Of a stretch of DNA of 64,000 nucleotides, positions 1 to 64,000 are shown piece by piece. Below the pieces are notes generated by a model. The model did no database searches. It had not been told where the DNA came from and saw only the letters and a list, made by a program, of their open reading frames with translations. The DNA comes from Halalkaliarchaeum sp. AArc-CO (GTDB taxonomy: Archaea > Halobacteriota > Halobacteria > Halobacteriales > Haloferacaceae): positions 1,674,001-1,738,000 of the forward strand of contig NZ_CP087723.1 in NCBI RefSeq assembly GCF_024972735.1, written 5' to 3'. The position numbers were made by a program, and so were the translations under genes. Position 1 is the first letter of the stretch. Every line of letters begins with the position of its first letter.

Positions 1-67
1 GACCGGCGAGACACCCCGCCGTCGTCGCCCGGCCGATGGTTCGCGCGATCCGGTCGAATGCGCTCAT
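1..67 (-). CDS. Partial N-terminus of an unidentified protein (runs off left edge)
   Basis: On the minus strand an ATG at 67 opens a frame with no stop to the window edge, giving 22 residues that begin MSAFDRIARTIGRATTAG. The frame is GC-rich at third positions like its neighbours. A TATA-like CTTATTCGA lies about 25 bases before the ATG (roughly 91-99). The product cannot be identified from so few residues. The call rests only on the open frame, composition and upstream box, so it may be wrong. Confidence 0.4.
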   Translation of the reverse strand, partial: MSAFDRIARTIGRATTAGCLAG

Positions 68-182
68 TACACGTATGCTGCCCCGCGTGATCGAATAAGC
101 GCTGCGTTTGAGCGTCGACTGCAATCAACTCCCTTCCAGGGCGTGAATCCAGATGGAATTTGATACCATAGTATTTCGACAC

Positions 183-190
183 GATTATAC
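183..190 (+). promoter_or_regulatory. TATA-like box upstream of the 66-aa protein gene
   Basis: GATTATAC at 183-190 lies in an AT-rich patch about 30 bases before the ATG at 220. That is the usual distance for a short-leader or leaderless haloarchaeal transcript. Confidence 0.45.
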
Positions 191-219
191 GTAGAGCGTC
201 GAACCACCCGATACAGTCG

Positions 220-420
220 ATGCCGGATCCCTCCCGCCTCCGCGACAGCACGCAGATCGTCTTACCGTGTGCTGCACTGGACGGGATAGAAGAAAGCATC
301 GAACAACAGTTTACGGTCACGGTGTTTCAGGACTCGGACCAGTGCCGGATAATCGGTAGTCCCGTCGAGATCAAAGCGGTAGGCGAATACCTGGCACGCC
401 AGGGATATTCAATCAGATGA
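220..420 (+). CDS. Small haloarchaeal protein, VNG_1110C-like
   Basis: This 66-residue acidic protein starts MPDPSRLRDSTQIVLP and ends with a short conserved-looking block (VRIIGSPVEIK type, here CRIIGSPVEIK, then EYLARQGYSIR). It resembles from memory a small family annotated in haloarchaea as VNG_1110C, whose function is unknown. It has no membrane segment, signal peptide or cysteine motif. Its size and alternating hydrophobic pattern suggest one small alpha/beta domain. It stands alone, with its own TATA-like box, ahead of the ABC importer cluster, and nothing links it to transport. Confidence 0.75.
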   Translation: MPDPSRLRDSTQIVLPCAALDGIEESIEQQFTVTVFQDSDQCRIIGSPVEIKAVGEYLARQGYSIR

Positions 421-516
421 CGGCCACCGGCTAGAGAAGAATTACGAGCAGTTCTCAAGCAGTACCTGCCGATATCCTCCTGTAAAGCGTGAGGAATTCA
501 CTCCACAGATCCGTAA

Positions 517-525
517 CAATAAATA
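517..525 (+). promoter_or_regulatory. TATA-like box of the BMP-type ABC importer operon
   Basis: CAATAAATA at 517-525 is the only AT-rich stretch before the lipoprotein gene. It lies about 24 bases before the ATG at 549, which predicts an almost leaderless mRNA and supports that ATG over an in-frame codon at 489, which lies upstream of this box. Confidence 0.5.
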
Positions 526-548
526 CCCCGTGTGCGGCAACGGGTGAT

Positions 549-1613
549 ATGGATCGACGGCAATTTCTGACGACGGTAAGCGCGGGAACAGCAGCAGCGA
601 TCGCGGGCTGTATGGGCGGCGGCGGCGGCGCAGACTTCAACGTCGGGATGGTGTACGCGACTGGCGGGCTCGGCGATCAGTCGTTCAATGACATGGCACA
701 CACCGGTGTTCAGGAGGCCGAAGAGGACTTCGAACTCGACTACCAGAACGCCGAACCCGACGGTCCAGACGAGGTAGGGGAACTCCAGCGTCGATTCGCG
801 AACAGCGAAGACCCCGACTTCGACCTCATCAGTTGTATCGGCTTCGTCCAGGAAACAGACCTGCTCGACAACGCCCGGGAGTTCCCGGAGCAGAACTTCA
901 TGATCGTCGACGGCGTCGTCGAGGCAGACGACGGGTTCGTCGACAACGTGGCGAACTACATCTTCAGGGAGCAGGAGGGTTCCTTCCAGGTGGGCGTACT
1001 CGCCGGAATGCTGACCGGGATGGAGTACGACCACGGCGGGGGATCGACGAACACCGACGAGCAGATGGTCGGGTTCGTCGGCGGTCAGGAAGTGCCGTTG
1101 ATCGAACGGTTCGAAGCAGGATACAAGGCCGGCGTCGAGTACGTCGACGAAGACATCGAATTCACGTCGGCGTACGCAGGCGACTGGAACGATCCGTCCA
1201 CCGGGCAGGAGATCGCCTCGTCGATGTACGACGACGGTGCAGACGTCGTGTATCACGCGGCCGGCGGCACCGGATCGGGCGTCTTCGAGGCAGCCCAGTC
1301 GGAAGGGCGGTACGCGATCGGCGTCGACGACGACCAGTCGCGTACGGCGCCCGAGTTTTCCGACGTGATCGTTGCCTCGATGCTCAAACGGGTGAACGTT
1401 GCAGTGTACGAGTCGATCGAGAACACTCTCAACGACGACTTCCGCGGCGGAGAACTGAACGATCTGGGTATCGCCGAGGATGGTGTCGCCGCAGTGATCG
1501 GCCAGGACTTCGAAGGCGAACTCCCCGCAGCGATTACCGACGAACTCGAACTGACGCGGGAGGCCATCGTCGACGGCGACATCACGGTTCCCGACAACCT
1601 CGATGACGTGTAG
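549..1613 (+). CDS. BMP family substrate-binding lipoprotein of an ABC importer
   Basis: This is the extracytoplasmic binding protein of an ABC importer, of the PnrA/Med (basic membrane protein) family, whose characterised members bind purine nucleosides. The 354-residue product starts MDRRQFLT, a twin-arginine motif, followed by a hydrophobic stretch and a lipobox ending in Cys21. It is therefore probably exported by Tat folded and lipid-anchored. The mature domain shows the family opening GGLGDQSFND at about residues 39-48 and later VYHAAGGTGSGVFEAA and the GVDDDQ block. I chose ATG 549 over 489 because it places the Tat signal at the N-terminus. The ATPase gene follows 9 bases later. The nucleoside substrate is inferred from the family. 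Confidence 0.88.
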   Translation: MDRRQFLTTVSAGTAAAIAGCMGGGGGADFNVGMVYATGGLGDQSFNDMAHTGVQEAEEDFELDYQNAEPDGPDEVGELQRRFANSEDPDFDLISCIGFVQETDLLDNAREFPEQNFMIVDGVVEADDGFVDNVANYIFREQEGSFQVGVLAGMLTGMEYDHGGGSTNTDEQMVGFVGGQEVPLIERFEAGYKAGVEYVDEDIEFTSAYAGDWNDPSTGQEIASSMYDDGADVVYHAAGGTGSGVFEAAQSEGRYAIGVDDDQSRTAPEFSDVIVASMLKRVNVAVYESIENTLNDDFRGGELNDLGIAEDGVAAVIGQDFEGELPAAITDELELTREAIVDGDITVPDNLDDV

Positions 1614-1622
1614 TCCGTCAGA

Positions 1623-3197
1623 ATGAGACAGTACGAAGGGCCGGACGGCGCCGAGGAGGCCGATAGCGTCGACTACGCCGTCAGAATGGAAGGGATCACG
1701 AAACGGTTCCCGGGCGTCGTGGCGAACGACGACGTCGACTTTGCCGTCGAACGTGGCTCTGTGCACGCACTGGTCGGCGAGAACGGTGCCGGCAAAACGA
1801 CGCTCATGAACGTCCTGTACGGCCTCTACCGGCCCACGGAAGGGAGACTCGTCGTCGACGACACAGAGCGGACGTTCGGGAGTCCCCGTGACGCTATCGA
1901 CACGGGAATCGGGATGATCCACCAGCACTTCATGCTGATTCCGCCCATGACAGTCGCGGAGAACATGGTGTTGGGAGAGGAGCCGACGAAGTTCTTCGGC
2001 CTCCTGACCGACGAAGAGCGAGCGATCGAGGAGACCCGTACGCTGGCAGAACGGTACGGATTCGACATCGATCCGACCGAACGCGTCCACGAGATCAGCG
2101 TCGGCGAACAGCAGCGCTTGGAGATACTGAAAGCCCTCTATCGGGGGGCAGACGTGCTCATCCTGGATGAACCGACCGCGGTGTTGACGCCCCAGGAAGT
2201 CGAGTCGCTGTTCGACATCTTCGACGAGCTCGTGGCGGACGGCAAGACGATCATCTTCATCACGCACAAACTCGGCGAGGCACTCCGCGCCGCCGACCAG
2301 ATCAGCGTACTCAGAGACGGGAAACTCGTCGACACTGTCGACACCGACGAGACCACACGGGAAGAACTCGCGACGATGATGGTCGGACGCGAGGTGCTGC
2401 TCGAGGTGACCAGCACGCCGGCCGACCGGGGAGAGACGACACTCGCTGTCGAGAATCTCGAAGTCGACGACGACCGCGACGTGCGGGCGGTCGACGGCGT
2501 GTCGTTTTCGGTCGCCAATGGGGAGATATTCGGAATCGCTGGCGTGGACGGCAACGGGCAGTCTGAACTCGTCGAGGCGATCACCGGATTGCGGGCCGCC
2601 GAATCGGGCCGGATTATCCTGGACGACGAGGACGTAACCCACGACTCCCGACGCCAACGAATCGCCGCCGGAATGTCGTACATCGCGGAAGATCGACAGC
2701 GCCGGAGTCTCGTATTGAACTACGATCTCCGCCGGAACGCGCTGTTGGGGACTCAGCGGCTCCCAGAGTTCGCCGACGGCGGATTCGTCGACTGGGACTA
2801 CACAGGCGAGTACACTGACACAGTTATCGACGAGTACGACGTCAGACCGCCCGACCCAACCGCATCAGCCCGCTCGCTTTCGGGCGGGAATCAGCAGAAG
2901 TTCGTCGTCGGTCGCGAACTCGAACGGGACCCTTCACTCGTCGTCGCTTCACAGCCGACCCGGGGCGTAGACATCGGTAGCATCGAGTTCGTCCACAACC
3001 GGCTGCTGGATCTCAAAACGGAGGGGGTCGGACTGCTGCTCGTCTCCTCGAAACTCGAGGAGGTACAGCGCCTCTCCGACCGGATGGCGATCATGTACGA
3101 CGGTCGGTTCATGGACGTCGTCGATCCGGACGACGTGACCGAAGAAGAGATTGGACTGTTGATGGCAGGCGAGTATCCGGAGGGGGACGATGAATAG
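1623..3197 (+). CDS. ABC transporter ATP-binding protein with two nucleotide-binding domains (NupO/YufO-like)
   Basis: The 524-residue cytoplasmic ATPase powers the importer. Two ABC domains are fused in tandem, as in sugar and nucleoside importers of the RbsA/YufO type. Domain 1 has Walker A GENGAGKT (about 52-59), a divergent signature SVGEQ (about 159-163) and Walker B VLILDEPT (about 178-185). Domain 2 has a degenerate P-loop GVDGNGQSE lacking the usual Lys-Thr (about 308-315) and a strong signature LSGGNQQ (about 419-425). The asymmetric second site is normal for this subfamily. The gene overlaps the next permease by 8 bases, so the two are co-translated. Confidence 0.92.
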   Translation: MRQYEGPDGAEEADSVDYAVRMEGITKRFPGVVANDDVDFAVERGSVHALVGENGAGKTTLMNVLYGLYRPTEGRLVVDDTERTFGSPRDAIDTGIGMIHQHFMLIPPMTVAENMVLGEEPTKFFGLLTDEERAIEETRTLAERYGFDIDPTERVHEISVGEQQRLEILKALYRGADVLILDEPTAVLTPQEVESLFDIFDELVADGKTIIFITHKLGEALRAADQISVLRDGKLVDTVDTDETTREELATMMVGREVLLEVTSTPADRGETTLAVENLEVDDDRDVRAVDGVSFSVANGEIFGIAGVDGNGQSELVEAITGLRAAESGRIILDDEDVTHDSRRQRIAAGMSYIAEDRQRRSLVLNYDLRRNALLGTQRLPEFADGGFVDWDYTGEYTDTVIDEYDVRPPDPTASARSLSGGNQQKFVVGRELERDPSLVVASQPTRGVDIGSIEFVHNRLLDLKTEGVGLLLVSSKLEEVQRLSDRMAIMYDGRFMDVVDPDDVTEEEIGLLMAGEYPEGDDE

Positions 3198-4383
3198 CGA
3201 GTCGATCGAAGAGTTGCTGGATCGGCTCGTCGACGCCTCGGGGACCGAACGGATCGCAATCAGCCTGGCCGCGCTGGTGTTCGCGAGTCTCGTCGGGGGA
3301 ATGCTGGTGTTCGTCTCCGGCGCGGTCGCGACGTGTCGAGTCCCGGCGTTCGGGATCGCGGGCGTGGAGTTCTGCTACAACCCGATCGAGGTGTACGCGA
3401 TGCTTGTGTACGGTGCGTTCGGGACTCCCGTGAACATCGGCCTCACGCTCCAGGAGACGACGCTTTTGCTTTTCACCGGCCTGTCGGTGGCGGTGGCGTT
3501 CCGCGCCGGCCTTTTTAACATCGGGACGCAGGGACAGATGGTCGTCGGGGCGCTGGCGAGCGCGCTTACGGTGATCTGGCTGGCGCCGTATGTCCCCAAT
3601 AACCTGCTCGGGGCGCTTCTTCTGGTGCCACTTTCGGTCGTCGTCGGCGCAGCCGTCGGCGGCTTTTACGGCGCTATTCCGGGAGCAATGAAGGCGTACG
3701 CCGACGCCCACGAGGTGATCACGACGATCATGCTCAACTTCGTGGCGTTCGGAATCACCTTCTATCTCGTACGAAACCACGTCGGCGATCCCACGGTCGA
3801 CGCGGTACAGACCGTGTCTGTCCCGGAGTTCGTCCGGTTGTCACCGACCATCGGCGGGACGCGTTTTTCGCTGATCGCCCTGATCTCGGGACTTGTCGTC
3901 GCCATCGGCGTGTATTTGCTGTACAAGCGCACAGTAATCGGCTACGAACTGCGGACGAGCGGGCTCGCACCCGAGGCGTCAGAATACGGCGGGGTGAACG
4001 CCGAACGCAACATCGTCACGAGCATGACGCTGTCGGGTGCACTCGGCGGAATCGCCGGGTCGATGTACGTGTTGATGATCCTGTACCGGTTCCAGACGGA
4101 GATGCCGCCCCTGGGATTCGACGGGATCGCCGTCTCGATTCTGGCCGGGAACAATCCCATCGGGGTGATCCCGGCGGCCGTGCTGTTCGGCGCGTTGAAA
4201 GCCGGTGCGCTACAGATCGACTTCGCCCTCGGCGTGCCGAACGAACTGATCGAGGTGCTCCGCGGGCTCATCATCCTGTTCGTCGCGATGCCGGAGTTCT
4301 TCCGGATGCTCGGCAAGCGTGCCGGCTACGGGACGGACGGTTCGGACGCCGCAGTGACCGACGGAGGTGAAACGGATGGATAG
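3190..4383 (+). CDS. ABC transporter permease (NupP/YufP-like)
   Basis: This 397-residue integral membrane permease has about ten hydrophobic segments. The family-typical stretch FRAGLFNIGTQGQMVVGA sits near residue 105, followed by the YADAHEVITTIMLN loop thought to contact the ATPase. The C-terminus is hydrophilic and acidic. It belongs to the BPD_transp_2 family and would form the heterodimeric channel with the next gene. It overlaps the ATPase gene by 8 bases and the next permease by 8 bases (ATG 4376). The subunit pairing follows the Bacillus NupOPQ and spirochaete BMP transporter layouts. The substrate is inferred only. Confidence 0.9.
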   Translation: MNSESIEELLDRLVDASGTERIAISLAALVFASLVGGMLVFVSGAVATCRVPAFGIAGVEFCYNPIEVYAMLVYGAFGTPVNIGLTLQETTLLLFTGLSVAVAFRAGLFNIGTQGQMVVGALASALTVIWLAPYVPNNLLGALLLVPLSVVVGAAVGGFYGAIPGAMKAYADAHEVITTIMLNFVAFGITFYLVRNHVGDPTVDAVQTVSVPEFVRLSPTIGGTRFSLIALISGLVVAIGVYLLYKRTVIGYELRTSGLAPEASEYGGVNAERNIVTSMTLSGALGGIAGSMYVLMILYRFQTEMPPLGFDGIAVSILAGNNPIGVIPAAVLFGALKAGALQIDFALGVPNELIEVLRGLIILFVAMPEFFRMLGKRAGYGTDGSDAAVTDGGETDG

Positions 4384-5428
4384 TCCCCGACTCTCCCGAC
4401 GGTCGGGACTCCTCGCAGGTGGAATTATCGCACTGCTGTTCGTCGTCGCAATGGTGCCAGGGCTCCGGGAAATCGGCGCCGACGTGGTGGGGGTCGTCGA
4501 CGCCTCCTACGTTCGCAGCGCGCTCCGGTTGACGGTCCCGATCGCGTTCGCCGGGATGGGCGGGATCTTCGCGGAGAAGTCCGGCGTCATCAACATCGGG
4601 CTCGAGGGGCTGTTGATCATCGCCGCCTTCACGGCCATCGCAGTAATGTGGGCGCTCGGCGGCAGGGGCGCGGAGGGCATGTGGATCGCCTTCTTCGCGG
4701 CCGTTGTGGCGAGCGCAACCGTCGCGTTCCTCTTTGCGGCGGTGTGCATCGAGTTCAAGGCCGATCAGATCATCGCCGGGCTGGCGGTCTGGTTGATCGC
4801 GCTCGGGATCGCCCCGTTCGGCAGCATCATCATCTGGGAGACGGTCAACAGCCCGAGCGTCGGCACACTCGATAGAATCCCGCTTCCGGTCCTGTCGGAA
4901 CTGCCGTACGTCGGTCCAGCACTGTTCGACGTGAGCCCGCCCGTCTACCTGCTGTTTCTTGCCGTTCCGTTCTCGTGGTACCTGCTGAACCGAACGTCGT
5001 TCGGCAAACACCTCCAGGCCAGCGGCGAGGACCCCAAAACCCTCGACACAGTCGGCGTCGACGTGAGGAAGATCCGGTACGCTGGCGTCCTGCTGTCCGG
5101 AATCTACTGTGGCATCGGCGGCGCCGGGCTCGCGCTCAACACCGGCCAGTTCGTCGGCGGCGGCGAAACGATGATCGACGGTCGCGGCTGGATCGGCATT
5201 ACGACGTACCTGATCGGCAACTACAACCCGATCGGCGCCGCCGTGGCGTCGTTTTTCTTCGCCGGACTCGACGCGCTACAGCTCGAACTGCAGCGGATCG
5301 CCGGCATCGAAGTCTCCTCGACGCTCGTCGGGATCATCCCGTACGTTGCCGTGCTCGTCGTGCTCACGTTCGTCGGGCGAACCCGGATGCCGGGCGCCGC
5401 CGGGGAACATTACGATCCCGACGAGTGA
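4376..5428 (+). CDS. ABC transporter permease (NupQ/YufQ-like)
   Basis: The second permease of the importer is 350 residues with about nine membrane segments. The family motif GIFAEKSGVINIGLEGLLI (about residues 62-80) matches the loop in BPD_transp_2 permeases, and FKADQIIAGLAVWL is the probable ATPase-contact region. An in-frame GTG at 4367 would add three residues. I chose ATG 4376 because it gives a normal short N-terminus. The tail is hydrophilic. It closes the four-gene importer operon. Confidence 0.9.
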   Translation: MDSPRLSRRSGLLAGGIIALLFVVAMVPGLREIGADVVGVVDASYVRSALRLTVPIAFAGMGGIFAEKSGVINIGLEGLLIIAAFTAIAVMWALGGRGAEGMWIAFFAAVVASATVAFLFAAVCIEFKADQIIAGLAVWLIALGIAPFGSIIIWETVNSPSVGTLDRIPLPVLSELPYVGPALFDVSPPVYLLFLAVPFSWYLLNRTSFGKHLQASGEDPKTLDTVGVDVRKIRYAGVLLSGIYCGIGGAGLALNTGQFVGGGETMIDGRGWIGITTYLIGNYNPIGAAVASFFFAGLDALQLELQRIAGIEVSSTLVGIIPYVAVLVVLTFVGRTRMPGAAGEHYDPDE

Positions 5429-5495
5429 CGGGTTCGATACGACGTTCTCGACGAGAGTGGTGGTCGCGACGGACACGGGATCAGTGCGCACAAGC

Positions 5496-5504
5496 GTTTT
5501 ACTC
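5496..5504 (+). promoter_or_regulatory. TATA-like box of the DUF2892 gene
   Basis: GTTTTACTC at 5496-5504 lies 20 bases before the ATG at 5525, spacing that fits a leaderless transcript. It suggests the DUF2892 gene is transcribed separately from the importer. Confidence 0.4.
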
Positions 5505-5524
5505 CACGACCACCACCAACGCGT

Positions 5525-5740
5525 ATGGAACGAAACGTCGGCGAAACGGACCGGCTCGTCAGGATCGCGCTCGGCGCCGTCTCCGGCCTCGCGTCGCTTG
5601 GGATTCTCGGTGGCGTCATCGCGGCGAGCGGTGGCCTGGCGCTGGTGTTGGGTCTCGTTGCGATCGTCCTGCTCGCGACCGGGACGGCGGGCACCTGTGG
5701 CGCATATCAGGTGCTTGGTGTCAACACCTGCAAGCGGTAG
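5525..5740 (+). CDS. DUF2892 family small membrane protein (YgaP-like)
   Basis: The 71-residue protein starts MERNVGETDRLVRI, typical of DUF2892 proteins (N-x-G-x-x-D-R-x-x-R). Two hydrophobic hairpin segments follow, and it ends in a short tail with two cysteines (TCGAYQVLGVNTCK). In rhodanese YgaP the equivalent region is the membrane anchor; stand-alone copies such as this have no assigned role. The paired cysteines are also usual in this family. It lies 6 bases before the VOC-domain gene, so the two are probably one transcript. Confidence 0.85.
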   Translation: MERNVGETDRLVRIALGAVSGLASLGILGGVIAASGGLALVLGLVAIVLLATGTAGTCGAYQVLGVNTCKR

Positions 5741-5746
5741 CCGACG

Positions 5747-6508
5747 ATGCTGGGTGGGTGCAGGTGGCTCGCACTGGAAGTGACGTATCTCGATCCGGTC
5801 GTGGAGTTCTATCGAGAGCGACTAAATCTCGAACCGATCGTCCGATCGGACCGCGAGGTGGCGTTTCCGATCGGGCCGGACGGCGATGTCGAGAGGGCCC
5901 GAGGTAGCACCGATAGATCCGGGAGCGGAACCGGAAGTGAACTCAGGCTGCGACGGCCGGAGGGCGTCCCCCGCGGGGGGCTTCACACCCACTACGCCTT
6001 CGCCTGTCCGAGCGACGTCTACGACCACTGGTACGAGCGTCTCGACGACGACCTCGAACTCCAGGAAGTCGACTTCGGTTCGATGCGGTCGCTGTACGCG
6101 GACGATCCGGCAGGGAACTGCGTCGAAATCGCTGGGGCGGACCCACCGAGCGGATCCGGGGACCTCCAACTGACCCGATTCTTCGAGGTGGTACTGGAGG
6201 TCGAGGACCTCCCGGACGCGGAGGCGTTTTACGTCGATCTGGGGTTCGAGGTCGTGGATAGGGGATCGAACCGTCGCCGGACGCGGCTCTCGACCGGCGC
6301 CGTCGATCTCGAGCTGTGGGAACCGCACCTCGGGCTCGCCGACGCCCGGGGAGGCGTCCACGTCGACCTCGGACTCGAAGCCGCCGATCCGGACGCGGTC
6401 GCCGACGCGGTTTCCGACCGGGTGACAAAGCGGGAACGTATCGAGGACGGCGTTCGGATCCGCGACCGGGACGGGCATTACATCACTCTCGTCGAGATCG
6501 GTACGTGA
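5747..6508 (+). CDS. Tandem VOC-domain protein (glyoxalase / extradiol dioxygenase-like)
   Basis: The 253-residue soluble protein has two vicinal-oxygen-chelate modules, about residues 5-130 and 140-253. Module 1 shows VTYLDPVVEFYRERLNLEP and ends LYADDPAGNCVEIAG. Module 2 repeats this as VVLEVEDLPDAEAFYVDLGF and ends IRDRDGHYITLVEIG. Tandem modules of this kind occur in CatE-type dioxygenases and in haloarchaeal VOC proteins of unknown substrate. Module 1 lacks the usual first-strand histidine ligand but keeps an HTHYAF block and a Glu in NCVEI, so catalysis is uncertain. The central linker (about 45-70) is low-complexity. Confidence 0.75.
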   Translation: MLGGCRWLALEVTYLDPVVEFYRERLNLEPIVRSDREVAFPIGPDGDVERARGSTDRSGSGTGSELRLRRPEGVPRGGLHTHYAFACPSDVYDHWYERLDDDLELQEVDFGSMRSLYADDPAGNCVEIAGADPPSGSGDLQLTRFFEVVLEVEDLPDAEAFYVDLGFEVVDRGSNRRRTRLSTGAVDLELWEPHLGLADARGGVHVDLGLEAADPDAVADAVSDRVTKRERIEDGVRIRDRDGHYITLVEIGT

Positions 6509-6611
6509 ATCCTCGAGACCGGTGTGTGAATCTGCAAGACTGTGGAGGGCTGTGACACGATCCCGCCGGTTTCCCGAACCGTAGGATGCGTCGAAACGCT
6601 GAAACCCGGGC

Positions 6612-6630
6612 TCTCTTAATTTATAAGAGA
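6612..6630 (+). promoter_or_regulatory. Promoter of metF with a perfect palindrome overlapping the TATA box
   Basis: TCTCTTA-ATTTA-TAAGAGA is a perfect 7-base inverted repeat with a 5-base centre. Its centre and right arm form the TATA-like sequence (TTTATAAG), placed 38-56 bases before the ATG at 6668. A dimeric repressor bound here would block TBP. The palindrome is seen directly; its operator role is inference. Confidence 0.55.
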
Positions 6631-6667
6631 CGACGTTCCGGATCGAAATCGAACCTACAGTACAACA

Positions 6668-8233
6668 ATGACGAAAAACACGCTGAAGGAGTCCATTCTC
6701 GACGAAGACGAGTTCGGAGTGACGTGGGAACACGTGCCCGGTCGCGGGGCACGCGAGCAACAACAGGATGCGGTCTTCGAGGCCGCCGAGGTCGCCGCCG
6801 AAGGCGACGTCGTCCACGGGATCTCGGTGACGGAAAACGCGGGTGGAAACCCCGCTATCTCCGCGGAGTATCTCGGGATGAAACTCGAGGATCTCGACGT
6901 CGATCCCCTCGTGCACTTCACCGCGAAAGACAAGAACCGAAATCAGCTCGAAAGCCTCCTGTACGCGATGGACCGGGAGGGGATCCACAACCTGCTTGTA
7001 ATGACTGGCGACTACCAAAACGACGGCTATCAGGGCCAGTCCAAACCCGTCTACGATCTGGACCCCGTCCAGATCATGGACCTGATTTCGGACCTCAACG
7101 AGGGGCTCGAGTACACCGACAAGTTCGGCCGCGAGAAGAGCCTCGAACCCACCGACTTCTTCGCCGGCGTCGCCGTCTCCCCGTTCAAAAAGCTCGAATC
7201 CGAACTCGTCCCCCAGTACTGGAAGCTCGAAAAGAAAGTCGAACAGGGCGCCCAGTTCGTGATCCCGCAGGTGGGGTACGACGCCCGCAAGTTCCACGAA
7301 CTCCTCCAGTACGTAGAAGATCACGACCTCGACGTCCCCGTGATCGGCAACATCTACGTGCTGGATCCCGGCTCGGCGAAGGCGATGAACGCCAATCGGG
7401 TACCCGGCGTCATCGTCACCGACGAGCTGCTCGAGGACATCGAAGAGGAAGCCGAAGAACACGACGATGACGGCAAGCAGGCTCGCCGCGATCGTGCCGC
7501 CAAGATGTACGCCTTTATGAAGGGGATGGGTTACGACGGCGTCCACATCGCCGGCCACGAGATCGACCACGACGGCGTGGAGTACATCGTCGAGCGCGGC
7601 GAAGAGCTGGTACCGGAGTGGCGCGATCTCGTCGAAGAGTTCGACTACCCCATGGAGGACGGCTTCTACTACTACGAACGCGACCCCGAAACCGGTCTCA
7701 ACACCTGGGATCGAAACGCGTTACCGGAAACGCCCAAGCGGTCGCTCAACTACCGGGCATTCAAGGTGATGCACGACCAGCTGTTCGAACCCGACGGCGC
7801 CCTCTTCGGTCCCATGCGCTGGAGCGCGGAGAAGGTCGACGGCAGCCGTCTGGAGGGTCCCTACCAGATGACCGAACGGATGGTCAAAACCGCCTCCAAC
7901 GACTGCGAAGAGTGTGGCAACTGCGCGCTCCTGGATCTGGCGTATCAGTGTCCGATGTCCCAGTGTCCGAAGAGCCAGCGAAACGGCCCCTGTGGCGGCA
8001 GCTACGACGGCTGGTGTGAGGTCCACCCCGGCGAACAGAAGTGCATCTACGTGAACGCCTACCGGGAGCTGAAAGCCGACGGCGGCCCCGAAAAGGCCCG
8101 CGAAAAGCTGCGCGAACTGTACATCCCCCCGCCCGACTGGGAGCTGGAGAACACCTCCTCGTGGCTCAACTACTTCCTCGGGCGCGACTACGCCAGCAAA
8201 AACGCCGGCATCAAGCCCCCGCAATCCGACTGA
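6668..8233 (+). CDS. metF: Methylenetetrahydrofolate reductase with Cys-rich C-terminal domain
   Basis: This is the probable 5,10-methylenetetrahydrofolate reductase making methyl-folate for methionine synthesis. Residues about 25-320 form the flavin TIM-barrel, with VHGISVTENAGGNPAIS near the start and NLLVMTGDYQ near residue 115. After an acidic insert (EDIEEEAEEHDDD), a C-terminal domain of the MTHFR_C type spans about 370-480. It holds many cysteines, CEECGNC from about residue 413, then CPMSQCPKSQ, PCGGSYDGWCEV and a final Cys near residue 459. In bacterial MetV-type partners this domain binds iron-sulfur clusters. At 521 residues it is much longer than plain MetF (about 300) because both domains are fused. 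It stands alone behind a palindromic promoter. The electron donor is not evident here. Confidence 0.85.
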   Translation: MTKNTLKESILDEDEFGVTWEHVPGRGAREQQQDAVFEAAEVAAEGDVVHGISVTENAGGNPAISAEYLGMKLEDLDVDPLVHFTAKDKNRNQLESLLYAMDREGIHNLLVMTGDYQNDGYQGQSKPVYDLDPVQIMDLISDLNEGLEYTDKFGREKSLEPTDFFAGVAVSPFKKLESELVPQYWKLEKKVEQGAQFVIPQVGYDARKFHELLQYVEDHDLDVPVIGNIYVLDPGSAKAMNANRVPGVIVTDELLEDIEEEAEEHDDDGKQARRDRAAKMYAFMKGMGYDGVHIAGHEIDHDGVEYIVERGEELVPEWRDLVEEFDYPMEDGFYYYERDPETGLNTWDRNALPETPKRSLNYRAFKVMHDQLFEPDGALFGPMRWSAEKVDGSRLEGPYQMTERMVKTASNDCEECGNCALLDLAYQCPMSQCPKSQRNGPCGGSYDGWCEVHPGEQKCIYVNAYRELKADGGPEKAREKLRELYIPPPDWELENTSSWLNYFLGRDYASKNAGIKPPQSD

Positions 8234-8758
8234 TCACTCCGCGTCGGGATCTCCGGCACCCTCGCGTACTTTCACGGCCATTCCGGTTTCGAACGTTCGC
8301 ATGCCGTCAGCCGACAGCTCGGCACGTCCGACAGCCAGCACGTGGCCCGCCTCGTGGATCACGACCACCTCGTCGCGAGATCTGACGTCATCGTCGACCT
8401 CGGCGACGAACTTCGCGAACACGTTTTTGCCATCGCGGACGAACGGCTCCGACTCGTCGCCGACAACGACTGTGTAGCTCCCTTCGAGTGCTTCGTACAG
8501 CCGTCGCCCGCCAGCGATTCCGAGGGTGAACCGTCCGTCGACACCGTAGGAAACGAGCCGACCCTCCTCGGCGACGATCTGACGTGGACGGCCGCCGGTC
8601 GACCGACGAACCGTCAGCTCCTCTTCCGGCGGGAATAGGGCCTTGCCTGCGCCTGCGCCGAACTGGTAGTCGGCGACCGTGCGCAGCGACGCCAGATCCG
8701 GCGCGCTCGCATCGGGTGGCTCTTCGGTCGGTGAGTCGTCGGGGGAGTCCGCCGTCAC
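8234..8758 (-). CDS. PUA-domain protein (predicted RNA binding)
   Basis: The 174-residue protein begins at a GTG that overlaps the stop of the upstream NYN gene (GTGA), so the two are translationally coupled. After an acidic disordered leader (about 1-25) comes a pre-PUA segment with DYQFGAGAGKALFPPEEEL. A PUA fold follows at about 80-155, with FVRDGKNVFAKFV and EVVVIHEAGHVLAVGRAEL, the pattern seen in archaeal tRNA-guanine transglycosylase tails. No catalytic domain is present. PUA domains bind structured RNA. With a NYN nuclease-like neighbour, a joint role in RNA processing is plausible but unproven. Confidence 0.8.
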   Translation of the reverse strand: MTADSPDDSPTEEPPDASAPDLASLRTVADYQFGAGAGKALFPPEEELTVRRSTGGRPRQIVAEEGRLVSYGVDGRFTLGIAGGRRLYEALEGSYTVVVGDESEPFVRDGKNVFAKFVAEVDDDVRSRDEVVVIHEAGHVLAVGRAELSADGMRTFETGMAVKVREGAGDPDAE

Positions 8759-9252
8759 AACAGGAACACCTCCTCCCGGTCCGAGAGGTCGAGGAAGCTG
8801 TCCGCCGCATCGACGAGTTCCTCGGCCGTCGAGGAGCCGAACCCCATCACTTCCACCCGGACCCCCATGTGACGGAGATGCGAACAGAGCCGGGAGAAAT
8901 CCCCGTCGCCGGTACACAGAACGACGACGTCGACGTGGTTCGCAAGCGTCACAGCGTCGAGGCTCATCCCCACGTCCCAGTCGGCCTTCTTCGAACCGTC
9001 GGCGAACGTCTTGATGTCCTTGATCTTCGTCTCGAATCCGATGTCCTCGAGCGCCTCGAAGAACGTCTCCTCTTCGGGCGAGTCCGCACGGATAACGTAC
9101 GCGATCGCACGCACGAGTTGCCGGTCCTGAACGGCACGGGACAGCAGTTGCGTGTAGTCGATGTTTCGAGAATAGCGACTCTGTGCGGTGTGATACAGGT
9201 TCTGAGAGTCGGCGAGGACGGCGATCCGCTGGTCCGGATGAATGTCGGTCAT
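8755..9252 (-). CDS. NYN-domain protein, LabA/DUF88-like (predicted RNase)
   Basis: The 165-residue protein has a PIN-like NYN fold. The opening strand IAVLADSQNLYHT has the first acidic residue, KADWDVGMSLDAV the second acidic cluster near residue 95, and VVVLCTGDGDFSRLCSHLR the third near residue 112. These acidic positions form the metal site in NYN ribonucleases. I chose ATG 9252 (MTDIHPDQRIAV) because the upstream extension is unlike the family. The PUA protein follows with a 4-base overlap. Archaeal members of this family (TIGR00288) are uncharacterised. Confidence 0.85.
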   Translation of the reverse strand: MTDIHPDQRIAVLADSQNLYHTAQSRYSRNIDYTQLLSRAVQDRQLVRAIAYVIRADSPEEETFFEALEDIGFETKIKDIKTFADGSKKADWDVGMSLDAVTLANHVDVVVLCTGDGDFSRLCSHLRHMGVRVEVMGFGSSTAEELVDAADSFLDLSDREEVFLL

Positions 9253-9568
9253 GGGAGGAAACTCGGCCGGCCGGATGTTAGGGATGTCGTTCGCCGCCGG
9301 CGCGAAACACGCCGAAGACGCAATATATAAGAGTCTCACCACCGTTCCTCCGTCCGTGACATCTACCGCACCTGTCGACGGCACGCTCCGCTCGGCAGCT
9401 TCGCGTCCCTTCTTCCCCAAAAAACGGGTGCGGTAACGCTCGTTGCGGGAGTGGCGATCCCGTCTCGGGCGGCGTTCGACTCGAAGCGAGTATCAGCGTC
9501 CGGACAACCAGTAGCGAACTACCAGCGAACCACGAAGGCGGATTACCCACTACGAACCCGAGATCACA
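9253..9568. other. Divergent intergenic region between the NYN gene and dapA
   Basis: This 316-base region has no convincing gene on either strand. AATATATAA at 9322-9330 is a strong TATA-like box for the minus-strand NYN gene, about 70 bases before its ATG. I see no equally clear TATA box within 45 bases of the dapA ATG. An A-run (CCCCAAAAAACGGG) lies at about 9417-9430. Confidence 0.5.
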
Positions 9569-10480
9569 ATGACAGAAACACACTTCGAAGGCGTCTACCC
9601 CGCAATGGTGACGCCGTTTACCGACGACAACGAGGTCGACCACGAAACGCTCGCAGCCGACGCCCGCCGACTGGAGGCCGCCGGCGTCGACGGGCTGGTC
9701 CCGGTCGGATCGACCGGTGAATCGGCGACGCTCACCCACGACGAACACGCGGAAGTCGTCGAAACCGTCGTCGCAGCCGTCGAGGACGTCCCGGTCATCG
9801 CCGGCACCGGCTCGAACTCCACCCACGAGGCGATCGATCTCTCCCGGCGCGCCGAAGAGTCGGGGGCCGACGGCCTGCTTTTGATCTCGCCGTACTACAA
9901 CAAGCCGGAGGCGCAGGGCTTTTACGAACACTACACCGCGATCGCCGATGCGGTCGATCTGCCACAGATCGTCTACAACGTCCCCTCCCGAACGGGACAG
10001 AACATCCCCATCGATACGACCGTCGAACTCGCCTCACACCCCAACATCGCCGGCTACAAGGCCGCTTCGGGCGACCTCAACCAGATTTCCGAGATCGTCG
10101 AACGGACCCGAGAGGAGTCGTTCGATGTGCTCTCGGGCGACGACGGCATGACGCTCCCGATCCTCTCGGTCGGTGGAACCGGAACGATAAGCGTCGTCGC
10201 CAACGTCGAACCCGAACGAACCTGTGCGATGGTCGGCGCGGCGCTTGCAGGCGACTACGACCGCGCCCGGCGGCTCCACCACGAGCTCGGCCCGCTGATG
10301 CGGGCGCTGTTCGTCGAAACCAACCCGATCCCGGTGAAGGAAGCCATGCACATTCGAGGCCACACCAGCCACTACATCCGATCGCCGCTGACGCGACTCA
10401 CTCCGGAGAATCGAGATTACGTCAGGGAGGTACTCGCACAGCTGGACGCGACGGAACCGCCGGAGGTGCCGAACCCGTGA
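9569..10480 (+). CDS. dapA: 4-hydroxy-tetrahydrodipicolinate synthase
   Basis: DapA condenses pyruvate with aspartate semialdehyde, the first committed step of diaminopimelate/lysine synthesis. The 303-residue protein has the full family signature. GSTGESATLTHDEH near residue 49 is the pyruvate carboxylate loop. YNVPSRTG holds the catalytic Tyr (residue 136), and GYKAASGDL holds the Schiff-base Lys (residue 164). It heads a six-gene lysine operon, and its stop overlaps dapB by 4 bases (GTGA). The family also includes sugar-acid aldolases, but the dap neighbours make DapA secure. Confidence 0.96.
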   Translation: MTETHFEGVYPAMVTPFTDDNEVDHETLAADARRLEAAGVDGLVPVGSTGESATLTHDEHAEVVETVVAAVEDVPVIAGTGSNSTHEAIDLSRRAEESGADGLLLISPYYNKPEAQGFYEHYTAIADAVDLPQIVYNVPSRTGQNIPIDTTVELASHPNIAGYKAASGDLNQISEIVERTREESFDVLSGDDGMTLPILSVGGTGTISVVANVEPERTCAMVGAALAGDYDRARRLHHELGPLMRALFVETNPIPVKEAMHIRGHTSHYIRSPLTRLTPENRDYVREVLAQLDATEPPEVPNP

Positions 10481-11391
10481 CGCGGGACGACACGCCGGTC
10501 GAAACCGACGGTGGCACTACCCCCGTTTGCATCGCGGTCACCGGTGCCGGCGGCCGAATGGGGCGGGAGGTGATCGAACTCGCGAGCGACCGGAACGGGG
10601 TCGAGGTCGCGCTCGCGGTAAACAGGTCCGCTGTCGACGACGTCAGGGACCACCCCGTTCGGACCGTCGGGGGACGCGAGGATCTCGCGGAAGCGCTCGC
10701 GGACACCGAGCCGGACGTCCTCGTCGATTTCACCGCGCCGGCGGCGACCGTCGAGTACGCCGAGGCGTGCGTCGCGGCGGACGTCCCGATCGTCACAGGG
10801 ACGACCGGCTTCGACGAGACCGACCGCGAGCGACTCGACCGGGCGAGCGAATCGGTTCCCGTCCTCGTGGCGTCGAACTTCTCCCGCGGGATCCTGGCGC
10901 TCCGTCGGGCGGTCGAGGAGGCGGTCCGTGCGCTCCCCGGTTACGACGTCGAACTCACCGAAACACACCACAACGGCAAGCGGGACGCGCCGTCGGGCAC
11001 CGCCAAGACGATCCTCGAGGACGTCGAGGCGATCGTCGGTGACGGAGAGGACGCGCCCGGTCGGGTACACGGCCGGGAGGGCGACCAGCCCAGAACAGCC
11101 GGCGAGATCGGCGTCCACGCCCGCCGAGCTGGAGACGTAACTGGAGAGCACGAACTGCTTCTTGCGGGCAACCGGGAGGCACTCGAACTCACTCATCGAG
11201 CCGGCGACCGGGGCGTGTTCGCGGCGGGCGCGCTCGATGCAGCCGCCTGGCTCTCCGAGGAGGAGGCGGGGCGATACGAGTTCGCCGACGTCGTAGACGA
11301 CCACCCGAACAGCGATTCGAACGGCAAGCAGACCGCGGAACGAAACGAGAAGCCACCGACGACAGACGATACGAAGGGAGACGATACATGA
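10477..11391 (+). CDS. dapB: 4-hydroxy-tetrahydrodipicolinate reductase
   Basis: DapB reduces the DapA product to tetrahydrodipicolinate with NAD(P)H. The 304-residue product starts at GTG 10477, overlapping dapA. The dinucleotide loop VTGAGGRMGREVIEL lies at about residues 18-32. The active-site signature ETHHNGKRDAPSGTAK (about 163-178) contains the His pair and Lys of the family. The C-terminus carries about 30 hydrophilic residues beyond the usual end (HPNSDSNGKQTAERNEK onward), probably disordered and possibly a haloarchaeal addition. It overlaps dapD by 4 bases. Confidence 0.95.
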   Translation: MTRDDTPVETDGGTTPVCIAVTGAGGRMGREVIELASDRNGVEVALAVNRSAVDDVRDHPVRTVGGREDLAEALADTEPDVLVDFTAPAATVEYAEACVAADVPIVTGTTGFDETDRERLDRASESVPVLVASNFSRGILALRRAVEEAVRALPGYDVELTETHHNGKRDAPSGTAKTILEDVEAIVGDGEDAPGRVHGREGDQPRTAGEIGVHARRAGDVTGEHELLLAGNREALELTHRAGDRGVFAAGALDAAAWLSEEEAGRYEFADVVDDHPNSDSNGKQTAERNEKPPTTDDTKGDDT

Positions 11392-12227
11392 CGCTCGAAT
11401 CTGCAATCGACGACCTGTGGAACCGATACGACAACGGACTGACCGCCGCCGAGGCGACCGACGACGACCTGGCTACCCTCGAGGCGTTCCTCGAATCCCT
11501 CGAGGCGGGTGAGATCCGCGCCGCCGTCAAAACCGGCGACGGCGTCGAAAGCTGGGAGGCAAACGAATGGGTAAAGCGTGGAGTTCTGCTCAACTTCGGC
11601 CTCCGCGAGACCGAACCCAGACAGTACGGCGGAGTTACCTACTACGACGTGCTCCCGCTTCGCCGGACCGACGATCTCGGCGATCGAGGGACGAGAAACA
11701 CGCCCGACGGGACGGTGATTCGTCGCGGGGCCCACCTCGGCGCCGACTGCATCGTGATGAGCCCAGCGTTCGTCAATGTCGGCGCCTCGGTGGGCGACGG
11801 GACGCTCGTCGACTCCTGTGACACCGTCGGCTCGTGTGCCCAGATCGGCGAAGACGTAAAACTGGGAGCCAACACGCTGATCGGCGGCGTGCTGGAGCCG
11901 ATCGAGGACGCCCCGGTGATCGTCGAGGACGGCGTCTCGCTGGGTGCCGGCTGCAGAGTCACCTCCGGCTTCAGAGTCGGAAAGAACAGCGTCGTCGGGG
12001 AGAACACGCTTCTCACCCCTCGAATTCCGGTGTACGACCTGGTAGAGGAGGAGGTCGTCTACGGCCACCTGCCAGCGAACCGTCGAGCGTTCACGCGATA
12101 CGTGGAGTCGTCGGTGTCGGACCACGACCTGCTGGAGGGTGGCGCGTACAAACCCGCCGTCGTTGCCACTCACGTCGAGGAAGAGACCCTGGAAGCGACG
12201 CGGCGGGAGGGAACGCTGCGGGAGTGA
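11388..12227 (+). CDS. dapD: 2,3,4,5-tetrahydropyridine-2,6-dicarboxylate N-succinyltransferase
   Basis: DapD succinylates tetrahydrodipicolinate using succinyl-CoA, committing the pathway to the succinylase branch. The 279-residue protein has an N-terminal helical part (about 1-90) followed by a left-handed beta-helix with hexapeptide repeats (VIRRGAHLGADCIVMS, VNVGASVGDGTLVDS, IGEDVKLGANTLIGG, VSLGAGCRVTSG). MSPAFVNVGASV matches the active-site strand. It overlaps dapB by 4 bases and lies 1 base before lysA. Confidence 0.94.
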   Translation: MTLESAIDDLWNRYDNGLTAAEATDDDLATLEAFLESLEAGEIRAAVKTGDGVESWEANEWVKRGVLLNFGLRETEPRQYGGVTYYDVLPLRRTDDLGDRGTRNTPDGTVIRRGAHLGADCIVMSPAFVNVGASVGDGTLVDSCDTVGSCAQIGEDVKLGANTLIGGVLEPIEDAPVIVEDGVSLGAGCRVTSGFRVGKNSVVGENTLLTPRIPVYDLVEEEVVYGHLPANRRAFTRYVESSVSDHDLLEGGAYKPAVVATHVEEETLEATRREGTLRE

Positions 12228-12228
12228 G

Positions 12229-13581
12229 ATGGCCGGAACGAACGACGACCGGATCCCGGACCACGACGACCGGATCCCGGACCACGACGATCCAATCCGT
12301 CGACTCGACGACTGGAACGCGAACGCACTCGAAGGGTTAGCCGAGGAGTACGACACTCCATTGTACGTCGTCGACCTCGGGCGCGTCACGGAAAACTGCG
12401 ATCGGCTCCGGGAAGCGTTCCCGGAAGCGGACGTCAGATACGCTGTCAAGGCACACACCGGACGTTCGGTCCTGGAGACAGTCCGACGCGCCGGGCTGGA
12501 CGCCGAGTGTGCCTCCGCAGGCGAGCTTCAGCGCGCTCTCGCTGCCGGCTTCCCCGGAGACCGGCTCCACTACACCGCGGTGAATCCACCCGCCCACGAC
12601 CTCGATGCGGTCGTTTCCGCGTGGGAATCCCATCCCGACCTCACTGTCACCGTCGGCGCGACCGACACCCTCGATCGACTCGAGGAACGAGGCTTCGACG
12701 GCCGGATCTGTCTCCGCGTCAACCCGGGAATCGGCGCCGGCCACCACGAGAAGGTCCGGACCGGGGGGGACGCGAAGTTCGGCGTCCCGCGTACCCGCGC
12801 GTCGGAGGCCGCCATCGACGCCGCGGAACGGTTCGATCTCGTCGGGCTTCATGCACACGCGGGGTCCGGGATCGCCGGAGACGACCTCGCGGACCACCGC
12901 GAACTCGTCGACCGAATGGGGAAGCTAGCCCGGACAGTCGCCAACCGGCTCAACGAGGTGGAGTATCCCGGACTCGAATACGTCGACGTCGGCGGCGGGT
13001 TCGGCGTCCCGTACCGAGAGGAGGAACCGCCGCTGGATCTGGCTGCGGTCGCTGCGGCCACGAGGGACGCACTCGGTTCCGTTCCGGGGCGAAACGGCAA
13101 TGGGGCGCGCCTCGCGATCGAACCCGGCCGGTACGTCGTCGCGGACGCCGGCGTGCTGTTGACCCGGGTCAACACGGTCAAGCCGACCGCCGAAACGACG
13201 ATCGTCGGCGTCGACGCCGGGATGACCGACCTGCTCCGTCCGGCGCTGTACGACGCCTACCATCCGATCGCGAACCTGTCAGCAGGTCGATGCCAGGAGG
13301 CGATACCTGCCACAGTCGCGGGACCTATTTGTGAAAGTGCCGATGTCTTCTGTGACAATCGTCCGCTCACCCGGCCCGAGCGCGGTGACGTCCTCGCCGT
13401 GGGGATCGCCGGAGCCTACGGGTACGAGATGGCGAGTCAGTACAACTCTCGCCCCCGTCCGGCGGAAGTCGCCGTCGACGGTTCCGACGCGTCCGGCCCC
13501 TGTCTGGTCCGGCAGCGGGAAACCGTCGAGGACCTCACCCGGGTCGAGCGACCGATCGAGCCACTGGAGGATTACGAATGA
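12229..13581 (+). CDS. lysA: Diaminopimelate decarboxylase
   Basis: LysA decarboxylates meso-diaminopimelate to lysine using PLP. The 450-residue protein is a fold-type III enzyme. The Schiff-base Lys is in YAVKAHTG (Lys74). HAHAGSG near residue 207 and GGGFGVPYREE (about 254-264) hold the phosphate loop, and EPGRYVVADAG is the family motif near residue 303. A Cys-containing active-site loop, CESADVFCDN, follows near residue 367. ATG 12229 immediately follows the dapD stop. Residues about 6-19 are an exact heptad duplication (DDRIPDH twice) encoded by a 21-base tandem repeat, making an acidic leader. It overlaps dapF by 4 bases. Confidence 0.94.
   Translation: MAGTNDDRIPDHDDRIPDHDDPIRRLDDWNANALEGLAEEYDTPLYVVDLGRVTENCDRLREAFPEADVRYAVKAHTGRSVLETVRRAGLDAECASAGELQRALAAGFPGDRLHYTAVNPPAHDLDAVVSAWESHPDLTVTVGATDTLDRLEERGFDGRICLRVNPGIGAGHHEKVRTGGDAKFGVPRTRASEAAIDAAERFDLVGLHAHAGSGIAGDDLADHRELVDRMGKLARTVANRLNEVEYPGLEYVDVGGGFGVPYREEEPPLDLAAVAAATRDALGSVPGRNGNGARLAIEPGRYVVADAGVLLTRVNTVKPTAETTIVGVDAGMTDLLRPALYDAYHPIANLSAGRCQEAIPATVAGPICESADVFCDNRPLTRPERGDVLAVGIAGAYGYEMASQYNSRPRPAEVAVDGSDASGPCLVRQRETVEDLTRVERPIEPLEDYE
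12244..12285 (+). repeat. Two exact 21-base tandem repeats inside lysA
   Basis: The unit starting GACGACCGGATC is repeated exactly at 12244-12264 and 12265-12285. It encodes DDRIPDH twice in frame in the LysA N-terminus. A third, diverged copy appears to begin at 12286 (GACGATCC). Confidence 0.85.
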
Positions 13582-14600
13582 GCCAAACCCACGCAGCCCC
13601 GTTCGAGAAGTACCACGGAGCAGGAAACGACTTCGTCGTCGTCGACGCGAGCCACCCCGCCGTCCGGGGGATCCCGGATCGACGGGCGTTCGCGACGACG
13701 GTCTGTGACCGAAAGAATGGCGTCTCCCGCCTACAGAACGGGGACGACCACCCGTCCAGGCCGGACGGCGGTGCGACCGCACTCGACGGCGGTTCCGGAT
13801 CGGCCCTCCCCGAAGGTGTGGTCTCCGAACCCAGGGTCGGTGCCGACGGCGTCCTCTTTCTGGACCTCTCCCCGGAGTTTACCCCAGCCCGGGTCGTCAT
13901 GACGCTCGTCCAGCCGGACGGCTCGGTGGCGGCGATGTGCGGCAACGGCGCCAGATGTGCCGCCCAGTGGGCCCACGAACGCACCGGCGAGACGGAGTTC
14001 ATGATCGATACGATGGCGGGGACCCGGTACGCGACGGTCGAACCCGACGAACCGGGCGAGGGATGCGTCGAGATCGAAATGGGGACGCCCAGGTTCGACG
14101 AGAGCGTGATCGAACGCGAGATTGGGGAGCTGACCGTTACTGCTGTCGACACCGGGGTCCCACACGCCGTCGCCTTCGTGGACGACGTCTACGAAATCGA
14201 CCTCGAGTCGGTCGCTCCACCGATCAGACACGCCGACGTCTTCCCCGACGGGGCGAACGTGAACGTCGCCTCCCGCGTCGAGGAATCCACGGACACGGGG
14301 GACACAGAAGACAGAGCTGCAACATTCGAACAGCGAACCTACGAGCGGGGGGTCGAAGGAGAAACCCGGTCGTGTGGGACCGGCGCGGTCGCCATCGGCG
14401 CAGTCGCGGTTCACCTCGGGATCGTCGAGGGAGACGTCGTTGACCTGCGTCCCTCGGGCGGTGAGCTGCGAGTCCGAGTCCCCGACGGCGAGCCGGCACA
14501 CCTGTCCGGTCCAGTCGAGCGGGAGTTCACCGGGACGGTGCTTCCGGGCGTCGCCGAAGAGCCGGGAGAACCGCCGGCCGCGGAAGGGTCAGCCAAGTGA
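13578..14600 (+). CDS. dapF: Diaminopimelate epimerase with an internal insertion
   Basis: DapF converts LL- to meso-diaminopimelate by a two-cysteine mechanism. Both catalytic cysteines are visible: Cys121 in CGNGARC and Cys266 in RSCGTGA. FEKYHGAGNDFVVVDA opens the protein. At 340 residues it exceeds the usual size of about 275-300. The excess includes about 40 hydrophilic residues (roughly 47-87) between CDR and VGADGVLFL, which are normally almost adjacent, plus an acidic stretch near 235-250 and a C-terminal tail. The active site is otherwise intact, so it is probably functional. Confidence 0.93.
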   Translation: MSQTHAAPFEKYHGAGNDFVVVDASHPAVRGIPDRRAFATTVCDRKNGVSRLQNGDDHPSRPDGGATALDGGSGSALPEGVVSEPRVGADGVLFLDLSPEFTPARVVMTLVQPDGSVAAMCGNGARCAAQWAHERTGETEFMIDTMAGTRYATVEPDEPGEGCVEIEMGTPRFDESVIEREIGELTVTAVDTGVPHAVAFVDDVYEIDLESVAPPIRHADVFPDGANVNVASRVEESTDTGDTEDRAATFEQRTYERGVEGETRSCGTGAVAIGAVAVHLGIVEGDVVDLRPSGGELRVRVPDGEPAHLSGPVEREFTGTVLPGVAEEPGEPPAAEGSAK

Positions 14601-14627
14601 CGACAGCGTTTCCCCCGTTTCGTATCC

Positions 14628-15794
14628 GTGAATGAACACTCCCCGGAGTTCGATCCGATCGCGTTCCTCGAAGACGCAGTACAACGACCGTCCAATGAGA
14701 GTGTCGAGGACGTCACCGCGTTGCTCGTGGAAACCATCCGGAGCCACACCAATCCCTCCGTCGAGGTGACCACCGACGACCACGGGAACACGCTCGCCCG
14801 GAAACAGTCGGGGGCACCCGAGGCCGGCCCACACCTGGTCTTCAACACGCATCTCGACACGGTATCCCCACACGTCCCCTTCGAACGGGACCGGGCCGGA
14901 ACCGGCGACGACCGGAGCGACGTGATCCGCGGTCGTGGCGCCTGCGACGCCAAGGGCCCGCTCGCGGCGCTGCTTGCGGCGTTCATCTCGGCCCGGCCCG
15001 AAACCGGTCGACTCACCCTCGCGGTTACCCCCGACGAGGAGACGCTTTCGACCGGTGCGGCCGGGCTCACCGGCCGCCTGCCGGGCACCGACGACACGCT
15101 CGCAGGGGACATGTACGTGGTCGGCGAGCCGACCGAACTCGACGTCTGTACCGCAGCGAAGGGGCGGTTCCAGGGGACGATCGATCTCGACGGCGTGGGA
15201 GCCCACGCCGCGGAGCCCGAAAGCGGAGTCAACGCGGTTGCTGCGCTGGAGGGCGCCCTCGGCGCGATCAGGCAGTTCGACGAGGGGTCCAAGTCGCATC
15301 CGCAGCTGGGTTCCCCCTCGCTCGTCCCGACGACCGTCGACGGCGGCGAGTCGACGAACCAGGTGCCGGCGTCGTGTCACCTCGTCGTCGACCGTCGTCC
15401 GATCCCCCCGGAAACCGCAGCCGAGTTCGAAGCTGCGCTGGAGACCGCTGTCCGTGACGCGATACCGGACGACGTCGGTGTCTCGTTCGACCTCACGGAT
15501 CGTCCGTCGCCGTTCCTCGAGTCGTTCGCTACCGACCCCGATCACGAACTGGTGGAAACGCTCTCGAAGGCTGCAGCTTCGACCGGGGACGGGGGCAACG
15601 TCCGCCCGTTCGCCGCCGCGACGGAGGCGTCCTATTTCGCCCCCGCCCCGACGGTCGTGTTCGGCCCGGGAAGTCTCGCAGACGAGAACGGGCCAGTTGC
15701 TCACGCCGATCGAGAGTACGTCCGTGTCGCGTCAGTTCGGCAGGCGGCCACGGCGCTGTCGAAAACGGTCGAGGAGCTTCTCGGACACCGTTGA
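14628..15794 (+). CDS. dapE: Succinyl-diaminopimelate desuccinylase
   Basis: This M20-family metallopeptidase probably removes the succinyl group from N-succinyl-LL-diaminopimelate. The 388-residue product starts at GTG 14628. HLDTVSPH (His75, Asp77) carries the first zinc ligand and assisting Asp. GRGACDAKGPLAALLAA (about 104-120) holds the bridging Asp, and TPDEETLSTGAAG (about 135-147) has the catalytic Glu pair. GRFQGTIDLDGVGAHAAEPE is the dimerisation-domain His motif. M20 enzymes are hard to tell apart (ArgE, LysK), but operon position favours DapE. It is the last lysine gene, 27 bases after dapF. Confidence 0.9.
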   Translation: MNEHSPEFDPIAFLEDAVQRPSNESVEDVTALLVETIRSHTNPSVEVTTDDHGNTLARKQSGAPEAGPHLVFNTHLDTVSPHVPFERDRAGTGDDRSDVIRGRGACDAKGPLAALLAAFISARPETGRLTLAVTPDEETLSTGAAGLTGRLPGTDDTLAGDMYVVGEPTELDVCTAAKGRFQGTIDLDGVGAHAAEPESGVNAVAALEGALGAIRQFDEGSKSHPQLGSPSLVPTTVDGGESTNQVPASCHLVVDRRPIPPETAAEFEAALETAVRDAIPDDVGVSFDLTDRPSPFLESFATDPDHELVETLSKAAASTGDGGNVRPFAAATEASYFAPAPTVVFGPGSLADENGPVAHADREYVRVASVRQAATALSKTVEELLGHR

Positions 15795-15833
15795 GCGGAC
15801 TCGGTGAAAGCGAAATCGACCAACCGACGTGGC

Positions 15834-17288
15834 TCAGTCGAGTTCGTCGACGAGGTCGTCGGCAAGACCCGTGTAGCCGGCCGGCGACAGCTCCTGTAGA
15901 TCCGCACGCACCGACTCGTCCACGTCGAGTTCGGCGAACAGCTCACGGAACGCCTCGAGGGTGACGCGCTGCCCCCGAGTGAGCTCCTTTACTCGTTCGT
16001 ACGCCTCGGTATCTCCCTCCCGCCGGAGAATCGTCTGGACAGCCTCGCCGATCACCTCGGGAGTTGCCTCGAGCTCCTCGCGCATCACCCGCTCGTTGGG
16101 CGTCACTTTCTCGAGCCCGTCCGCGAGTTTCGAGTAGGCGATCAGACAGTGCGCCAGGGCGGCACCGACGTTCCGTTTCACCGTCGAGTCCGAGAGGTCA
16201 CGCTGGAGTCGGGAGGTGGTCACGTAGTCGGCGAGGAACGTGAGGTCGCTGTTCGCCTTCGAGAGATTCCCCTCCGCGTTCTCGAAGTCGATCGGATTCA
16301 CCTTGTGCGGCATCGTCGAGGAGCCCGTCTCCCCCTCGGTGGCCTCCTGGCCGAGATACCGGTCGGAGACGTACAGCCAGGCGTCGAGCGCCAGGTCCCG
16401 CAGAACGTTGTTGACACCCCGGACGGCGTCGAACAGCTCCGCGAGGTCGTCACAGGGGTTCACCTGCGTCGCGAGCGGACGGTGATCGAGTCCGATCGAT
16501 TCGACAAACGACCGCGAGAACGACCGCCAGTCGACGTCCGGGTAGGCCGCGTGGTGGGCGGCGTAGGTTCCCGACGCGCCGGCGAGCTTGCCCGCGAGAC
16601 TGTCGACGGCCGCGACGAGTCGAGCCTCGGTCTCGCGGGTTCTGGCGGCGTACACTGCCATCTCCTTGCCGAACGTGGTCGGCGTCGCAGGCTGACCGTG
16701 CGTGCGTGCAAGCATCGGGACGTCGCGGTGGTCGCGAGCCATCGACGCCAGCCTCTCTCGCACGTCACGTATCGCCGGGAGCACCACGTCCTCGAGAGCG
16801 TCACGGACGAGCAGACGGTGGGCGAGGTTGTTGACGTCCTCGCTGGTCAGCCCGAAGTGGATCCACGGGTACAGCCGTTCTGCGTCCTCGATCTCGTCTG
16901 CCGCCTCCAGATGGATCCTGAGGAAATACTCGACTGCTTTCACGTCGTGATTCGTCGGCTCGTACCCGTGGGACCCCTTCGTTTCGAGCCGCTTTACGAG
17001 GCGGGCGTCCTCGGCGTCGAACCCTTCGACGGCGTCCCGAATCGCGGCCCGGTCGTCCCGGGTGAGCGAAAGCGGGATCGCATCGAGATCGGCCAGCGCG
17101 AGGAGATACGCAGCCTCGACGTGGACTCGGGCCCGCATCAGCCCCGCCTCGCTCGCGTACGGCGACAGCGGCGTCGTTCTCCCCGCATAACGTCCGTCCA
17201 GCGGTGAAACGGCCGCGAGCGGATCCGATCGCGGGAGGTCCGACAGCGCACCCGTCCCCCAGGTCGACGGCTCGGTGTCTGTGGGCAT
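15834..17288 (-). CDS. purB: Adenylosuccinate lyase
   Basis: PurB catalyses two fumarate eliminations in purine synthesis, from SAICAR to AICAR and from adenylosuccinate to AMP. The 484-residue protein starts MPTDTEPSTW and has LAAVSPLDGRYAGRT near residue 26, the PurB opening. The fumarase/aspartase signature GSSTMPHKVNPIDF includes the flexible catalytic-serine loop. ARTHGQPATPTTFGKE (about residues 196-211) is the conserved substrate-binding block. ATG 17288 was chosen because the upstream extension reads through the promoter region. It is divergent from purNH, whose enzyme uses its AICAR product. Confidence 0.95.
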   Translation of the reverse strand: MPTDTEPSTWGTGALSDLPRSDPLAAVSPLDGRYAGRTTPLSPYASEAGLMRARVHVEAAYLLALADLDAIPLSLTRDDRAAIRDAVEGFDAEDARLVKRLETKGSHGYEPTNHDVKAVEYFLRIHLEAADEIEDAERLYPWIHFGLTSEDVNNLAHRLLVRDALEDVVLPAIRDVRERLASMARDHRDVPMLARTHGQPATPTTFGKEMAVYAARTRETEARLVAAVDSLAGKLAGASGTYAAHHAAYPDVDWRSFSRSFVESIGLDHRPLATQVNPCDDLAELFDAVRGVNNVLRDLALDAWLYVSDRYLGQEATEGETGSSTMPHKVNPIDFENAEGNLSKANSDLTFLADYVTTSRLQRDLSDSTVKRNVGAALAHCLIAYSKLADGLEKVTPNERVMREELEATPEVIGEAVQTILRREGDTEAYERVKELTRGQRVTLEAFRELFAELDVDESVRADLQELSPAGYTGLADDLVDELD

Positions 17289-17356
17289 GCCCGCTCGTGC
17301 CGTCGGGACGCGCAAAAGGCTGTCGGTGCGGCCAGCTCTCGGTGGCCACGGGCGTG

Positions 17357-17363
17357 CATATAC
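17357..17363 (-). promoter_or_regulatory. TATA-like box for purB
   Basis: AGTATATGC on the minus strand, centred at 17357-17363, lies about 70 bases before the purB ATG in the 188-base divergent purB/purNH spacer. The purNH side has only a weak AT-rich GTATTTTC near 17409. Confidence 0.35.
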
Positions 17364-17476
17364 TCCGGTAGTAGCTGCAATAATGACAGGTATGTATCCG
17401 AGAACGTGCGTATTTTCTCGAGACAAGGGAGGGGACGACCGGAACGGTTTTCCGAAGGCACGGGGAGTGATCACAC

Positions 17477-19105
17477 ATGGTGAAACTCGCTGGACTGGCG
17501 AGCAATCGGGGACGGAACCTGCTTCGGATCGACGAACTCGCGCCCGGCGGTGCCGAGTTCACCGTCGTGGTCACGAACCACGAGGGGGCGCCCGTGGTGG
17601 AGTCGGCCTCCGAGCGCGGAATTCCCACCGAGGTAGTCGAACGGGACGACGGCGAGTCGCGGATCGCTCACGAGCGCCGGTTGCTCGAGCGTCTCGAAGC
17701 GTACGACTTCGATCTGGTGTGTCTCGACGGCTACATGCGGGTGTTGACCGATGAGTTCCTGAACCAGGTGCCGGTAACTCTCAACGTCCATCCGTCGCTT
17801 CTGCCCGCGTTTCCCGGCGCGAACGCCCACGAGGACGCTCTCGAAGCGGGCGTCCGTACCTCCGGCTGTACGGTCCACGTCGTCACCGAGGAGGTGGACG
17901 GCGGGCCGATCGTGACCCAGGAACCGGTGCCGGTGTACGCGGACGACGACGAATCGACTCTCAAACGACGAGTGCTCGAGCGTGCCGAATACGTCGCGTA
18001 TCCACGGGCAGTACGCTGGTTCGCCGAGGACCGCGTGGTCGTCGGTCACGACGGGGACGGTCGACCCACGCACGTCCACGTCGACGGCGACATAGACGAC
18101 GCGTTTCCGGAACGCCGGATCGCCTCCAGCGACCGGGTTCGCAGGCTTCGCTACGGGGAAAACCCCCATCAGGAGGCGGCTGTCTATGCGGATCCGACCT
18201 GCAAGGAGCCGAACGTAGTGGACGCCAAGCAACGCAATCCCGGGGCAAAGGCGCTGTCGTACAACAACTACAACGACGCCGACGCCGCGTTGCGGCTCGT
18301 ACGGGAGTTCGAGGATCCGGCCGCCGCCGTAATCAAACACGCGAATCCGGCCGGCTGTGCGACCGCCGACTCGCTCGCGGACGCCTACGACCGCGCGCTC
18401 AGAACGGACGCCAAGTCCGCGTTCGGAGGGATCGTCTCGCTCAACCGAACGTGTGACGTCGAGACTGCAGAGCGAATCGTCGACTCCTTCAAGGAGGTCG
18501 TGGTGGCTCCTGGATACACCGACGGCGCAATCGCGGTGTTGGGCGAGCGCACGGACCTTCGGGTGCTCGACGTCGGTCCGTTCGGCGAGGGATCGACCGA
18601 CGGAACCACCGCCGAACAGACGGACCGGCCACCGATGACCGAAAAGCCGATCGTGGGCGGACGCCTCCTCCAGGAACGCGACGAGTGGGCCCCGTCGGCC
18701 GAGGAGCTCGAAGTCGTCACCGAACGGGAGCCGACCGACGCGGAGATCGAAACGATGCTGTTCGCCTGGAAGACACTCAAACACGTCAAATCGAACGGGA
18801 TCGTCTTCGCGACCGGGACGGAGACGGTCGGACTCGGTGTCGGCCAGGTCAGTCGGGTCGACGCCGTGAACATCGCCGCGATGAAAGCCGAAAAGGACGC
18901 CGACGGGAAATCCGCCGAAGGTGCGGTGATGGCTTCGGACGCGTTCTTCCCGTTCCCCGACGGGATCGAAGACGCCGCCGAGTCCGGAATCGAAGCGGTG
19001 ATCCAGCCGGGGGGCTCCGTCAACGACGCCGACGTGATCGAGGCCGCCGACGATCACGGGATGGCGATGGCGTTCACCGGTCGGCGGTGCTTCCGACACG
19101 ACTGA
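17477..19105 (+). CDS. purNH: Fused GAR formyltransferase (PurN) / AICAR formyltransferase (PurH C-domain)
   Basis: One 542-residue protein joins two formyltransferases. Residues about 1-185 are PurN-like, with LNVHPSLLPAFPG (catalytic Asn and His) and EEVDGGPIV (catalytic Asp). Residues about 215-542 are the AICAR formyltransferase half of PurH, with RYGENPHQEAAVY, IKHANPAGCA (catalytic Lys-His), GQVSRVDAVNIA, and SDAFFPFPDGIE followed by AVIQPGGSVNDADVI. The IMP cyclohydrolase (MGS-like) domain normally at the PurH N-terminus is absent. Archaea usually close the ring with PurO, encoded elsewhere. It starts 3 bases after a plausible SD-free leader and is divergent from purB. Confidence 0.93.
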   Translation: MVKLAGLASNRGRNLLRIDELAPGGAEFTVVVTNHEGAPVVESASERGIPTEVVERDDGESRIAHERRLLERLEAYDFDLVCLDGYMRVLTDEFLNQVPVTLNVHPSLLPAFPGANAHEDALEAGVRTSGCTVHVVTEEVDGGPIVTQEPVPVYADDDESTLKRRVLERAEYVAYPRAVRWFAEDRVVVGHDGDGRPTHVHVDGDIDDAFPERRIASSDRVRRLRYGENPHQEAAVYADPTCKEPNVVDAKQRNPGAKALSYNNYNDADAALRLVREFEDPAAAVIKHANPAGCATADSLADAYDRALRTDAKSAFGGIVSLNRTCDVETAERIVDSFKEVVVAPGYTDGAIAVLGERTDLRVLDVGPFGEGSTDGTTAEQTDRPPMTEKPIVGGRLLQERDEWAPSAEELEVVTEREPTDAEIETMLFAWKTLKHVKSNGIVFATGTETVGLGVGQVSRVDAVNIAAMKAEKDADGKSAEGAVMASDAFFPFPDGIEDAAESGIEAVIQPGGSVNDADVIEAADDHGMAMAFTGRRCFRHD

Positions 19106-19162
19106 CAGCCGTGGGTCGGTTCCTCACGGTGATTTAAACACGTTCTCGACTAAGAATCAACC

Positions 19163-19172
19163 CTTATATATT
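19163..19172 (+). promoter_or_regulatory. TATA box of the nuo (complex I) operon
   Basis: CTTATATATT at 19163-19172, preceded by a purine-rich BRE-like stretch (AGAATCAACC), lies 39 bases before the nuoA ATG at 19212. It is the strongest TATA box in the window and probably drives the whole 10.4 kb operon. Confidence 0.7.
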
Positions 19173-19211
19173 GGGCCATCCAACCCTCGAGCGTTACGGA
19201 GAACTCCCCTA

Positions 19212-19625
19212 ATGAGCTGGATAGCGATTGGCGCGCTCGCGGTGGTCGGACTCGTCATCGGACTGTCGATGATGGTGATATCCGCCCTGATCCGGCCGAG
19301 TGTGCCCGAACAAGGTAAAACCGCCATATACGAGAGCGGTGAGGTGCCGACCGGCACGGCGAGGCTGCGATTCAACATCCAATACTACATGGTTGCGCTG
19401 CTTTTCGTCGTGTTCGACATCGAGACGGTCATGCTGTTCCCGTGGGTGCTGGTGTATCGTCCGGCGCTGGAGCAAGGCGTCCCGGCGATGCAGCTGCTCG
19501 CCCCGATGTTGATCTTCGTCGGCATCCTGGTCATCGGTCTCGTGTGGGCGTGGCGCATCGGCGCGGTACAGTGGGTGAAATCACCGCGGGCGACCAGACG
19601 GAAGACGGAGCGTGATGCACAATGA
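19212..19625 (+). CDS. nuoA: NADH-quinone oxidoreductase-like complex subunit A
   Basis: The 137-residue membrane subunit has three hydrophobic segments. Between the first and second lies YESGEVPTGTARLRFNIQYY, matching the conserved YECG-x-P loop of NuoA that contacts the quinone tunnel; the usual Cys is Ser here. VVFDIETVMLFPW is the second-helix acidic motif of the family. It is the first gene of the operon and overlaps nuoB by 4 bases. Confidence 0.93.
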   Translation: MSWIAIGALAVVGLVIGLSMMVISALIRPSVPEQGKTAIYESGEVPTGTARLRFNIQYYMVALLFVVFDIETVMLFPWVLVYRPALEQGVPAMQLLAPMLIFVGILVIGLVWAWRIGAVQWVKSPRATRRKTERDAQ

Positions 19626-20323
19626 GCACGGAACGAGAACCGTTCGTCGCCGACGAATCGAAGGTACAGACGGACACTCGCGACGCCCGGATGACGGGAC
19701 AGGACAACCGATTTAACTCCCCCCTGCGGGACGCGCTCGGTTCCTCGCCGTTCATTCTCACGAAGTTCGACAAGTTCATGAACTGGGCGCGGGGGTCGTC
19801 GATGTTCATGCTGCAGTTCGGGATCGCCTGCTGCAGCATCGAGATGATGCACACCTACGCGGTCAAACACGACCTCGACCGCTTTCATGCGGGCGTCCCG
19901 CGCGCCTCTCCGCGGCAGGCGGACGTGATCATCGTTCCCGGGACCGTGGTATCGAAGTTCGCTCCGCGGATGAAGCGGGTGTACGACCAGATGCCCGAGC
20001 CGAAATTCGTCGTCGGAATGGGATCGTGTACTATCTCCGGCGGCCCCTTCCAGGAGGGGTACAACGTCGTCAAAGGCGCCGAGGAAGTCATTCCGGTCGA
20101 CATCCACATTCCCGGCTGTCCTCCCCGACCCGAGGCGCTCATCTACGCGATCGCGAAGCTTCAAGAGCGCATCGCGAACGGCGAGTCCAGCCCCGTCACA
20201 GTGAAGCCGTACGAGCTCGAGCAGTTCGGCGACCTCGAACGGGACGAGATCGTCGACAAGCTGGCCGAACAGATCGACGAGGACGATCTGGTGATGCGTT
20301 ACAACTGGGCTGATTCGCCATGA
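19622..20323 (+). CDS. nuoB: Complex I subunit B (terminal iron-sulfur cluster N2)
   Basis: The 233-residue peripheral subunit carries the last [4Fe-4S] cluster before quinone. Its ligands are visible as the tandem pair in FGIACCSIEMMH, the Cys in GMGSCTISGG and the Cys in HIPGCPPRP. The N-terminal 40 residues are a hydrophilic extension. Start and stop overlap nuoA and nuoCD by 4 bases each, indicating tight coupling. Confidence 0.95.
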   Translation: MSTEREPFVADESKVQTDTRDARMTGQDNRFNSPLRDALGSSPFILTKFDKFMNWARGSSMFMLQFGIACCSIEMMHTYAVKHDLDRFHAGVPRASPRQADVIIVPGTVVSKFAPRMKRVYDQMPEPKFVVGMGSCTISGGPFQEGYNVVKGAEEVIPVDIHIPGCPPRPEALIYAIAKLQERIANGESSPVTVKPYELEQFGDLERDEIVDKLAEQIDEDDLVMRYNWADSP

Positions 20324-21990
20324 GCATGGAAAAACAGACGACCGAAACCGGACCGGAACCCATCGCACAGCAAGAGCCCGACGAACTGGAGTCGCTGCTG
20401 GGTGATCTGGTGCTCGAACGCGACGATCACGTCAACGCTCCCGGGTTCGTAATCCGCCCGGATCACGTTCAGGACACGCTCTCGCTGCTCAAGGAGGAGG
20501 CCGGCTTCGACCACCTCTCGTGTGTGACCGCCCAGGAGTACGAGGACCGTTACGAGTCGATCTACCACCTGAAGAAGTTCGACGATCCGACCCAGGAAGT
20601 CGACGTGGTCGTTCCCGCCGACAAGGACCGACCCGTCTCGGAATCGGCCGAGCCAGTGTTCAGGACGGCCGACTGGCACGAGCGGGAGGCGTACGACCTG
20701 GTCGGGATCGAGTACGACGATCACCCCGACCTCAGACGGATCCTGCTTCCCGAGACCTGGCAGGGACATCCGCTGTCGATGGACTACGACGGCAACCAGC
20801 CCCAGATCGTCCCACTGCGGGAACACGCCAACCCGCTACAGGAGGATCACATGGACGCCGAGGCGGACACGATGTTCCTGAACATCGGTCCCCACCACCC
20901 GGCGACCCACGGGGTGCTCCACCTCAAGTGCGTGCTCGACGGCGAGCAGGTTGCCGACGTCGAATGTGACATCGGCTACCTCCACCGGTGTGAAGAGCAG
21001 ATGTGTCAGCAGGGCACCTATCGCCACCAGATCATGCCCTACCCGGATCGCTGGGACTACACACCCGGCGGAATATTGAACGAGTGGGCGTACGCGCGAG
21101 CGGCCGAAGATCTGGCGGACATCGAGGTCCCCGAGTACGCGCAGGTGCTCCGGACGATGAGCGCCGAACTCACTCGGATCGCTGCGCACATGCTTGCGCT
21201 TGGAACGTTCGGGCTCGACGTGTACGGCGACTTCACGGCGATCTTCATGTACGCCGTCAAGGAGCGCGAGAAGGTACAGAACATCCTCGAAGAGCTTACC
21301 GGCCAGCGGCTGATGTTCAACTACCTCCGGCTCGGCGGAGTCGTCTGGGACATCCCGGAGCCCCGCGAGGAGTTCTTCTCGATGACCAGGGACTTCCTCG
21401 ACGAGCTCCCGGTCGCGATCCAGGAGTTCAACGACCTCGTCACCAGCAACGAGATCTTCCAGATGCGGACGATCGACACCGGCGTGCTCCCGCCGGAGGT
21501 CGCGAAAAACTACGGCGCCACCGGCCCGATCGTTCGGGGCTCCGGCGTCGATTACGACCTCCGCCGTGACGACCCGTACGGCTACTACGACGAGCTCGAC
21601 TGGGACGTCATCACGATGGACGGCTGTGACAACTACAGTCGGGTGCTCGTCCGGATGAAGGAAGTCGAAGAGTCCGCGAAGATCATCGAGCAGTGCGTCG
21701 ACCTGCTCGAAGACTGGCCCGAAGACGAGCGCAACATCCAGGCGAACGTCCCGCGGACCCTCAAGCCCGAGAAGGACAAGGAGATATACCGGGCAGTCGA
21801 GGGTGCAAAAGGTGAACTCGGCATCTACATCCGCTCGGACGGGACCGACAAGCCCGCCCGGTTCAAGATTCGGAGCCCGTGTTTCTCCAACCTGCAGACC
21901 CTGCCGGAGATGTCCACCGGGGAGTACATCCCGGACATGGTCGCGTCGCTGGGTAGCCTCGACATCGTTCTCGGGGAGGTGGACCGGTGA
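20320..21990 (+). CDS. nuoCD: Fused complex I subunits C and D
   Basis: The 556-residue fusion has a NuoC part at about residues 30-165 (YHLKKFDDPTQEVDVVV, then WHEREAYDLVGIEYDDHPDLRRILLP) and a NuoD part at about 180-556. NuoD starts LNIGPHHPATHGVLHLK, which holds the quinone-site His, and has DRWDYTPGG with the quinone-site Tyr. The helix GYLHRCEEQMCQQGTYRHQ has two Cys where many bacterial sequences have small residues. C-D fusion is common in haloarchaea and some bacteria. It overlaps nuoH by 4 bases (GTGA). Confidence 0.95.
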   Translation: MSMEKQTTETGPEPIAQQEPDELESLLGDLVLERDDHVNAPGFVIRPDHVQDTLSLLKEEAGFDHLSCVTAQEYEDRYESIYHLKKFDDPTQEVDVVVPADKDRPVSESAEPVFRTADWHEREAYDLVGIEYDDHPDLRRILLPETWQGHPLSMDYDGNQPQIVPLREHANPLQEDHMDAEADTMFLNIGPHHPATHGVLHLKCVLDGEQVADVECDIGYLHRCEEQMCQQGTYRHQIMPYPDRWDYTPGGILNEWAYARAAEDLADIEVPEYAQVLRTMSAELTRIAAHMLALGTFGLDVYGDFTAIFMYAVKEREKVQNILEELTGQRLMFNYLRLGGVVWDIPEPREEFFSMTRDFLDELPVAIQEFNDLVTSNEIFQMRTIDTGVLPPEVAKNYGATGPIVRGSGVDYDLRRDDPYGYYDELDWDVITMDGCDNYSRVLVRMKEVEESAKIIEQCVDLLEDWPEDERNIQANVPRTLKPEKDKEIYRAVEGAKGELGIYIRSDGTDKPARFKIRSPCFSNLQTLPEMSTGEYIPDMVASLGSLDIVLGEVDR

Positions 21991-23048
21991 CGCCCCTCCA
22001 GCTGTTCCCCGAACAGATCGCCGATCTGCTCGGGCTCGAGGGGTTGCTCGGTGCCGTCGTCGGAGGCGCCATCGGGGCGGCGTTCGTCGCGGTCGTCATG
22101 CTGAGCATGACCGCTCTCGCCGGCCCGTGGGCGAAACGGAAAATCACCGCGGCGTTCACCGACCGGTACTCGGTCGAACGGGTCGGACCGTGGGGCCTCG
22201 GGACGATCATCGTCGACTCGGTTCGCCTGCTGTCGAAGGAACTCATCATTCCCGACGGCGTCGAACGCCCGTCGTACGATCTCGCGCCGTTGATCCTGCC
22301 GGCGTCGGCGATTCTCGGCTTCGCGGTTATTCCGATGGGTGATCTCGGACCGTTCAACATCCATCTGGCCGATCCGGAAGTCGGACTGGTCTTGGTGTTC
22401 GCGTTCGCGTCCATCGCGTCGATCTCGCTCGTGATGGGTGGGTACGCCTCGAACAACAAGTACTCGCTTCTGGGATCACTGCGTGCGGTCGCTCAGAACA
22501 TCGCCTACGAGATCCCGCTGATCCTCGCGGCGATGTCGGTGGTGATCTTCGCCGGAACGCTCCAGTTGGGCGAGATCGTCGCCGCACAGCAGACCGCACT
22601 CGTCACGATCGCCGGCTTCGAGATCCCGGCGTGGTACGCGATCGTCAACCCGTTCGCGTTCGTGTTGTTCCTTACGGCGAGCATGGCCGAGATCGGACGC
22701 AACCCCTTCGACATTCCGGAGGCGCCGACCGAGATCGTCGCAGGCTACCAGACCGAGTACTCCAGCGTCTACTTCGTGCTGTTCTACCTCGGGGAGTTCC
22801 TGCACATCTTCCTCGGCGGTGCGATACTGGCGACGGTGTTCCTGGGTGGCCCGGCAGGACCGGTCCTGCCGGGCTTCGTCTGGTTCATCATCAAGATCTG
22901 GGCGTTCTTCCTCTTGACCCAGTGGCTCCGCTCGGCAATTCCGCGGGTCAGGATCGACCAGCTGATCGAGATCGGCTGGAAGGGACTCCTCGTGCTCGCG
23001 CTCGCCAACTTCGTGTTGACCGCGGTTATCGTGGGGGTGATCGTCTGA
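21987..23048 (+). CDS. nuoH: Complex I subunit H (membrane, quinone site)
   Basis: The 353-residue integral membrane protein has about eight helices and starts at GTG 21987. The block GPWAKRKITAAFTDRYSVERVGPWG corresponds to the ERK-x-x-GRxQ-x-R-x-GP loop of NuoH in altered form. EIGRNPFDIPEAPTEIVAGY is the conserved acidic loop near the quinone cavity. It is shortened as in other archaeal FpoH/NuoH. It lies 1 base before nuoI. Confidence 0.94.
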   Translation: MTPLQLFPEQIADLLGLEGLLGAVVGGAIGAAFVAVVMLSMTALAGPWAKRKITAAFTDRYSVERVGPWGLGTIIVDSVRLLSKELIIPDGVERPSYDLAPLILPASAILGFAVIPMGDLGPFNIHLADPEVGLVLVFAFASIASISLVMGGYASNNKYSLLGSLRAVAQNIAYEIPLILAAMSVVIFAGTLQLGEIVAAQQTALVTIAGFEIPAWYAIVNPFAFVLFLTASMAEIGRNPFDIPEAPTEIVAGYQTEYSSVYFVLFYLGEFLHIFLGGAILATVFLGGPAGPVLPGFVWFIIKIWAFFLLTQWLRSAIPRVRIDQLIEIGWKGLLVLALANFVLTAVIVGVIV

Positions 23049-23049
23049 T

Positions 23050-23511
23050 ATGATCGGACTGCTCAAATCGATGGCGGTGACGATGAAACACGCACTGGAC
23101 GGCAAGAAGTTCACAGTGAAATATCCGGAAGAGGAGCCGGAAGTGAGCCCGCGTTTCCGCGGAGTCCACAAGTACAGCCAGGAGCGATGTATCTGGTGTC
23201 GTCAGTGCGAAGGCGTCTGTCCGAACGACACGATCCAGATCGTGATGGACGACCAGCGAAACGGCGAACAGTACAACCTCCACATCGGACAGTGCATCTA
23301 CTGTCGGCTGTGCGAGGAGGTCTGTCCGACCGACGCGATACTGCTCACGCAGAACTTCGAGTTTACGGCGGACAGCAAACACGAGTTCGCCTACAATAAA
23401 GAACAGCTGAAGAACGTACCCTGGTATAAGGGGATTGACCCGCTCCAGGCGCGCGAATCGGACAAAAGCGCCTGGGTGGGCGAAGGGGACGGGGAGATCG
23501 ACTACCAGTAA
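23050..23511 (+). CDS. nuoI: Complex I subunit I (two [4Fe-4S] ferredoxin)
   Basis: The 153-residue peripheral subunit has the two expected cluster motifs, CIWCRQCEGVCP at about residues 40-51 and CIYCRLCEEVCP at about 79-90. These correspond to clusters N6a and N6b. An N-terminal amphipathic helix (SMAVTMKHALDGKKFT) anchors it to the membrane arm. Without NuoEFG it may be the entry point for electrons from an external donor. A 125-base gap separates it from nuoJ1, the only gap in the operon above a few bases. Confidence 0.95.
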   Translation: MIGLLKSMAVTMKHALDGKKFTVKYPEEEPEVSPRFRGVHKYSQERCIWCRQCEGVCPNDTIQIVMDDQRNGEQYNLHIGQCIYCRLCEEVCPTDAILLTQNFEFTADSKHEFAYNKEQLKNVPWYKGIDPLQARESDKSAWVGEGDGEIDYQ

Positions 23512-23636
23512 GAGTACGGGACCGATTCGCCCGTGGGTTCAAAGGGTCGCCGCAGCCGGGGGCCCGATTCCCGCACGGTGACAGCGGCGATCGGACTCGT
23601 AATCTTCAAAGGGATACCTCAAGCACACTTAACACA

Positions 23637-23897
23637 ATGGTATATGAAATCGTCGCGTTCGCGCTGTTCGCCCTGGTGACAGTGGGGTTCAGCCTGGGCG
23701 TCGTCCTCGCACGGAACGTGTTCAACGCCGTGTTGATGCTGGGCGGCGCGCTGATCAGCGTCGCGGTGCATTACGTGATGTTGCAGGCGGAGTTCCTCGC
23801 CGCGGTTCAGATCCTCGTGTACGTCGGCGGGGTACTGGTGCTCATCACGTTCGCCGTGATGCTGACGCGCAACGAAACGGAGGTGGTAACGGCATGA
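23637..23897 (+). CDS. nuoJ1: Complex I subunit J, N-terminal half
   Basis: The 86-residue membrane protein matches the first half of NuoJ. FALVTVGFSLGVVLARN and AVQILVYVGGVLVLITFAVML are its helices, the second including the V-Y-V-G-G pi-bulge helix used in proton transfer. It stops at TGA and overlaps the second half by 4 bases. Splitting of nuoJ into two genes is known in haloarchaea, so this is not a sequencing frameshift. Confidence 0.9.
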   Translation: MVYEIVAFALFALVTVGFSLGVVLARNVFNAVLMLGGALISVAVHYVMLQAEFLAAVQILVYVGGVLVLITFAVMLTRNETEVVTA

Positions 23898-24271
23898 CAG
23901 GACGCAACCGGCTACTGCCGGGATTGGCCGCGGTCGCATTGTTCGTCGTGATGGCGGTCGTCTTCGTGACCGCACCGTTCGGGGCCGCCGCGGGCTTTCC
24001 GGAGGGAGAGTCGCTCGTGATGAACCTCGGATACGCCCTGTTCGATCTCGAGCTGGGCGGGATCCCCGCTGAAGGCTTCCTCGCGGCGTTCCTGATCATC
24101 GCGATCGCCCTCGACGTCGCGATCGACTCGGCGATCTTCCTCGCCAAACGCGAGGACGGTGGTCGGTTCGAGACCGGCTTCGGCGGCACAGACGACGAAT
24201 CGGACGCTGCACCTGCCGGCGGTGCTGCGACGGCCGCCGACGGGGGCGCTTCCGAAGGGGGTGACGTCTGA
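23894..24271 (+). CDS. nuoJ2: Complex I subunit J, C-terminal half
   Basis: The 125-residue protein has two hydrophobic segments, about residues 10-35 and 52-75, corresponding to the later helices of NuoJ. A hydrophilic Gly/Ala/Asp-rich tail of about 40 residues follows. It has no independent enzymatic motif. Its place between nuoJ1 and nuoK, with a 4-base overlap upstream and a 1-base overlap downstream, is the main evidence. Confidence 0.82.
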   Translation: MTGRNRLLPGLAAVALFVVMAVVFVTAPFGAAAGFPEGESLVMNLGYALFDLELGGIPAEGFLAAFLIIAIALDVAIDSAIFLAKREDGGRFETGFGGTDDESDAAPAGGAATAADGGASEGGDV

Positions 24272-24573
24272 TGGTGTCACCGGAATACTACCTGCTGCTT
24301 TCGGCCGCAGTCTTCTCCATCGGTCTGTTCGGTGTTTTGACGCGGCGGAACGCACTGTACTTCCTGATGTCTGTCGAGTTGATGCTGAACGCGGCGGCCA
24401 TCAACTTCGTCGCGTTCTCCCTGTACTGGGGGAACATGACCGGACAGACGTTCACGCTGTTCGTAATCGCGCTCGCGGCCGCGGAAGTCGCCGTCGGGCT
24501 CGGCATCATCCTCGTGCTGTATCGCAACTTCGGTGAACTGGACGTGACCAAAGCCGCAACGATGAGGTGGTAA
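24271..24573 (+). CDS. nuoK: Complex I subunit K
   Basis: The 100-residue membrane protein has three helices and the conserved family features. FLMSVELMLNAAAINF carries the essential Glu of helix 2, and LAAAEVAVGLGIILVLYRN carries the Glu of helix 3. Both acidic residues lie in the proton path. Length matches NuoK from other organisms (about 100). Confidence 0.94.
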   Translation: MVSPEYYLLLSAAVFSIGLFGVLTRRNALYFLMSVELMLNAAAINFVAFSLYWGNMTGQTFTLFVIALAAAEVAVGLGIILVLYRNFGELDVTKAATMRW

Positions 24574-24577
24574 ATTC

Positions 24578-26590
24578 ATGGCTGCATTCGACTACGTACC
24601 GGCGATCGTGTTGTTGCCGTTCGTGGCGTTCGTCATCAGCGTGTTCGCTGGACGACTGCTGCCGAAGAAAGGGGCCTTCGCCGGGATCGCCGCGACCGCC
24701 GGATCGCTTTTGTTTTCGATCTGGGTGGGCGCGTCGCTCGCGCTGGGGGCTGACCCGATCCAGGAAACGCTGTACACGTGGGCCGCGGCCGACACCTACG
24801 AGCTCACGTTCGGAATCCTGATCGATCCGCTCTCGGCGCTGATGCTCGTGATCGTGTCGCTGATCGCCTTCCTCGTCCACGTGTTCAGCCTCGGCTATAT
24901 GAACGACGAGGGGGAACGCGACCTCCCGAGGTACTACGCCGGACTCGGGCTGTTCACGGCGTCGATGCTCGGGTTCGTCGTGGCGGACAACCTGCTGATG
25001 GCGTTTATGTTCTTCGAGCTGGTGGGGCTGTGTTCGTACCTCCTCATCGGCTTCTGGTTCCGCGAGGCAGGTCCGCCCAGTGCCGCAAAGAAGGCGTTCC
25101 TCGTTACGCGGTTCGGCGACTACTTCTTCCTGATCGGCGTGGTTGCCGTCTTCGCGACGTTCGGCACCGCCCAGTTCGCGGGCGCGGGCTCGTTCCCCGA
25201 ACTGGCCGATCTCGCGATGCAGGGCGAAGAGACGATCTGGACGCCCGGCGACCTGGGCGTCGAGACCTGGCTGACGATCGTCGGCCTGCTCGTGCTGGGC
25301 GGCGTCGTCGGCAAGTCCGCGCAGTTCCCGCTGCACACCTGGCTGCCCGACGCGATGGAAGGCCCGACCCCGGTGTCGGCGCTGATCCACGCCGCGACGA
25401 TGGTCGCCGCCGGCGTCTACCTCGTCGCGCGGATCTACGGGTTCTATGCAGTGACCCCGACCACGCTGGCGATCATCGCCTTTGTCGGCGGGTTCACCGC
25501 GCTGTTCGCGGCGACGATGGGCGTCGTCAAGGACGAACTCAAGCAGGTGCTCGCCTACTCGACGATCTCCCAGTACGGGTATATGATGCTCGCGCTGGGT
25601 GTCGGCTCCTACGTGGCCGCGACGTTCCACCTGATGACCCACGCGTTCTTCAAGGCGCTTCTGTTCCTCGGCGCCGGGTCGGTGATCATCGCGATGCACC
25701 ACAACGAGAACATGTGGGACATGGGCGGCCTGAAAGACCGGATGCCGGTCACCTACTGGACGTTCCTCGCGGGGTCGCTCGCACTCGCGGGCATCTTCCC
25801 GTTCGCCGGCTTCTGGTCGAAGGACGAAGTGCTGTACGAGGCGTTCGTTCACGGCCTGAACGAACCGCTCCTGCTCGGTGCGTACGTGATGGGGCTTTTG
25901 GCCGTACCGGTGACCGCCTTCTACACCTTCCGGATGGTGTTTCTCACCTTCCACGGCGAGCCCCGGAGTGACCTCGCCGAGGACCCCCACGGCGTGCGCT
26001 GGAACGTGAAGTTCCCGCTCGTGGTGCTCGGCGTGCTGGCGGTCGTCGCTGGCTTCGTCAACATGGTCCCGGTCCAGAAGCTCACCGGGATCCAGCTGGA
26101 CTATCTCACACAGTGGCTCGACTCCGGGTTCCCTGCGGTGAGCTACTCGCATTACAACGATCTCATTGCGTTCTCCGCCGGCACGATCGCGGACTCGCCG
26201 GAGGTAACCGTGATCGTCGCGGCCGGCGTGTCGCTGGGGCTGGCAGTGCTCGGGCTGCTCGTCGCCTGGCAGCTGTACAACGTCCCCGAGCCGACCGAAC
26301 ACACTGAGAAACTCGGAACGGTCAAAGACGTGCTGTACAACAACTACTACCAGGACGAATACCAGGTCTGGCTGGCGAACAGGGCGGCAGACGTCGCGGG
26401 CGCCGCGGATCGGTTCGACCAGGGCGTCGTCGACGGCGTCGTCAACGGCATCTCCTCGGTCAGCCTCGCTGCAGGGAGCCGCGTTCGGCGGCTCCAGACC
26501 GGCGTGGTGACCAACTACGCTGCGCTGCTTACACTCGGGCTCGTAGCGCTGATCGTGATCCTCGGCGTCGCAGGGGGGTGGTTCCTGTGA
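24578..26590 (+). CDS. nuoL: Complex I subunit L (antiporter-like proton channel)
   Basis: The 670-residue membrane subunit has about 14 or more hydrophobic segments. FMFFELVGLCSYLLIGFW carries the key Glu of TM5, GKSAQFPLHTWLPDAMEGP the Lys and HTWLPDA motif, and VKDELKQVLAYSTISQ the central Lys region. A long C-terminal part (about 540-670), with the connecting-helix region, ends in a final TM. Spacing to nuoK is 4 bases, and the stop shares a base with the nuoM ATG (TGATG). Confidence 0.95.
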   Translation: MAAFDYVPAIVLLPFVAFVISVFAGRLLPKKGAFAGIAATAGSLLFSIWVGASLALGADPIQETLYTWAAADTYELTFGILIDPLSALMLVIVSLIAFLVHVFSLGYMNDEGERDLPRYYAGLGLFTASMLGFVVADNLLMAFMFFELVGLCSYLLIGFWFREAGPPSAAKKAFLVTRFGDYFFLIGVVAVFATFGTAQFAGAGSFPELADLAMQGEETIWTPGDLGVETWLTIVGLLVLGGVVGKSAQFPLHTWLPDAMEGPTPVSALIHAATMVAAGVYLVARIYGFYAVTPTTLAIIAFVGGFTALFAATMGVVKDELKQVLAYSTISQYGYMMLALGVGSYVAATFHLMTHAFFKALLFLGAGSVIIAMHHNENMWDMGGLKDRMPVTYWTFLAGSLALAGIFPFAGFWSKDEVLYEAFVHGLNEPLLLGAYVMGLLAVPVTAFYTFRMVFLTFHGEPRSDLAEDPHGVRWNVKFPLVVLGVLAVVAGFVNMVPVQKLTGIQLDYLTQWLDSGFPAVSYSHYNDLIAFSAGTIADSPEVTVIVAAGVSLGLAVLGLLVAWQLYNVPEPTEHTEKLGTVKDVLYNNYYQDEYQVWLANRAADVAGAADRFDQGVVDGVVNGISSVSLAAGSRVRRLQTGVVTNYAALLTLGLVALIVILGVAGGWFL

Positions 26591-28113
26591 TGCTCGAAGC
26601 GCTACTCGCCGTGACGTTCCTCTCGGCGTTCGTCGTGCTGCTGTCGCCCGACGAGTACGCCGGAAAGCTGGCGTTCGCACTGAGCCTGATCCCGCTTGCG
26701 GGCAGTCTACTCCTGTGGCGAGGATTCGACGCCGCCGGTAACGCGCTTACCGACGGGACGCTCGCGTTCGAGACGCAGGCGACGTGGGTCGAGTTCGCGG
26801 GCTACGAGATTCAGTGGTTCGTCGGACTGGACGGCATCAGTCTGCCGCTGGTCGTGTTGACGGCGTTCCTCACGACGCTTTCGATCGTGAGCGCCTGGAC
26901 GCCGATCGACGAACGCCAGAGCCAGTTTTACGGCCTCATGCTGTTCATGGAGGCGAACCTGCTTGGTGTGTTCGTCGCGCTCGACTTCTTCCTGTGGTTC
27001 GTCTTCTGGGAGGCAGTACTTCTGCCGATGTACTTCCTGATCGGCGTGTGGGGCGGCCCGCGCCGGAAGTACGCCGCGATCAAGTTCTTCGTGTACACGA
27101 ACGTGGCGTCGCTAGTAATGTTCATCGGCTACATGGCGCTGGTCTTCTCGCTGCCGGTCGAGACGTTCGGTCTGCCGGAGACGACCGCCGCGATCGCGGC
27201 AGGACAGATCGACCCCATCCTCGGCCTGGCGCCGTCGACGCTGCTTACGGCAGCGTTCGTCGCAATGTTCTTCGGGTTCGCGGTGAAGGTGCCGGTCGTC
27301 CCGCTTCACACCTGGCTGCCGGACGCCCACGTCGAGGCGCCCACGCCGGTGTCGGTGATGCTGGCGGGCGTCCTGTTGAAGATGGGCACCTACGCGCTGC
27401 TCCGGTTCAACTTCACGATGCTTCCCGAGCAGGCGTCCGCGCTCGCGATCCCGATCGCGATCATCGCGGTGCTCAGCGTGATCTACGGTGCGATGCTCGC
27501 GCTTGCCCAGCAGGACCTCAAGCGGATCGTCGCCTACTCGTCGGTGTCGTCGATGGGCTACGTCATCCTCGGACTCGTCGCGTTTACCGAGTACGGCGTC
27601 GGCGGCGCGACGTTCCAGATGATCGCCCACGGCCTCATCTCGGGGCTGATGTTCATGGCGGTCGGCGTCGTGTACAACGCGACCCACACCCGGATGGTGA
27701 CCGACATGTCCGGGATGGCAGACAGGATGCCGATCGCGGTGTGGATCCTCGTTGCCGGCGCGTTCGCGTACATGGGCCTGCCGCTGATGGCCGGATTCGC
27801 CGGCGAGTTCTTCATCTTCGTGGGCTCGTTCGGCTCGCCGGCCGCCGCCGGACTGATGCCGCTGTTTACGGCGCTTGCGATGTTCGGCATCGTCATCGTC
27901 GCCGGCTACCTGCTGTTTGCGATGCAGAAGACGCTGTTCGGGCCGTACCGGCTGGAAGCCGACTACGACGTCGGGCGCGCTCCGGTTCACGACGTGCTGC
28001 CGCTTGCGGCGCTGCTCGCGGCGATCATCGTGCTCGGGGTCGTCCCCGACTTGTTCTTCGAGATGATTAGGGACGCAGTTATGCCGCTCGTCGAGAACGG
28101 AGGTGGACTGTAA
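26590..28113 (+). CDS. nuoM: Complex I subunit M (antiporter-like proton channel)
   Basis: The 507-residue membrane subunit has WFVFWEAVLLPMYFLIGVWGG with the functional Glu of TM5, KVPVVPLHTWLPDAHVEAP, and QQDLKRIVAYSSVSSMGYVILG. ATG 26590, overlapping the nuoL stop, is preferred over an in-frame GTG 12 bases upstream. It overlaps nuoN by 1 base. Confidence 0.95.
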   Translation: MLEALLAVTFLSAFVVLLSPDEYAGKLAFALSLIPLAGSLLLWRGFDAAGNALTDGTLAFETQATWVEFAGYEIQWFVGLDGISLPLVVLTAFLTTLSIVSAWTPIDERQSQFYGLMLFMEANLLGVFVALDFFLWFVFWEAVLLPMYFLIGVWGGPRRKYAAIKFFVYTNVASLVMFIGYMALVFSLPVETFGLPETTAAIAAGQIDPILGLAPSTLLTAAFVAMFFGFAVKVPVVPLHTWLPDAHVEAPTPVSVMLAGVLLKMGTYALLRFNFTMLPEQASALAIPIAIIAVLSVIYGAMLALAQQDLKRIVAYSSVSSMGYVILGLVAFTEYGVGGATFQMIAHGLISGLMFMAVGVVYNATHTRMVTDMSGMADRMPIAVWILVAGAFAYMGLPLMAGFAGEFFIFVGSFGSPAAAGLMPLFTALAMFGIVIVAGYLLFAMQKTLFGPYRLEADYDVGRAPVHDVLPLAALLAAIIVLGVVPDLFFEMIRDAVMPLVENGGGL

Positions 28114-29630
28114 TGGTGGCACCCGAATCGGTGATGGCGGCCTCGGAGTGGTTCGCGCTCGCGCCGCCGGTCGTGTTGATCCTTACGGCACTCCTGCTGT
28201 TGACGGTCGACGCGATCCGCCCCGACGACCCGTCTAACGGACTGTTCGCGGGTATATCGGCGACCGGCGCGCTCGTTGCGCTGGCGTTTTCGGTGTGGTA
28301 TCTCGTCGCCGGGGACGCCGTAAACGGGGGCGCGGTGACGTTCTTCAGTGACGCGATCGTCGTCGACGGAATGGCGCTGTTCTTCACCGCCATCTTCGCC
28401 TCCGTCGCGGCGATGGTCGTCGTCGCGAGTTTCAACTACCTCGAAGACCTCGACAACACCGCCGAGTTCTACTCGCTCGTGCTGTTTGCGACGTCCGGGA
28501 TGGCGCTGATGGCCGTCTCGAACTCGCTGGCGACGGTGTTCGTCTCACTCGAACTGGCGTCGCTGCCGTCGTACGCCCTCGTCGCGTTCCTCAAGAGTGA
28601 CAAGGGCAGCATCGAGGCGGGGACGAAATACTTCCTCATCGGCGCGGTCTCGTCTGCGATATTCGCGTTCGGGATCTCGCTCGTGTACGCCGCGACTGGC
28701 TCGCTGCTGTTGCCGGAGGTCGCCGCCGGCCTCGCCGACGTCGACGGGCTGGCCGGCGTCGCCGGCATCGGTATCCTGATGGTGCTCGGCGGGTTCGCGT
28801 TCAAGACCGCCTCCGTCCCGTTCCACTTCTGGGCGCCGGAGGCGTACGAGGGCGCGCCCGCACCGGTGAGCGCCTTCCTCTCGTCGGCCTCGAAGGCCGC
28901 CGGCTTCGTGGTGGCGTTCCGGGTGTTCGTCGAAGCGTTCCCGCTTGCGACCGCGGCCGCGATCAACGTCGACTGGGCGCTCGCCTTTGCGATTCTGGCG
29001 GTCCTGACGATGACCGTCGGTAACTTCGCGGCGGCAGTCCAGGAGAACGTGAAACGGATGCTCGCCTACTCGTCGGTCGGGCACGCGGGCTACGCGCTGA
29101 TCGGGCTCGCGGCGCTTTCCGCCGGCGGTCCCCACAACGCGGACGTGATGGGTGCGGCGATGACCCACCTGCTCGTCTACGGGTTCATGAACACCGGGGC
29201 GTTCCTGTTCGTCGCCATGGTCGAGTACTGGGGCGTCGGGCGGACGTACGACGACTACGCCGGTCTCGCCCGGAAGGCCCCGATGGCCAGCGTCGCGATG
29301 ACGGTGTTCATGTTCTCGCTCGCGGGGCTGCCGCCCTTCGGCGGCTTCTTCTCGAAGTACTTCCTGTTCGCGGGCGCGATCCAGAACGGCTTCGTCTACC
29401 TCGCGGCGGTCGGCGCGGTGAACAGCGCGCTGTCGCTGTACTTCTACAGCCGCGTGGTGAAAGCGCTGTGGATCGACGACCCCACCGGGAGCCTCGATGC
29501 GGTCGGCTCCCGACCGACCGGGATCTACGCGGCGATCATGTTCGCTGCCGTGGCGACCGTACTGCTGCTGCCGGGAATCGGCCCGGTCATCGAGACGGCG
29601 CAGGCGGTGGCGGCGGTCCTGTTCGCCTGA
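28113..29630 (+). CDS. nuoN: Complex I subunit N (antiporter-like proton channel)
   Basis: The 505-residue membrane subunit is the last of the operon. FVSLELASLPSYALVAF carries the TM5 Glu, and FAFKTASVPFHFWAPEAYEGAP corresponds to the Lys/HxW-P-D segment in its N-subunit form. VQENVKRMLAYSSVGHAGY is the third conserved block. It starts within the nuoM stop. A T-run follows about 20 bases after the stop. Confidence 0.95.
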   Translation: MVAPESVMAASEWFALAPPVVLILTALLLLTVDAIRPDDPSNGLFAGISATGALVALAFSVWYLVAGDAVNGGAVTFFSDAIVVDGMALFFTAIFASVAAMVVVASFNYLEDLDNTAEFYSLVLFATSGMALMAVSNSLATVFVSLELASLPSYALVAFLKSDKGSIEAGTKYFLIGAVSSAIFAFGISLVYAATGSLLLPEVAAGLADVDGLAGVAGIGILMVLGGFAFKTASVPFHFWAPEAYEGAPAPVSAFLSSASKAAGFVVAFRVFVEAFPLATAAAINVDWALAFAILAVLTMTVGNFAAAVQENVKRMLAYSSVGHAGYALIGLAALSAGGPHNADVMGAAMTHLLVYGFMNTGAFLFVAMVEYWGVGRTYDDYAGLARKAPMASVAMTVFMFSLAGLPPFGGFFSKYFLFAGAIQNGFVYLAAVGAVNSALSLYFYSRVVKALWIDDPTGSLDAVGSRPTGIYAAIMFAAVATVLLLPGIGPVIETAQAVAAVLFA

Positions 29631-29649
29631 TCGGCGACGACGGCTTCGA

Positions 29650-29654
29650 TTTTT
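29650..29654 (+). terminator. Possible T-rich transcription terminator after nuoN
   Basis: GATTTTTCGTTTC starts 18 bases after the nuoN stop, in the 51-base convergent gap before the next gene. Archaeal RNA polymerase commonly terminates at such T-runs. There is no strong hairpin. Confidence 0.35.
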
Positions 29655-29681
29655 CGTTTCCGTGATCGTCGGCCCGACGGT

Positions 29682-29942
29682 TCAAAACTCGAACGCGAGC
29701 CGTGCGGCCTTCGTCCAGCCGAGGATCATGAGAATCAATCCGCCGATGAGTGCAAACAGCGCGATCATGAGCGGTTCCCCGGTGACGGACTCCCCACTGA
29801 AAAAGGCCCCTTCGAGGAGCATGTATCCGCCGTACCCGAGCACCGCAGCGCCGACAGTGCCGACGAGGAACCACGGATACGCGAACACGTGAACCAGAAC
29901 GTGGTTGGTGGTCACTGAATCACCACCTGACCTCGAACCCAT
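29682..29942 (-). CDS. Small two-helix membrane protein, unknown function
   Basis: This acidic-poor protein of 86 residues from ATG 29942, or 77 from an in-frame GTG at 29915, has two hydrophobic segments (PWFLVGTVGAAVLGYGGYML and LMIALFALIGGLILMILGW) joined by a short polar loop. The GTG start is attractive because it lies just past the acyP stop, while the ATG start would overlap acyP by 23 bases. I recognise no family with a known role. It follows acyP on the same strand and is probably co-transcribed. Confidence 0.6.
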   Translation of the reverse strand: MGSRSGGDSVTTNHVLVHVFAYPWFLVGTVGAAVLGYGGYMLLEGAFFSGESVTGEPLMIALFALIGGLILMILGWTKAARLAFEF

Positions 29943-30198
29943 CTAGTCCCGTGGGCTGTTCGTACTCGACGTCGACGTTCGAAACGTCGGCGGCGGGGCT
30001 GCCCTCGTGACACCAGTCGACCAGTTGCTCGACCGCCGGTTCGGACCCCTCGAAGACGGCCTCGACCCGGCCGTCCTCGAGGTTCCGAACCCAGCCGTCG
30101 ACGCCGAGTTCTCTCGCCGTATCACGCGTGTTCGCCCGGTAGAACACTCCCTGTACGTTCCCCGAAACGTACACGTGCGCTCGCGTTTGCTCGCTCAT
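29920..30198 (-). CDS. acyP: Acylphosphatase
   Basis: This 92-residue enzyme hydrolyses acyl phosphates. It has both signature blocks, VYVSGNVQGVFYRANTRDTA with the phosphate-binding Arg near residue 21, and GWVRNLEDGRVEAVFEG with the catalytic Asn near residue 39. The length equals the family norm. It is divergent from glmM across a 77-base spacer containing one shared AT-rich box. Confidence 0.95.
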   Translation of the reverse strand: MSEQTRAHVYVSGNVQGVFYRANTRDTARELGVDGWVRNLEDGRVEAVFEGSEPAVEQLVDWCHEGSPAADVSNVDVEYEQPTGLDGFEVRW

Positions 30199-30220
30199 AC
30201 GCTACTCTCACCCCTTGATT

Positions 30221-30230
30221 CACTTATAGG
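30221..30230 (+). promoter_or_regulatory. TATA-like element between acyP and glmM
   Basis: CACTTATAGG at 30221-30230 lies about 46 bases before the glmM ATG (30276) and about 25 bases upstream of the acyP ATG (30198) on the other strand. It is the only AT-rich box in the divergent spacer, so it could serve either or both genes. Confidence 0.45.
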
Positions 30231-30275
30231 TATTCGAACCGACGGACTCAGGTTACCCGCGTTCGATGCACGTGT

Positions 30276-31730
30276 ATGGATCTGTTCGGGACCGCGGGTA
30301 TCCGGGGGGACGCACGCACTCGAGTGACTCCACGGCTCGCACTGGCGGTCGGGCAGGCGGTCGGAACCGGAATCGGAGAGCAGGACGCCGGGACCGGCCT
30401 CGGGCGGAGATCGGAAACGGGCGGCCCGCCCGAGGTGGTGATCGCCCGTGACGGCAGGGACACCGGTCCGGCGCTTTCGGCGGCGATGGAGGCCGGGGTG
30501 GCCTCGGCCGGGGCCCGTCCCCTGCGGGCGGGACAGCTCCCCACACCGGCGCTCGCGTACGCCTCGCGCGGGCGCCGCGGTGTGATGCTCACCGCATCGC
30601 ACAACCCACCACACGACAACGGCATCAAGCTGTTTGCGGACGGCAGCGAGTTCCACCGCGAACTGGAGGGAGAACTCGAGGAGGCGATCGCGGCGGGAAC
30701 TGAACCGGCCGCGTGGGACGACTGGACAAAAGCGGAAACGACGAGCGTTCTTCCGGCGTATCGGCGAGCAGTCGTCGAATACGCGGCGTCGTTCAGCGGA
30801 GTCGGATCCGACGAGGAACCGCCGCTTGCGGGGATGCGAGTCGCCGTGGACTGTGGCAACGGGATGGCGTCGCTCGCCACGCCGCAGGTGTTGCGCGAGC
30901 TCGGTGCGACCGTCCTCACCCTCAACGGCAACGTCGACGGTCACTTCCCGGGGCGGGAGAGCAAACCCACCCCGGAATCGTTGTCCGATCTGCGCCGGTT
31001 CCTCGCCGACGCCGACGACGTCGCGTTCGGGATCGGCCACGACGGGGACGCCGACCGGATCGTCGTCGTCGATCCCGAGGGGGAGGTGATTCACGAAGAC
31101 ACGATCCTCGCGATTCTGGCCGAAGAGTACGTCCGGCGGTCGACAGCCGACGAACCGGGAGCCCGATCGAGCGATCCGGTCGTGGTAACGACGCCGAACG
31201 CCTCGAGCCGGATCGACGAGCGCGTTCGGGCGGCGGGTGGGCGCGTCGAGCGCGTCAGGCTGGGTGCTCTCCACGAGGGGATCGCGACTGTCGAGGCCGA
31301 CGGTGGGGACGTCGTCTTCGCCGCGGAGCCGTGGAAACATATCCACACCGCGTTCGGCGGCTGGATCGACGGCGTCGCAAGCGCCGCCGTAACGTCGTGT
31401 CTGGTCGCCCGCGAGGGGTTGGATGGGCTCTGTGCCCCGGTGTCCGCGCGACCGTATCGGAAGGTGAGCGTCGACTGCCCGGACGACCGGAAAGCAGGTG
31501 CGATGGAGCAGCTTTCCGAGACGCTACCGGCGGCGTTCCCCGCGTCGAACGTCTCCACCGAGCACGGGATCCGACTGTCGTTTCCCGACGATTCGTGGCT
31601 GCTCGTTCGTCCCAGCGGGACCGAGCCGTACGTCCGGTTGTACGCGGAAAGCGACGACGTCGAAGAGCTGGTCGCCAGCGCGCGGGACGCCATCGAAGGT
31701 GCCGTCGAAGCTGCTGCCCGCGCAGAATGA
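30276..31730 (+). CDS. glmM: Phosphoglucosamine mutase / phosphohexomutase
   Basis: This alpha-D-phosphohexomutase family enzyme probably interconverts glucosamine-6-P and glucosamine-1-P, or mannose phosphates. It starts MDLFGTAGIRG. Ser108 in TASHNPPHDNGIKL is the phosphoserine, GIGHDGDADRIVV (about 253-265) is the metal-binding loop, and LVRPSGTEPYVRLYAE (about 445-460) is the phosphate-binding loop. At 484 residues it is somewhat longer than the usual 445-455. The start MDLFGTAGIRG is typical of archaeal GlmM-type enzymes. Substrate preference among the family cannot be fixed from sequence alone. Confidence 0.88.
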   Translation: MDLFGTAGIRGDARTRVTPRLALAVGQAVGTGIGEQDAGTGLGRRSETGGPPEVVIARDGRDTGPALSAAMEAGVASAGARPLRAGQLPTPALAYASRGRRGVMLTASHNPPHDNGIKLFADGSEFHRELEGELEEAIAAGTEPAAWDDWTKAETTSVLPAYRRAVVEYAASFSGVGSDEEPPLAGMRVAVDCGNGMASLATPQVLRELGATVLTLNGNVDGHFPGRESKPTPESLSDLRRFLADADDVAFGIGHDGDADRIVVVDPEGEVIHEDTILAILAEEYVRRSTADEPGARSSDPVVVTTPNASSRIDERVRAAGGRVERVRLGALHEGIATVEADGGDVVFAAEPWKHIHTAFGGWIDGVASAAVTSCLVAREGLDGLCAPVSARPYRKVSVDCPDDRKAGAMEQLSETLPAAFPASNVSTEHGIRLSFPDDSWLLVRPSGTEPYVRLYAESDDVEELVASARDAIEGAVEAAARAE

Positions 31731-31816
31731 AGGCCGCCGTAGCAGGTTCCTGACCGTGACTCCCCGACGCAATTCGGGATAAAGAGTTTTGCTCCCCCGG
31801 CAGTCACAACAGTGCA

Positions 31817-33187
31817 ATGACCGCCCAGGAGTACGACATGGTCGTGGTCGGCGCGGGCACCGCCGGCTGTTACGCCGCCGCCACAGCCGCACGCGAAGGG
31901 CTCGACGTCTGTATTGTCGAACGGAAAAACGAATCGGAGGCAGGACATATCGCCTGCGGAGACGCCCTCAAGGGAGCGGACGCGTTCCCGGACGCGATCC
32001 CGAAGTCCCAGATCGAGCCGGCGATCACCAACCCTGCGGTCGATCACGGTCGGTTCGAGATCCCACAGGAGGACACTGTACTCGAGATCCCCGTCCCGGG
32101 GGAACTCGCAGTGATCGATCGGTGGGAGTACGGGAAACGGATCATCGACGGGGCGACCGACGCAGGCGTCCAGATCGATTACGAGACGGTCGTCGCCGAC
32201 GTGAAACAGACCGACGACGGGCGCGTCACCGGCATTCGCGGGAAAAAACACGGCAACGTCGTCGAGTACGACGCGGACGTGGTGATCGACGGCGCAGGAT
32301 CGCTGTCGATCCTGCAGGACGCGGCCGATCTCTCCGAGGGGACCTTCGACACGAACGTCTCGTTTTCTCAGTTCAGCTCCGCCTATCGGGAGATCGTAGA
32401 GGTTCCCGAACCCGTCGAGTGGGACGACGCGCTGGTGTTCAAACCGACAGAACGGTCGGCGGGGTATCTGTGGTACTTCCCCCGGACGGAGACGGAGATC
32501 AACGCCGGGTTGGGATTCCAGATGAACGAAGAGCCGATGAAGCTGGTGCAGGACCTGAAACGGGACCTCCAGAACCGACCGGAGTTTTCCGGTGCGACGG
32601 TGACGGACAAACTCGGCGCGGCGCTTCCCACCCGGCGACCGTACGACTCCGCAGTCGCCCCCGGATTCATGGCGGTCGGCGACGCCGCCGCACACGTCAA
32701 CCCGACGACCGGCGGCGGGATCGCCGGCGCCGCCTACGCAGGCAAGTACGCCGCAGAGGAGGCAGTCGAAGCGATCACAGACGGTGACGTCTCGGAGGGG
32801 GCACTGTGGAAGTACAACGAACGAGTGATGGACCACTTCGGCGGACGATACGCCGGGCTCGACGTGTACAACATCCTCTCGACAGCGGTCGACGTCGACG
32901 ACCTGATGGGGCTTCTCGCGACGCTGCCCGGGGAGAAACTCGCCGAAGCGCTGTACTCGGGGACGACGTCGGTCGGGCTCGGACTCAAACTGAAGACGGC
33001 GATACAGAGCTTCGGGTACTGGGGGCAGATCTGGAACTTCTACGAAACGAAGTCGCTCGCCGACGAACTCATCGACGAGTACGAACGGTACCCCTCCTCG
33101 CCGGACGGGTTCCGGGAGTGGCAGCGCCGGCGCGACGGGATCATGGATCGGATCTACGAGACCACCGGCGCGGAGCCGAAGTACTGA
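31817..33187 (+). CDS. Geranylgeranyl reductase family flavoprotein (archaeal lipid saturation)
   Basis: The 456-residue FAD enzyme probably reduces the geranylgeranyl chains of archaeal ether lipids or menaquinone. The N-terminal dinucleotide fold MVVVGAGTAGCYAAATAA is followed by HIACGDALKGADAFPDAI, the conserved Cys region of this family. FMAVGDAAAHVNPTTGGGIAGA (about 285-306) is the second FAD block. The haloarchaeal cell membrane makes the digeranylgeranylglycerophospholipid reductase role likely, but several paralogues usually exist and reduce different substrates. A TATA-like GATAAAGAG lies about 30 bases upstream. Confidence 0.83.
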   Translation: MTAQEYDMVVVGAGTAGCYAAATAAREGLDVCIVERKNESEAGHIACGDALKGADAFPDAIPKSQIEPAITNPAVDHGRFEIPQEDTVLEIPVPGELAVIDRWEYGKRIIDGATDAGVQIDYETVVADVKQTDDGRVTGIRGKKHGNVVEYDADVVIDGAGSLSILQDAADLSEGTFDTNVSFSQFSSAYREIVEVPEPVEWDDALVFKPTERSAGYLWYFPRTETEINAGLGFQMNEEPMKLVQDLKRDLQNRPEFSGATVTDKLGAALPTRRPYDSAVAPGFMAVGDAAAHVNPTTGGGIAGAAYAGKYAAEEAVEAITDGDVSEGALWKYNERVMDHFGGRYAGLDVYNILSTAVDVDDLMGLLATLPGEKLAEALYSGTTSVGLGLKLKTAIQSFGYWGQIWNFYETKSLADELIDEYERYPSSPDGFREWQRRRDGIMDRIYETTGAEPKY

Positions 33188-33388
33188 CGACGACGTTTTT
33201 ACTCTGGGTTCGCGCGCTCGCCCGGCGCATGCGTCCCGCTGGAACGATTTCTCGACGGTCCGGACAGTACAAAACTGGAAGCCGACACCGTCGGGACCGA
33301 TCGACAGCGCGGGCCTGTTCGACGTTCGACGAATAAATCATTCGACACCGATACATAGATTTTTACTTGCCCGCAGGGACGTCCCACC

Positions 33389-35632
33389 ATGGGACTGGAA
33401 GACGACGCCCGCGAGTACCACCGGCGAGATCCGCCGGGGAAAATCGAGATATCGACAACGAAACCGACGAACACCCAGCGAGATCTGAGTCTCGCGTACT
33501 CGCCCGGTGTCGCTGCGCCCTGCATGGACATCGACGACGACCCCGAGAAGGCGTACGCCTACACCGCGAAGGGGAACCTTGTCGGCGTCGTTTCGAACGG
33601 CTCGGCGGTGCTCGGGCTCGGGAACATCGGTGCACAGGCGTCGAAACCCGTCATGGAGGGGAAGGGTGTGCTGTTCAAGCGCTTCGCCGACATTGACGTG
33701 TTCGACGTCGAACTCGATCACGCCGATCCCGACGACTTCGTCCGATCTGTGGCCGCGATGGAGCCGACGTTCGGGGGGATCAACCTCGAGGACATCAAGG
33801 CCCCGGAGTGTTTCGAGATCGAAACCCGGCTCCACGAGGAGATGGATATCCCGGTGTTTCACGACGACCAGCACGGCACCGCGATCATCTCCGGCGCCGC
33901 GCTGTTGAACGCGGTCGACATCACCGACAAGCGGATCGAGGACATAGAGATCGTCTTTTCGGGCGCGGGCGCTTCCGCGATCGCGACCGCCCGCTTTTAC
34001 GTCTCGCTCGGAGCGAAAAAGGAGAACATCACGATGTGTGACTCCTCGGGCATCATCACGGAGTCGCGGGCGGTAGAACTCAACAAGTACAAACAGGAGT
34101 TCGCCCGCGACGTACCGGAGGGCGACCTCGCGGACGCGATGCGCGGCGCGGACGTGTTCGTGGGATTGTCGATCGGCGGGATCGTCTCCCCGGAGATGAT
34201 CAAGTCGATGGCCGCAGACCCGATCGTGTTCGCGATGGCCAACCCGGACCCGGAGATCGACTACGAGGCGGCGAAAGCCGCCCGCGAGGACACCGTCATC
34301 ATGGCGACCGGCCGATCGGACTATCCGAATCAGGTGAACAACGTGCTGGGATTCCCCTTCATCTTCAGGGGAGCATTGGACGTTCGCGCGACCGAGATCA
34401 ACGAAGAGATGAAGCGGGCGGCCGCACGGGCGCTCGCGGAGTTGGCGCGAAAGGACGTGCCCGACGCCGTCGTCAAAGCCTACGGCGATCAGCCGCTCCA
34501 GTACGGTCCCGAATACGTCATCCCGAAACCGCTGGACCCGCGGGTGCTGTTCGAGGTCGCGCCGGCGGTCGCACGGGCGGCGATGGAGTCTGGGGCCGCC
34601 CGAAAGGAGATCGACATCGAGGCGTACGTCGAACGGCTCGAAGCTCGCCTCGGAAAGTCCCGGGAGATGATGCGGGTCGTGTTGAACAAGGCGAAAAGCG
34701 ATCCCAAGCGGGTCGCGCTGGCGTCAGGGACCGACGAGAAGATGATCCGTGCCGCCTACCAGCTCGAAGAACAGGGGATCGCAGAGCCCCTGTTGCTCGG
34801 CAACGAAGAGAAGATTCAAAAGACGGCACGGCGACTGGGGCTCGCCTTCTCGCCGACCGTCGTCAATCCGCGAAAGGAGAACCACGAGGAGTACGCACAG
34901 CGGCTCTACGAACTCAGAAAGCGGAAGGGGATCACGCGAAGCGAGGCCGAGGAGCTGATCAAGCGCGACTCCAACTACTTCGGAAGCGTAATGGTCGAAC
35001 AGGGAGACGCCGACGCCCTGCTCACCGGCCTCACTCACCACTACCCGTCCGCGCTTCGGCCGCCCCTGCAGGTGATCGGAACCGCAGAGGACACCGATTA
35101 CGCCGCGGGCGTGTACATGCTGACGTTCAAGAACCGCGTCGTGTTCTGTGCGGACACGACCGTAAACCAGTCCCCCGACGAGGAGGTGCTCGCGGAGGTC
35201 ACGCGCCACACTGCCGAACTCGCACGCCGGTTCAACGTCGAACCGCGTGCGGCAATGCTGTCGTACTCCAACTTCGGCAGCGTCGACAACGAGGGGACCC
35301 GGAAACCACGGCGTGCAGTCGACATGCTCCATCAGGATCCCGAGGTCGACTTCCCGGTCGACGGGGAGATGCAGGCGGATACCGCCGTCGTCGAGGAGAT
35401 CCTGAACGGCACCTACGAGTTCGCCGAACTCGAGGAGCCGGCGAACGTGCTGATCTTCCCGAACCTCGAGGCGGGCAACATCGGCTACAAGCTGCTCCAG
35501 CGGCTCGGCGGCGCGGAGGCGATCGGCCCGATGCTCGTCGGCATGGAAAAACCGGTCCACGTTCTCCAGCGGGGCGACGAAGTGAAAGACATCGTCAACC
35601 TCGCCGGAGTCGCGGTGGTCGACGCCCAGTAA
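33389..35632 (+). CDS. maeB: NADP-dependent malic enzyme with phosphotransacetylase-like C-terminal domain
   Basis: MaeB oxidatively decarboxylates malate to pyruvate. The malic enzyme half (about residues 1-430) shows [15 protein letters not shown] with the catalytic Tyr equivalent, [20 protein letters not shown] with the catalytic Lys, and [20 protein letters not shown] with metal-binding Asp. [17 protein letters not shown] is the NADP-binding loop. Residues about 445-747 are a phosphotransacetylase-like domain ([20 protein letters not shown], ending [20 protein letters not shown]), which in MaeB proteins acts as an acetyl-CoA-sensing regulatory module. Length 747 matches MaeB (about 750). 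The 200-base upstream gap has CGAAT-AAATC-ATTCG at 33330-33344 and an AT-rich ATACATAGATTTTTA at about 33351-33365. Confidence 0.93.
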
Positions 35633-35705
35633 CCGATCGGAGGTGAAAGCGCCGCCGGGGGAGCACCGCTGGGGGAGCGCCGCCGGAAACGTCCGGGTCG
35701 CTCGA

Positions 35706-35990
35706 CTATACCGCGGCGTCGAACGCCGCAGTGAAGTCGTCGGTCTGGTCGCTCACTGCCTTTGCGGCCGACTCCAGCGCGTCGAGGGGATCGACGTCGC
35801 CGTCGGTCGTGATCGAAAGTACCGGATCCGTCTGGCCGCCCGACTGTTCGGGGTTCATGTCGTAGGTCGCGGCCTCGACTCCGTCCTCGTCGAGCAGCGC
35901 GCCCTTCAGCACGTTCATGAACGTGTGGTCCTCCCCAGCGATCTCGATGCGGAGTTCGACGTCCGTCTTCTGTATGACCCGCAGTTCCAT
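35706..35990 (-). CDS. rpoL: DNA-directed RNA polymerase subunit L (Rpo11)
   Basis: The 94-residue polymerase assembly subunit pairs with RpoD (Rpo3), like eukaryotic RPB11. It starts [20 protein letters not shown] and contains the conserved [19 protein letters not shown] block that forms the dimer helix. [18 protein letters not shown] follows, then a C-terminal amphipathic helix. It lies convergent with maeB (73-base gap) and divergent from the FAD oxidoreductase. Confidence 0.94.
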
Positions 35991-36084
35991 AGCTCCTTTT
36001 TGCCTGTTCGAGGTTTCAACGTTTCGTATCGGCTACCGCCCCGGCCGAGAAAGCTATTTGCCTGCCCCCCGACTGCCGACGTAC

Positions 36085-37281
36085 ATGGGAACCCAGTCGC
36101 TCCCGGACCGGGCCGACGTGGTGATCGTCGGCGGCGGGATCGTGGGAACGAGCACAGCCTTCTTTCTCGCCACGGAGACGCAACTGGACGTGGCGCTTCT
36201 GGAGCGAGACAACATCGCCAGCGGTTCGACCGGTGATTCCTCGGCGATCCTTCGCCACCACTACGGCCCACAGGAGATCTACACTCGGATGGCCGCCTGG
36301 AGCCACGAGTTCTACCGGGAGTTCGAGGAACACACAGGCGAGCCCATCGCGTACGAACCGAACCCTCTCGTCAGGCTCGGCCGGGAAGACACCCCCGCCG
36401 GTCGCTACGCCCGGAAGGGGTTCGACGTACTGTCCTCGCTCGGGATCCCCGTGAGCGAATACGATCGGGACGCACTCGCGGAGGCGTTCTCGATGCTGTC
36501 GCTCGGTGACGTCGAGTTCGGCATCGTCGACGAAACTGCCGCCTATTCGGACGGGGCCGACGCGGCCGGCGGCTTCGCACGGGCGGCTGCGGAACACGGC
36601 GCGACGGTGCTCACGGGGATCACCGTCGACGATTTCCTGGTCGAGGAGGGGGCCATCACGGGTGTAACCACCGACGCAGGGACAGTTCACACCGGGAAAG
36701 TCGTCGTGGCTGCGGGACCGTGGACTCCCGAGCTACTTGCGCCACTCGGCGTCGAGATACCCGTCACGCTCACGAGGGAGGAGGTACTTCTCCTAGAACC
36801 GGGCGAGGGGTTAGACCAGGGGGCCGTCGGACAGATCCCGACGACCGCCCCGCCGGGCGGGGACTGGTACGTGCGGTCGGACTTCGGCGACGGCGTCCTG
36901 ATCGCGACACACCACACCGGGAAAACCGTCGGTCCGGACGCGCCCACCGGCACGGTCGAGGAGTCGACGGTGCTGGAACTGACCGAATCACTCGTCGAGT
37001 TCGTTCCCGAACTCGCCGACGCGGGTCTGCGTGGCAGTTACGGCGGGATCTACTCCAACACGCCGGATCACGACTTCGTGATCGATCGGGTCGGACCGGA
37101 CGGCTGTCACGTCGCCTGCGGGTTTTCCGGACACGGCTTCAAACACGGCCCAGTCGTCGGGAAGGCACTGAGCGATCTGGTCGCGGCGGGCTCGACTGAC
37201 GCCTTCGACGTCGAGTTCTTCAGCCTGGACCGATTCGAAGACGATCCCGCCGGCCACGGCAAGCCGGCCGACAGCATCTAA
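36085..37281 (+). CDS. FAD-dependent oxidoreductase, DAO/sarcosine oxidase beta-like
   Basis: The 398-residue flavoprotein of the D-amino acid oxidase superfamily probably oxidises an amino acid or N-methylated amine. The FAD-binding opening is DVVIVGGGIVGTSTAFFLA, with LLERDNIASGSTGDSSAILRHHY and a Ser/Thr-rich second FAD loop near residue 45. GFSGHGFKHGPVVGKALSDL at about 345-365 is the C-terminal FAD block. ATG 36085 was chosen because an in-frame upstream ATG would overlap rpoL. A second enzyme of the same family follows 5 bases later. The electron acceptor may be the ETF system encoded at 48984-53194, but that is inference. Confidence 0.86.
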   Translation: MGTQSLPDRADVVIVGGGIVGTSTAFFLATETQLDVALLERDNIASGSTGDSSAILRHHYGPQEIYTRMAAWSHEFYREFEEHTGEPIAYEPNPLVRLGREDTPAGRYARKGFDVLSSLGIPVSEYDRDALAEAFSMLSLGDVEFGIVDETAAYSDGADAAGGFARAAAEHGATVLTGITVDDFLVEEGAITGVTTDAGTVHTGKVVVAAGPWTPELLAPLGVEIPVTLTREEVLLLEPGEGLDQGAVGQIPTTAPPGGDWYVRSDFGDGVLIATHHTGKTVGPDAPTGTVEESTVLELTESLVEFVPELADAGLRGSYGGIYSNTPDHDFVIDRVGPDGCHVACGFSGHGFKHGPVVGKALSDLVAAGSTDAFDVEFFSLDRFEDDPAGHGKPADSI

Positions 37282-37286
37282 TCGCC

Positions 37287-38396
37287 ATGAAACCCACAGT
37301 AATCGTCGGTGGCGGCATCGTCGGTGCGAGTCTCGCGTACCACCTCTCCGAGGGGGAACGTCCCGTCAAACTGTTCGAAAAGAACTCGCTGGGCTCGGGG
37401 ACGACGGCCGCGTCGATCGCACAGTTCATCCGATATCAGGAAAGCCCAGATCGGGCGGAACACGAGCGCCGAGAGCTGTCCTGGGAGTGGTACGAACCGC
37501 TGATCGAGGCGGGCGAGTTCGAGTTCGACCCGATCGGAACCCTGCATACGGGCTCCTCGGAGGACGAGATGACACATCTCCGGGAGCTATACGCGGCATA
37601 CGACGAGTTCGGACTTACCGCCGAGCTGGTCTCGCCGTCGGATCTTTCGGCGTATGGGCTCGATTCCGACAGGTTCGCCGGGGGCCTCCTCGTCCCCGAC
37701 GACGGCGTGCTCGATCCCAACGAGATAATCCAGCACATGGTCGCCCGGGCTCGGGACCGCGGCGCGGAGATCGAGACCGGGGTCGCCGTCACCGACGTGA
37801 TCGTCGAGGAGGGCGCCGTCGCGGGCGTCGAGACGACGGAGGGGCAAACCGACGCGGAGCGAGTAATAAACGCGGCCGGACCGTGGGCGCACGAAATAAA
37901 CGAAATGGTCGGCGTCTCCGCGCCGCTGCGCCACACGGAGGGGCCGATCGTCGTCCTCCAGGCGAATCGGAATCACCCAGTTCCGCTGACGTTCTTCGAG
38001 GACGAAGTGTACGTGAGACAGGAAGGGAGCGGTGACCTGCTTGCAGGTCGGTTCGCCAGGGCCTACGAGGACACCACGCGGTTCGATCCGGATCACGCCC
38101 GGCCCATCGAGGAGTCGTACTACCTCACCGTCGCCGACGTTATCGACCGGTACTTCCCGTCGTTTTCGGACGTTCGGATCCTGAACGAGTGGAACGGCCT
38201 TCGGACCGTGACCCCGGACGGGCTGCCGATCGTCGACGACACCGCTGTCGACGGCTACCTGCTCGCTGTCGGGATGAGCGGCTACGGGGTCACGACGGCG
38301 CCGGCGCTCGGCGAACTGGTCGGAGAGTGGCTACGGAGCGGGATAAAGCCGGATCTGCTCGAGCCGCTCGCGCTGAATCGATTTGACACACAGTAA
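37287..38396 (+). CDS. FAD-dependent oxidoreductase, DAO family (second copy)
   Basis: This 369-residue protein shares architecture with its upstream neighbour. It opens KPTVIVGGGIVGASLAYHL with an FEKNSLGSGTTAASIAQFIRY loop and has a C-terminal block, MSGYGVTTAPALGELVGEWL, near residue 330. An RTVTPDGLPIVDD motif precedes it, typical of sarcosine, dimethylglycine and glycine oxidase relatives. The substrate is unknown. The two adjacent DAO genes probably form an operon, either as subunits or as enzymes for related substrates, and a sodium-coupled transporter follows. Confidence 0.85.
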   Translation: MKPTVIVGGGIVGASLAYHLSEGERPVKLFEKNSLGSGTTAASIAQFIRYQESPDRAEHERRELSWEWYEPLIEAGEFEFDPIGTLHTGSSEDEMTHLRELYAAYDEFGLTAELVSPSDLSAYGLDSDRFAGGLLVPDDGVLDPNEIIQHMVARARDRGAEIETGVAVTDVIVEEGAVAGVETTEGQTDAERVINAAGPWAHEINEMVGVSAPLRHTEGPIVVLQANRNHPVPLTFFEDEVYVRQEGSGDLLAGRFARAYEDTTRFDPDHARPIEESYYLTVADVIDRYFPSFSDVRILNEWNGLRTVTPDGLPIVDDTAVDGYLLAVGMSGYGVTTAPALGELVGEWLRSGIKPDLLEPLALNRFDTQ

Positions 38397-38533
38397 TCAT
38401 TACTGTTCAGGATTCCGAAAAAGGAAGTGACTGCTCGAGGCGTTCGTCCGTTCGACCGTGGAGTCATCGGCCGTTGTCACGAGATGAAATCTCATGGTAC
38501 AACCTATCAATCATCATAGGGAACCATCAAGAA

Positions 38534-38540
38534 TTAAGTA
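38534..38540 (+). promoter_or_regulatory. TATA-like box of the sodium-coupled transporter
   Basis: TTAAGTA at 38534-38540, in the AT-rich patch CAAGAATTAAGTACTTT, lies 38 bases before the chosen ATG at 38579. It shows the transporter can be transcribed independently of the oxidoreductases, and it supports the later start, since a start at 38474 would precede the box. Confidence 0.5.
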
Positions 38541-38578
38541 CTTTGTGGTCGCTTGCCAGTAGTGAGGCATGGTATGAC

Positions 38579-40030
38579 ATGAGTGATGCTGAACTATCAC
38601 GCGCAGAGTGGGGGACCCGGTTCGGGTTCCTGATGGCAATGATCGGCGCCATGGTCGGCTCCGGGAACATCTGGCGGTTCCCGTTCGTACTCGGGGAGAA
38701 CGGTGGGGGAGCGTTCCTGCTTGCGTTCCTGATACTGTTGTTCCTTATCGCCGTTCCCGGATTGATGGCCGAAACGGCGCTGGGGCGGTACAGCGAGAAA
38801 GGTGTTATCGGGGCGTTGCGAGACTGTACGGGCCCGGGAGGAATGGCCGGGCTCGGGGTGATCGTCATCCTCGTGAACATCGCGTTGATGACGTACTACT
38901 CGCCTGTGGTCGGCTGGATCCTGTATTACATGCTCCAGTCGTTCACCCTGGAGTTCACCTCCGCGGGCTTCGAGGCGGAGGCGTTCTGGACCGCGTTCAC
39001 CAACAGCCCGGGCATCATGGTCCTCATGCACACGATCGTGATGGCCCTGGTTGCGGGCGTGCTCGTGCTGGGTATCCGTGACGGCGTCGAGCGGCTCGTC
39101 GTGTACGCCGTTCCGGGGCTTGTGATCGCCCTCGCCGCGATCGCGATCCGTGCCCTGACCCTGCCGGGTGCCGCCGAGGGGCTCGAATTCACCTTCACAG
39201 TGCAGTGGGAGTACCTGCTGATCAGTGACACGTGGATCGCCGCGCTCGGTCAGGCGCTGTTCTCGACCGGTCTCGGCTGGGGTATCGCGATCACCGTCGG
39301 GAGCTACCTGCGCGAGTACGACGACGCGCCGCTGGGCGGTGGTTTCTTCACCGCGATCGGCGAGGCGTCGATCGGCGTGCTCGCGGCGTTCGCGATCTTC
39401 CCGCTGGTGTTCGCCTACGGGCTGGATCCGGACGCGGGCGCCGGGCTGACGTTCATCACGCTGGTGCAGGTGTTCGAGCCGATGCCGATCGGCGACCTGT
39501 GGGCGATCGTCTTCTTCGTCGGGTTCTTCCTCGCAGCGTTCACCTCCGCGGTGGTCATCACCGAGGTGAGCGTCACCACGATCTTCGAGGAGAGTCCGCT
39601 GAACCGAAATCAGAGCGTGTTGGCGGTCTGTAGCACGATCTGGCTGCTCGGCCTGCCGAGCGCCTACTCGGTGACGTTCCTCGACTTCGCTGACTTCACG
39701 TTCGCCAACTGGGGGCTGCCGCTGGCCACGCTGGCCGTGATGGTCGGTATCGGCTGGTACTTCGGCCCCGAACGGCTCCGCGTGCTGTCGGTGAACAAGA
39801 CCAGCGGGATCTACGTCGACACGTGGTTCAACCCGATCGTGAAGTACCTGATCCCCGCCGTGATGGTCGCGATCATGGCGTTCTTCGCCTACGAGAACTT
39901 CATGGCCGACGAAATGATCGCGGGCGTCGGCGTCCTCATCGCGTTCCCGATCGCCGGCTACCTGATCATGAAATACGTCGACAGATCGAAAGCAACTACC
40001 GGAGCCGCAGCACCGGGAGGTGACGACTGA
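38579..40030 (+). CDS. Sodium-dependent transporter, neurotransmitter:sodium symporter (SNF/NSS) family
   Basis: The 483-residue LeuT-fold symporter probably imports an amino acid or related amine with sodium. The TM1 signature IGAMVGSGNIWRFPFVLGENGGG includes the unwound substrate site and the sodium ligands. VPGLMAETALGRYS follows in TM2-loop. About 11-12 hydrophobic segments are visible, like bacterial NSS members with 11 TMs. ATG 38579 (MSDAELSRAEWGTRFG) fits the family N-terminus. Its stop overlaps the ATG of a small one-helix protein by 1 base, suggesting a partner subunit. Confidence 0.92.
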   Translation: MSDAELSRAEWGTRFGFLMAMIGAMVGSGNIWRFPFVLGENGGGAFLLAFLILLFLIAVPGLMAETALGRYSEKGVIGALRDCTGPGGMAGLGVIVILVNIALMTYYSPVVGWILYYMLQSFTLEFTSAGFEAEAFWTAFTNSPGIMVLMHTIVMALVAGVLVLGIRDGVERLVVYAVPGLVIALAAIAIRALTLPGAAEGLEFTFTVQWEYLLISDTWIAALGQALFSTGLGWGIAITVGSYLREYDDAPLGGGFFTAIGEASIGVLAAFAIFPLVFAYGLDPDAGAGLTFITLVQVFEPMPIGDLWAIVFFVGFFLAAFTSAVVITEVSVTTIFEESPLNRNQSVLAVCSTIWLLGLPSAYSVTFLDFADFTFANWGLPLATLAVMVGIGWYFGPERLRVLSVNKTSGIYVDTWFNPIVKYLIPAVMVAIMAFFAYENFMADEMIAGVGVLIAFPIAGYLIMKYVDRSKATTGAAAPGGDD

Positions 40031-40380
40031 TGGCTGAACCAGCCGTCGTGGTCGGACAGGTCGCAGGGATTTCGCTCGAAGCCTGGATCGGGATGGTCAT
40101 CGCGATCATCGCGTTCTGGGTGCTCGCCACGTGGGCCCTGTTCAAGACGCTCCGTCAGGACGAACGGAAGATGGAAATGATCGAGCGGCAAGGCAAAATC
40201 GAGACGTACTCGCCGAAGGCGCTGCAGGATCTCCGCGACTGGATCGAGACCAATCCCGACGATCCGCTCGTCGAGGAGGCGAAAGACGAGTACAACGACT
40301 GTGTCGAGTCGCTCAAGGAGGTCGAGGAACCGTTCTACGACTGGCCACAGGAGAAGATAGACAACCTCGAGAAACTGTAG
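40030..40380 (+). CDS. One-helix protein, putative accessory subunit of the NSS transporter
   Basis: The 116-residue protein has one membrane helix (about residues 14-38, AWIGMVIAIIAFWVLATWALF) followed by a charged cytoplasmic tail rich in Glu and Lys. It has no known catalytic motif. It is translationally coupled to the transporter by a TAATG-like 1-base overlap. Some bacterial NSS transporters need a small single-helix subunit (MetS with MetP). This protein is larger and not obviously homologous, so it may be an analogous archaeal partner. Confidence 0.65.
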   Translation: MAEPAVVVGQVAGISLEAWIGMVIAIIAFWVLATWALFKTLRQDERKMEMIERQGKIETYSPKALQDLRDWIETNPDDPLVEEAKDEYNDCVESLKEVEEPFYDWPQEKIDNLEKL

Positions 40381-40418
40381 CGAGCGTCGCAGTCGCGAGA
40401 CGAACCTCTCGTCGTCGA

Positions 40419-40423
40419 TTTTT
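40419..40423 (+). terminator. Possible T-run terminator after the transporter operon
   Basis: TCGATTTTTCCGG at about 40416-40428 lies about 40 bases after the stop of the small subunit, in the 66-base convergent gap. It is preceded by a GC-rich, weakly self-complementary CGAGACGAACCTCTCG. Confidence 0.35.
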
Positions 40424-40446
40424 CCGGTGTCTTCGAACTGCCTCAG

Positions 40447-40896
40447 CTACCGGTCCCGAAGCACCCGCCAGGTGATCAGACTCTCTGCGGTGTAGTTGAA
40501 GACGAACGCACACCCGATCGCGATCGGGAACGTCAAAAACGCCCACACGTCGGTTCCGGCGAGGACGACGCTGACGTCGAGTCGGGTGAGCGTTCTCACG
40601 ACGAGAAACTGGACCACAAGCCCGCCGCTCCGGACGAGGTTCGACTTGAGCAGTCTCCGGCCGGTCGAGAGTACCCCGGATTCCCCGTGTTCGGGGAACG
40701 TCCACCGGTCGTTGACGAAAAACATCGCGATGATCGCACACTCGGCGCCGATGACCTTGGCGTACTCCGGCGGGAGTCCGCCGATCGTCACTGCAGAACT
40801 CACCGAAAGATCCAGCACGGCGCCCGCAGCGCCCACGGAGAGGAACTTTCCGAACCGGTCTGCGGTGGCCAGTTCCCGGATCGCCGCGGTGATCAC
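40447..40896 (-). CDS. GtrA family membrane protein
   Basis: The 149-residue protein has four predicted helices. It shows the GtrA opening FGKFLSVGAAGAVLDLSVSSAV and CAIIAMFFVNDRWTFPEHG, then FVFNYTAESLITW near the end. GtrA proteins are thought to flip or transport lipid-linked sugars. It overlaps the upstream glycosyltransferase by 4 bases, so the two probably act together in lipid-linked glycan or protein glycosylation. Confidence 0.88.
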   Translation of the reverse strand: MITAAIRELATADRFGKFLSVGAAGAVLDLSVSSAVTIGGLPPEYAKVIGAECAIIAMFFVNDRWTFPEHGESGVLSTGRRLLKSNLVRSGGLVVQFLVVRTLTRLDVSVVLAGTDVWAFLTFPIAIGCAFVFNYTAESLITWRVLRDR

Positions 40897-41624
40897 GCGT
40901 CGATTCCCTCCCCCTCACGGTCGGTTTCGCGCCGCACGTTCCGGGCACACAAACTGGCCGACAGCAGGGTTCTCGCCATCCGGACTCCGTCATTCGCCGG
41001 CGATACCGTCGAACCGGGCTGGTCCTCCCACTCGATCGGCACCTCCCGGATCCGGTAGCCCAGCGCAGCCGCGGTCGCGATCAGTTCGATGTCCCAGCCG
41101 AATCCGGTTTCGGTCAGATGGTCGCGAACGTCCCTCCAGGCGCCTGCGGTGAGCGCTTTCGCGCCACACTGGTAGTCGTACAGCCTCGCTGGGAGCAACC
41201 GACGGGCCGACCACGCGAACGCGTCCCCGAGAACCCGACGGACGACGCCCTGATGACCGGAAACCCGCGAGTCCGGATGCCGCCGCGAGCCGACCGCGAC
41301 TGGGACCTCACCGCGGACGACCGGGGTGACGACCGCCTCGGCCGACCCCGGCGGCGTCGCCCCGTCTGCGTCGAAGAACGCCAGTACGTCGGTTTCGAGC
41401 GCGTCGAACCCCTCCGTTATCGCCGCCCCCTTCCCCCGGCGACGGTCGACCGCGTTGACCGTCGCGGGCGAGTCCCCGAGCGCTGCAACGACGTCCGGAT
41501 CCGGATCGTCGAGCTCCAGCCGGATGACCTCGGGCGCGAGAACCGACTCCAGCTCCCGGAGATACGACAGCGTCCGCTCGACGTCCGGGCGAAACGCGGG
41601 GACGACAACGCCGACGGTGGACAC
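40893..41624 (-). CDS. Family 2 glycosyltransferase, dolichyl-phosphate hexose synthase-like
   Basis: The 243-residue glycosyltransferase has a GT-A fold. It opens TVGVVVPAFRPDVERTLSYL, contains VLAFFDADGATPPGSAEAVV with the metal-binding DAD motif near residue 88, and ends with EVPIEWEDQPGSTVS. This pattern is shared with DPM1/DPG synthases that load sugars onto dolichyl phosphate. It starts at GTG 41624. It has no C-terminal membrane helices, and the adjacent GtrA protein may supply membrane function. The sugar donor is unknown. Confidence 0.85.
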   Translation of the reverse strand: MSTVGVVVPAFRPDVERTLSYLRELESVLAPEVIRLELDDPDPDVVAALGDSPATVNAVDRRRGKGAAITEGFDALETDVLAFFDADGATPPGSAEAVVTPVVRGEVPVAVGSRRHPDSRVSGHQGVVRRVLGDAFAWSARRLLPARLYDYQCGAKALTAGAWRDVRDHLTETGFGWDIELIATAAALGYRIREVPIEWEDQPGSTVSPANDGVRMARTLLSASLCARNVRRETDREGEGIDA

Positions 41625-41703
41625 GAACGACGGTTTCGTCGGAGGGCTTAAAAACCCGTTCGAATCCGAAAGCGTATGGTGGATCGCACGCCCCACACTG
41701 ACG

Positions 41704-44103
41704 ATGGAGTATCTGCTCGTCGGACGGTGGATCCTCGCGTTCGCGATCCTGGCTGTTCTGGGCTATCCGATCGGCGCTCGGCTGTTTTCTCGGTTTTCCA
41801 CCGGCGGCGCCGGCTTCGCGCCGATCGTCGGGGTCACGGTCGTCACGATCGTCGCCTACTGGATTGGGCAGATCGCGTTCGGCTGGTGGACCCTGTGGAT
41901 CGGACTCGCGGTGCTCGTCGCGCTCTCGGCTGCCTCCACGATGGATCTCGACCGACTCCGGGCCGGCGATCTTTCGGTCGACGACGACCTCCCGTTCAAC
42001 CGCCGGGGCGCCGCCGACGCAGCGGTCGTGTTCGCGGCGGCGTTTTTGCTCGTGATCGCGATCCGGTCGGCCGACCCCGCCGTGAACCCGATCGGCGGCG
42101 AGAAGTTCCTGGATTACGGGCTCTTGCGGACGCTGCTTCGCGCCGAGACGCTCCCGCCGCCGGACATGTGGTTCGCCGGGGAGCCGCTGCAGTACTACTA
42201 CGGCGGCCACCTCGCAGCGACGCTACTTTCCGGGCTCACGGCGACCCCGCCACAGTACGCGTACAACCTCGCGCTCGCCGGCTTCTACGCGATGCTGGTC
42301 ACTGCAGCGTTCGATCTCGCCGGCAACGTCGCGTCCGAACGCGGGCTCTCGCGGCGCCGGGCAGGCGCGTTCGCGGCGGTGTTCGTCGGTCTCGCCGCCA
42401 ACCTGCTCACCGCGACACAGCTGCTGGCGGGCTGGCTCCCCGAAGGGATTCGGAGACGGGTCGCCGAACTGGTCGCCGCCCGCGCGGAGCCGGAAGCCGC
42501 CGATCTCCTCGCCGGCGTCGACGGGTTCAGCTACTGGACCGCGAGCCGGGTCATCCCCGGAACTATAAACGAGTTCCCGCTTTTCGCCTGGCTCAACGGC
42601 GACCTCCACGCCCACATGATGGGTGGCTCGTTCCTTCTGTTGGCTGTCGCGGTCGCGTTCGCCTACTGGCAGACGCCGGCGGAGCGACTCCGACGACGAC
42701 GGCTGCTGGTGTTCGTCGTGCTTCCGATCCTGGGCGGGTTCCAGATCCCGACAGACACCTGGAGCTTCCCGACGATCTTCGGCGTCGCGTGGCTGGCGCT
42801 CGCGTTCGCACCCGCGAGGCCGCTTTTGCTTTTGCCGGGCGGAGAACGCATCGAAACCGTGCTTCGGTCGGTGGCCGGCGGCGACACCACGACCGACGCG
42901 CCGTCGGGATGGGAGAAAAAACCGCTGTCGACCGAACTGTGTCGAACCGGCGGGGCGCTGGTCGTCGCGGCGCTTTCGGGGGCCGTGGGCTTTGTTCTGG
43001 GCGCGTCGTTCCTGCTGGGCGCAAGCGCCGGTCAGACGGTCGCGATCCTGGAGGCTGCGGATCGGTCGGGACTGGGCGCGCTGATGGTCGTACACGGCGC
43101 GTTCCTCGCGGCGTTTCTCGCATTTCTCTTCGGAACGCTCGGTTCCGGAGGTCGTGGGGCGCTTGCAGTCGCGGTGGCGTTTGGAGCCGTCTCGGGCGTG
43201 CTCTTCGAGTTCGCCGCGCTGGTCGTCGTCGCGCCGCTTCTGGTCGGCGGCTGGATCGCGTTTCGCCTCGAGCGCGAGGTCGGATTCGAAACCGTGCTTC
43301 TGGTGGGTGGGGCCGGGCTCGTCACCATCGTCGAGCTCGTGTACGTCGCCGAGGAGGCCGGTCCGGGGCGGCTCAACACCGTCTTCAAGACGTACTTCCA
43401 GGTGTGGGTACTGTGGGGGGTCGCCATGGGGCCGGTGCTCTCGGATCTCTTCGAGCCGCCCGAGCGGGATCGGATCGCCGACTGGTGGCCCAGTCCGGAC
43501 ACCCGACGGTTCGCTGGCCGCGCGTTCGTCGGGCTCCTGGTTTTGACCACGCTCCCGTACGCCGCGCTCGCGCTGGACGCCCACTTCGACCGGCACGACG
43601 CGGGCACTCTCGACGCGACCGCCTTCCTCGAGCGCGACCACCCGGAAGAGGCGCCGGCGATCGAGTGGATCGACGACAACGCCGACGCGGAAGCGACAGC
43701 TATCGACCGGGAGCCGACGCTACTTGAGGCGCCGGGCGCGTACAGTTCGCCCAGCGGACTCGCGGCAACCCCCAGCGAGCCCGGAATGTACGCCTGGAAC
43801 GCCAACCCGGCCTCGAGTCTTACCGGGATCCCGACCGTCGCCGGGTGGCAACACCAGATCGGCTACCGCGGGGGCGACACCTACTGGTCGAGAGCGAACG
43901 CGGTCGATCGGGCGTACGCCGGCGAGGAAGCCGATCGCGTCGCCGTCCTCGAGGAGTACGGGGTCACCCACGTGTGGGTCGGTCCCGGGGAGCGCGACCG
44001 ATACGGCGAGGTTTCCTTCGAACAGTTCGATGGGGTCGAACTCGCCTTCGAAACGGAGACCGTCCGGATCTATCGTGTCGACCCAGCCGAAGTCACCACG
44101 TGA
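41704..44103 (+). CDS. DUF2298 (YYY-type) polytopic membrane protein
   Basis: The 799-residue membrane protein has about 16-20 hydrophobic segments. The hallmark YYY stretch LQYYYGGHLAATLLSG appears near residue 162, with DYGLLRTLLRAETLPPPD before it and NGDLHAHMMGGSF near residue 302. A soluble C-terminal domain (about 660-799) contains AGWQHQIGYRGGDTYWSR and VTHVWVGPGERDRYG. DUF2298 proteins resemble oligosaccharyltransferase/GT-C enzymes but have no established function. ATG 41704 was chosen for its clean N-terminal helix. It is divergent from the glycosyltransferase, consistent with surface glycan work. Confidence 0.85.
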   Translation: MEYLLVGRWILAFAILAVLGYPIGARLFSRFSTGGAGFAPIVGVTVVTIVAYWIGQIAFGWWTLWIGLAVLVALSAASTMDLDRLRAGDLSVDDDLPFNRRGAADAAVVFAAAFLLVIAIRSADPAVNPIGGEKFLDYGLLRTLLRAETLPPPDMWFAGEPLQYYYGGHLAATLLSGLTATPPQYAYNLALAGFYAMLVTAAFDLAGNVASERGLSRRRAGAFAAVFVGLAANLLTATQLLAGWLPEGIRRRVAELVAARAEPEAADLLAGVDGFSYWTASRVIPGTINEFPLFAWLNGDLHAHMMGGSFLLLAVAVAFAYWQTPAERLRRRRLLVFVVLPILGGFQIPTDTWSFPTIFGVAWLALAFAPARPLLLLPGGERIETVLRSVAGGDTTTDAPSGWEKKPLSTELCRTGGALVVAALSGAVGFVLGASFLLGASAGQTVAILEAADRSGLGALMVVHGAFLAAFLAFLFGTLGSGGRGALAVAVAFGAVSGVLFEFAALVVVAPLLVGGWIAFRLEREVGFETVLLVGGAGLVTIVELVYVAEEAGPGRLNTVFKTYFQVWVLWGVAMGPVLSDLFEPPERDRIADWWPSPDTRRFAGRAFVGLLVLTTLPYAALALDAHFDRHDAGTLDATAFLERDHPEEAPAIEWIDDNADAEATAIDREPTLLEAPGAYSSPSGLAATPSEPGMYAWNANPASSLTGIPTVAGWQHQIGYRGGDTYWSRANAVDRAYAGEEADRVAVLEEYGVTHVWVGPGERDRYGEVSFEQFDGVELAFETETVRIYRVDPAEVTT

Positions 44104-44140
44104 CGGTAGCGTTTTCCGCCCGGGAGCCGTGGCGAGAGAT

Positions 44141-45592
44141 ATGATACGGCGGCTGGTGCTCGGGTGCGGGACGATCGCACACACCGTCATCGAGAGCGTC
44201 TCGAAGGGACGGGACGCGCTGTACGTGGTCACCGCCGACAGCGGCTGGGCATCCACGCTCCGCGAGGAGAGTATTCCCGCCCGGGAGGGCGACCCGACCG
44301 ATCCGTCGACGTTTCCGGACGCAGCCGACGTCGTGATCGTCGCCTCCGATCGACCAGAACGGAACGTCGCTGCTGCCGGCGCGGCAAGGGGAGCATTCCC
44401 CGACGCGGAGATTCTCGCGTCCGTCGGGACCGATCCGACACCCGACGCCGTCGAAACACTAACGCGGGTGACCGATCGGCTGATCGACCCGACAGAGGCG
44501 GTCGCCGAGCGAGTTCTCGACGCCGCCGCCGGCGAAGGGGGACAGCTGATGGCCGACCTCCACGCGACGCTTCGGGGACTGTCTGGCCCCCTCGGCGTGT
44601 TCGCCCACGACAACCCGGATCCCGACGCGATCGCCAGTGCGATCGGGTTGAGCCGACTCGCAGAGGAGATCGGGGTCCAGGCGGATGCCTGTTACTTCGG
44701 CGAGATCGCCCACCAGGAGAACCGGGCGCTGGTGAACCTGCTTGACCTTCCGATCCGTCAGATCGAGGAGTTCGATCCGTCCGCATACGACGGGATCGCG
44801 CTGGTCGACCACTCGCGGCCAGGAATAAACGACAGCTTACCGACCGAAACCGAGGTCGATCTGATCGTGGATCACCACCCGATGAGAGAGCCGATCCAGG
44901 CACCGTACACGGACATCCGCAGCGACGTGGGGGCAACGAGCACACTGCTCGCGGAGTATTTCAATCGGCTGGGGATCAAACCCGGAGAGACACTCGCGAC
45001 GGCACTGCTGTACGGCATCCGAATCGACACCCGCGACTTCACGCGGGAAGTAGCCGCCCCGGACTTCGATGCCGCCGCATATCTCGTCCCGATGGCCGAC
45101 GTGACGGCGCTCGAGCGGATCGAGTCGCCCGGCGTCTCCGGTGAGACCATGGACACGATCGCCCGGGCGATCCGGAACCGCGACGTGCGAAACTCGGTGT
45201 TGAGCTCCTGTGTCGGCGAGATTTCCAACCGCGACGCGCTGTCGCAGGCGGCAGACGGGCTACTCAACATGAACGGGATCGCGGTCACTTTCGTGTACGG
45301 CTTCACCGACGGGGTCGCGTACGGCTCCGCGCGTGCCCGTGGAGCCGACGTCGATCTCGGCGAAGTGCTCCGGGACGCGTTCGCGGAGGTGGGATCGGCC
45401 GGCGGTCACGCCGACATGGCGGGCGCACAGGTGCCGCTGGGTATTCTCGGGACGACGACCGGCGAGGACCTCACGGAGCTCTCGGCGGTCGTCCGGGAGG
45501 TCATCGCCGATCGGTTCTTCGAGGCGATCGACGACGCCAGGCAGGTCCCGACCCTCGAGTTCGACACCGACGTGACGTTCCCGGAAGACTGA
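44141..45592 (+). CDS. NAD-binding (TrkA-N-like) plus DHH/DHHA1 phosphoesterase
   Basis: The 483-residue protein has an N-terminal Rossmann-like domain (about 1-130; RRLVLGCGTIAHTVIESV) similar to TrkA-N/RCK domains. A DHH phosphoesterase follows, with FAHDNPDPDAIASAIGL near residue 155, ALVDHSRPG near 222, LIVDHHPM near 246 and the DHHA1 end GGHADMAGAQVPLG near 424. This resembles cyclic-dinucleotide or oligoribonucleotide phosphodiesterases combined with a nucleotide-sensing domain. The substrate is unknown. Many haloarchaea carry homologues, often near potassium-related genes. Confidence 0.85.
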   Translation: MIRRLVLGCGTIAHTVIESVSKGRDALYVVTADSGWASTLREESIPAREGDPTDPSTFPDAADVVIVASDRPERNVAAAGAARGAFPDAEILASVGTDPTPDAVETLTRVTDRLIDPTEAVAERVLDAAAGEGGQLMADLHATLRGLSGPLGVFAHDNPDPDAIASAIGLSRLAEEIGVQADACYFGEIAHQENRALVNLLDLPIRQIEEFDPSAYDGIALVDHSRPGINDSLPTETEVDLIVDHHPMREPIQAPYTDIRSDVGATSTLLAEYFNRLGIKPGETLATALLYGIRIDTRDFTREVAAPDFDAAAYLVPMADVTALERIESPGVSGETMDTIARAIRNRDVRNSVLSSCVGEISNRDALSQAADGLLNMNGIAVTFVYGFTDGVAYGSARARGADVDLGEVLRDAFAEVGSAGGHADMAGAQVPLGILGTTTGEDLTELSAVVREVIADRFFEAIDDARQVPTLEFDTDVTFPED

Positions 45593-45667
45593 GCGCCTGA
45601 CGATCGCCAGCCCGCCGCAGACAGCAGGTGGCTACGCTTTTCCGTACGCTTCCCGTACGAACGGTCG

Positions 45668-46450
45668 ATGAGCGGCAAGCCGACCGTCAAGGAGTACATG
45701 ACCCGCGACGTCCAGACGGTGGCTCCGGAAGACACCGTCGAAGAGGTCACCCGTCGCGTCGTGGAAAGCGACGGCCACAACGGCTTTCCAGTGTGTGTCG
45801 GTCGGAGCGTCGAGGGGTTCGTTTCGGCGCGCGACCTGCTTTTCGCCGACCAGGACGCGCCGGTGTTTACAGTGATGAACGAAGACCTCATCGTCGCCCA
45901 TCCGGAAATGGCCGTCACCGACGCCGCACGGGTGATCCTCCGGTCCGGGATCCAGAAGCTTCCAGTCGTCGACGACGCAGGCAATCTCGTCGGCATTATC
46001 TCGAACACTGACGTGGTCCGGTCACAGATCGAGCGTGCGACGCCGGGAAAGGTCGGCAAACTGCGGCGCACGCTCGAACAGATCCACGACATCGAAATCG
46101 GAGAGGAACGTCGACCCGTGAGTCTGAATCAGTTGATCCCTACCCAGGGGCGAGTGTACGGGGACGAACTCGAGGGACGGAAGTACGAACTCGAACGAGG
46201 ACTTGCCGAACCGCTCGTGGTGATCGACAACGCCGGAACGCTGTATCTCGCCGACGGCCACCACCGCGTGATGGCCGCACGGCGACTCGGCATCGACGAG
46301 ATGGAGGCGTACGTCATCGTGATCGACGAGGAGATCGAACTGGGGATGGCAAAGACCGCCCGTAAGGAGGGGCTCGAGCGGATCGAAGACATTGACGTCG
46401 TCGACTACGCCCGTCACCCCCTGGTCGAAACGACGAAACGCCTGCAGTGA
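45668..46450 (+). CDS. CBS-pair protein with ParB/SerK-like domain
   Basis: The 260-residue protein has two CBS motifs (about 1-120), as in VKEYMTRDVQTVAPEDTVEE and LPVVDDAGNLVGIISNTDVV, which usually sense adenine nucleotides. A ParB/Srx-fold domain follows (about 135-260), with RRPVSLNQLIPTQGRVY and the core LADGHHRVMAARRLG near residue 195. The DGHHR core occurs in the archaeal ADP-dependent serine kinase SerK as well as in ParB-like NTPases. A small-molecule kinase regulated by CBS domains is therefore possible, but so is another ParB-type role. Confidence 0.8.
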   Translation: MSGKPTVKEYMTRDVQTVAPEDTVEEVTRRVVESDGHNGFPVCVGRSVEGFVSARDLLFADQDAPVFTVMNEDLIVAHPEMAVTDAARVILRSGIQKLPVVDDAGNLVGIISNTDVVRSQIERATPGKVGKLRRTLEQIHDIEIGEERRPVSLNQLIPTQGRVYGDELEGRKYELERGLAEPLVVIDNAGTLYLADGHHRVMAARRLGIDEMEAYVIVIDEEIELGMAKTARKEGLERIEDIDVVDYARHPLVETTKRLQ

Positions 46451-46493
46451 CCGGAGACTGCTTTGACTGGGGGTCGGGTTTCTGACGTGACAA

Positions 46494-46510
46494 GAGTTAA
46501 CTCGTTTTAA
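46494..46510 (+). promoter_or_regulatory. Palindrome and TATA-like box of the ferredoxin gene
   Basis: GAGTTAACTC (46494-46503) is a perfect 10-base palindrome directly followed by GTTTTAA (46504-46510). The TATA-like part lies about 20 bases before the ATG at 46531, so the mRNA is probably leaderless and the palindrome could overlap the BRE. Confidence 0.45.
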
Positions 46511-46530
46511 CCCCGTGTGGGAGTAGACCC

Positions 46531-46860
46531 ATGCCCATCGATTCGAACTTCGAGCAGAACCTCGAGCAGACCGGTGAAGAACACGGCGTGGCCGTCTGGG
46601 GGGAGATAGATCCGCCAGAGAAACTGGGTATCCGGGGCACCCACGTCGCCGTCGATTTCGACATCTGTCTCGCCGACGGCGCCTGTCTGGAGGACTGTCC
46701 GGTCGACGTCTTCGAGTGGGTCGACACGCCCGGACACCCCGAAAGCGAGATCAAAGCGAACCCGACGAACGAGGACCAGTGTATCGACTGTATGCTCTGT
46801 GTGGACGTCTGTCCGGTAGACGCGATCGACGTCGACTCCGGTCGTGCCGGGCGAACCTGA
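46531..46860 (+). CDS. Ferredoxin with two cluster motifs (Zfx/7Fe-like)
   Basis: The 109-residue ferredoxin has CLADGACLEDCPVD near residue 48 and CIDCMLCVDVCPVDAI near residue 84. The second motif is a classic CxxCxxCxxxCP. The first lacks the usual second Cys (spacing C-x5-C-x3-CP), as in archaeal 7Fe/zinc ferredoxins where that site holds a [3Fe-4S] cluster. An N-terminal extension of about 45 residues resembles the zinc-binding leader of Sulfolobus-type ferredoxin, although few His ligands are visible. A soluble redox carrier is likely. Confidence 0.88.
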   Translation: MPIDSNFEQNLEQTGEEHGVAVWGEIDPPEKLGIRGTHVAVDFDICLADGACLEDCPVDVFEWVDTPGHPESEIKANPTNEDQCIDCMLCVDVCPVDAIDVDSGRAGRT

Positions 46861-47047
46861 GGGTAGCATCGACCTTCGGGTCATCCGACGACATCGGTGA
46901 CCGAATCCAGATGTACCGCCGCGACCAGCCGAGCTGCAAGTTGGAAGCTGCAGTGTGTGGCAGCCACGGGAGTATCGATACCGTTCGTCGAACTCTGGAT
47001 CCTGTAGAACGCCACGTGCCGTGATATCAGTATGAGTCGGTTCCGTC

Positions 47048-48295
47048 TCAGTCGTCCACGCTCGGCTCCGTCGAGGGCTTGCCGTCGGGGGAACCGGGTT
47101 CCGGACCGTCCGTCTCGGCTCCATCCGGGTCGCCGACTGAACCACCGGAAGCGGCGGGTGCAGTTCCCACGAGCTGTCCCGTTTCGTATCCAGTCCAGTC
47201 GAACTTCTGCTGGAAGTAGATTGCGACGTTGACCAGCGCCAGCAGCACAGGCACTTCGATCAGCGGCCCGATGACAGTTGCGAACGCGACCCCGGAGCCG
47301 ACGCCGAAGACGGCGACGGCGACGGCGATCGCCAGCTCGAAGTTGTTCGACGCTGCCGTAAAGCCGATCGCGGTCGTCGTCGAGTAGTCGGCGCCGATGC
47401 CCCGTCCCATCGCGAAGCTCACCAGGAACATCACGACGAAGTAGATCGTCAGCGGGACGGCAAGCCAGAGGACGTCGGTCGGCTGGGCGATGATGTTGTC
47501 GCCCTGAGTGGCGAACATCACGATTACCGTAAACAGCAGCGCAAGAAGTGTTACGGGACTGATCTTCGGAATGAGTTGCTCGGCGTACCACGCCTCGCCT
47601 TTCGCCCGAACGCCGCCGACACGGGTCAGGATGCCGCCCGCAAAGGGGATCCCGAGGAAGATGGCGATCGCCCAGAACACCTGTTCGACGGTGATGTCGA
47701 AGGCGGCGATTCCGGCGACCATGGCGTCGAGCCCGAGGATCGGCGGCAGGAACAGCGCGAAAAACCAGATGTACACACCGTACGTGAGGATCTGGAAGAC
47801 GCTGTTGAACGCCACCAGGCCCGCGGCGTATTCGCTGGACCCCTCCGCGAGGTCGTTCCAGACCAGCACCATTGCGATACACCGCGCCATCCCGATGAAG
47901 ATCAACCCGAGGAAGTACTCGGGGCGGGCGGGGAACCACGGCACGATCCCGCTGAAGAAGATCACCGCCAGCGCGAACATCAGCGTCGGGCCGATCAACC
48001 AGTTTTGGATCAGGCTCAGACTGAGCACCCGCCACTGCCTGAAGACTGTCGGCAGCTGCCGGTAGTTGACCTTCGCCAGCGGCGGATACATCATCAGAAT
48101 CAGGCCGATCTCGACGAGATGGTACTGCTGAATTGGTTCGACAACCCCCGGCGAAACGTATCCCAGCCCGACGCCTGCCGCCATCGCCAGGAAAATCCAG
48201 ACTGTCAGGTACTTGTCGAGGAAATCCATCGACCGGGGATTCCCGCAGTCGGGACAGCCACAGTCGGGCCCGTGTTCGTGTTCGAGTTCACTCAT
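47048..48295 (-). CDS. acr3: ACR3-type arsenite efflux permease
   Basis: The 415-residue membrane carrier exports arsenite. It has about ten helices, IGMARCIAMVLVWNDLAEGS with the family's essential Cys in TM4, and NNFELAIAVAVAVFGVGSG with the conserved Glu in TM9. The N-terminus carries CGCPDCG within EHEHGPDCGCPDCGNPRS, a possible metalloid-binding extension. The C-terminus is a long acidic tail. ATG 48295 is preferred. A GTG at 48310 would add five residues and overlap the arsR stop (GTGA). It is coupled to arsR upstream. Confidence 0.93.
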   Translation of the reverse strand: MSELEHEHGPDCGCPDCGNPRSMDFLDKYLTVWIFLAMAAGVGLGYVSPGVVEPIQQYHLVEIGLILMMYPPLAKVNYRQLPTVFRQWRVLSLSLIQNWLIGPTLMFALAVIFFSGIVPWFPARPEYFLGLIFIGMARCIAMVLVWNDLAEGSSEYAAGLVAFNSVFQILTYGVYIWFFALFLPPILGLDAMVAGIAAFDITVEQVFWAIAIFLGIPFAGGILTRVGGVRAKGEAWYAEQLIPKISPVTLLALLFTVIVMFATQGDNIIAQPTDVLWLAVPLTIYFVVMFLVSFAMGRGIGADYSTTTAIGFTAASNNFELAIAVAVAVFGVGSGVAFATVIGPLIEVPVLLALVNVAIYFQQKFDWTGYETGQLVGTAPAASGGSVGDPDGAETDGPEPGSPDGKPSTEPSVDD

Positions 48296-48306
48296 CGGTG
48301 ACGACC

Positions 48307-48705
48307 TCACTCATCGGTGGCGGTTCCGTCGAGCAGAGTCACCACTGCCACCGCGACGTTTGTGGCCCGGTATTTGCGCCATCGGCCGTCCTTGCGACGA
48401 GTGACGAGTCCTGTATCGTTCAACCGGGAGAGGGCGTGGCTGATCGCGCTCTCGCTGGCGTCCACCATCGCGTTCAGTTCGCAGACGCACAGTTCGCCGT
48501 CGGCGGCCACGAGCAGCCGAACCAGCTTGAACCGGGTCTCGTTCGCCAGTGCCGCGAGGATGGCCACCTCTTTGCCGATGCGGTCGTCGTCAAGCACCGT
48601 CTCAAGTGCGTCGAGCTCGGTAATTCGCTCGTCGACATCTGCTGGCTGACAATCCCCGATCTCGTCTTCGAGATAGCGTTTGAGCCGCACCGTCGCATTA
48701 GTCAT
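48307..48705 (-). CDS. arsR: ArsR-type metalloid-responsive repressor
   Basis: The 132-residue winged-helix regulator has ANETRFKLVRLLVAADGELCVCELNAMV, in which ELCVCEL is the Cys-Val-Cys arsenite sensor motif of classical ArsR. SASESAISHALSRLNDTGLVT-like residues form the recognition helix, and a wing (RRKDGRWRKY) follows. ATG 48705 is chosen because the upstream codon is a TTG inside the promoter region. Arsenite binding should release DNA and allow transcription of arsR-acr3. Confidence 0.9.
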   Translation of the reverse strand: MTNATVRLKRYLEDEIGDCQPADVDERITELDALETVLDDDRIGKEVAILAALANETRFKLVRLLVAADGELCVCELNAMVDASESAISHALSRLNDTGLVTRRKDGRWRKYRATNVAVAVVTLLDGTATDE

Positions 48706-48712
48706 ACGTTCA

Positions 48713-48731
48713 ATTTGCAATTTTATCAAAT
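48713..48731 (-). promoter_or_regulatory. Inverted repeat over the arsR promoter (candidate ArsR operator)
   Basis: ATTTG-N9-CAAAT spans 48713-48731, ending 8 bases before the arsR ATG on its own strand. It overlaps a TATA-like ATTTGATAAAATT read on the minus strand. Classical ArsR operators are short AT-rich dyads over the promoter, which this matches. The role is inference. Confidence 0.45.
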
Positions 48732-48938
48732 AAGGGCTTCGATTCTTCTCGTGATCTAGGGCCCCTGATGAGATACAGAGAACGGATGCCGTATAGAAAC
48801 AGCAGTCAAGAGTGCTCCAATCGGTTCCACGACGGTGCCAGGTGACGGATCCCCAGAGCTGGTACCACCAAATGGTTTAATGATTCTTCAATCGTATAGC
48901 TCTTGCTCGACAGTCATTCACGGAGGTCCCCCACACAG

Positions 48939-48946
48939 TGTTTATG
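48939..48946 (+). promoter_or_regulatory. TATA-like box of the etfBA-fixC operon
   Basis: TGTTTATGA at 48938-48946 lies 37 bases before the etfB ATG (48984). The 254-base arsR/etfB spacer also contains CCAAATGG and an ATGATTCTTCAATCG patch near 48890, but no gene. Confidence 0.45.
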
Positions 48947-48983
48947 ACGTTTCGACCCAAGAACGTGTTGAGGCTCGGTATCT

Positions 48984-49838
48984 ATGCACACGATTGTACT
49001 GACGAAAGGCGTTCCCGACTTCCGTGAAGGCGAGGTCTCCTTCGACGAGGACGGCCACCTGGAACGGGGAAAGACCCCGACGGTGATGAACCCGAACGAC
49101 AAGCACGCCCTGGAGGCGGCGTTACAGACTCGCGTTCGACACGGCGGGCGGGTGAGCCTACTGAGCATGGGGCCTCCCGGCTACGATGGAATTCTCCAGG
49201 AGGGAATGCGAGACGTGTACGCAGACGACCTGTATCTGATCTCCGATCGCGAGTTCGCGGCCGCGGACACCTGGGCGACCGCGATCACGCTGGCGACGGC
49301 GATCCGGCACCACGGCGACGTCGACCTGGTGTTCGCGGGCTTTAAAACCGCCGACGGCGAGACCGGCCACACCGGCCCCCAGACGTGCTGGTGTCTCGAC
49401 TGGCCGCTCGTCACCCACGTCGTCGCGCTCGAAGTCGACGAGGAAGATCGCCGGCTCCGCGCGAAACGGCTCGTCGAGGGCGACGTCGAGGAGATCGAAA
49501 CCGTCGAGGTGCCGATGCCCGCCGTCGTCGTCGCTGATCCGGAGTTCGAGCCCACCTATCGGACCGCGAACACCCGGCTCGAACACAAGCGCCTCCGGCA
49601 GGAGACGCAGAAGCGAGCCGAGGAGTACGAGGAGCACCTCGAGATGTGGGACCACGAGGAGCTGAACCTGGATCCCGACTACGTCGGCCTCGACGGGTCG
49701 CCGACGATCGTCGAGAGCGTGGACCCGATCCCACGGGCGCCCTCCGAGCGAGAGGCCACAGACGTCGATCCGGAGGATTCCGAGGCCATGGGACAGGTTC
49801 TCGAGGAGATGCAGCCGTTCGCCGCGGGGGGTGACTGA
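48984..49838 (+). CDS. etfB: Electron transfer flavoprotein beta subunit (FixA-like)
   Basis: The 284-residue flavoprotein subunit opens HTIVLTKGVPDFREGEVSFDE and contains NPNDKHALEAALQTR. Its GFKTADGETGHTGPQTCWCLDWP matches the conserved nucleotide-binding region with the family's GxxxxDGxTGxTGP pattern. It forms a heterodimer with EtfA. The C-terminal tail (about 195-284) is acidic and helical. It lies 3 bases before etfA. Together with fixC it forms a FixABCX-like set that carries electrons from dehydrogenases to quinone, possibly with bifurcation. Confidence 0.93.
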   Translation: MHTIVLTKGVPDFREGEVSFDEDGHLERGKTPTVMNPNDKHALEAALQTRVRHGGRVSLLSMGPPGYDGILQEGMRDVYADDLYLISDREFAAADTWATAITLATAIRHHGDVDLVFAGFKTADGETGHTGPQTCWCLDWPLVTHVVALEVDEEDRRLRAKRLVEGDVEEIETVEVPMPAVVVADPEFEPTYRTANTRLEHKRLRQETQKRAEEYEEHLEMWDHEELNLDPDYVGLDGSPTIVESVDPIPRAPSEREATDVDPEDSEAMGQVLEEMQPFAAGGD

Positions 49839-49841
49839 CCG

Positions 49842-51536
49842 ATGACACTCGATCCCGGCGAGTATGACGTCTCCGAACTCGGGCCGGAACTGGCCGACGT
49901 CGCCGACGTCGAGGAACTCCGCGAAATCCTCGACACCGAGAAAGCGGGCAAGGACCGAACCGCGGCAAAGACACTGATAGAGAGCCGCATAGAGAAGTTC
50001 GAGGGCGACGACGAGGAGGAGCCAGGAGACGAGAACGGGGACGCCGGCCTCGATCTCGCGGAGATGTCCGCCGCGGACGTGGGAAACGCCGTCCGGAAGA
50101 TCGACGACGTCGAACGCCTCCGGGAACTGATCGAGCGGGAGGAAGCCGGCGACAACCGGGACAGCGTCAAACGACTCGTCGAAAACCGGATCGACTCGGT
50201 CGCCGGAAGCGAGGAGTCCGACGAGCGGGAGCAGCTGTCGCCCGAGGAGAAACACCCCGAGCTGGATCACCCAACTGCCGACAAACAGTACGTCAAGGCC
50301 CTCGATAATGGGGCCTATCGTGACATGTGGGTGTACTGCGAGACCCAGGCGGGGGAACTGATCGACGTCTCCCTGGAGATGCTCGGAAAGGCACGCGAGC
50401 TGATGGACGAGTACAACCGTCAGTACGACGCCGCCGAGCGCGTCGTCGCGGTGCTGATCGGCGACGACGTCGCCGGCCACGCCGACACGTGCATCGAACA
50501 CGGCGCCGACGTCGTCGTCTACCACGAGGACGATCGGCTCGAGCGCTTCCGGCACAAGCCCTACACAGAGATATTCTGTGACATGGCCCGGGGGGGAGCC
50601 GAACCGCCGATGGGGGTCGGCGAGGAACGCACACCCGGGACAGACCCGGATCCCGCAGACTGGCGAGACTACGACGAGCCGCGGTACACCCTCTTTCCGG
50701 CGACGAACAACGGGCGGGACCTCTCTGCGCTCGTGCAGGGCGAACTCGACTCCGGTCTCGCCAGCGACTGCTCGGGGCTGTACATCACCGACGTCACCGT
50801 CTCGAATCCGGTGAAAACGGGAGGCTCGGGGAACAACCGCGAGTTCCGGCGCGTGCTTCACATGAAGCGCCCCGACTTCTCCGGGTTCGAATACTCGACG
50901 ATCCTCTGTCTCGACAACCCGACCCGGGAGTTTCATCCCCAGGGTGCCTCGGTCATCCCGGGGAGCTTCGACGTTCCGGACCCGGATCCCGAACGGGAGG
51001 GAGCGGTAATCGAACACGACCTCGAACTCGAAGACGAGTGGTTCCGGGCGGAGGTGATCGACTTCGATCGGCTGGACGGCGGTGTCGACCTCACGGGCAA
51101 CGACGTCGTCGTGTGCATGGGCCGGGGGATCAGCGCGGATCCCACCCGCGGAATGGAACTCGCGGTTGAGCTGGCCGACAGGTTCGAAAGCGCCGACGTG
51201 GGCGTCACCCGGGGTATCGTCACCGGCTCGTTCAACTTCGACGGCCACGTCGAGCAGTACACCGCAGAGGAGCGTCAGATCGGCGAGACCGGCCAGGAGA
51301 TCGAACCGGACCTGTACGTCGCCGCCGGCGTCTCCGGCGCCGTCCAGCACAAGGTCGGCTGCGACGAGTCGGGGACGATCGTGGCGATCAACACCGACCC
51401 GGACGCCCGGATCCACGACTGGTCGGACTACTTCATCGAGGGCGACCTCTTCGAAGTGTTGCCGCGGTTGATCGACGGGATCGCCGCCGGGGAAATCGAC
51501 CTCGAGGCCGCGGCCGACGGGGGTGAACTCGAATGA
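49842..51536 (+). CDS. etfA: Electron transfer flavoprotein alpha subunit with N-terminal helical duplication (FixB-like)
   Basis: The 564-residue alpha subunit is far longer than the usual 310-330. The ETF-alpha core runs from about residue 148 (KQYVKALDNGAYRDMWVYCE) to the end, with the FAD block RQIGETGQEIEPDLYVAAGVSGAVQH and IVAINTDPDARI near the C-terminus. Before it lie two copies of a roughly 35-residue helical motif (about 19-53 and 86-120; VEELREIL...RIE and VERLRELI...RID) separated by an acidic linker. A middle insertion (about 200-240 and 300-340) also enlarges the core. It overlaps fixC by 4 bases. Confidence 0.92.
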   Translation: MTLDPGEYDVSELGPELADVADVEELREILDTEKAGKDRTAAKTLIESRIEKFEGDDEEEPGDENGDAGLDLAEMSAADVGNAVRKIDDVERLRELIEREEAGDNRDSVKRLVENRIDSVAGSEESDEREQLSPEEKHPELDHPTADKQYVKALDNGAYRDMWVYCETQAGELIDVSLEMLGKARELMDEYNRQYDAAERVVAVLIGDDVAGHADTCIEHGADVVVYHEDDRLERFRHKPYTEIFCDMARGGAEPPMGVGEERTPGTDPDPADWRDYDEPRYTLFPATNNGRDLSALVQGELDSGLASDCSGLYITDVTVSNPVKTGGSGNNREFRRVLHMKRPDFSGFEYSTILCLDNPTREFHPQGASVIPGSFDVPDPDPEREGAVIEHDLELEDEWFRAEVIDFDRLDGGVDLTGNDVVVCMGRGISADPTRGMELAVELADRFESADVGVTRGIVTGSFNFDGHVEQYTAEERQIGETGQEIEPDLYVAAGVSGAVQHKVGCDESGTIVAINTDPDARIHDWSDYFIEGDLFEVLPRLIDGIAAGEIDLEAAADGGELE

Positions 51537-53194
51537 CTCGCGAGTCGTTCGAGGCGGTCGTCGTCGGCTGCGGTCCGGGCGGGGCGGCTGCTGCGGCGAC
51601 GCTCGCACGAAACGGCGTAGAGACGCTGGTGCTCGAACGGGGGGTCGAGGCGGGCTCGAAGAACGTCTCAGGCGGGCTCATCTACGCCGAGGAGTCGTCC
51701 CCGTACACGATCGACGACCTGTTTCCCGGCTTCCGCGAGGCGGCGACCGAACGCCCGGTGACCGAGTACTACCTCCACAACGTCGCCGGACGGCAGGTGA
51801 AGACCTTCGACGTGACGCAGTTGCACGAACACGACACCGAGTGGTCCGACGCGGTGCTCCGGCGACGGATGGACTCCTGGCTGGCCGACCGCGTCCACGA
51901 GATGACCGCAGAAACGGGGGGAGGACTGCTCACCGAAGTCAGAGTGAACGGCCTGCTCCGGGACGGCGGGGAGATCGTCGGCGTCACCTGCGACGAACTC
52001 GACCCGATCGAAGCGGACCTGATCGTCGCCGCCGACGGCGTCAACTCCGAACTCGCCCGTGATGCCGGTCTCATGGACTGGGAGGAGCCCGAAGAGTGGT
52101 TCCAGGGCGTCAAGGCCGTCGTCGACGTCCCGCCCGAAGAAATCGACGACAGCTTCGACGTCGGGCCCGACGAGGGGGCCGCTCACCTGTTTTCCGGGGA
52201 TCTCTTCGGGGACGCGCGCGGCGGCGGGTTCGTCTACACGAACCGGGACTCCCTGTCCATCGGAACGGTGTTTCACCTCGACAGCGTCGTCGAGACGCGA
52301 GCCGAACCCCACGAACTGCTGGACGCGCTGTTGACCCATCCGGCGCTGGGCGAGTGGCTCCCCGACGAGTACACCGAACGGGAGTACTCCGCGAAGCTCG
52401 TTCCCGACTCGAAGAAGGTCGCCCACCGATCGCCCCACCGAGACCGGCTCGTCCTCGTGGGGGACGCGGCCGGACAGATGCAGGCACAGGGACCCATCAT
52501 CAAAGGAATGAATCACGCGGTGACGGCCGGGGCACTCGCAGCCGAGGCGTACGTCGAGGCGCGCTCCCGAGGGGATTCCGGCCTCTCTGGGGAGCTGTAC
52601 GAGCGGAAGTTGAACGACGAAGGCGTGATGGGGAAGCTCCGTCCCCGCCGCTACGAACTCGTCCGGCAGGTCGGCGAACACGACGCCCTCGCCGACGTGC
52701 TCGATACGGTGACGCGATCGCCTGTAGGTCGGCTTGGAGTGCGAGCGCTCGGCGACCGGCTGGAACGGCTCTACTCGTCGGCGTTCCTCGCCACGATGGT
52801 GCCGGACACGAAGACGCCGTACGTCACGCTTCCGACAGTGATCGCCGAAGAGCTCGGTGCACCCGTCGTGGAGGAAAACGACGTCGAACCCCCGAGCCTC
52901 GAGGAACGGATCGGCGAATTGACGTACAACACCGACGTGGGCAACCCGCACATCGAACTGATCGACGACTCGATCGAGGCGAGCGGCACAGCGGTGACCG
53001 CCTGTCCGGTGAGCGCGAAAGAGTTCGGCGGCGGCTGTTACCGCGAAGAGCGCGTGGGAACCAACGGCGGCGAACAGCGCGTCGTGAGCCTCGACACCCA
53101 GCCGTGCGTCGAGTGTGGCACCTGCGCGATCGTGGCCGACACCGAATGGGAGCACCCACGCGGCGGCAAGGGCGTTGCCTTCGACGAAGGATAA
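51533..53194 (+). CDS. fixC: ETF:quinone oxidoreductase, FixC with fused FixX-like ferredoxin
   Basis: The 553-residue flavoprotein passes electrons from ETF to (mena)quinone. FAD binding is by FEAVVVGCGPGGAAAAATLA with LVLERGVEAGSKNVSGG, and VLVGDAAGQMQAQGPIIKGM near residue 307. The last 90 residues are FixX-like: PHIELIDDSIEASG, TACPVSAKEFGGGCYRE and QPCVECGTCAIVA supply cluster cysteines. FixX is usually a separate gene, so here FixC and FixX are one polypeptide. The stop TAA lies at the start of a 22-base tandem repeat. Confidence 0.92.
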   Translation: MTRESFEAVVVGCGPGGAAAAATLARNGVETLVLERGVEAGSKNVSGGLIYAEESSPYTIDDLFPGFREAATERPVTEYYLHNVAGRQVKTFDVTQLHEHDTEWSDAVLRRRMDSWLADRVHEMTAETGGGLLTEVRVNGLLRDGGEIVGVTCDELDPIEADLIVAADGVNSELARDAGLMDWEEPEEWFQGVKAVVDVPPEEIDDSFDVGPDEGAAHLFSGDLFGDARGGGFVYTNRDSLSIGTVFHLDSVVETRAEPHELLDALLTHPALGEWLPDEYTEREYSAKLVPDSKKVAHRSPHRDRLVLVGDAAGQMQAQGPIIKGMNHAVTAGALAAEAYVEARSRGDSGLSGELYERKLNDEGVMGKLRPRRYELVRQVGEHDALADVLDTVTRSPVGRLGVRALGDRLERLYSSAFLATMVPDTKTPYVTLPTVIAEELGAPVVEENDVEPPSLEERIGELTYNTDVGNPHIELIDDSIEASGTAVTACPVSAKEFGGGCYREERVGTNGGEQRVVSLDTQPCVECGTCAIVADTEWEHPRGGKGVAFDEG

Positions 53195-53280
53195 AAAGCG
53201 GCCAATGAGGGAGTAAAAAGCGGCCAATGAGGGAGTAAAAAGCGGCCAATGAGGGAGTAAAAAGCGGCCAATGAGGGAGT
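53193..53280 (+). repeat. Four perfect 22-base tandem repeats between fixC and the next gene
   Basis: Copies lie at 53193-53214, 53215-53236, 53237-53258 and 53259-53280, with AAAAA again at 53281. Each has A5, then GCGGCCAATGAGGGAGT. Each copy includes ATG-AGG-GAG-TAA, a three-codon reading frame, once joined to the next unit. The last copy supplies an SD-like GAGGGAG 7-8 bases before the GTG start at 53287. The first copy contains part of the fixC stop. Confidence 0.95.
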
Positions 53281-53286
53281 AAAAAC

Positions 53287-53694
53287 GTGGCATCCGACTT
53301 CGAACCCCGGATACGACGGCTCGCAGCCGAGGCTCGGAAGCGACGGGAAAACAGGTCCTGGACCGACGAACACGACCCCGGAGGCGACCGTCGAACCCCC
53401 GAGGACTGTGCGACTGCGGCCGCGCGGGACGGGCTGGGATCGGTGGTAGCGCTGTACGTCGAAGCCCGGACTGCCGAGAAGGGCGTCCGGTTTTCCACCG
53501 AAGAGATGGAGTTGCTTCACCGGGCGACGAACGACTGGCTTTCGGTGTACGCAGCGTGTTACGGCGTCGACGTCGATCCCGACTTCACGGTTCGAGAGGC
53601 GGCCGAGTTGCTGGTCGACACCCACGACATCCGCGAGACTGCGGCGCTGTTGACGAAGGTCCCGGGGCGGGATCGCAGCGGAAACGGTTTGTAA
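53287..53694 (+). CDS. Hypothetical haloarchaeal protein, 135 aa
   Basis: This is a soluble, charged protein with an Arg-rich N-terminus (RIRRLAAEARKRRENRSW), a disordered acidic linker and a helical C-terminal half (VALYVEARTAEKGVRFSTEEMELLHRA onward). I do not recognise the family. Only GTG 53287 is available as a start near the repeat, and the preceding repeat copy provides an SD-like sequence. It lies between the fixC gene and two RCK_C membrane proteins. Confidence 0.6.
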   Translation: MASDFEPRIRRLAAEARKRRENRSWTDEHDPGGDRRTPEDCATAAARDGLGSVVALYVEARTAEKGVRFSTEEMELLHRATNDWLSVYAACYGVDVDPDFTVREAAELLVDTHDIRETAALLTKVPGRDRSGNGL

Positions 53695-53715
53695 GCGGGG
53701 GCTGTGGATACGTCC

Positions 53716-54939
53716 ATGCCATCGCTTCCGTTCGAGATCCTCCTGGGGATCTATCTGGGCGTCCTCACGGGGATCATCCCGGCGCTCGTCGCCGGCACGC
53801 TGGGGTTCGTCTTCCGGTACGTGACCGGAGTGACCATCCCCGGGTTCGGTGTGGTCGTCCTCGCGCTCGCAATCGCGGGGATAAACGGGGGGCTGCTCGC
53901 GTTGAACGACGAGACGATCCGGACCGACGAAAACGCCGTCGCGATTCTGACGGCGATCGTCGTCGTGTTGATGCTCGCGCTGTACGCCCACGCGAAGGGG
54001 GACAAACTCGGCGCGAACGTTCCCAGACGGATGTCGCTCAAAGGGTTGCGGGAACGCACCCTCTCGACGGACGTCGTCGAACTGGTCGGAGGGCGGGGAC
54101 GGGTACGGATCACCGTCGTCGGCGAGGTCGAGGACCTCGAGGGGTACCCTCCGCTGTCACCTGAACTCCGCGAGGAGATCAAAACTAACGAGTGGACGTT
54201 CCCCGCTGACCTCCCCGTCTCGGAGCTGGAGTCGCGGTTCGAAGACCAGCTCCGGACCGAGTTCGACCTGGCGAGTGCGTCCGTGTCGATCGACGAACGG
54301 GCGCGGGCGACGGTCGCTGGAGCCCCGCCGGTCGGGGGGCTCTCGAAACGGATCCCCCCGGGAAAGCGGGCGGTGTCGGTGCCTGCGCTGGTCCCGACCG
54401 GGCTCGTTCCGGGTGAATCCGTCCGAATCACTACCCCCGATCTCACCGTCGAGGGGACGCTGTTGAGCGCGTCGTCGGGGACGTCGACCGAAAAGAACAA
54501 GCCGGACGCGAAAACCGACGGCGGCGAACCCGAGGAAACGCCGTCGCCGGCGACAGTGGCCATCGACCGGACCGACGGCGGCGATGGACGGGTGACGGTG
54601 GCAGTCGACCGGTCGGACGCCGGAACGCTCCTCCGGGCAGAACGCGGGGAGGTTATCGTTCTCTCTCGGGGGATCCGACGGGAGTTCGAACTCACCTCGC
54701 TGCTCCGTCGCGCCGGAAAGCGCTTCCGGAAAGTCTCCGTGAAGGCGGGGGGACCGCTGGACGGAACCACGATCGGCGAGGTGAACGTTCGGGAGGCGTA
54801 CGACGTCGTCATCCTGGCTGCGAAACACGACGGCTGGACGATCACCCCGCGGGGCGAGACGGAACTTGCTGCAGGCGACGATCTGTTCGTCGTGGGCACA
54901 CGCGAGGCACTGACTGGCTTCGAGGTGGTGGCAGGGTGA
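53716..54939 (+). CDS. Membrane protein with C-terminal TrkA-C (RCK_C) domain
   Basis: The 407-residue protein has three N-terminal hydrophobic segments (about 5-30, 40-62, 73-92), a long hydrophilic region, and a C-terminal RCK_C domain (about 335-405; TTIGEVNVREAYDVVILAAK, ETELAAGDDLFVVGTREAL). RCK_C domains bind small ligands such as cyclic-di-AMP and gate potassium transport. No selectivity filter is visible, so this is not an obvious channel by itself. The GTG at 53704 is an alternative start. It overlaps the next, similar gene by 4 bases. Confidence 0.78.
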   Translation: MPSLPFEILLGIYLGVLTGIIPALVAGTLGFVFRYVTGVTIPGFGVVVLALAIAGINGGLLALNDETIRTDENAVAILTAIVVVLMLALYAHAKGDKLGANVPRRMSLKGLRERTLSTDVVELVGGRGRVRITVVGEVEDLEGYPPLSPELREEIKTNEWTFPADLPVSELESRFEDQLRTEFDLASASVSIDERARATVAGAPPVGGLSKRIPPGKRAVSVPALVPTGLVPGESVRITTPDLTVEGTLLSASSGTSTEKNKPDAKTDGGEPEETPSPATVAIDRTDGGDGRVTVAVDRSDAGTLLRAERGEVIVLSRGIRREFELTSLLRRAGKRFRKVSVKAGGPLDGTTIGEVNVREAYDVVILAAKHDGWTITPRGETELAAGDDLFVVGTREALTGFEVVAG

Positions 54940-56117
54940 TCCCGGTTCCGGCCGCGACCTTCGCGGAGCCGAACGTCGCCCTCCTGAACCTGCTCACGTA
55001 CGCGATCCTCGCCGGCGTCGCCGCCGGGTGCGTAGCGGCGGCGTACCGGTGGTACGTCAACGACGAACTGCCGGAGGGGATCGCCATCATCTTCGGCGTG
55101 TCGGTGATCGCGCTGTATCTCAACACCGCCTCCCTGGGATCGTACGTCGCAGGGGAACAGGTCGGGCTGTTCGATCCGGCGACCGCGTTTTTCAACCTCG
55201 TCGCGCTGGGCGTCGCCACGGCCGTCTCTCCGGTGGGGCTCCGGGTCGGTGACAGGCTGGGTCGAAACGCTGCCGCGATGGCGGGCGGCCGACGGCTCCA
55301 GGGGGACGTCTCGGAAGTGGTCCGCAGCGCCGGGCGCGTCACGACCGTCACGCTTCCCTCCGCAGACGACATCAACGACATCGACGCCTACGACCCGGTC
55401 GCCCCCGGAACGAAGGAACGAATGAGCGAGGAGACGCTGCTTTTCCCGCGGCGGATCACCGTAGCGGAGCTGCGAGAGCGGCTCGCCGTGCGAATCAAGG
55501 AGGATTTCGGCGTCGGTCACGTCGACCTCGACATCTCTGCGGACGGAACCGTCGAGTACCTCGGTGTCGGCTCCCGTGCGGCAGGGGTCGGGCCGACCCT
55601 CGCGCCGGGCACCGTCGCGGTCGCGGTTCGGGGGGATCCGCCGTACGCCGCGACCCCCGGCGACATAGTGCAGCTGTGGACCGACGAAGAGGGACCGAAA
55701 CGCGTTTCCTCGGCCGAACTCCGGGCGACCGCCGGCGACGTCGCCACGGTCACGGTCGACGAGTCCGACGCCGAAAAGATCGACCAGTCGCGCCGGTATC
55801 GACTGGTCACGCTCCCCGCGGAACCCCAGGCGGACCGGGAGTTCGCCTCGCTGTTGCGCAACGCAGACGAGACGATGACCGTGGCAACAGTATCGGCCGA
55901 CAGCGAACTCGTCGGTGCGCCGATCGGCGACCTCGGCCCGACAGTCGCCGCCGTTCGACCTCGCGACGGGCCGATCGAGGCGATCCCACCCCGAAGCTAC
56001 GCGCTCGCGGCGGGCGACGAACTGTACCTCGTCGGACGGCCCGATAGCCTCAGGCGAGCAGAGCGACGAGCCCGGGGGGAAGGGGAACCCGAACAGCCGG
56101 GTGCGCAATCCTCTTAG
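54936..56117 (+). CDS. Second membrane protein with C-terminal TrkA-C (RCK_C) domain
   Basis: The 393-residue protein starts at GTG 54936 inside the previous gene's stop. It has three hydrophobic segments (about 12-38, 50-66, 82-100) and a C-terminal RCK_C-like domain (about 310-380; SELVGAPIGDLGPTVAAVRP then YALAAGDELYLVGRPDSLRRAE). The middle contains predicted beta-rich repeats such as TVAVAVRGDPPYAATPGDIVQLW. The tandem pair probably forms one complex sensing a ligand and controlling ion flux. The function is unassigned. Confidence 0.78.
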   Translation: MIPVPAATFAEPNVALLNLLTYAILAGVAAGCVAAAYRWYVNDELPEGIAIIFGVSVIALYLNTASLGSYVAGEQVGLFDPATAFFNLVALGVATAVSPVGLRVGDRLGRNAAAMAGGRRLQGDVSEVVRSAGRVTTVTLPSADDINDIDAYDPVAPGTKERMSEETLLFPRRITVAELRERLAVRIKEDFGVGHVDLDISADGTVEYLGVGSRAAGVGPTLAPGTVAVAVRGDPPYAATPGDIVQLWTDEEGPKRVSSAELRATAGDVATVTVDESDAEKIDQSRRYRLVTLPAEPQADREFASLLRNADETMTVATVSADSELVGAPIGDLGPTVAAVRPRDGPIEAIPPRSYALAAGDELYLVGRPDSLRRAERRARGEGEPEQPGAQSS

Positions 56118-56140
56118 TCCGCCGGCAGTGACAGATCCGT

Positions 56141-56419
56141 ATGGAATGGAAACTGTTCGCCGACCTCGCGGAGGTCGCCGGCGAGGACACCGTCGAGATC
56201 GACGCCGCAATCGACACCGTAGACGACGCGCTCGCGGCGCTGCTCGAACGGCATCCCGGACTCGAGGAGCGGATACTCGACGAGGACGGCGAATTGCTGG
56301 ATCACATCAACGTCCTATGCAACGGCGAGTCCGTCCGGAACGGCGACGGGATGGACACACAACTCGAAGACGGCGACGAACTCGCGCTGTTTCCCCCGGT
56401 AAGCGGCGGCGAACAGTGA
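56141..56419 (+). CDS. samp1: Ubiquitin-like small archaeal modifier (SAMP1/MoaD family) with residues after Gly-Gly
   Basis: The 92-residue beta-grasp protein starts MEWKLFADLAEVAG, the SAMP1 opening, and contains LDHINVLCNGESV and DELALFPPVSGG. In Haloferax SAMP1 the last two residues are Gly-Gly, which are adenylylated by UbaA and joined to lysines or used for sulfur transfer. Here the stop follows two more residues, ending SGGEQ. Activation would need removal of Glu-Gln, as with eukaryotic ubiquitin precursors. It lies 23 bases after the RCK_C gene with its own weak AT patch. Confidence 0.88.
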   Translation: MEWKLFADLAEVAGEDTVEIDAAIDTVDDALAALLERHPGLEERILDEDGELLDHINVLCNGESVRNGDGMDTQLEDGDELALFPPVSGGEQ

Positions 56420-56473
56420 AACCGGCGTTCCACTCATCGACACGGTGAAGTGTCGTCGCCGGGAGAATCCGGT

Positions 56474-56878
56474 ATGAACGGCGACACACTCATCAACGCA
56501 CTCATCGGCGCAGTCGTCACCATCGTCACCTCGTTCGTCCCGTTCTCGCCGATCCTCGGTGGCGGCGTCGCGGCGTGGCTCGAGAACGGCGACAGGACCG
56601 ACGGGACGAAAGTCGGCGCCCTCTCGGGGGCGCTGATCTCCCTGCTGCTGCTTCCACTGTTGTTCGTCGGGCTCGTGTTGGCGCCGATCGACTTCGGATT
56701 CACGTTCGTCATCATGCTGTTTGTCGTGACTTTCGGCGCTGCCTACCTGATCGGATTCGGCGCCCTCGGCGGCTACCTCGGCGCATACATCCGCGACGAA
56801 CACGAGGGATCGAACTCGGGATCAGCCGGAACGCAGTCGACGCTCGACTCTCAGTTCGACGGCGACGAGCGGTCGTAG
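56474..56878 (+). CDS. DUF5518-like membrane protein
   Basis: The 134-residue protein starts MNGDTLINALIGAVVTIVTSF. Its four hydrophobic segments include VPFSPILGGGVAAWLENGD, the family-like Pro/Gly-rich loop, and end with FGALGGYLGAYIRDEHEG. A polar tail follows. It resembles the haloarchaeal DUF5518 family, whose role is unknown. The 3' end overlaps the convergent coaBC by 28 bases. Confidence 0.75.
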   Translation: MNGDTLINALIGAVVTIVTSFVPFSPILGGGVAAWLENGDRTDGTKVGALSGALISLLLLPLLFVGLVLAPIDFGFTFVIMLFVVTFGAAYLIGFGALGGYLGAYIRDEHEGSNSGSAGTQSTLDSQFDGDERS

Positions 56879-58035
56879 TCACTCTCGCCGACTGTCCCCG
56901 CGAGTTTGTCTGCGACACTGCCGGCGACGGCGGTTTTCGTCCCCGACCGTTCCACCACCTCGTTGTCGACGAGGAGAACGCGGGTCTCGTCTTCGCCCAT
57001 CACGTCGGCGTCGTTGGCGACGACGAACGACAGGCCGACGCGGTCGCGGATCCGGCGGGCCTCCCGGACCATCTCCTCGTCGTTGCCGCCGGTTTCGGCC
57101 TTGAACCCGACGATCGGCAGCTCCGGGTAGCGGTCCCGAACGGTGTCGATGAGCTTCGGCGTGGGTTCGAGGTCGACGCTCAGCGGCGTCCCCGAACGGA
57201 TCTTCTCGACGACTGAGTCGGCGGTGAAATCCGAGATCGCCGCCGCCGAGACGAGCGCGTCGGCGGTGCGACACGCCTCGACTGTGGCCTCGATCATCTC
57301 GTCTGCACTCTCGATCTCGACGACGTCGGCGTAGCCGACCTCGGGCCCGTCCTGGACCAGAGTCACATCGGCGCCGCGAACGTGACACGCCCGTGCGACC
57401 GCCCGACCCGTCTTTCCGGACGCTCGGTTGGTGATGACCCGGATGGGATCCAGCTGCTCTTTGGTCGCACCCGCTGTGACGACGACGTGCTTTCCCGCGA
57501 GCGTCTGTGGCGTCGTCGCTCGAGCGACCGCAGTGACGACGTCGGATTCGCTGGCGATCTTGGCTTTCCCCTCCTCGAGCCGTGGCTTCACGATCGAAAC
57601 CCCCCACGACTGCAGACGCCCGAGCGAATCGGCAACGCCGGGATGGTCGTACATAGGCTCGTGCATGGCCGGCACGGCGACGACCGGCAGCCCCGAGCCC
57701 AGCGCCGTCGTCGCACACGTCGTCACCGGCGTGTCGTCGATCGCGGCCGCGATCTTGCCGGCGGTGTTTGCGGTCATCGGCGCGACGAGCAGGACGTCCG
57801 CCCAGCCGTCCCGACCACACAGCTCGACGTGTTCGACCTCGCCCGTGATCTCGGTGACAACGTCGTTTTCGGTGGCGAACTCGACCGCCCACGGATGGAC
57901 GATCTGTCGGGCCGCAGGAGTGGCAACTCCCCTGACCTCCGCTCCCTGTCGGCGGAGCTCGTGTGCGAGTTCGACCACCTTGACCGCTGCGATGCTTCCG
58001 GTGACGCCCAGCGCGACGTTGACCCCCTCGAGCAT
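56851..58035 (-). CDS. coaBC: Bifunctional phosphopantothenoylcysteine decarboxylase / phosphopantothenate-cysteine ligase
   Basis: CoaBC makes 4'-phosphopantetheine for coenzyme A. The 394-residue product has a CoaC flavoprotein domain (about 1-180; NVALGVTGSIAAVKVVELAH, then VLLVAPMTANTAGKIAAAI and PAMHEPMYDHPG with the substrate-clamp region). The CoaB domain (about 185-394) has VVVTAGATKEQLDPIRVITN and ASGKTGRAVARACHVRG. It is the standard fused form. The acidic tail ends inside the convergent DUF5518-like gene. Confidence 0.94.
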   Translation of the reverse strand: MLEGVNVALGVTGSIAAVKVVELAHELRRQGAEVRGVATPAARQIVHPWAVEFATENDVVTEITGEVEHVELCGRDGWADVLLVAPMTANTAGKIAAAIDDTPVTTCATTALGSGLPVVAVPAMHEPMYDHPGVADSLGRLQSWGVSIVKPRLEEGKAKIASESDVVTAVARATTPQTLAGKHVVVTAGATKEQLDPIRVITNRASGKTGRAVARACHVRGADVTLVQDGPEVGYADVVEIESADEMIEATVEACRTADALVSAAAISDFTADSVVEKIRSGTPLSVDLEPTPKLIDTVRDRYPELPIVGFKAETGGNDEEMVREARRIRDRVGLSFVVANDADVMGEDETRVLLVDNEVVERSGTKTAVAGSVADKLAGTVGESDYDRSSPSN

Positions 58036-58144
58036 TCGTGCGGAACTCCTCGGCGGAACTACGTAAAGAAATCGACGGAACCCGACCCAGGAATCGTGTG
58101 GCTGCCGCTACGGAGTCGGTGCTATCGCGATTTCGCGAGAAGAT

Positions 58145-58390
58145 TCAGTCCGCGGTCGCGGTCAGCGTTTCGGTCTCGGAGTCGACCTCAGACTCCTCCA
58201 TCGGTGCGGTGATCCCGTCCGCCAGGGCAAACACCGCCTCCTTGTGGTCCGTTTTCGATCGGTGGATCGATGTCGGTTTGACGCCCAGCGATTCGTACTC
58301 GTCCAGTTCGGTCTCCTCGTTCCATGCCTCACACTGCTTGCGTACCTCCGCGAGCAGGCCATGAAGGTGAATGAGTTCCTGCTTTTTCAT
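58145..58390 (-). CDS. UPF0058 family protein
   Basis: The 81-residue protein begins MKKQELIHLHGLLAEVRKQC, the family hallmark, and has the middle motif LGVKPTSIHRSKTDHKEAVF. These small helical proteins are common in archaea and have no assigned function. The His-rich start suggests possible metal binding. Upstream on the same strand are an AT-rich TAATTTAAC near 58420 and a dyad ACTATC-CT-GATAGT at 58426-58439. Confidence 0.88.
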   Translation of the reverse strand: MKKQELIHLHGLLAEVRKQCEAWNEETELDEYESLGVKPTSIHRSKTDHKEAVFALADGITAPMEESEVDSETETLTATAD

Positions 58391-58425
58391 GAGCTAATCC
58401 ACCATAGCGACTGGAGGGTTAAATT

Positions 58426-58439
58426 ACTATCCTGATAGT
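58426..58439 (-). promoter_or_regulatory. Inverted repeat upstream of the UPF0058 gene
   Basis: ACTATC-CT-GATAGT is a perfect 6-base dyad located 36-49 bases before the UPF0058 ATG, adjoining a TATA-like TAATTTAAC (read on the minus strand). An operator is possible but not shown. Confidence 0.4.
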
Positions 58440-58543
58440 CGTTAACACGGTTCCCGGATTTACGGCGTGTTTCCCGCAAAATTTGGCGGTTCGACGGTTG
58501 TGGGCCGGCAAGACTTTACTGTGTCCGACAGTATCTACCCCAC

Positions 58544-58948
58544 ATGGAGTACGACGAACAACTGGACCGTGCACTCGATCGGACGCCGGAGATCGAGAAC
58601 GCAAGCGAGCGCTTCGAGGTACCGACGCCGGACGTTCGAGAGGAGGGCCACGTCACGGTGTTCGAGAACTTCCAGGAAGTCGTCGACGTGCTCGGACGGG
58701 AGGAGTCGCACGTCCTCAAAGCGTTGCAGTCCGAACTGGGCACCAGCGCCCACATCGACGAGAGCGGTCGCGCCCGGCTGACCGGGGAGTTCCGGCAGCG
58801 CCGGGTCGAAGAGGCCATCGAATCGTACACCGAATCGTACGTGCTGTGTCCCGAGTGCGGACTCCCGGACACCCGAATCGAACGCGAGCAGGGGGCTCAG
58901 CTGCTCCGGTGTGACGCCTGCGGCGCGCTCTCCCCGACCGGAGAGTGA
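58544..58948 (+). CDS. eif2b: Translation initiation factor aIF2 beta subunit
   Basis: The 134-residue protein binds aIF2-gamma and initiator tRNA. It has an N-terminal helix (YDEQLDRALDRTPE), then the core TVFENFQEVVDVLGREESHVLKALQSELGT, GRARLTGEFRQRRVEEAIESY and a C-terminal zinc ribbon CPECG...CDACG. Length matches archaeal aIF2-beta (about 135-140). The start is an ATG 27 bases after a TATA-like GACTTTACTG. Confidence 0.94.
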   Translation: MEYDEQLDRALDRTPEIENASERFEVPTPDVREEGHVTVFENFQEVVDVLGREESHVLKALQSELGTSAHIDESGRARLTGEFRQRRVEEAIESYTESYVLCPECGLPDTRIEREQGAQLLRCDACGALSPTGE

Positions 58949-58992
58949 GAGAAACGAGTTAATCCGGAGAGAATCCGGAGGAAACCCGGACG

Positions 58993-59172
58993 CTACTGGA
59001 ACTGTTTTACGGCCTCGAGGTCCCGTTCGGTTCGCATGAACTCCGAGAGACGACGTGTCGCGTGACAGGAGGGACACGAGAAGTTCTCGCGCAGGTTCGG
59101 AAGGTCCATCGGGGCTTCCTGCCAATCTTTCGAACACTCCGGACAGACGAGTCTGACAAACGCTTCGACCAT
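58993..59172 (-). CDS. Small zinc-ribbon protein, 59 aa
   Basis: An open frame of 59 residues runs from ATG 59172 to TAG 58993. It reads MVEAFVRLVCPECSKDWQEA and onward, with CPEC followed about 25 residues later by FSCPSCHATRRL, making a classic two-knuckle zinc ribbon. It ends with a basic/acidic helix (SEFMRTERDLEAVKQFQ). The cysteine pairs and sensible codon use make it a real gene, matching small haloarchaeal zinc-finger proteins from memory. It lies between aIF2-beta (convergent) and TFB (same strand, 104 bases upstream). Confidence 0.8.
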   Translation of the reverse strand: MVEAFVRLVCPECSKDWQEAPMDLPNLRENFSCPSCHATRRLSEFMRTERDLEAVKQFQ

Positions 59173-59276
59173 GGCAGTGCTGTTCGTGGAGGGACAAGAT
59201 AAAAGCTGCGCGGAGCGAGCACTCTCGAATACGAGAGCTGAAAAGAAAATCGACGGCCCAAGAGACAGGTGACCGA

Positions 59277-60281
59277 TCAGTCGTACAGGCCGTCGGGGTC
59301 CGCCTCCAGAAGCTCCTTGTACCGGTTGCGGATCGTCACTTCCGAGATGTCAGCGACGTCGCCGACCTGGCTCTGGGTTACCTTCTCGTTGGTGAGAAGC
59401 GCCGCCGCGTACACTGCGGCTGCGGCGAGCCCCACGGGCGACTTCCCGCTGGTGAGCCCCAGATTTTTCGCGTTCCGGAGCAGCTCGCGCGCCCGGCGCT
59501 CCGTTTCGTCGCTCAGGCCGAGCTGCGAGACGAACCGGGGGACGTAGCTCTCGGGGTCGGCAGGCTGGACCTCGAGCTTCAGCTCCCGGACGACGTACCG
59601 GTACGTCCGGGTGAGCTCCATCTTGTCGACCCGCGAGACGACGGTGAACTCGTCGAGGCTGCGTGGGGTGCCGGCCTGGCGGGCGGCCGCGTACAGCGCG
59701 GCGGTGGCGACGCCTTCGATCGAGCGGCCGGGCAGGAGGTCTTCATCGAGCGCACGGCGGTAGATGACCGAGGCGGTCTCGCGGACGTTCTCGGGCAGCC
59801 CCAGCGCCGAGGCCATCCGGTCGATCTCGCCCAGCGCCTGCTTGAGGTTGCGCTCCTTCGAGTCGCGAGTACGGAACCGCTCGTTCCAGGTGCGGAGCCG
59901 CTGCATCTGACGGCGCTGTCGGCTCGAGAGCGCTCGACCGTAGGCGTCCTTGTCCTGCCAGCCGATGTTCGTCGACAGCCCCTTGTCGTGCATCATCTTC
60001 GTCGTCGGCGCCCCGACGCGCGACTTGCTGTCGCGCTCGGCGCTGTCGAAGGCGCGCCACTCGGGACCGCGGTCGATCTCGTCGGTCTCGACGACCAGCC
60101 CACAGTCCGTACAGACGGTCTCACCGTGTTCGGTATCCGTCTCGAGTCGTCCGCCACACTCCGGACAGGTCTGTACCCGCCGCCGTTCGTCGCTCTGTTC
60201 CTGTTCTCGACCGGCGCGGTCCGATCGCTGCCGCTCGTCGGCACCGGCGTACTGCTTGATGGTGGTGTCTGTTTCGCTCAT
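59277..60281 (-). CDS. tfb: Transcription initiation factor TFB
   Basis: The 334-residue archaeal TFIIB has an N-terminal zinc ribbon (TCPECGGRLETDTEHGETVCTDCG, about 38-61), a B-finger/reader region (EWRAFDSAERDSKSRVGAPTT) and two cyclin folds (about 140-225 and 235-330) that bind TBP-DNA. TFB recruits RNA polymerase to TATA promoters. A long hydrophilic N-terminus precedes the ribbon, and haloarchaea commonly have several TFBs. Its upstream region is unusually AT-rich and palindromic. Confidence 0.95.
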   Translation of the reverse strand: MSETDTTIKQYAGADERQRSDRAGREQEQSDERRRVQTCPECGGRLETDTEHGETVCTDCGLVVETDEIDRGPEWRAFDSAERDSKSRVGAPTTKMMHDKGLSTNIGWQDKDAYGRALSSRQRRQMQRLRTWNERFRTRDSKERNLKQALGEIDRMASALGLPENVRETASVIYRRALDEDLLPGRSIEGVATAALYAAARQAGTPRSLDEFTVVSRVDKMELTRTYRYVVRELKLEVQPADPESYVPRFVSQLGLSDETERRARELLRNAKNLGLTSGKSPVGLAAAAVYAAALLTNEKVTQSQVGDVADISEVTIRNRYKELLEADPDGLYD

Positions 60282-60385
60282 GGATGTCTCTTGGACGACG
60301 CCCCGGCGAAATAATAGAACCCGCGCGAACGTCCTTACACTTAGTTATTCTCGGAACTACTTAAATCTGTCGTGATATAATTATT

Positions 60386-60408
60386 CGTTATATAACGGTT
60401 TGAACCGT
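60386..60408. promoter_or_regulatory. Overlapping palindromes upstream of tfb
   Basis: Two dyads overlap by three bases: CGTTATATAACG (perfect, 12 bases) and ACGGTT-TG-AACCGT. They lie about 105-127 bases before the tfb start and could bind a dimeric regulator or TFB/TBP in both orientations. Confidence 0.45.
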
Positions 60409-60596
60409 AGTTATTGGCGTATTTCGTGATTTGAGGACCTGGTCTGTGTTTGACTCGTCCCTTATCAATGTACGGTAAAATCTGATCCCCAACACTAATA
60501 AATCATTACGGTACTCGGATTCGAATATTCGATCGTACAGGGACGACCGTTCGACACCTGGAGAGGTTCCGCGATTCGGACGGAGTTCCCGAAAAC

Positions 60597-60604
60597 ACTT
60601 ATCA
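60597..60604 (+). promoter_or_regulatory. TATA-like box of the GT87-like gene
   Basis: ACTTATCA lies 22 bases before ATG 60627, consistent with a leaderless mRNA and supporting that ATG over the in-frame GTG at 60612. Confidence 0.45.
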
Positions 60605-60626
60605 TGTCGGCGTGTTTTCCCGTCCG

Positions 60627-61895
60627 ATGTCGGTGCTGGACCGACTGTGGGAGATACGAAACGACCAACCCGGATTCGTCAGCCTCGCAGTTCTCGTGAT
60701 GGGGGCGATCGCGGCGTATCCAGTGGTCGATCTACTGCTCCGGAGCGCGGAGATCTCGACGGCGTTTCGGTACTACGACTTCGGAGCGTATCGAATCGCC
60801 GTCGACGACTGGCAGGCTGGCGAGCCCATATACGAACCCAACGAGGAGGGTGGCTTTCACGGAAACTATCTGTACCCACCGATCGCACTCCCCATCTTCG
60901 CGGCGTTTCTCGCTGCCTTCGAGAACCCGGGAATCGCCTGGGGCGTCCTCTCCGTGCTCGCGCTGTGGGTGAGCCTCCAGCTGGCGATCCGGGAGTTCGG
61001 CCTTTCGATGCATCCCCTCGAACGCCTCCTGTTGCTGTGGCTTCTCGTGGGGTTCCAGCCGATCCTGTTCGGCTTCAAAATGGGACAGGTGTCGACGTTC
61101 CTCGCGGCGCTTTTGACGCTCGCGCTGGTCGGGCTGATTCGGGATCTGAACGGCCGCGGTCGATCCGCGGCGATCGCAAGCGGCGTGTTCACGACGCTCG
61201 GCAGCTCGGTCAAACTCGTCTACGCGCCGTCGGGCGCACATCTCCTTCGATGTCGACGGCGGTTCGCCGGCGCGATTGCGGCGCTTTTCGCCCTGATCGG
61301 GCTGTCGCTTCTGCTGTTCGATCCGGCGACCCACCGCAGCTATCTCGACGTGTTGCTCTGGGGGAAAGGCTGGGGAACCGGCTCCCGTTCACCGCACCTG
61401 TGGACGCCGGCGTACTTCCGGCCGTTGCTCGCGATCGAGTCGGTGGGGCTCGCGGTTCGCGGGCTCTTGATCGTGTCGACCATTGGGCTGGCGATCGGCG
61501 CACAGGGGCCGGAGGCAGACCTCCCGACGTTCGCGCTCGGGATCGCGATCATTCCGCTCGCCGCGCCCCGAGCGTACACCTTCGACCTCGTAGTTCTTCT
61601 CCCGGCAGTGCTGGTGTTGCTCGCACTGGAACTGGACCGTACCGACGGACGGCCGGAGCTCCCGGTCCTTGGACTCCTGTTTCTCCACGTCCACGCGTAC
61701 GGCGTCTTTACGTTCGGACGGGTTTCCGAGAGTCTCCTGGCTTCGAACGTGTTGCGTCCCCTGCTGCCGGTCTTGCAGCCCGGACTGTGGGGGGCCCTTC
61801 TCCTCGTGGGGCTCGCGTTCGTCCGCGTGGCCGAGCACACGGCAATCCCGACACACGCTCGACGGATCACGTCATTCAATAGCACCGGCGACTGA
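60627..61895 (+). CDS. GT87/DUF2029-type polyprenyl-sugar glycosyltransferase
   Basis: The 422-residue membrane protein has about 10-12 helices. The N-terminal loop after TM1 shows the GT-C hallmark FRYYDFGAYRIAVDDWQAGEPIY, and NYLYPPIALPIFAAFLAA and GFKMGQVSTFLAALLTL follow. Mycobacterial DUF2029 proteins are polyprenyl-phosphate-mannose or arabinose dependent glycosyltransferases, so a role in surface glycan assembly is likely. The sugar is unknown. It is followed 9 bases later by a small membrane protein. Confidence 0.83.
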   Translation: MSVLDRLWEIRNDQPGFVSLAVLVMGAIAAYPVVDLLLRSAEISTAFRYYDFGAYRIAVDDWQAGEPIYEPNEEGGFHGNYLYPPIALPIFAAFLAAFENPGIAWGVLSVLALWVSLQLAIREFGLSMHPLERLLLLWLLVGFQPILFGFKMGQVSTFLAALLTLALVGLIRDLNGRGRSAAIASGVFTTLGSSVKLVYAPSGAHLLRCRRRFAGAIAALFALIGLSLLLFDPATHRSYLDVLLWGKGWGTGSRSPHLWTPAYFRPLLAIESVGLAVRGLLIVSTIGLAIGAQGPEADLPTFALGIAIIPLAAPRAYTFDLVVLLPAVLVLLALELDRTDGRPELPVLGLLFLHVHAYGVFTFGRVSESLLASNVLRPLLPVLQPGLWGALLLVGLAFVRVAEHTAIPTHARRITSFNSTGD

Positions 61896-61904
61896 TTCGC
61901 CAAC

Positions 61905-62318
61905 ATGGACACAGCGAGCACGTTGTCGACGCTCGGCGCCCTCCTCTGTCTGCTCGTGATCGTCGTGCTCGGCGTTCCCGCACTCGTCATCGAGGCGCCC
62001 GATCACCTGCTCACCGACTACTACACGGCGGGTCCGACGGGCGCCGTCGGCATCGGATTCTTCGCCGCGATCGGCGTCGTCGTCTTCCTCTCGGGGGAAC
62101 GTGGCCGTGCAGATCCTCCGCTCGTGGCGGGGCTTTCGGTCGTGCTCGGAGTGGCGCTCGTCGCCCTCGCCGGCGTATGGCTCCTCTCGATCGACGAGAC
62201 GCTCGTGTTTTCCTTCCCCGCCGAGTACGACTGGATCCAACACCACGGGCTCGCTGTACTGGCGCTCACGACACTGGTGCTCGGAGCCGCCACGGGATAC
62301 GCCCGAGAGTACGTCTAG
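61905..62318 (+). CDS. Hypothetical four-helix membrane protein
   Basis: The 137-residue protein has four hydrophobic segments (about 8-30, 48-62, 72-95, 112-132). It starts MDTASTLSTLGALLCLLVIV and contains FPAEYDWIQHHGLAVLALT. I do not recognise the family. It lies 9 bases after the GT87-like gene and is probably in the same operon, perhaps as a helper for the glycosyltransferase. Confidence 0.65.
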   Translation: MDTASTLSTLGALLCLLVIVVLGVPALVIEAPDHLLTDYYTAGPTGAVGIGFFAAIGVVVFLSGERGRADPPLVAGLSVVLGVALVALAGVWLLSIDETLVFSFPAEYDWIQHHGLAVLALTTLVLGAATGYAREYV

Positions 62319-62394
62319 ACCCCGAACATCCGGCTCTACTGGCTCGGTCCCACTTGCTCGACTGGATCGGCCCCGCAGGCCCGATCCCGCGACC

Positions 62395-62431
62395 CGACCG
62401 CGACTCGACCGCGACTCGACCGCGACTCGAC
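62395..62431 (+). repeat. 11-base tandem repeat, about 3.4 copies
   Basis: CGACCGCGACT is repeated at 62395-62405, 62406-62416 and 62417-62427, with a partial CGAC to 62431. It occupies the convergent gap just before the stop of the minus-strand gene. Confidence 0.8.
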
Positions 62432-62433
62432 AG

Positions 62434-62820
62434 TCACACCTCGACTGCCCACGCCGTGTACGACTCCGCTCGGCGGTACACCTCCCGAAACGCCCGATCC
62501 ATGAACTCCGCGAGTCGGTTCGCGTCGGACCGTGCAGTGATCCGAACGTTGGTTCCGTCGGCGTTTTCCGGGCTCTCGAGTTCGTCGATCCGAAACTCCT
62601 GGTATTCGTCGAGCATCGACTTCAACCGCTGTAATTCGGCGTCCGTACAGTCCATATTGAGGGTGTGTTCCGACAGCTGAATCCACGGTGCGATCTCTTC
62701 GTCGTCGGTTTTCGGCGTCTCGACCGTGAGAAACGGACTGGCTCGCTGCCGGTGGGCGACGACGGCGTCGGCGAACAGTTTCCGTCGTTCCGTCGGCGTG
62801 TCGGCGCTAAACCGGGTCAT
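62434..62820 (-). CDS. Hypothetical haloarchaeal protein, 128 aa
   Basis: The soluble acidic protein starts [20 protein letters not shown] at ATG 62820 and has a mixed alpha/beta pattern, including [15 protein letters not shown]-like and YTAWAVEV at the C-terminus. A single Cys lies in [13 protein letters not shown] do not recognise the family. The upstream in-frame ATG at 62859 is disfavoured because the extra residues are unlike the rest and would enter the adk promoter region. Confidence 0.65.
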
Positions 62821-62910
62821 GCCACCACGTCGGAGCGCGGAAAGAAAAGTCGTTCCCACCGGACGAAGATCTTCAAGGCTTTAACCGTGGGCCCGAAGGG
62901 TGGTAACGAG

Positions 62911-63519
62911 ATGAGCCAACGCGTGTTGTTGCTCGGTGCCCCCGGTGCCGGCAAAGGAACCCAGAGCAAGCGGCTCGCCGAAGCGTACGACCTCGAACAC
63001 GTCACGACGGGCGACGCGCTTCGGGCGAACAAGGACATGGAGACGGAACACGGAACGCCACGGGAGTATATGGAGGCCGGGGAGCTCGTTCCGGATCCCG
63101 TGGTAAACGAGATCGTCGAGGCCGCGATCGCGGAGACCGACGGCTTCGTTCTCGACGGCTATCCCCGCAATCTCTCGCAGGCGGAGTACCTCTCGGACAT
63201 CACGGAGCTAGACGTCGTCGTCTACCTCGACGTAAGCGAGGACGAACTCGTCCGCCGGCTGACCGGCCGGCGCGTCGATCCGGAGACGGGTGACATCTAT
63301 CACGTAGAATTCGACATACCCGACGACGAGGCAGTCCGCGAGCGGCTCGAGCAGCGCGACGACGACACCGAAGACGTCGTCAAGGAGCGACTCCGCGTCT
63401 ACGAGGAGAACACCGAACCGGTGATCGAGTTCTACCGCGAGCAGGGCGAACTCGTCGAGATCGACGGTGAGGCCTCACCCGACGAGGTTTTCGAGCGGCT
63501 GACTGAACTCCTCGAGTGA
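62911..63519 (+). CDS. adk: Adenylate kinase
   Basis: Adk equilibrates ATP, ADP and AMP. The 202-residue short-LID enzyme has the P-loop [18 protein letters not shown] (about residues 7-23), [13 protein letters not shown] for AMP binding and [16 protein letters not shown] (about residues 74-89). [18 protein letters not shown] begins the LID region, with no zinc cysteines. The start ATG is preceded by AAGGGTGGTAACGAG. The gene precedes a DUF106 protein, an arrangement common in haloarchaea near secY and cmk. Confidence 0.95.
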
Positions 63520-63597
63520 GTGAACCGAAACGGGAGTGAGCCGAGAACCAGCTCCGAGTAAACAGGTTCTTAACTCCGCTTTTCCTACGGAGGCACA

Positions 63598-64000
63598 ATG
63601 AGTCGTATCGAACGGAGGGTCCGCAAGCTCGTCGCCGACGACGAGATGCGCGACGCCGTCGAGATCGTCCTCGAACGCGCCGAGGACGGGGAACTAAAGT
63701 GGATCGACGTCCGCGAGGACCTCACCAGCGGTCAGTGGGGTCGCCTCATCGAGCAGGAGATCCTGGTCGACGGGGAAGAAGGGTTCGAACTCGCCGATCC
63801 GGAGGCGACCCGAGACGGCCTCGAGGAGGACGAAAACGAGTTCACGTCGGGCAGCGACGTGGACGTCCCGGACACGACCTCCTGGACGCAGTGGGACAAA
63901 GGCGCCCTCGTGGCGACGCTTTTGTTCTTCGTCGGCTACACGTGGGGTCCGATCCGCGATCTGATCGGCAACGCGGTCCATCTGCTTTTGGGTCCGGTCA
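63598..64000 (+). CDS. DUF106 (EMC3/TMCO1-like) membrane protein, partial
   Basis: The open frame from ATG 63598 runs to the window edge, giving 134 residues. It reads MSRIERRVRKLVADDEMRDA, then SGQWGRLIEQEILVDGEEGF and an acidic linker, ending in a hydrophobic helix (KGALVATLLFFVGYTWGP). This N-terminal layout matches haloarchaeal DUF106 proteins, relatives of YidC/Oxa1, EMC3 and TMCO1 insertases. The core with the other helices lies beyond the window. An SD-like GGAGG lies 7 bases before the ATG (CTACGGAGGCACAATG). It follows adk by 78 bases. Confidence 0.82.
   Translation, partial: MSRIERRVRKLVADDEMRDAVEIVLERAEDGELKWIDVREDLTSGQWGRLIEQEILVDGEEGFELADPEATRDGLEEDENEFTSGSDVDVPDTTSWTQWDKGALVATLLFFVGYTWGPIRDLIGNAVHLLLGPV

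Follow-up and report, generated by a model that had tools for sequence, protein, structure and literature searches.

How could a SAMP1 whose reading frame runs two residues past its Gly-Gly motif give rise to an active sulfur carrier and protein modifier? The question is raised by a gene in the window, i.e. the whole 64,000-nucleotide stretch of Halalkaliarchaeum sp. AArc-CO analysed here, which belongs to a 99.9% complete genome in two contigs (G000, SAMP1 at C2:1730141). The features concerned are the following:

56141..56419, + strand: samp1, encoding a 92-aa ubiquitin-like, MoaD-family sulfur carrier as a capped precursor (open reading frame, NF041918, ThiS PF02597, PDB SAMP1 matches, dN/dS)
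56399..56410, + strand: codons of the VSGG motif, with Gly90 as the expected mature C-terminus (the alignment to H. volcanii SAMP1 stops at Gly90)
56411..56416, + strand: cap codons, Glu-Gln after Gly-Gly (Glu-Arg in the congener; sequence and congener comparison)
56417..56419, + strand: stop codon TGA (sequence)

A Gly-Gly motif followed by two residues

The translation of the ORF at 56141-56419 (+ strand; MEWKLFADLAEV...DELALFPPVSGGEQ*) matched the NCBIfam SAMP1 model NF041918 over model positions 1-91 of 91 with 126.6 bits (cut-off 60), as well as ThiS (PF02597), and its top PDB matches, at E values of about 1e-26, were the H. volcanii SAMP1 entries 2l83, 3po0 and 4hro, the alignment running from residue 1 as far as Gly90. 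The conserved Gly-Gly that closes the beta-grasp domain is present in this protein and lies at the end of the alignment with H. volcanii SAMP1. At the end of the gene, GGC (56408-56410, second Gly) is followed by GAA (56411-56413), CAG (56414-56416) and TGA (56417-56419), so that VSGG-EQ-stop is read directly from the DNA, bearing out the sequence-only reading that the protein ends SGGEQ and not SGG. The primary translation product is thus without a free Gly-Gly, an end that the NF041918 model does not demand, and since Glu-Gln comes after the motif, such an end is possible only once the protein has been processed. Upstream, samp1 is neighboured by genes for two proteins with TrkA-C domains and, downstream, by genes for a DUF5518 protein and a convergent CoaBC.

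The SAMP1 of the one other genome of the genus compared (86% amino acid identity) ends VSGG-ER-stop at the same place. A sequencing or assembly error hiding a stop directly after Gly-Gly, which had been named as a possible refutation and which would yield the present letters if a hypothetical GGC-TGA-ACA-GTG-A lost one base of its TGA, is for all practical purposes ruled out, since this independent genome shows the identical frame and cap length with different bases. Between the two genomes, change amounts to 0.33 per synonymous site but to 0.083 per non-synonymous site, giving a dN/dS of about 0.2 that describes the whole gene, within flanking DNA that is also similar in both genomes, and that says nothing on selection of the cap residues themselves. 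The gene is therefore maintained, and this comparison of coding sequences indicates that capped samp1 is under purifying selection, with VSGG intact.

Distribution of caps and of JAMM1 in haloarchaea

Reading SAMP1 ends across the window's family (169-171 species) revealed 1 to 11 residues after Gly-Gly in about 39% of the typed genomes; 98 family genomes match a pattern of Gly-Gly immediately followed by TRR, which in one of them (G157) is TGG and no stop. The window's entire genus (two genomes) is capped, with EQ and ER, as are nearly all members of g17 (R, A, RQ, MR, TQ, RA, RGATE, TDRAR, RVAE) and most of g21, the genus holding the Halorubrum loci (SVGR, AVGR, SAGR and similar), with fewer cases in g5, g12, g16, g19, g22, g23 and g26; by genus, cap frequencies reach 2/2 in g1, 10/11 in g17 and 33/48 in g21. 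Named examples include Halorubrum coriense (LADR), Halorubrum lipolyticum (AVGR), Halopenitus malekzadehii (S) and Halalkalicoccus paucihalophilus (SAPR), and other families of the same order also show SAMP1 caps. Length and sequence range widely (EQ, ER, R, A, S, RQ, TQ, SVGR, SVERR, ARPDTDA). This survey of relatives, a check of homologues that the sequence-only reading had advised, rules out a one-genome peculiarity: the extension noted in the window is real, but it is common among relatives rather than particular to this gene. As the caps are scattered over genera and families, they were probably gained independently in many lineages.

A palindrome around the samp1 stop (CCGATAGATCGG) is common to many Halorubrum (L114, L139, L141 and others) and gives the last cap codons, one arm of the palindrome being those codons (GACCGATAGATCGGTC-like).

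The candidate protease is encoded in the same genome:

G000, contig C2, 516934-517362, - strand: JAMM1, haloarchaeal desampylase (NF041370, 154.9 bits, cut-off 130)

Its JAMM motif is intact (HSHPRGPPVPSETD, the HxHx7Sx2D signature), and it lies about 1.2 Mb from samp1, the carrier and protease genes not being clustered. The genome also holds one E1-like ThiF-family protein (presumed UbaA), one MoaE and, like most of the genomes, a second and more distant JAMM domain protein. By predicted function, all enzymes needed to remove the cap and to use SAMP1 are therein encoded.

If the cap is taken off by JAMM1, SAMP1 in its capped form should be unable to work without JAMM1, and the two states should not coincide. 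JAMM1 presence was determined by protein search in 392 genomes of the order, 280 with and 112 without, absence being called by an automated six-frame search at E <= 0.001 with a PF14464 cross-check in the window's own family only. The genomes in which JAMM1 was not found include all sampled members of several genera and come from g46, g32, g57, g62, g70, g89 and others; SAMP1 is kept in them wherever it was typed.

In the test set of 360 genomes at least 85% complete, 86 of the 272 genomes with JAMM1 are capped and 186 have a direct stop, whereas all 88 genomes without JAMM1 have a direct stop and none is capped (Fisher p = 8e-13). Because species are related, genus-by-state units were also counted, and caps are contained in 24/70 units with JAMM1 versus 0/22 without (p = 6e-4). 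Kinship was handled without a tree, by these genus units and by a permutation within families, in which 4.7 capped units without JAMM1 were expected when the JAMM1 state was shuffled among genera, against 0 observed (p = 0.0009). In the three genera that are mixed for JAMM1 (g23, g68 and g92), the JAMM1-less members all have a direct stop and the capped members all have JAMM1. The sole contrary genome, G077, bears the cap RVAE without a strong JAMM match and is 79% complete. Since caps are found almost only in genomes encoding JAMM1, the cap probably represents a genuine tail of the precursor rather than an error, although the co-occurrence could instead reflect an unmeasured trait travelling with JAMM1. 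Together with the JAMM1 gene of the window's genome, these counts favour the earlier proposal that a haloarchaeal JAMM protease could trim SAMP1.

Probable maturation by JAMM1 and the origin of the cap

Maturation of a capped precursor by JAMM1, as for QbsE/QbsD in bacteria (QbsE being the carrier that belongs to QbsD), best explains the SAMP1 cap, with a probability of about 0.8 in our estimation, given the joint distribution of caps and JAMM1 and the published HvJAMM1 cut exactly after Gly-Gly. SAMP1 would be translated as the capped precursor VSGG-EQ, JAMM1 would cut behind the second Gly and release EQ, and the freed Gly90 would be adenylated by the E1-like UbaA, then either serve, as a thiocarboxylate, in molybdopterin synthase together with MoaE or be conjugated to proteins; UbaA presumably cannot use uncut SAMP1. 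The claim that trimming is needed to expose Gly-Gly is thus supported by the enzymes present and by the co-occurrence of cap and JAMM1, while the cut of the window's own precursor by JAMM1 is one that we infer. HvJAMM1 cleaves a linear SAMP1-MoaE fusion exactly after the terminal Gly, as established by mass spectrometry and also in cells, the residues after Gly in the published cuts being those of MoaE and not Glu-Gln; SAMP1 freed from this fusion restores MPT synthase and DMSO respiration only with jamm1, and thiocarboxylation of SAMP1 requires its C-terminal Gly (PMC4443979).

The SAMP1 of H. volcanii is an orthologous ubiquitin-like sulfur carrier with VSGG, but its stop directly follows Gly-Gly, whereas the window protein has two residues more. 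Tails beyond Gly-Gly also characterize the precursors of eukaryotic ubiquitin and SUMO, in which they are removed before E1 activation, mostly by cysteine proteases, i.e. by different enzymes. Similar arrangements are seen in the bacterial QbsE/QbsD and PtmS2/PtmS1 systems, in which MoaD/ThiS-like carriers with 1-2 residues past Gly-Gly (e.g. the cap MV of PtmS2) are paired with JAMM proteases, the exposure of Gly-Gly, as proposed here for the window's genome, being demonstrated for QbsD in thioquinolobactin synthesis (PMC6006322). These systems serve natural-product pathways, whereas the SAMP1 of the window is a housekeeping archaeal modifier; in the ptm, tqb and pdt systems, carrier and protease are usually clustered, a trait that is not strictly defining, in contrast to the 1.2 Mb separating the window pair. 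In an archaeal lineage other than haloarchaea, the ubiquitin-like precursors of Caldiarchaeum (C. subterraneum) are likewise cut by JAMM proteases, CsJAMM acting on its own SAMP precursors, while in the CsUb-pre/CsRpn11 system the cut of CsUb-pre after Gly-Gly has been demonstrated (PMC6043591). JAMM-matured capped ubiquitin-like carriers are hence an already known kind; neither a capped SAMP1 from haloarchaea nor a restriction of such caps to JAMM1 genomes was found in the literature searched, which covered few subscription journals.

Why the cap exists is a separate matter, and here we lean towards a cap without a role of its own, one that arose neutrally, through drift of the stop codon or through features of the DNA where the gene ends, and that is tolerated because JAMM1 trims it, an explanation that is compatible with JAMM1 maturation. 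Caps differ greatly in both sequence and length, those of Halalkalicoccus-like genomes apparently extend into a convergent neighbour, and the palindrome around the stop codon in many Halorubrum, which takes in the final codons, can fold into a 7-bp hairpin. This hairpin is however no stronger than in shuffled sequence (z -0.53), and caps are kept in most or all members of g1, g17 and g21, as a neutral by-product would not lead one to expect. A terminator was rejected as the reason for cap conservation, as the Halorubrum palindrome folds no better than shuffles and the samp1 end in the window has no hairpin beyond chance (z 0.75, versus shuffles). The caps differ too much in sequence to share a signal. 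Most of the capping would be accounted for by stop-codon drift that genomes with JAMM1 can tolerate, and a regulatory role of the cap is possible.

Removal of the cap by an enzyme other than JAMM1, whether JAMM2, a carboxypeptidase or another peptidase, appears unlikely. Only two residues have to be removed, every cell has general peptidases, and a second, more distant JAMM domain protein occurs in the window's genome as in most others; but dependence on JAMM1 is not expected from a general peptidase, and the genera of the same family with a weaker JAMM match only (g11, g13, three of four genomes in g23, and g7) never have caps. Still less credible is that the cap is retained, with SAMP1 either being used uncut or having no activity while a paralogue whose Gly-Gly is free takes its place. 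The genome does encode three more MoaD-like proteins, one of which (47% identical) ends directly in VAGG, but the purifying selection on capped samp1 with its intact VSGG and the confinement of caps to JAMM1 genomes are not expected from loss of function, and in H. volcanii SAMP3 is no substitute for SAMP1 in DMSO respiration (PMC4443979).

SAMP2, further MoaD-like proteins and implications

A second SAMP of the genome is also capped:

G000, contig C2, 389938-390135, - strand: SAMP2 (L190), ending RLIKGG-VSRVNRDGDRRR-stop

The congener SAMP2 (L195) is likewise capped (KGG-NGNVGFGDDCRA), and SAMP2 was matched in 29 of 30 genomes, with residues beyond Gly-Gly in 20 of these 29; as all 30 genomes had been picked for a capped SAMP1 and are a non-random sample, these SAMP2 caps constitute a lead and no test. 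In seven g17 genomes (L178, L180, L186, L196, L198, L199 and L200), SAMP2 continues in frame and without a stop, as a linear fusion of natural origin, into seemingly the same GNAT acetyltransferase-like protein, the GNAT domain being confirmed by Pfam in L178; a GNAT gene adjoining an arCOG00535 ubiquitin-like gene in Halobacteria was noted in 2010 (PMC2948915). In three others (two of g16 and one of g44; L173, L179 and L182), it runs in frame into an AhpC/TSA peroxiredoxin-like domain, with Pfam matches in L173 and L179.

Further MoaD-like proteins were observed. In the congener, L007 (G001, C1:2922549-2922821, - strand; Pfam ThiS and DJ-1_PfpI) has a DJ-1/PfpI domain in the same frame as a MoaD-like domain that ends VYGG. 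In the window's genome, L004 (C2:2414908-2415168) ends VGGG-HTPPGTGFDQ, its tail behind the glycines being longer, and L003 (C2:1664377-1664646) ends VGGGG and lies just upstream of an apparent aldehyde ferredoxin oxidoreductase gene.

The known activity of HvJAMM1 is to take SAMPs off their targets, and since Gly-Gly is already free at the end of H. volcanii SAMP1, no maturation is needed there. It is conceivable, though we put this forward only tentatively and at somewhat less than even odds, that in a large part of haloarchaea SAMPs are obligate precursors, as short SAMP1 and SAMP2 caps or as the fusions of SAMP2 with acetyltransferase and peroxiredoxin-like domains, comparable to the ubiquitin that occurs fused to ribosomal proteins, and that JAMM1 would be a maturation protease first, setting the supply of active SAMP, and a deconjugating enzyme second. 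The distribution predicts that JAMM1 would be needed in many haloarchaea to make any active SAMP1, and suggests that archaeal SAMP systems, like those of ubiquitin and SUMO, took on precursor processing, repeatedly, by re-using the deconjugating enzyme.
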